A DNA stretch of 16,267 nucleotides from Entamoeba histolytica HM-1:IMSS (taxonomy: Eukaryota; Evosea; Mastigamoebida; Endamoebidae). Below, piece by piece: positions 1 to 16,267 of the stretch (its first letter is position 1; each line of letters begins with the position of its first letter). The stretch spans positions 4,398-20,664 of the forward strand of contig NW_001915130.1 in the NCBI RefSeq assembly GCF_000208925.1, in the 5' to 3' direction. A program made the translations under genes and the position numbers. Below the pieces are notes generated by a model. The model was not told the DNA's origin and searched no databases. It saw only the letters and a program-made list of their open reading frames with translations.

Positions 1-56
1 GATCCCCTTGCCCTTCGCATGCGAAGCGAAAGCTCTACCAAATGAGCTACATCCCC
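1..56 (-). tRNA. tRNA-Ala(CGC), 3' part cut by window edge
   Basis: On the minus strand the sequence starts GGGGATG (acceptor 5' strand) and continues with a standard D arm. An anticodon stem TTCGC/GCGAA closes the 7-nt loop TTCGCAT, giving anticodon CGC (Ala, codon GCG). The T arm begins but runs off base 1. Together with the tRNA-Leu(CAA) downstream and the repeat-rich spacer, this matches the A-L unit of Entamoeba tRNA arrays (established knowledge of the genus). Confidence 0.9.
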
Positions 57-167
57 TAAGGTAATAATAGAGATAGAAGAAATGAGAGATATAGGATAGA
101 AAAGAGAGATAATAAGGATAATAGGATAATAGGATAATAGAGAGTATATAAGGAGGAGATAAAAGAA
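57..167. repeat. A-L intergenic short tandem repeat region
   Basis: This purine-rich spacer between the two tRNA genes contains three perfect tandem copies of GGATAATA (116-139), preceded by degenerate GAGATA/AGGATA units. In Entamoeba such spacers are polymorphic short tandem repeats inside the tandemly repeated tRNA arrays and are used for strain typing. No coding potential is seen. Confidence 0.75.
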
Positions 168-249
168 TGCATCCGGTGGGGTTCGAACCCACGCATCTTG
201 CGATAGCCGTTCTTGAGACGGCCCCCTTAGACCACTCGGGCACGAATGC
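168..249 (-). tRNA. tRNA-Leu(CAA)
   Basis: Minus-strand, 82-nt type II tRNA. The acceptor stem is GCATTCG/CGGATGC (one G-U pair) with discriminator A. The D stem is CCC/GGG. The anticodon stem GCCGT/ACGGC closes the loop CTCAAGA, giving anticodon CAA. A 13-nt variable arm follows, as expected for Leu, then the T arm GTGGG-TTCGAAC-CCCAC. No intron interrupts the anticodon loop, although eukaryotic tRNA-Leu(CAA) genes often have one. Confidence 0.93.
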
Positions 250-330
250 TTGGATATAGAAAGTGAAAAGAGTAAGAAAATGAATAGGAATAAGACATAA
301 TAAGGTGTACATACATATACATAAGGGTGT

Positions 331-366
331 ATAAGTAGTATAAGTAGTATAAGTAGTATAAGTAGG
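331..366. repeat. 9-nt tandem repeat ATAAGTAGT x4
   Basis: Four tandem 9-nt units (331-339, 340-348, 349-357, 358-366), the last ending in G instead of T. They lie just outside tRNA-Leu and fit the short-tandem-repeat spacer of a tRNA array. If this were an ordinary array unit, another tRNA-Ala would be expected next. None is present, so this is probably the edge of the array. Confidence 0.7.
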
Positions 367-627
367 ACATAAGTATAAATACTTGTATTTCTATTTCTCT
401 CAAATTTTCTATTACTTTTATTCTTTTTCGTTTTTTTCTTTTTGATTTTTTATTTTTTTTAATTTTTTCTTTTTTTTCGTATTACCTTTTTTTTTTTTCC
501 TTTCTCTGTTTTGCTTTATTTATTTTTGAAATTATTTCACCTTTTGCAATCAATTTTATATTTACTTGAAAATTTCTTTGATATAGAAGTGATTAAAAAT
601 AGGTATTATCTATATTGACAGAGATAC
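367..627. other. T-rich non-coding tract upstream of LINE
   Basis: No gene is seen. From about 390 to 545 the + strand is dominated by T runs and TTTTTC repeats. LINEs and SINEs of Entamoeba are known to sit next to T-rich stretches, so this is probably the original target of the LINE that follows (inference). Confidence 0.5.
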
Positions 628-2036
628 ATGAATAATCACACTAACCATTACAATAACAATTATAACCATAACTATCACAACATAGATGATACAAATCGTT
701 TCACTCATCACTTCATTCATAATCATCGTCATAAACACTTTAATAATAACTTCAATAGAAATAAACAATATCAATATAAGAAAAACAAGTACCACAATAA
801 CACTCAAAGAAGGTATAAACAATATCAAAATAAGAAACAAAATAGAAATCAAAGAAAAGAAATGATTGAAATACAAAACCAAGAATATTGGAAAAGAATC
901 ATTGAAAAAGAAATTAAAATATTTACACCACAAGAAATAGGAGAAATTAAAAATACCAAGATTAAAGAATATACATCATCAACAATATGGAGAAGATGGT
1001 ATTTTCTTGCACGAGAAAAAACCAAAACAATCAGAATGGAAGAAGAAATTATTAGTATGACTATGGAAGAAGACAATAATCAGTACAACCCAAATGAGAT
1101 TAAAGACAATAGAATATACAATAACTATGTAATGAGTATTGAAAGTGAAGAAGACGATGATAAAGATTCTACGAGAGTAGAAGCTAGGTTTGCTGAGGAG
1201 AAGAAGAGGCTAGAAGAAGAGGAGAAGAGGCTTGCTGAGGAGAAGAAGATCACTAAAGGAGAGAAGAAGAGGCTGGTAGAAAAGGAAGAAGAAAACAGTA
1301 AAAAGGAAAAAAGAGTAGAAGAAATAGAAAAGAAAGTGGAGGAGGATATGAAAGAGAAAGAAGAAATGAAAAAGGAAATACAAATAAAAGACCAAACCAT
1401 TAAGAAACTAACAAAAGATATTATGGCATTAAAGAGGAAGCATGAGAATGAGATAAGCACAAAAAACAACGAGTGCGATAAAAAATATTCAAATTCCATG
1501 CTGAGTCTGAGAGGAAAATGTTTGAAGTAAATAACTTAACACAACAATTATTATTCCTGAAAGATAAATTATCTAAATTAGAAAATAAAAACACACTAGA
1601 AGAAAAGAAGAAAGATGAGGTAACTTACAATATAACAGACTCATCAGAAACACAAATTGTGAATGACCTCTCCCACAATGTGGTAGTAGCTGATGAAATA
1701 TCATCAAGTGAAGATGATCTTCCAAAAAAAGAAAGTTAACGCAGAAATCCATTGAAGAAATGGATATTCAGCATAAGAAGATCACCACATTAGAATTAGA
1801 CAACCAAAAAAAACGGGGGAAGCAAACAGATAGAAAAGAAGAAATTTTAACACTTTATAAATGTTTTGTTTTGAAATTATTTGAAAGAAAATTAAGAGGT
1901 CAAACTTAAAGAAGAAATAATAGAAAGACTAATACAAGAATTTGGAATTAAAGCAAATGATATTAATGAATATAAAGAAATATTGAAGAAGACATTTAAA
2001 ATAAAGAATGAAATTAAAAGAGAATCAATAGAATAA
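628..2036 (+). pseudogene. LINE ORF1 remnant (coiled-coil, RNA-binding type)
   Basis: The open frame 628-1530 (300 aa) begins with an Asn/His-rich low-complexity stretch. A folded-looking segment around residues 80-130 follows, then a long Glu/Lys heptad-like coiled coil (about residues 185-285). The coil continues in another frame at 1518-1739, implying a frameshift near 1500-1520, and again in the frame ending with TAA at 2034-2036. Stops and frameshifts fill 1740-1900. In Entamoeba LINEs ORF1 encodes a coiled-coil nucleic-acid-binding protein of about 500 residues, which fits the roughly 470 codons here. The assignment comes mainly from its place in front of ORF2, since the coil alone is not diagnostic. 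The His/Asn-rich start may not be translated. Confidence 0.6.
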
Positions 2037-4965
2037 TGGAGGAAGAAATAATAAAACATCAATGGAAAGATAATGAATTAAAAGAAATAATATCAAAAGT
2101 GAACAAGAAAGAAGAAATAGAAGAAGAGGAGGTAATGAAAATATTTAAAGAAGAAGAAAAGAAAGAACAAGAAGATGTCCAATTTATTAACTATTATTAC
2201 AATAAGAAGAAAGTACATCAAATAATTAATATTATTAATAAAAATGAAATAATAATCAATACATTAGATGATTATTATCATTATATTAAATCTGTAGCTT
2301 CAACTATTAACATCATTAATAAAAATAAACAAGAAAGAAGTGGAAAGAAAAGTATAGAAAGAATATTACAATCAAAAATATGTAGATTGAGAGATTTACT
2401 CAATAATAAACAATATATGAAATTAAAAAGAATAATACATATTAAGAAATATGATATATACCATATTAAAATAAAAACAATTGAACAAATAAACTATTAT
2501 AAATACCTCCGAAAGATGAAAAGAATAGAAATAGAAGCAAGAAAGAATAATTTGAAAAGAATAAGATTGAAATATAAAATGATGAAATATGGGAAAAGGC
2601 AACATCTAAATAAGCCTAAAGAAGATGAATATCCAGATAATATCTCACTATTAATTTCTGGAAATGAATCTATGAAACCAACACTAATATAGATTTCCTG
2701 AATATTAATTTATATGAAATATTAATTGAAAATAGAATTAATAATAGAATATCAATAATCACTCCAAATGAACTAGACTGTGCTATTAAATTTACTGCTA
2801 ACTGGAAGGCACACGGTGTTGATAAAATACAAAGATTTTGGATTAAATATTTAGAACAACCAAAGAAGTATTTAATAAAATTATTTAATGAATGGTTGAA
2901 CAATCCTAATGAAATACCTCTTCATTTCATTCAAGGAAGAACAATATTAATATATAAGAAAGGAGATAAATTAGACCCACAGAATTACAGACCAATAACG
3001 TGTTTAATTGTCTGTTAAAAGTGTATACATCAATATTAAAAATGAAAATAGAAAGCCAGCTGATGCTAAATCAAATTGAAAAACAACTCTCATTAAATCA
3101 AATTGGATGTAAAAAATACACATATGCATCAAAAGAAGGATTATTATACATCACTATAATCATTCAATTATTAATAAAGAATAAATGGAAGTGGTAGAAA
3201 GATATTATGACATATCCAAAGCATATGATAGTATTAATCATCAATGGATTAAACAATGTTTAATTTATTTTAATATCCCACTAGCAGTAATTAATAGTAT
3301 ATTATATATTAAATAATACATATCTTAATTTATATTATAATCAAGAAAGTGTAGGTATGATTAATGTAGAAATATGAATAATACATTGTGATAGTTTATC
3401 TCCACTTTTATTTGTATTATCTATTGATATATTATCTAAACAATTAGATAAACAAATAAACAAATTAAATATCAAAATGAATGGAGAAGAAAAACAAGTC
3501 CAGTTAAACCAAATATTGTATATGGACGATTTAAAAATAATGACTAATAGCATCGATGAAATGGAAAAAGCACACAAATTAACTAAAGAAATATTTAATG
3601 CAATAGGATTAAAAATTAATATAGAAAAGAGTGGGATAATGACTAATATTAATAATCAAATAAATGGTGAATTAGCTGAACTACCAAGAGTAACTAATGA
3701 TAACCCTTATAAATATCTTAGTATTGAAATATGAGATAAAGTAAATATTAATAAATATTGTACAAGAATATTAAATTATGTATCTTCTATTCTATCATCA
3801 TTAAATACTATGAAATACAGCAGCCTCAATACAATAAGAAATATTAATAATGATATAATCTCCAAATTAAGATATGGATTTTGTATTGTCAAATATAAAC
3901 TAGGAGAATTGGAGAAGATAGATAAACAAATAAGAAAATCATTGATACAACTCCAATTATATAGTAGAAACATCCCAAAGGTAGATTATATGTTAAAATA
4001 AATGAATTGGGATTAGGATTAATGTCAGCAAGAGATGAATGTGCTAAAGAATTAAGAAGAATATATTTAAAATATAAATATCAAACACAGGAATAGGAGA
4101 AATGATAGATGCAATAAAAGAAAATCCAAATTGAATATTAAAAGAATGAAGAAAGCATTTGGTAAGAAGATTAATTTTAATGAATTAATGAATGTAATAG
4201 AATTAAATGAAAGAAAGCACAATGTAAAGAAAATATTTGAATGGGTAAATAATGAATTAAATGAAAGATATTTAAATGAATGGAAAGAAAAGAAATGTGG
4301 AGAATATATAAGATGTGCAAATGGCACTTTCAATGATAAAAAACTAACAGTAACCACATGGAGGTCATTAAATATAAAAAGAAATGCATTCCTCAAAATA
4401 GTAAAAATGCAAGAAGGAGTAACTATGACAGGAAGTATTAAATCAAAAATACTCCAAAATGATGCTTTAAAATATTGTAAACATTGTCATAACACAATTG
4501 CATCTATTAATCATATCTTGTTAGGATGTAATGAAAAAGAATCAAATATCAAAACATGATTATGTTTGTAAACAAATATATAAACATATATTAATTACCC
4601 ATCTTAATGAATTTGATGCTATCGACTTTAATAATCCTCCTAAATGTATTAATAATGATAAAATGGTCATAACTTACAATAAAGATTTATTGGTTAGTGA
4701 CAATTAATTCAATGATAGAAGACAAGATATATATTAACAAAATATGAAAGAAAAGAAATGATATATTATAGATGTTGTTATATGTCAAGATAATAATTTA
4801 GAATTAAATTATATTCATAAAATAAATAAATACAAAGAATTACAAAAGAAATTAAGAAATAATAGAGAAATAATACATGTTATATTAACAATAAATTGAT
4901 TAATTCACAAAGAGTTAGTAAGGAGATTAAAAACACTGAAATCTTTAAATATAAATGGTTTATAA
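2036..4965 (+). pseudogene. LINE ORF2 remnant: reverse transcriptase plus restriction-like endonuclease
   Basis: The reading frame is broken into several pieces. 2036-2692 is a lysine-rich helical N-terminal domain. About 2689-3018 carries the RT entry region, with KKGDKLDPQNYRPIT, the typical non-LTR 'K.GD..DP.NYRPI' signature. About 3190-3300 carries motif A, reading DISKAYDSINHQWI. 3477-3734 carries the catalytic YMDDLKI box and the downstream GLKINIEKSG motif. Around 4477-4533 a C-x2-C-x8-H-x4-C zinc motif appears. About 4770-4965 resembles the C-terminal restriction-like endonuclease (IDVVICQDNN, then a KINKYKELQ and IHKELVRRLK stretch). RT followed by CCHC and endonuclease is diagnostic of the R2/R4 group. 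At least five frame changes and stops remove function. Confidence 0.85.
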
Positions 4966-4977
4966 CCCATTGTGATA

Positions 4978-5151
4978 GATGACGTCAGCAGTCACAAAAA
5001 TTACTATATTACTTATTGTCACAAATATTTATAGTCACAATTGACCCGAAGGGTCAATAACGCGCTACGCGCGTTTGTGACTATAAATATTTGTGACTAT
5101 AAATATTTGTGACAATAAGTAATATAGGGAATTTTTTGTGACTGCTGACGT
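4978..5151. repeat. Left terminal palindrome, T-shaped (AAV-ITR-like)
   Basis: The outer stem strand (4982-5040) pairs with the inner strand (about 5076-5151). The pairing has one small mismatch patch near 5001-5004 and one extra 16-nt repeat in the inner strand. At the apex are two arms. TTGACCC-GAA-GGGTCAA lies at 5041-5057 and AACGCGC-TAC-GCGCGTT at 5059-5075, separated by one T. The inner strand has GTGAC-headed 16-nt repeats (GTGACTATAAATATTT), candidate Rep-binding iterons by analogy with AAV. The outer strand contains TATTAC at 5007-5012, the same six bases as the conserved end of circular CRESS nick sites, though here in a stem. The foot carries TGACGTCA at 4980-4987; the inner foot is altered (TGACGTGG). 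Confidence 0.9.
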
Positions 5152-5219
5152 GGCAGACACAATTTATAGTAAATAATTAATAGTAAAAATACTATTTATT
5201 ATTATACTTGATATGAGGT

Positions 5220-5247
5220 TATTACTTATTGTCCCAAATATTTATAG
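5220..5247 (+). repeat. Internal copy of the terminal-repeat stem
   Basis: These 28 nt repeat the terminal stem segment at 5007-5034 with a single difference (GTCCC for GTCAC). The copy lies 70 nt inside the left hairpin and includes TATTAC. It directly follows a TATGAGGTT box at 5212-5220. It could be a relic of a recombined terminal repeat or a functional Rep-binding or promoter site. Confidence 0.75.
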
Positions 5248-5254
5248 GTGTTTC

Positions 5255-5384
5255 ACGTATGAAAACGGGATTTCATTCGTAATGAACACCTTGAGTGGAA
5301 CATGTCCAAAGAATAGTTAAATAAACTATTAAGAATAATACTATTCTATTATTTAATGACCCTACCATCTAGATATGGTCATTA
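5255..5384. promoter_or_regulatory. Two inverted repeats in the leader of the first gene
   Basis: ACGTATGAAA (5255-5264) and TTTCATTCGT (5271-5280) form a 10-bp stem with one mismatch around ACGGGA. TAATGACC (5354-5361) and GGTCATTA (5377-5384) form a perfect 8-bp inverted repeat ending 9 nt before the ATG at 5394, resembling an operator or a 5' hairpin. A TATTTAAT box at 5350-5357 overlaps that repeat and is the likely core promoter, 36 nt before the start codon. Function is inferred only from position and symmetry. Confidence 0.45.
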
Positions 5385-5393
5385 GATAGTTGA

Positions 5394-5795
5394 ATGTACG
5401 GAGCAGCAAGCGTTGGAAGGAGAGACGGATTTGACAGCGAAGATGAAACCGAAATTGACAGAAGAAGTATTGTTATCGGAGATTTTATTGATTTACTGAC
5501 AGGTATTGTTGATATCAGTAAACAATGTTCAATATTAAGCGGAGGAGTAGATTTATCCCTTGGAAGAATGCCTTTGAAATACTTTAATATGGTTATTACA
5601 AAACATATCGATGTTATCGATGAATTATACGAAACTATAAATACGTTTAAAAAGAAAAATAAACTTATTATTACAGAGTTGAAAGAAGAAGAGAAAGAGA
5701 AGAGAGAGAGAAGAGAATCAGTGAAGCAGAGAAGAAGAAAGAAGAAGAGACAAAACCAGAGAGAAGAAAAACTAGACCTCTCTAGTTTAATTTAA
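5394..5795 (+). CDS. Small helical protein with basic C terminus, gene 1 of a duplicated pair
   Basis: This 133-residue protein is not recognised from any family. Residues 1-20 are acidic and polar. Residues 25-90 look like an amphipathic helical domain (GDFIDLLTGIVDIS, then KYFNMVITKHIDVIDELYE). Residues 95-125 are almost entirely Lys/Arg/Glu, with runs such as RRRKKKRQ that could serve as a nuclear localisation or nucleic-acid-binding tail. It aligns without gaps over about 45 residues with the protein at 6431-6778 (shared FN, the following hydrophobic pattern and a terminal ERERR-like basic tail), so the two are probable paralogues. It is the first gene inside the left terminal repeat and converges with 5914-6222. 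A small inverted repeat (5769-5788) spans its last codons. An early or regulatory role is a guess. Confidence 0.75.
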   Translation: MYGAASVGRRDGFDSEDETEIDRRSIVIGDFIDLLTGIVDISKQCSILSGGVDLSLGRMPLKYFNMVITKHIDVIDELYETINTFKKKNKLIITELKEEEKEKRERRESVKQRRRKKKRQNQREEKLDLSSLI

Positions 5796-5806
5796 TTTAA
5801 TTAATT

Positions 5807-5846
5807 TTAAAATTTTGTTATTTATTTTTGTTATTCAAAATTTTAA
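5807..5846. terminator. AT-rich inverted repeat between convergent genes
   Basis: TTAAAATTTTG (5807-5817) and CAAAATTTTAA (5836-5846) form a perfect 11-bp inverted repeat with an 18-nt loop. It lies immediately after the stop codon of the + gene and before the 3' end of the convergent - gene at 5914. A bidirectional 3'-end or termination signal is plausible, but mechanisms in this host differ from bacterial hairpin terminators. Confidence 0.4.
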
Positions 5847-5913
5847 AAAGAAAATAATTTGTTATTTAAACAATAAGCAATAATAAAATAAAATAAAAAG
5901 GAATAAAAAGCAT

Positions 5914-6222
5914 TCAATTAAAATGATCAATATCAGGAATATACCTGCCTGAATAAAGCGTATTGAGTAAGAATAAAAGAGGACCACAATCCATAATGGT
6001 GGAATAAATATCCACCATTATGTAGTCGAGCCATTTATTCATTTGGTCCGAGTACTTTAAATGGTATTTATGATCCCAAACTCGGAACCAATAAATTAAA
6101 CCATATAATACTATTTCAGTATTATTATCATTGGCTCGACTGAGTTGGGACTTCACTTCCCTGGCAATAGCCGAGAGTAGTACAGAAAGACGTGTCCTTC
6201 TAAAAGTACCACTAAAAGACAT
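5914..6222 (-). CDS. Small hydrophobic-helical protein, gene 2 of the duplicated pair
   Basis: 102 residues, function unrecognised. The N terminus has a basic patch (FRRTRLS), followed by helix LLSAIAREVKSQL (15-27). A central aromatic-rich block, VLYGLIYWFRVW...YSDQMNKWLDY, spans about 38-67, and a hydrophobic tail contains PLLFLLNTLY (81-90). The block matches the protein at 6854-7129 in order and spacing (LLSxI near the start, then L/I-Y-x-I/L-Y, YSD and a later LL.LL.N), so the pair looks paralogous. A core promoter TATTTAAAC lies at 6253-6245 on the minus strand, 22 nt before the ATG. It is transcribed toward the 5394-5795 gene and shares a divergent promoter region with the 6431 gene. 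Confidence 0.75.
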   Translation of the reverse strand: MSFSGTFRRTRLSVLLSAIAREVKSQLSRANDNNTEIVLYGLIYWFRVWDHKYHLKYSDQMNKWLDYIMVDIYSTIMDCGPLLFLLNTLYSGRYIPDIDHFN

Positions 6223-6430
6223 TGAATGCTAAAATATTATTGCTGTTTAAATAACAAATTAAATGGCTGATATGAGGTAGTATATGAGGTAATGATTGAC
6301 TTTTATACTATACTTTTAATAAAAATATAATATAATAAAAATAAAAAATGTCTGTTTGTCTCTCCATCTGTCTGAATGTCTGTTACATCTTAATATTTAA
6401 ACTGTTGAAGATTGAAAGATGTCATAGCGA
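6223..6430. promoter_or_regulatory. Divergent promoter region with paired TATGAGGTA boxes
   Basis: Two direct TATGAGGTA boxes start 12 nt apart (6271-6279, 6283-6291). TATTTAAAC core elements face both ways: 6245-6253 for the minus gene and 6394-6402 for the plus gene, the latter 28 nt before the ATG at 6431. Bases 6349-6402 also resemble the leader of the minus gene at 7129 (the stretch 7198-7153), including ATGTCTGTTTGT. The boxes are candidates for Rep or regulator binding. Confidence 0.6.
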
Positions 6431-6778
6431 ATGGATACTGACGATAGATTAGAAACTGCAAAAATAGAAAACATCGACATAAGAATATTAAAAGACTACT
6501 TTTTAGACATGGATTGTCTAAAAGATTTTTGTGATGATTTGATTAATTGCTACAAGAAAGAACAAGATTGTTATCTGGAAGATGATAAATTTAATAAAGT
6601 CTTAGAAGAAGAAGCAGAGTTAGTAGAATCTATTTGTGATGTGGCCTCCGATATTAAGAGTAATTATAAAGACGTTTTAGATGCTTTTAAAATAAGAGCA
6701 ACTGAAAGAGAAAGAAGAAGAAGAGTGGAGATATCCAAAGAATTATCCAAGAAGCCAAGAGCTCCAAAAGATAATTAA
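6431..6778 (+). CDS. Small acidic helical protein with basic tail, paralogue of 5394-5795
   Basis: 115 residues with no recognised family. The first 95 residues are acidic and helical (DYFLDMDCLKDFCDDLINC, then DKFNKVLEEEAELVESICD), with six Cys residues overall. Residues 91-110 turn basic (ERERRRRVEIS, then KKPRAPK). Position-by-position it aligns with residues 60-110 of the 5394-5795 protein without gaps, sharing FN, hydrophobic spacing and the basic tail, but only at low identity. It converges on 6854-7129, with about 75 bp of AT-rich sequence between the stops. A TATTTAAAC element 28 nt upstream supports the start. Divergence after duplication is inferred. Confidence 0.75.
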   Translation: MDTDDRLETAKIENIDIRILKDYFLDMDCLKDFCDDLINCYKKEQDCYLEDDKFNKVLEEEAELVESICDVASDIKSNYKDVLDAFKIRATERERRRRVEISKELSKKPRAPKDN

Positions 6779-6853
6779 AATAATTTAATTCTTTTTAATA
6801 TTATTTTGTTTATTAAATAAAAATAAATAAAATAAAAAATAGTAAATTAATTA

Positions 6854-7129
6854 TTATTCCAAATCATTAACGAAATGGAAATTTTCTAATAATTCTAATA
6901 AACCACCCAGTTTATTAAATCGTTGATCCTTAGTGCAAGAATCGACGAAACCTGTAAGGTAATAAAATAAAACATCACTATAATTATAGTGAATCTCCTC
7001 GAATCTCCTCATAAAATAGAGAATAGAATAGATTAGACACTTGGTGTCCAAATCTAAACCATCGCTCTCGAGGAGACCTTTACAGGTTTCGTCGATGTCT
7101 TGCACAATGCTAGACAAGAGAGGGAACAT
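6854..7129 (-). CDS. Small hydrophobic-helical protein, paralogue of 5914-6222
   Basis: The frame is open to 7198 (114 residues), but I place the start at the internal Met giving 91 residues. A TATTTAAAC box (7161-7153, minus strand) lies 23 nt before this ATG, almost the same spacing as in the paralogue at 6222. Homology to that paralogue also begins here (PLLSSIVQDID against VLLSAIAREVK). The 23 extra codons upstream are Cys/Phe-rich and would overlap the promoter. The central block CLIYSILYFMRRFEEIHYNYSD (30-51) matches the paralogue's aromatic segment, and the tail GLLELLENF matches its LLFLLNTL. The function is unknown. It is divergent from rep. Confidence 0.7.
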   Translation of the reverse strand: MFPLLSSIVQDIDETCKGLLESDGLDLDTKCLIYSILYFMRRFEEIHYNYSDVLFYYLTGFVDSCTKDQRFNKLGGLLELLENFHFVNDLE

Positions 7130-7365
7130 CGAATAAAATAAAAAGTATTCCAGTTTAAATAACACATGAAACGTGTAAACAACACAACAAACAGACACTT
7201 AAAGAGGCATTTATAAATTAATTGAATTATAACTTTATTATTCTTTATAGTTTAAAAATCATTTTCTACCTCATACATTACCTCATACAGTCAATAAACA
7301 GACAAAATAGAAAATTCTATACAGAATAAAAAGAAATCTCATTAATCCCACACCATTCAAACAAA
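7130..7365. promoter_or_regulatory. Divergent promoter region between the small minus gene and rep
   Basis: Two TATGAGGTA boxes on the minus strand (7275-7267 and 7287-7279) again start 12 nt apart. The core TATTTAAAC for the minus gene is at 7161-7153. No such core is seen before rep at 7366, where the leader is A-rich. Because these boxes lie next to rep and recur in the neighbouring promoter, autoregulation by Rep or a virus-coded regulator is a reasonable inference. Confidence 0.55.
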
Positions 7366-8799
7366 ATGCAAGAAAACAAAAATAAATACTATGAATTTAA
7401 GAGTATGCATGGATTAGTCACGTTAAACTTAAAGCCTCAAGATAAAATACCAACAGACTCTACATTAAAAAAAGCACTAGAACAGTGGTGTTCCACGAAG
7501 AATAAAGAAGCAAAAATAAAGTACGCTGCCATTAGTAAAACGACAAAGGGAACAAATAAACACGTACACATGTTTTTCCAATTAGAAGAAACAACCCATA
7601 GTAGAAAGAAACCATTTATACAACTAAACAATGAAAAGTATTTTATTAAGTTTGAAAAGATTACAGAAAGTGAACACTACGACGGAAGTATAAAATCTAT
7701 TATAGACTACATTAAAAAACAAAACGTTAAACATCCGAATGATGGTGCAGTATTCAGTGAAATAGGTAAATTAAACTTAGACCGAGGGAGACTTGGAGAT
7801 AGAGATTTGAGTAAAGCATTAAAGATGCCTGATCTTGAAGAGGCACATGCTTATCTAAAAAGTGTAAGTGTTAAAGGATACATGAATAATATAGCAAAAT
7901 TCGATTCGATTTGGATGCAAGAGCATGATAGAGATAGAAACAATCGTATAAGAATCAAACTACAACCATGGAAGGAAGATAATGCATTAGTTAAAAACAG
8001 TAGAATATGGCTAGATTCGGTAATAAAAGGAAATAAAAAAAGAGTTAGAACACTTGTATTAGTAAGTGATACAAAAATGGGGAAAACGGAATTTGTAAAT
8101 GACATGCTTAGAGATTTAAAGGTAGATGAGTTTAGAGGGCATTTTATGTTAGATGGCCACAATGAAAATGTAAGATATGATATTAGATTATTTGATGATG
8201 CCAATTTAAATGATATTACATGGCCAGAATTTAAATCGCTTATAAGTACGAGAGGTGAACAAATTACAATAAACATTAAATATTCACATGTAAAAGTGAC
8301 ATCAATTCCAACAATATTAGTATTAAATCCAGGTAGTTGGAAAGCTCTACAAGAAAGAGCCAAAGAGTTTGAAGACTTCGATTGGATGGAGAAAAATACA
8401 GTAGTACTCCAAACTAATGAGAAATTATATATTGAACCACCACCTAAGGAAGAAGCAGTACGGGATAAAAATAAATATGATGGATTAGATCCTAAATTAG
8501 TTGAAATGCTATTGGAGAATGAAGTTGAAGAAGATGTTAATTTAGATGATATGGGAGATGATACAATAGATGATTTGAATGATATAATAGAAGAATTAGA
8601 AGAAGAAAGCATGCCTCCTCCCATGGTACTTGAAGAGCCAAAGCCAGTAGAAGAAAACAGAGAGAAAAGAAAATCTTTAATATTATCTCTGTTAAAAGAG
8701 AATGATACAGCAATAGTACCACCTAAAGAACCAGATGTTGAATTAACTCAACAAGCTAGAGAATTAGCAAATAGGTGGTTAGGTGGAAATTTTAATTAA
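7366..8799 (+). CDS. rep: CRESS-type replication initiator (HUH endonuclease + SF3 helicase)
   Basis: 477 residues. Rolling-circle or rolling-hairpin initiators nick at the origin, stay covalently bound through Tyr, and unwind. The HUH domain is visible: motif I LVTLNLK (17-23), motif II HVH (66-68), and motif III YIKK with catalytic-type Tyr115 and Lys118. The helicase has a P-loop SDTKMGKT (234-241), Walker B LFDDAN (275-280) and motif C ending at Asn321 (ILVLNP). The first Gly of the P-loop is replaced by Ser. After about residue 355 comes a Pro/acidic tail of some 100 residues absent from most short CRESS Reps, ending in a conserved-looking segment LANRWLGG. Motif order and helicase size favour a CRESS Rep over a parvovirus NS1, although the genome ends look parvoviral. 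It is followed after 36 nt by an unknown acidic protein gene. Confidence 0.93.
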   Translation: MQENKNKYYEFKSMHGLVTLNLKPQDKIPTDSTLKKALEQWCSTKNKEAKIKYAAISKTTKGTNKHVHMFFQLEETTHSRKKPFIQLNNEKYFIKFEKITESEHYDGSIKSIIDYIKKQNVKHPNDGAVFSEIGKLNLDRGRLGDRDLSKALKMPDLEEAHAYLKSVSVKGYMNNIAKFDSIWMQEHDRDRNNRIRIKLQPWKEDNALVKNSRIWLDSVIKGNKKRVRTLVLVSDTKMGKTEFVNDMLRDLKVDEFRGHFMLDGHNENVRYDIRLFDDANLNDITWPEFKSLISTRGEQITINIKYSHVKVTSIPTILVLNPGSWKALQERAKEFEDFDWMEKNTVVLQTNEKLYIEPPPKEEAVRDKNKYDGLDPKLVEMLLENEVEEDVNLDDMGDDTIDDLNDIIEELEEESMPPPMVLEEPKPVEENREKRKSLILSLLKENDTAIVPPKEPDVELTQQARELANRWLGGNFN

Positions 8800-8835
8800 C
8801 TAATTTTTGGTTTATCTTTTATTTTTATTTTTAAA

Positions 8836-9870
8836 ATGAGTTATTGGTATAGACCAAATGTATTAAAACGAAAATGGGGAAGTTATGGAAATATTCATAA
8901 CAATCAATACTATGATAATTATAATGATTATTCATTTAACAATGGAATGAATACTACTTATGATCCAGATAATGGAGAAGATGAATATTTTGAAGAAGAT
9001 GATGTAGATTTACATCCAGATAGTTATCAATCAAATAATTACTTTGATCCAGACAATGAACCAGAAAGAGTAAATAAACCAGACTTGATTAATGAAGATT
9101 ATAGCAAAACAGAAGAATCAATATTTGATGATCCAGATTATGAAGAATATAATAAAGAAATGAATGTTAATGAAGACTCAATTAAAGAAGGAGAAGAAGA
9201 GAATAACAATGATAATGATAACAGTACAAATATATATGAAATAGTAAATCCAAATAAACCAGAAGAAATACTTACATATGATGATAATACACTCAGAATA
9301 TTAGAAGATATAATTGATATTAATGACCCACAACAATTAGGAAATGAATTAGCTATAATTCAACAAGAAATAATAGAAAACAATAATAAATTAGAACAAG
9401 AGAATGATAATGTGGAAGATACTACTATACCATTAATATTAACAAATGAAAATAATGATATAATACTAGCAGATAATGTAGAAGAAGATAAAATACCACA
9501 AATACTTGAAGAAATAAAAGATAAAGCAATGGAAGAAGAAATAGAAATACATAAAGATGAAAAAGAACCAGATAGAAATATTATACCACCTAGACCACCA
9601 AGAGAGAATAGAAATACTATCAAACAATGGATAGATAAAAATAGAGATAACTCAAAACGAAAACATCAATTAGAAGATACTAATGAATATCAAGAAAAGA
9701 GAGATTTTGAACGAGGAATATATTTAGAAGAATTACAACAATTCTTACCAATAGAAGAGAAAGAAGAAAGAGAAGAAGCAATAAATGAAACAAAAATAGA
9801 AATTCCACAAAATGAAGCATTAATCGAAACAGAAGAAGCTCAAAATAATGAATACTTCATTAACGAATGA
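8836..9870 (+). CDS. Acidic, low-complexity protein with N-terminal GSYG motif
   Basis: 344 residues of unrecognised family. The N terminus has a basic-aromatic motif KRKWGSYGNI (11-20), then a Tyr/Asn/Asp-rich disordered stretch. A long Glu/Asp/Asn-rich middle follows, then a Pro-Arg segment PPRPPR (251-256) and a basic patch (NRDNSKRKHQ). The same two landmarks in the same order occur in the minus-strand protein at 11469 (KRRYGSYGSI, PPRPNR), suggesting related minor virion or core proteins. It starts 36 nt after rep and overlaps the next frame by 23 nt. It may be joined to that frame by a frameshift, since the next protein has the same composition and lacks its own spaced promoter. Confidence 0.75.
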   Translation: MSYWYRPNVLKRKWGSYGNIHNNQYYDNYNDYSFNNGMNTTYDPDNGEDEYFEEDDVDLHPDSYQSNNYFDPDNEPERVNKPDLINEDYSKTEESIFDDPDYEEYNKEMNVNEDSIKEGEEENNNDNDNSTNIYEIVNPNKPEEILTYDDNTLRILEDIIDINDPQQLGNELAIIQQEIIENNNKLEQENDNVEDTTIPLILTNENNDIILADNVEEDKIPQILEEIKDKAMEEEIEIHKDEKEPDRNIIPPRPPRENRNTIKQWIDKNRDNSKRKHQLEDTNEYQEKRDFERGIYLEELQQFLPIEEKEEREEAINETKIEIPQNEALIETEEAQNNEYFINE

Positions 9871-10336
9871 AAAATTGGAAAAGAAAAGAGAAGAAAAAGA
9901 AATTAAAAAGCCATTAATTCAAAAGAAAGAACGAAAAGTCAAAGAAGTCAAGAAGAATACTCCAAAAATAACAGATGAAGAACTCTTCGATGACTTAAAA
10001 GAATTGAAAAGAGAATTGAAAAATATCAAAAATAGAATTAGAAAACATGCTAAACAACCATTGCTCTATTCAAATATAACACAAGATATTAATAAAGATA
10101 ACTCTAAAAATATATTACCAGAACAAATTAAACCAATAATAGAACAAGGAGAAGAAGATTTAAGAGTTGAAGACATTCCAAAAGAGTTAACAATAAAAGA
10201 TCAACAAAAATATTGGAATAACTTTAAACATAATGACGAAAACGTTGATGTAAATGAAGGAGAAGAAGAAATAGAACAAGGTATAGAAGAAGTAGAAGAA
10301 CCAGAAATAGAATATGAGTACGAGTATGAGTTTTGA
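9848..10336 (+). CDS. Charged coiled-coil protein, possible frameshift extension of the preceding gene
   Basis: 162 residues. Residues 8-40 are strongly basic (KKREEKEIKK, KKERKVKEVKK). Residues 43-67 look like a coiled coil (DEELFDDLKELKRELKNI), followed by KNRIRKHAKQP. The tail is acidic and ends in alternating Glu-Tyr. It is not recognised. The ATG lies inside the end of the 8836-9870 gene, in the +1 frame, with no core promoter in range. So either the two frames are one protein (about 490 residues) split by programmed frameshifting or by a base error, or this is a downstream re-initiated product. The stop is close before the TATTTAAAC promoter of the 10406 gene. Confidence 0.65.
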   Translation: MNTSLTNEKLEKKREEKEIKKPLIQKKERKVKEVKKNTPKITDEELFDDLKELKRELKNIKNRIRKHAKQPLLYSNITQDINKDNSKNILPEQIKPIIEQGEEDLRVEDIPKELTIKDQQKYWNNFKHNDENVDVNEGEEEIEQGIEEVEEPEIEYEYEYEF

Positions 10337-10365
10337 TAATGTACTCCGAAAAGAGATAAATTGAA

Positions 10366-10374
10366 TATTTAAAC
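10366..10374 (+). promoter_or_regulatory. Core promoter TATTTAAAC for the 10406 gene
   Basis: TATTTAAAC ends 31 nt before the ATG at 10406. A TTGAACTG sequence lies between them at about 10384-10391, similar to the GAAC element known from Entamoeba promoters. Five genes of the element have the identical box at 22-33 nt before their chosen starts. Confidence 0.55.
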
Positions 10375-10395
10375 TATTTATTTTGAACTGTTTAA

Positions 10396-11469
10396 TCATT
10401 CATACATGACAACCATCAAAGACATGATTGCTGACCATGCTATGGGTAAGTTTGTATCTATGGATGCAGATGAACTCATAGACACAATGATCAAATTAGT
10501 AAACTCCATTGAGGAATACACCAAGGAAGATGAATTAAAAGGATTAAAAAAGCCATATTGGAGCTTGGTGTATAGAATAGCCAGAAAGAAAGGCTTAATG
10601 TGGGATAAACCACAGATTAAAAAAGTAAAGACACCAGAAGTACCAAAGAAAGAATACAAAACTAAATTTGTATTAAAAGATAAAAAGAAAGAAGAAGAAA
10701 GTAAACCAAAGAAAGAAGATAATTGATTATTTATTATAATATTTAATGTTTCATTTATTGTTTTAAAATGATTAATTTTATCATCATCAGGTGATACTCT
10801 AAGTAATACTTTTTCATAATCAGTACGATCATCACTTGTTCCCCATCGTTCTAATTGATTATAAACATTCTTCATCATTTCATATTTCTCTTTCCCACTT
10901 TCTATTTTATTAAAATGAGGTTGTTTATGTAAATATTGATATAATCCTCTTCTTTCAAAATCAGATGGTTTAAAGATGGTACCTTTATTATCACTTCTAT
11001 TTGTTCTTGCACCAATATGAATTTTATGATAATAATCTTTGGATGAATGAGTAGTAATAGCTTCTGGTACTAGAATATCTTGCAACTTTTCATATCTTCT
11101 TACTACATTTGGTTCAAATGCAACATCTTCAATTCTCTTCCATAATTCAGGTGGTACTACTCTTCTAATATATGCTTGATTATTATTCAATCGTTCTAAA
11201 TCTTCATCTACATCATTAATCATTTTTCTCTTTCTATGTGTTTGCATTTCATTTAATGTTTCTTTTCTATTTGGTCGAGGTGGAGTATAATACATCCCTT
11301 GTTTATTATTCTGTAATATACCACTCATATACTTAGAAGTATTAAATGGTTTATATTTTGTTTGATTACTTCTTGGTATTCCATCATAATTAAATCGTAT
11401 TGAACCATATGAACCGTATCTTCTTTTATGAAGATTTAATCGTTGTTTTCTCTTCTTAACCAAACACAT
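10396..11469 (-). CDS. Basic protein with GSYG and PPRP motifs; 3' third overlaps an antisense gene
   Basis: The open frame is 357 residues. Residues 1-248 look like a real protein: a basic start (KKRKQRLNLHKRRYGSYGSI, 5-24), PPRPNR at 63-68, a basic patch THRKRK, and then a folded-looking domain (VVPPELWKRIEDVAFEP at 104-120; FKPSDFERRGLYQYL at 166-180). Residues 249-357 run antisense through the whole 10406-10726 gene and are Ser/Phe-rich, like a shadow frame. Either the original stop has been lost or the overlap is genuine. The N-terminal motif is shared with the 8836 protein. It starts 12 nt after the stop of 11706-11482, so the two may form one transcript. Family unknown. Confidence 0.75.
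   Translation of the reverse strand: MCLVKKRKQRLNLHKRRYGSYGSIRFNYDGIPRSNQTKYKPFNTSKYMSGILQNNKQGMYYTPPRPNRKETLNEMQTHRKRKMINDVDEDLERLNNNQAYIRRVVPPELWKRIEDVAFEPNVVRRYEKLQDILVPEAITTHSSKDYYHKIHIGARTNRSDNKGTIFKPSDFERRGLYQYLHKQPHFNKIESGKEKYEMMKNVYNQLERWGTSDDRTDYEKVLLRVSPDDDKINHFKTINETLNIIINNQLSSFFGLLSSSFFLSFNTNLVLYSFFGTSGVFTFLICGLSHIKPFFLAILYTKLQYGFFNPFNSSSLVYSSMEFTNLIIVSMSSSASIDTNLPIAWSAIMSLMVVMYE
10406..10726 (+). CDS. Small basic protein with Lys-rich tail
   Basis: 106 residues, not recognised. Residues 1-50 form an amphipathic helical region (DMIADHAMGKFVSMDADELIDTMIKLVNSIEEY). Residues 50-70 hold KKPYWSLVYRIARKKGLMW, and the last 40 residues are Lys/Glu/Pro-rich and probably disordered. It has its own core promoter 31 nt upstream. 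The composition is typical of the neighbouring genes, so it is likely real. The entire frame lies antisense within the 3' part of the open frame of the minus gene that starts at 11469. A DNA-binding or core protein role would fit the basic tail, but this is a guess. Confidence 0.7.
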   Translation: MTTIKDMIADHAMGKFVSMDADELIDTMIKLVNSIEEYTKEDELKGLKKPYWSLVYRIARKKGLMWDKPQIKKVKTPEVPKKEYKTKFVLKDKKKEEESKPKKEDN

Positions 11470-11481
11470 TAAAATAAAAAG

Positions 11482-11706
11482 TTAATTAGGAATTAAAGTT
11501 TTTACTACTTCTAATACTTCTTCTACTGCATTCATGACATTCCCTTGTCTTCTACTTTCAAAAAATGCAAAGAAACAACTAGCTATTAATAATATACATG
11601 ATAATAGAAGCATGACTATTTTACGAATAATATTCCATGTACTTTCTTTAAACACTTCTTCTGTACATTTAGACGAGTGATTAGAATCACTGGAGTCTGC
11701 ACTCAT
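11482..11706 (-). CDS. Small single-pass membrane protein
   Basis: 74 residues: a polar Ser/Asp-rich N terminus (1-24), one strongly hydrophobic segment IVMLLLSCILLIASCFFAFF (30-49), the positive patch ESRRQ directly after it, and an amphipathic C-terminal helix (VMNAVEEVLEVVKTLIP). The charge pattern would place the C-terminal helix on the cytosolic side. A membrane-active protein for exit or entry is plausible in a virus, but nothing here proves it. It is divergent from 11740-12570 with only 33 nt between the start codons, and its stop is 12 nt before the next minus gene. Confidence 0.8.
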   Translation of the reverse strand: MSADSSDSNHSSKCTEEVFKESTWNIIRKIVMLLLSCILLIASCFFAFFESRRQGNVMNAVEEVLEVVKTLIPN

Positions 11707-11739
11707 ATTATGAATTATTCAGTTCATCTTTATATTCAA

Positions 11740-12570
11740 ATGATCCGTTCTAGAAATAACTGTCCTAATAATACACATGAAGTAGAATTTGTATTTAATA
11801 CCCCAATTGAAGTTAAACTAAATAAAGGAATGGGTGTATATACAACTTCTCTTTTTGATTTACTCTTCAATAACACTAATTATAAATCATTCTGTAATTG
11901 TTTTAAAAGAGTTAAAATATTTAAAGCATTAATTAGTCTCTCAATAGGAGAAATAAATGTAGAAGAAATTGGATTAAATTTTCCTATTGTTAGTACTACA
12001 TGGTTTCCAACATATATTCGTTCCAATATTGATCAAGACACTGCAGATGACAAAGATATAAATAAAGTAATTAATATGATTAATTCAAGTACTCATTTAC
12101 AACAACAAGTCTATTATCCAGGTGGAGCATTTCAAATTAATAGTATTATTAAAGCTATGACATTACAAGAACAAAATTATTATGGACCTACAAGAGTAGA
12201 AGGATATTGGAAATATGATTCACCTGAACTTCAACCATTTACAAATGAAAATGTAAGTATTCCTTTTTATCCATGGTATTTTATAGGAGTAGAAACACCA
12301 AATAACAATGATAATAAAAGTATCAAATTCAATTGTCAATGGTATATCACTGTTCATTTTGATAGATATATTTGCACTCCAATAGAAGAAGAACAAACAA
12401 TGAATTTACTTGATTTAAATGTCAATTTAACCAATGAAGAAATCAAACAAAGAGAAACACTCACATATCAAGCAGAAAACAATTCAGCATATGAAAAAGT
12501 AACTATAGCATTTCCAGAAAAAGAAGAATCTACATTTATTTTAATTATAAAAGATAAACAAATATATTAA
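11740..12570 (+). CDS. Second jelly-roll capsid candidate (CRESS-like)
   Basis: 276 residues from the chosen Met. The frame is open to 11677, but that start lies inside the divergent minus gene, and another ATG is at 11710. MIRSRNN gives a short basic N terminus. The pattern resembles CRESS capsid proteins. There is a helix-like stretch ending FCNCFKRVKIFKALISLSIG (51-70), i.e. 'F..F..vKI...' leading into a beta strand, then FPIVSTTWFPTYIR (81-94). A long central region with GGAFQINSIIKAM follows, then WKYD, and IPFYPWYFIGVE (174-185). It closes with a final strand WYITVHFDRY (201-210). A charged extension of 65 residues follows. The jelly-roll reading is by eye and moderate; a spike or minor capsid role is equally possible. 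Gene 12591 follows after 20 nt. Confidence 0.6.
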   Translation: MIRSRNNCPNNTHEVEFVFNTPIEVKLNKGMGVYTTSLFDLLFNNTNYKSFCNCFKRVKIFKALISLSIGEINVEEIGLNFPIVSTTWFPTYIRSNIDQDTADDKDINKVINMINSSTHLQQQVYYPGGAFQINSIIKAMTLQEQNYYGPTRVEGYWKYDSPELQPFTNENVSIPFYPWYFIGVETPNNNDNKSIKFNCQWYITVHFDRYICTPIEEEQTMNLLDLNVNLTNEEIKQRETLTYQAENNSAYEKVTIAFPEKEESTFILIIKDKQIY

Positions 12571-12590
12571 TTAACTCATTTTTATCATTC

Positions 12591-13370
12591 ATGTCTATCA
12601 TTAACAAGACAACAAAACAAGAAACTTTAATAAGAAAAGATGAAATAAATAAAAATACATTCAAAGTAACAGTGAATACAGATGATATAACTATCGAAAC
12701 AACTACAAATGGAATAACAACATTCACCAGTGAAAATTACATTGACAGTATTCAATTAATCACTCAAGTACCTGAACCAAAAATCCAAACAAAAGCAGTT
12801 ACTATTACTGAAAACGGTTCATACACTATCAGTCCAGATGATAATCTTGATGCACTTGATCATGTTTATGTCACTACAAATGTACCACAATATAAAATAG
12901 ATTCTTTAAAGGTATATCAAAACGGTACTTTTACAATAGTAACAGTAGCACCAGAAATAATAAATGTCACAGAACATAACACCGATATTACAGACCTAAT
13001 AGAAGCAGATGCAAAATTACACAAATTCACAAGTAACTCAGAAACTTATGACTACTTAAGAATTACAGAAAAAGGAAATTATCAATATATAGTATTTAAA
13101 TTTAATGTAGTCAATGGTTTATATGTATCAGAAATAGAAATAAACACTCCTGCTGTTACAAACAAATATACAATAACATATATATTAAAATTAAATACAG
13201 AAGGTGCAGCAAATAATGGTATTCTTTATTTTTGTAAAGGAACAACTATAGAAGAAACAACCGCTCTACTTTGTTATAATTCGGAATATGCTCGTACTGA
13301 AGAGGGTAAGCAAGACCCTGCAATAATACTATACTCATCTCTACTTTCAGAAAACTTCCCAATAAAATAA
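12591..13370 (+). CDS. Beta-rich fibre-like protein with phage-tail-type repeats
   Basis: 259 residues, Thr/Asn/Ile-rich. About residues 68-98 contain VTITENGSYTISPDDNLDAL followed by DHVYVTTNV, a close match to the 'TVTITENGTY.V.PDEGYDGLSKVTVTVNV' repeat widely seen in tail and baseplate proteins of phages of Firmicutes and in bacterial surface proteins (from memory). Half-repeats flank it: NYIDSIQLITQV at 49-60 and LKVYQNGTFTI at 106-116. The C-terminal 120 residues look like a separate beta domain, perhaps the receptor-binding head. There is no signal peptide or membrane segment. It ends 10 nt from the convergent capsid gene. A host-attachment fibre is the natural inference, possibly acquired from bacteria or their phages. 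Confidence 0.65.
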   Translation: MSIINKTTKQETLIRKDEINKNTFKVTVNTDDITIETTTNGITTFTSENYIDSIQLITQVPEPKIQTKAVTITENGSYTISPDDNLDALDHVYVTTNVPQYKIDSLKVYQNGTFTIVTVAPEIINVTEHNTDITDLIEADAKLHKFTSNSETYDYLRITEKGNYQYIVFKFNVVNGLYVSEIEINTPAVTNKYTITYILKLNTEGAANNGILYFCKGTTIEETTALLCYNSEYARTEEGKQDPAIILYSSLLSENFPIK

Positions 13371-13380
13371 TTCAATTAAT

Positions 13381-14904
13381 TTAAGCACTAATAAGTTTTT
13401 GGTTATCATTTGAAAACAATCCAGTAACAAATGTTTTACTAACAAGTACAACTGGATTCAATACTCCACTTCCAACTGTTCCAGTAGCAACTGGTAATGC
13501 ACCTGAAGCAATAGTAACTGCCGTATCTTCAGCTGTTCCACTATAAGCATATAAAAGAGATCCAACTACATCAGTTGATGAACCAGTAGTAGTTTTAACA
13601 TTAATTTTAACTTCTGAATTAGCACCAGTAGAAGTATCAGGTAAGTTAATTCCATAAATATCAAATACATTACTTGCAATAACATAAGTATCAGCATCAG
13701 TTGAAATAGTAACAGTATGTGCATTAGTATTAGCATTACCAAATAAATAAGCAGATATATTATATCCTTTTACTCCAGCACCAAGAGTACCAGCAGTAGC
13801 AAATACAACTAAACGTACTCTCATAACACTTGAACTACCTCCACTAATAGTTAAACTTTGAGCATTTTGTGATGGTTGTTCTATAGCAATTTGATCAAAA
13901 TTCAAATCCATAGCATTAACTTGTGAAATTCCTGCATTATAAAATATATTATTCAAATACATTTTAAATGAATCAATAGTCCAAGTATTAGAAGAAGAAG
14001 ATAGTTGTCCTCCTGTTGTTTGTACCATTGAAGTATAAATTGGATTTTCAGTAGTAACAACACCACCATTGTTAGTTGTAGTCATACTAACAGGAATCAT
14101 TGCATTATTTGTACCTGATGCAACTGTACCAGCATTAGTATTAGCATAACCAAGTGAATTAGCAGCAGGTGTTGGAATAACATCAAGTGTACTTTTTCTC
14201 AATCCTCTAAGTGAAACAACCCATGACCATGTTAAATTAAATACAAGTGTTTGACATGTAGCTGTTTGATTTCCTAAAAGAACAGAAAGTAAGAAATCAG
14301 GATTCCATGCTGCATATAAAGTAGATTCAGTTAATACTTCAGCAGTCTTTACTGTTGGAAGATAAATACTCTTCTCTTGTAATGAAGATGCAACAAGTCT
14401 TCTTGTAATACCCCATCTAGCTCCTGGATAATATGCTCTACTTACTGCACTTGAATATGAACTCACTTGATAAGGACCTGGTACTATTGGTACATTACTT
14501 AATACACCTTGTCCTTCTTGTGTTACTTGACTTGCTACTGCTTTATCTATACCATTTCTATCCCATGCAGTGATAACATTAGGAAATGTCATTGCAGCTT
14601 GACCAAATGTATTGTAAACAATTTCAGCTGACACTGACACTCCATCTATTTTAAATTGATCATACATTCCAGCATAATGTTGGAAGAATTCCGTGCCGCA
14701 AAGTAATTTAGTAACATTTCTAACAGTTGTAGCACCATTAGTATTTGCTGGAATAGCTAATTGTACTGTTTCAGTAGCATTCAACACTACTTGAGTTGAA
14801 TCTCTTTGTTGAAAAGCAGCTTTTAAATTCCCAGCCATAGTACTTCTTAAATTTCTTCTCGTTGAAGTTGGTCTAGTAGCCGTGGCTCTTCTTGTACGTC
14901 TCAT
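13381..14904 (-). CDS. Major capsid protein candidate, CRESS-like single jelly roll with long C-terminal extension
   Basis: 507 residues. The N terminus is Arg-rich (MRRTRRATATRPTSTRR), typical of ssDNA virus capsids that bind packaged DNA. Residues 60-235 follow the CRESS capsid pattern: EFFQHYAGMYDQFKIDGVSV (72-91), strand VSAEIVYNTF, FPNVITAWDRNGID (107-120), ARWGITRRLVASSLQEKSIY (162-181), AAWNPDFLLS and a final strand VFNLTWSWVVSLRGLR (221-236). Residues 240-507 are Ser/Thr/Asn/Gly-rich and beta-prone, probably a projecting domain, making the protein about twice as long as a circovirus capsid. Composition is less AT-rich than in its neighbours. A TATTTAAAC promoter lies 33 nt upstream. 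No signal peptide is seen. Confidence 0.8.
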   Translation of the reverse strand: MRRTRRATATRPTSTRRNLRSTMAGNLKAAFQQRDSTQVVLNATETVQLAIPANTNGATTVRNVTKLLCGTEFFQHYAGMYDQFKIDGVSVSAEIVYNTFGQAAMTFPNVITAWDRNGIDKAVASQVTQEGQGVLSNVPIVPGPYQVSSYSSAVSRAYYPGARWGITRRLVASSLQEKSIYLPTVKTAEVLTESTLYAAWNPDFLLSVLLGNQTATCQTLVFNLTWSWVVSLRGLRKSTLDVIPTPAANSLGYANTNAGTVASGTNNAMIPVSMTTTNNGGVVTTENPIYTSMVQTTGGQLSSSSNTWTIDSFKMYLNNIFYNAGISQVNAMDLNFDQIAIEQPSQNAQSLTISGGSSSVMRVRLVVFATAGTLGAGVKGYNISAYLFGNANTNAHTVTISTDADTYVIASNVFDIYGINLPDTSTGANSEVKINVKTTTGSSTDVVGSLLYAYSGTAEDTAVTIASGALPVATGTVGSGVLNPVVLVSKTFVTGLFSNDNQKLISA

Positions 14905-14937
14905 TTATTTCAATAACTCAGTTGAATCTAAATTGGA

Positions 14938-14946
14938 GTTTAAATA
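14938..14946 (-). promoter_or_regulatory. Core promoter TATTTAAAC of the capsid gene
   Basis: On the minus strand TATTTAAAC lies 33 nt before the ATG at 14904, the same box and similar spacing as in four other genes of the element. It resembles the TATA-like element of Entamoeba genes, which have very short 5' leaders. Confidence 0.6.
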
Positions 14947-15043
14947 GTTGAAGCTTATTTGATACATAATATATGATGGATAATGATATCCTGTATTAAA
15001 ATGATGTATAAACCCGTAAGAAATTAAATAATCGTTTTAGTCG

Positions 15044-15123
15044 TAATCATAAGGTGAAGAGGATCACAGTAACACAGTGAATGGGATGACTGAACCTGAT
15101 TATGATTAAAAAAGATTTTTAAT
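15044..15123 (+). other. Two adjacent hairpins in the non-coding right end
   Basis: In the 300-nt non-coding stretch between the capsid promoter and the right hairpin, TAATCATAAGGT (15044-15055) pairs with ACC-TGA-TTATGATTA (15094-15108), leaving a 3-nt bulge. It encloses a small TCAC/GTGA hairpin. Directly after, sharing a few bases, ATTAAAAA-AGA-TTTTTAAT (15105-15123) forms a perfect 8-bp stem. This could be a small structured RNA, a packaging or replication signal, or a 3'-end signal. No RNA family is recognised, and no open frame is supported in 14947-15205. Confidence 0.4.
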
Positions 15124-15205
15124 GCTAAAAGGGTCGTAAACTCCCATTATCAATACATACACTCACAATATCATTAATCCATTATACATTGATTAAACTG
15201 TATTT

Positions 15206-15385
15206 GATGACGTCAGCAGTCACAAAAAAATTCCCTATATTACTTATTGTCACAAATATTTATAGTCACAATTGACCCGAAGGGTCAATAACGCGCTACG
15301 CGCGTTTGTGACTATAAATATTTGTGACTATAAATATTTGTGACAATAAGTAATATAGGGAATTTTTGTGACTGCTGACGTCATC
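15206..15385. repeat. Right terminal palindrome, T-shaped (AAV-ITR-like)
   Basis: The feet are perfect: GATGACGTCAGCAGTCAC at 15206 and its complement ending at 15385. The apex has the same two arms as the left copy, TTGACCC-GAA-GGGTCAA followed by AACGCGC-TAC-GCGCGTT. The arm order and the strand carrying the extra 16-nt GTGAC repeat read in the same direction on the + strand as in the left palindrome. So relative to the interior the two ends are in opposite (flip and flop) configuration. Here the long strand is on the outside, the reverse of the left end. TGACGTCA occurs at both feet. Confidence 0.9.
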
Positions 15386-15620
15386 TATCACAATGGGTTA
15401 TAAACCATTTATATTTAAAGATTTCAGTGCTTTTAATCTCCTTACTAACTCTTTGTGAATTAATCAATTTATTGTTAATATAACATGTATTATTTCTCTA
15501 TTATTTCTTAATTTCTTTTGTAAATTATATTTATGAGGATTACTAAAATCAATTGAATCAAATTCATTAAAATATGTAATTAATATGTTTATATATTTTT
15601 AATATTTATGTTTTGATATT
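15386..15620 (-). mobile_element. 5'-truncated LINE 3' tail, inverted relative to the left LINE
   Basis: Read on the minus strand this repeats the end of the left LINE. 15386-15523 matches 4977-4840 with one mismatch seen by eye (near 4933). Then about 200 bp of the left copy are missing, and 15524-15620 matches roughly 4545-4650 with clearly lower identity. The LINE end joins the hairpin foot at exactly the same base as on the left. It encodes part of the endonuclease domain only and cannot be functional. Confidence 0.8.
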
Positions 15621-16267
15621 ATTTAAATGGGGTACGAAAATAAGCAAAGAAATAATGCATCCAAATAAATTACAAAAAAGAAAAAAGATGCAAAAAAATT
15701 TGCATCCATAGAATTTTCCATTTATTATATTTTGCTCCTAACAAATAAAAATAAAAAATAAAAAGTATTATAAATACAGAATATGTATATATTTATGTTT
15801 ATATTTTATAATCATTTGTATTCATTTTGTATGAAATATTAATGAAATAGATGATTTGATGAATCATATTTAATTATTTTTATTCTTTTTATTCTTTTAT
15901 TATTATGTTATTTATCTATCGTATTTTTATATATTTATTTTTATATTTATTTCTCTGTTTATATTAGTTATATCTTTGTATTCTTCTTATTATCTATATA
16001 TTATTATATTATTTTTATGTTTATATTCTTTAGATTTTCTTATTGTTATTCTTTTATATTTAAATGTATTTTATTATTTGAATATTCATCTTTATCATTT
16101 TTATATTATTATCATTTATATCTATTTTCATTTTATATTTATTCTCTTTTGTTTTATATTAATATTAATTTTATCTTTTATACTTTGATTTTATTATTAT
16201 ATCATTGATTATCATTTCTCCTTTTATTTATCATTTATTCTTATTATTCTTTTGTTTTATATTCTAT
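15621..16267. other. AT-rich intergenic DNA, no gene seen
   Basis: The plus strand is mostly T/A with TTATT and TTTTAT runs; open frames here are low-complexity Phe/Ile/Tyr/Leu strings and not credible genes. The only structure noted is a perfect 8-bp hairpin GATGCAAA-AAAA-TTTGCATC (15687-15706), with GCATCCA present at 15657 and again at 15702. Confidence 0.6.

Follow-up and report, generated by a model that had tools for sequence, protein, structure and literature searches.

What kind of element lies in a 16,267-nt stretch of the Entamoeba histolytica HM-1:IMSS genome (hereafter the window), which is part of the 20.7-kb contig C123? The initial annotation, made from the letters alone, had placed a T-shaped palindrome towards one end of this stretch, a matching structure at the other and a CRESS-type Rep between them. 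The triosephosphate isomerase of this genome is identical to PDB chain 1m6j, an E. histolytica structure, over residues 5-260, in keeping with a host that is this species or a close relative. A circular genome is a defining feature of CRESS viruses. T-shaped inverted terminal repeats with repeats in their stem, occurring in two orientations, together with an HUH-SF3 Rep and rolling-hairpin replication, are features of AAV. Our best reading is that positions 4943-15420 of the window are an integrated copy, slightly or partly damaged, of a virus-like element 10.5 kb long.

Two T-shaped hairpins and the limits of the element

We folded both palindromes as DNA and compared each with 200 dinucleotide shuffles. 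The left one (4978-5155 in this calculation) had a minimum free energy of -68.9 kcal/mol against -14.9 kcal/mol for its shuffles (s.d. 2.6; z about -20), and the right one (15206-15389) had -80.4 kcal/mol against -14.4 kcal/mol (s.d. 2.9; z about -23), with 0 of the 200 shuffles matching the fold energy in either case. Both large T-shaped palindromes of the window are thus real, the left at 4978-5151 with the two short arms and 3-nt loops that the initial annotation had described, and the right at 15206-15385, where it had seen the other end closed. The apex of the left hairpin carries an 8-bp arm with the loop GAA (5040-5058; ATTGACCC-GAA-GGGTCAAT) and a 7-bp arm with the loop TAC (5059-5075; AACGCGC-TAC-GCGCGTT), and that of the right hairpin an 8-bp arm with the loop GAA (15271-15289) and a 7-bp arm with the loop TAC (15290-15306). 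The arms are directly adjacent, or alternatively can be drawn as 7 + 7 bp with one base between them. On one side, the stem has 16 extra nucleotides, a single copy of a TTGTGACTATAAATAT repeat unit, and this imperfection of the palindrome makes its orientation legible. Counting both strands, the window has 14 copies of TTGTGAC, seven in each hairpin and none elsewhere.

A strict scan, which called for two arms, each perfectly paired over 7 bp or more, with loops of 3-4 nt, no more than 2 nt apart and enclosed by a stem in which 15 or more of 20 positions pair, identified five T structures in the 139,346 bases scanned, a count that is not genome-wide since these bases were chosen for holding or flanking such elements. 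The five are the left and right ends in C123 (the window), the left and right ends in C69 and the right end in C174, and all of them terminate Rep-bearing elements, although the Rep gene of C174 is broken. No structure was found by the scan in 30 block-shuffled copies of the window. The initial annotation had considered that the palindrome might prove to be a dispersed repeat unlinked to Rep; the hairpin query matched only four places, both ends of C123 and both ends of C69, and both contigs carry Rep.

The right end of C174 has the T geometry of the window with a different apex sequence, its outer stem being truncated by the contig end. Over a 48-nt apex stretch picked by hand, it differs from the C123 apex at 10 positions, all within five fully compensated pairs, and 21 of 21 apex pairs are Watson-Crick in both contigs; random placement of the 10 differences gave full compensation in 1 of 200,000 cases. 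The compensated changes could have been templated by one arm, or could stem from template switching or recombination, and recombination or one-arm templating would still require the arms to pair or recombine. The hairpins also differ in orientation when read from the outside inwards, the right one of the window being opposite to the left. The left end of C123 resembles the right end of C123 and both ends of C69 more closely in inverted (92.2-94.5%) than in direct orientation (80.8-83.6%), and these three resemble one another more closely in direct (95.0-96.6%) than in inverted orientation (78.8-80.9%), the two C69 ends being 100% identical over 179 nt. Such opposed orientations correspond to the flip/flop pattern of rolling-hairpin replication, as in parvoviruses, but the inversion could also come from recombination within the palindrome.

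Outside each window hairpin, about 35 more bases are shared, comprising a 26-nt terminal sequence and the stem base, which extends the element to about 4943-15420 (10,478 bp). The left terminal sequence, CTTTAAATATAAATGGTTTATAACCC (4943-4968, plus strand), is the outermost sequence common to the group A ends that are neither lost nor truncated by a contig end, and terminal-sequence comparison places its inverted copy at 15395-15420 on the minus strand. A 25-mer, CTTTAAATATAAATGGTTTATAACC, which begins about 35 nt outside the hairpin, was searched for in the genome (17.0 Mb, 392 contigs) and occurs with up to three mismatches at seven places, all of them element ends (two in C123, two in C189 and one each in C69, C48 and C11), as compared with one place for the reversed control; in this search, the right ends of C69 and C174 are truncated by the contig end. 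Beyond the 25-mer, the flanks are of two kinds. At both ends of C123 and of C189 and at the left end of C69, a LINE-like repeat adjoins with its 3' end; C48 and C11 have a second flanking sequence, present at full length in no other contig among the matches listed. Since the flanks differ beyond a shared terminal 25-mer, we place the limits of the element near 4943 and 15420.

The left flank in the window (4400-4942, plus strand) comes from the 3' end of a repeat that is abundant and dispersed, with at least 39 other places at 89-92% identity among the matches listed, and it stops at the element terminus. The repeat is most likely a LINE, judging from an ORF at 3477-3734 that we take to be RT-like on the strength of its motif. 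The right flank (15421-15629, minus strand) is an inverted, shortened copy of the same 3' end, followed by an AT-rich (86%) dispersed repeat (15630-16267) that occurs in at least 37 places besides C123, C69 and C189 and lies in inverted copies in C11. This AT-rich repeat is possibly the terminal inverted repeat of ERE1, an Entamoeba repeat that is likewise AT-rich (82%) and has 2,221-bp terminal inverted repeats around a core with a 369-aa ORF (PMC2657916).

At the left of the window lie a tRNA-Leu (CAA) gene on the minus strand (168-249) and a second tRNA truncated by the window start (1-56). The window copy is probably integrated, because dispersed repeats and the tRNA-Leu gene lie to its left. 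The LINE-like repeat joins the same terminal nucleotide with its 3' end at both ends of the element in C123 (4942-4943 and 15420-15421), as would be expected if a free 3' end of viral DNA had primed reverse transcription; a fixed target site of the repeat would also yield identical junctions. The AT-rich repeat abuts internal viral sequence at an identical repeat boundary (window 15630) in C11 (L057:1173-1174) and C142 (L058:1429-1430), as if it had been added onto broken ends.

Coding content and the affinity of Rep

The element encodes a 477-aa Rep (7366-8799, plus strand) with HUH endonuclease and SF3 helicase regions. In the alignment of seven Reps from the relatives, which occur on 14 contigs of the genome, H66 and H68 (HxH), Y115, GKTEF, DD and N321 are invariant, and we take these residues to be the HUH and SF3 motifs. 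Among solved structures searched with Foldseek, the Rep model matched the Rep of Vientovirus FB best (E 1.7e-8, 14% identity), a virus that presumably belongs to the redondoviruses, whose genomes are circular. The fold matches also include B19 NS1, AAV Rep and CRESS Reps, with low TM-scores (mostly 0.2-0.3 by query); among the viral ones, CRESS Reps lead and parvovirus NS proteins appear from rank 34. The model has low confidence around Y115, with residues 100-143 scoring under 50. In Pfam, no family exceeded its cut-off for Rep, and up to an E-value of 1 neither Rep nor the capsid-like protein matched a parvovirus domain. The claim of a CRESS-type Rep between the hairpins is borne out by the alignment and the fold matches. 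CRESS stem-loop origins carry the nonanucleotide NANTATTAC; it has six matches in the window as compared with 6.9 expected by chance, none of them in either hairpin.

On the minus strand, 13381-14904 encodes a 507-aa protein with an Arg-rich N-terminus, a low-confidence model and no significant Pfam family match, which might be a capsid protein. This capsid-like gene is intact in five contigs at 92-96% identity to the window copy, with dN/dS reaching 1.45 in one pair; for Rep, dN/dS is 0.10-0.14 among C123, C69 and C189. The remaining genes comprise small ORFs in the left region 5394-7198 (5394-5795 and 6431-6778 on the plus strand, 5914-6222 and 6854-7198 on the minus strand), of which 5394-5795 and 5914-6222 gave nothing over the Pfam cut-off; a plus-strand gene at 8836-10336, split into two overlapping frames of 344 and 162 aa and present as a single 505-aa frame in C69 (4913-6430); a minus-strand frame at 10396-11469; and two plus-strand ORFs without assigned function (297 and 259 aa) at 11677-13370. 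The frame at 10396-11469 spans an indel site with 124 nt in the window (11209-11332) versus 871 nt in C69. The split gene and this difference from C69, together with Rep matches in C239 that carry up to 15 stops, indicate that old and young copies coexist.

Relatives with other ends

The relatives are not uniform in their ends. Of the ten folded ends or palindromes, five have T arms. The right end of C189 is a long hairpin without two clean arms and the left has lost its hairpin, that of C48 right is plain with a 4-nt loop, C11 has lost its apex and C142 contains an unrelated palindrome. Outside the hairpin site, C189 has flanks that match each other in inverted orientation (99.6% over 265 nt), and near both contig ends of C11 lie inverted copies of a dispersed repeat (96.9% over 1,186 nt). 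The contig comparison covered matches of 100 nt or more, the palindrome search covered palindromes scoring at least 22, and the cross-comparison covered matches between contigs of 80 nt or more, its findings holding among the matches listed.

A second set, group B, consists of C49, C72, C82, C86 and C88, contigs of 14.4-16.8 kb whose Rep is 24-26% identical to that of the window. These contigs have inverted repeats of 2.0-2.1 kb in C72 and C88 and of 0.9-1.2 kb in the other three, where contig ends limit them. Each inverted repeat contains a perfect 54-nt palindrome (10 of 10 copies), centred on CCGG in nine and on ACGT in one, in which the palindrome is still perfect. The 1.5 kb of repeat outside the palindrome was found, among the matches listed, at 10 places with 98-100% identity, all on the five group B contigs (six at full length, four cut); the next match is 84% over 178 nt, followed by many weak AT-rich ones.

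Several further observations were made on the relatives. In C82 (L042:1632-2402), a deoxynucleoside-kinase-like gene (Pfam dNK, E 4e-11) is present, which we regard as unusual for a Rep-type ssDNA virus, and C88 has an ORF of similar appearance (L046:2421-3149). Several pairs of group B contigs (C72, C82, C86, C88 and C49; L040-L049) are more than 92% identical on the capsid side and about 69-80% identical on the Rep side, an inequality that, at the level of sequence, suggests module exchange. C48 (L050:1-1828) contains the left part of the element duplicated head-to-head in inverted form, with arms 96.5% identical over 654 nt and, among the matches listed, no strong hairpin at the centre; it may recall the dimer forms of rolling-hairpin replication, or may be a rearrangement. 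In C142 (14629-15141; L058:1430-1942), the start of a capsid-like gene (98% to the window) is followed by a different palindrome and then by a Rep reading away, among the matches listed, an arrangement that would be the order of a circular CRESS genome.

Replication and the place of the element among ssDNA viruses

We lean slightly towards a linear molecule whose T hairpins serve as replication ends that Rep opens and nicks, the TTGTGAC repeats being its binding sites. In such a scheme, the single-stranded ends of the element would fold into the T hairpin, and the 3' end of the folded hairpin would prime synthesis. Rep would bind the TTGTGAC repeats in the stem, its helicase would open the stem and its single tyrosine would nick it, so that the end could be copied. 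Copying would invert the hairpin, as in the rolling-hairpin replication of AAV. The likeness to AAV and other parvoviruses comprises the terminal palindrome of T shape, whose two short arms carry 3-nt loops, the possible Rep-binding repeats in the stem, the two orientations and the HUH-SF3 Rep. At both element ends, however, 26 nt lie outside the palindrome, which argues against a simple AAV-type end; such an end is not known to have sequence outside its palindrome. A simple version of the reading is also opposed by the five of ten folded ends or palindromes without T arms, by the plain palindromes inside the group B inverted repeats and by the inverted repeats that C189 and C11 carry beyond or near their hairpin sites. 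The element also differs from parvoviruses in a Rep most like CRESS Reps, with no parvovirus domain among its Pfam matches, and in size: its 10,478 bp compare with parvovirus genomes of about 4-6 kb.

A wider and more tentative proposal is that a CRESS-type virus lineage of amoebae exchanged its circle for a linear T-hairpin genome with rolling-hairpin replication, reaching the AAV solution independently, and that its larger relatives on 14-17-kb contigs carry long inverted repeats with plain palindromes. Some copies of the family being bounded by T hairpins hints that such viruses may also have linear genomes, which might be encapsidated. The initial annotation had left open whether a hairpin-ended lineage acquired its ends independently or stands between CRESS viruses and parvoviruses. 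The AAV-like T geometry at both ends fits the hairpin-ended part of this proposal, and convergence fits better than an intermediate, which finds no support: no parvovirus domain was among the Pfam matches of Rep and the capsid-like protein up to an E-value of 1, and CRESS Reps lead the viral fold matches, although parvovirus NS proteins follow from rank 34.

Four other explanations were weighed. The element could be linear but end physically beyond the hairpins, in long terminal inverted repeats, with the palindrome acting as an internal origin or resolution site. This is how the five group B contigs look, with their 0.9-2.1-kb inverted repeats and a 54-nt palindrome in every copy, and inverted repeats continue past the hairpin in C189 and C11 as well. 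We nevertheless consider it unlikely for the window element: the end sequence shared within group A stops about 35 nt outside the hairpin, C123, C69 and C189 differ from C48 and C11 beyond that point, and the outer sequence of C123 consists of dispersed repeats. A circular CRESS virus or plasmid, in which the hairpin is the origin and the inverted ends arose by integration and recombination, appears quite unlikely. Two inverted hairpins bound the element in C123 and C69, NANTATTAC is absent from both window hairpins and matches the window at chance level, and 10.5 kb far exceeds the size of the Entamoeba and Giardia circles. On its side are the circular-genome order of capsid-like fragment, palindrome and Rep in C142 and the results of PMC7493932, in which 18 of the 20 CRESS sequences associated with Entamoeba or Giardia were shown to be circles.

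Inverted ends and Rep matches on 14 contigs would also be expected of a DNA transposon with viral genes, its hairpins being binding sites of a Rep that acts as transposase, and virus-derived repeats with Rep are in print (PMC3198968). The mixed hairpin orientation, the capsid-like gene kept intact in five contigs and the lack of any transposase match in a Pfam scan of 10 window ORFs make this explanation improbable. An assembly artefact or a chance palindrome is the hardest to credit and has almost no probability: palindromes often break assemblies, and C69 and C174 do end in a hairpin, but both ends are present in two contigs, a third has a different yet compensated sequence, and the fold z-scores lie below -20.

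The preferred reading, a linear element with T-hairpin ends, can be set beside systems already described. Naryaviridae and Nenyaviridae, two CRESS virus families of Entamoeba, share with the element the host genus, a Rep with a capsid or capsid-like gene, and integration into the genome, and differ in that their genomes are described as circles with a nonanucleotide origin (PMC7493932); the main text of that paper uses neither "hairpin" nor "inverted repeat". Integrated ssDNA-virus elements with comparable ends are a parvovirus-like element of the acorn worm with a 5' hairpin and a geminivirus-like element of the truffle with 37-bp terminal inverted repeats (PMC3198968). The same source tabulates 14 Rep-like sequences for E. 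histolytica, and a CRESS-type Rep between two T hairpins was not found among the ssDNA-virus elements in the part consulted. No report of T-shaped or hairpin ends in these elements was found in the main texts of openly accessible journals that we searched.

Rep-like genes and CRESS viruses in Entamoeba are already known, and what appears to be new is a CRESS-like Rep in an element that ends in AAV-like T hairpins. The findings suggest that the long-known Rep-like genes of Entamoeba partly belong to large elements with a capsid-like gene. A step from a circle to a linear hairpin replicon is often assumed in the origin of parvoviruses. If our reading is true, a CRESS-type Rep bounded by AAV-type hairpins shows a route from a circular replicon to a linear hairpin replicon, and Entamoeba would offer a protist system in which this transition can be tested.
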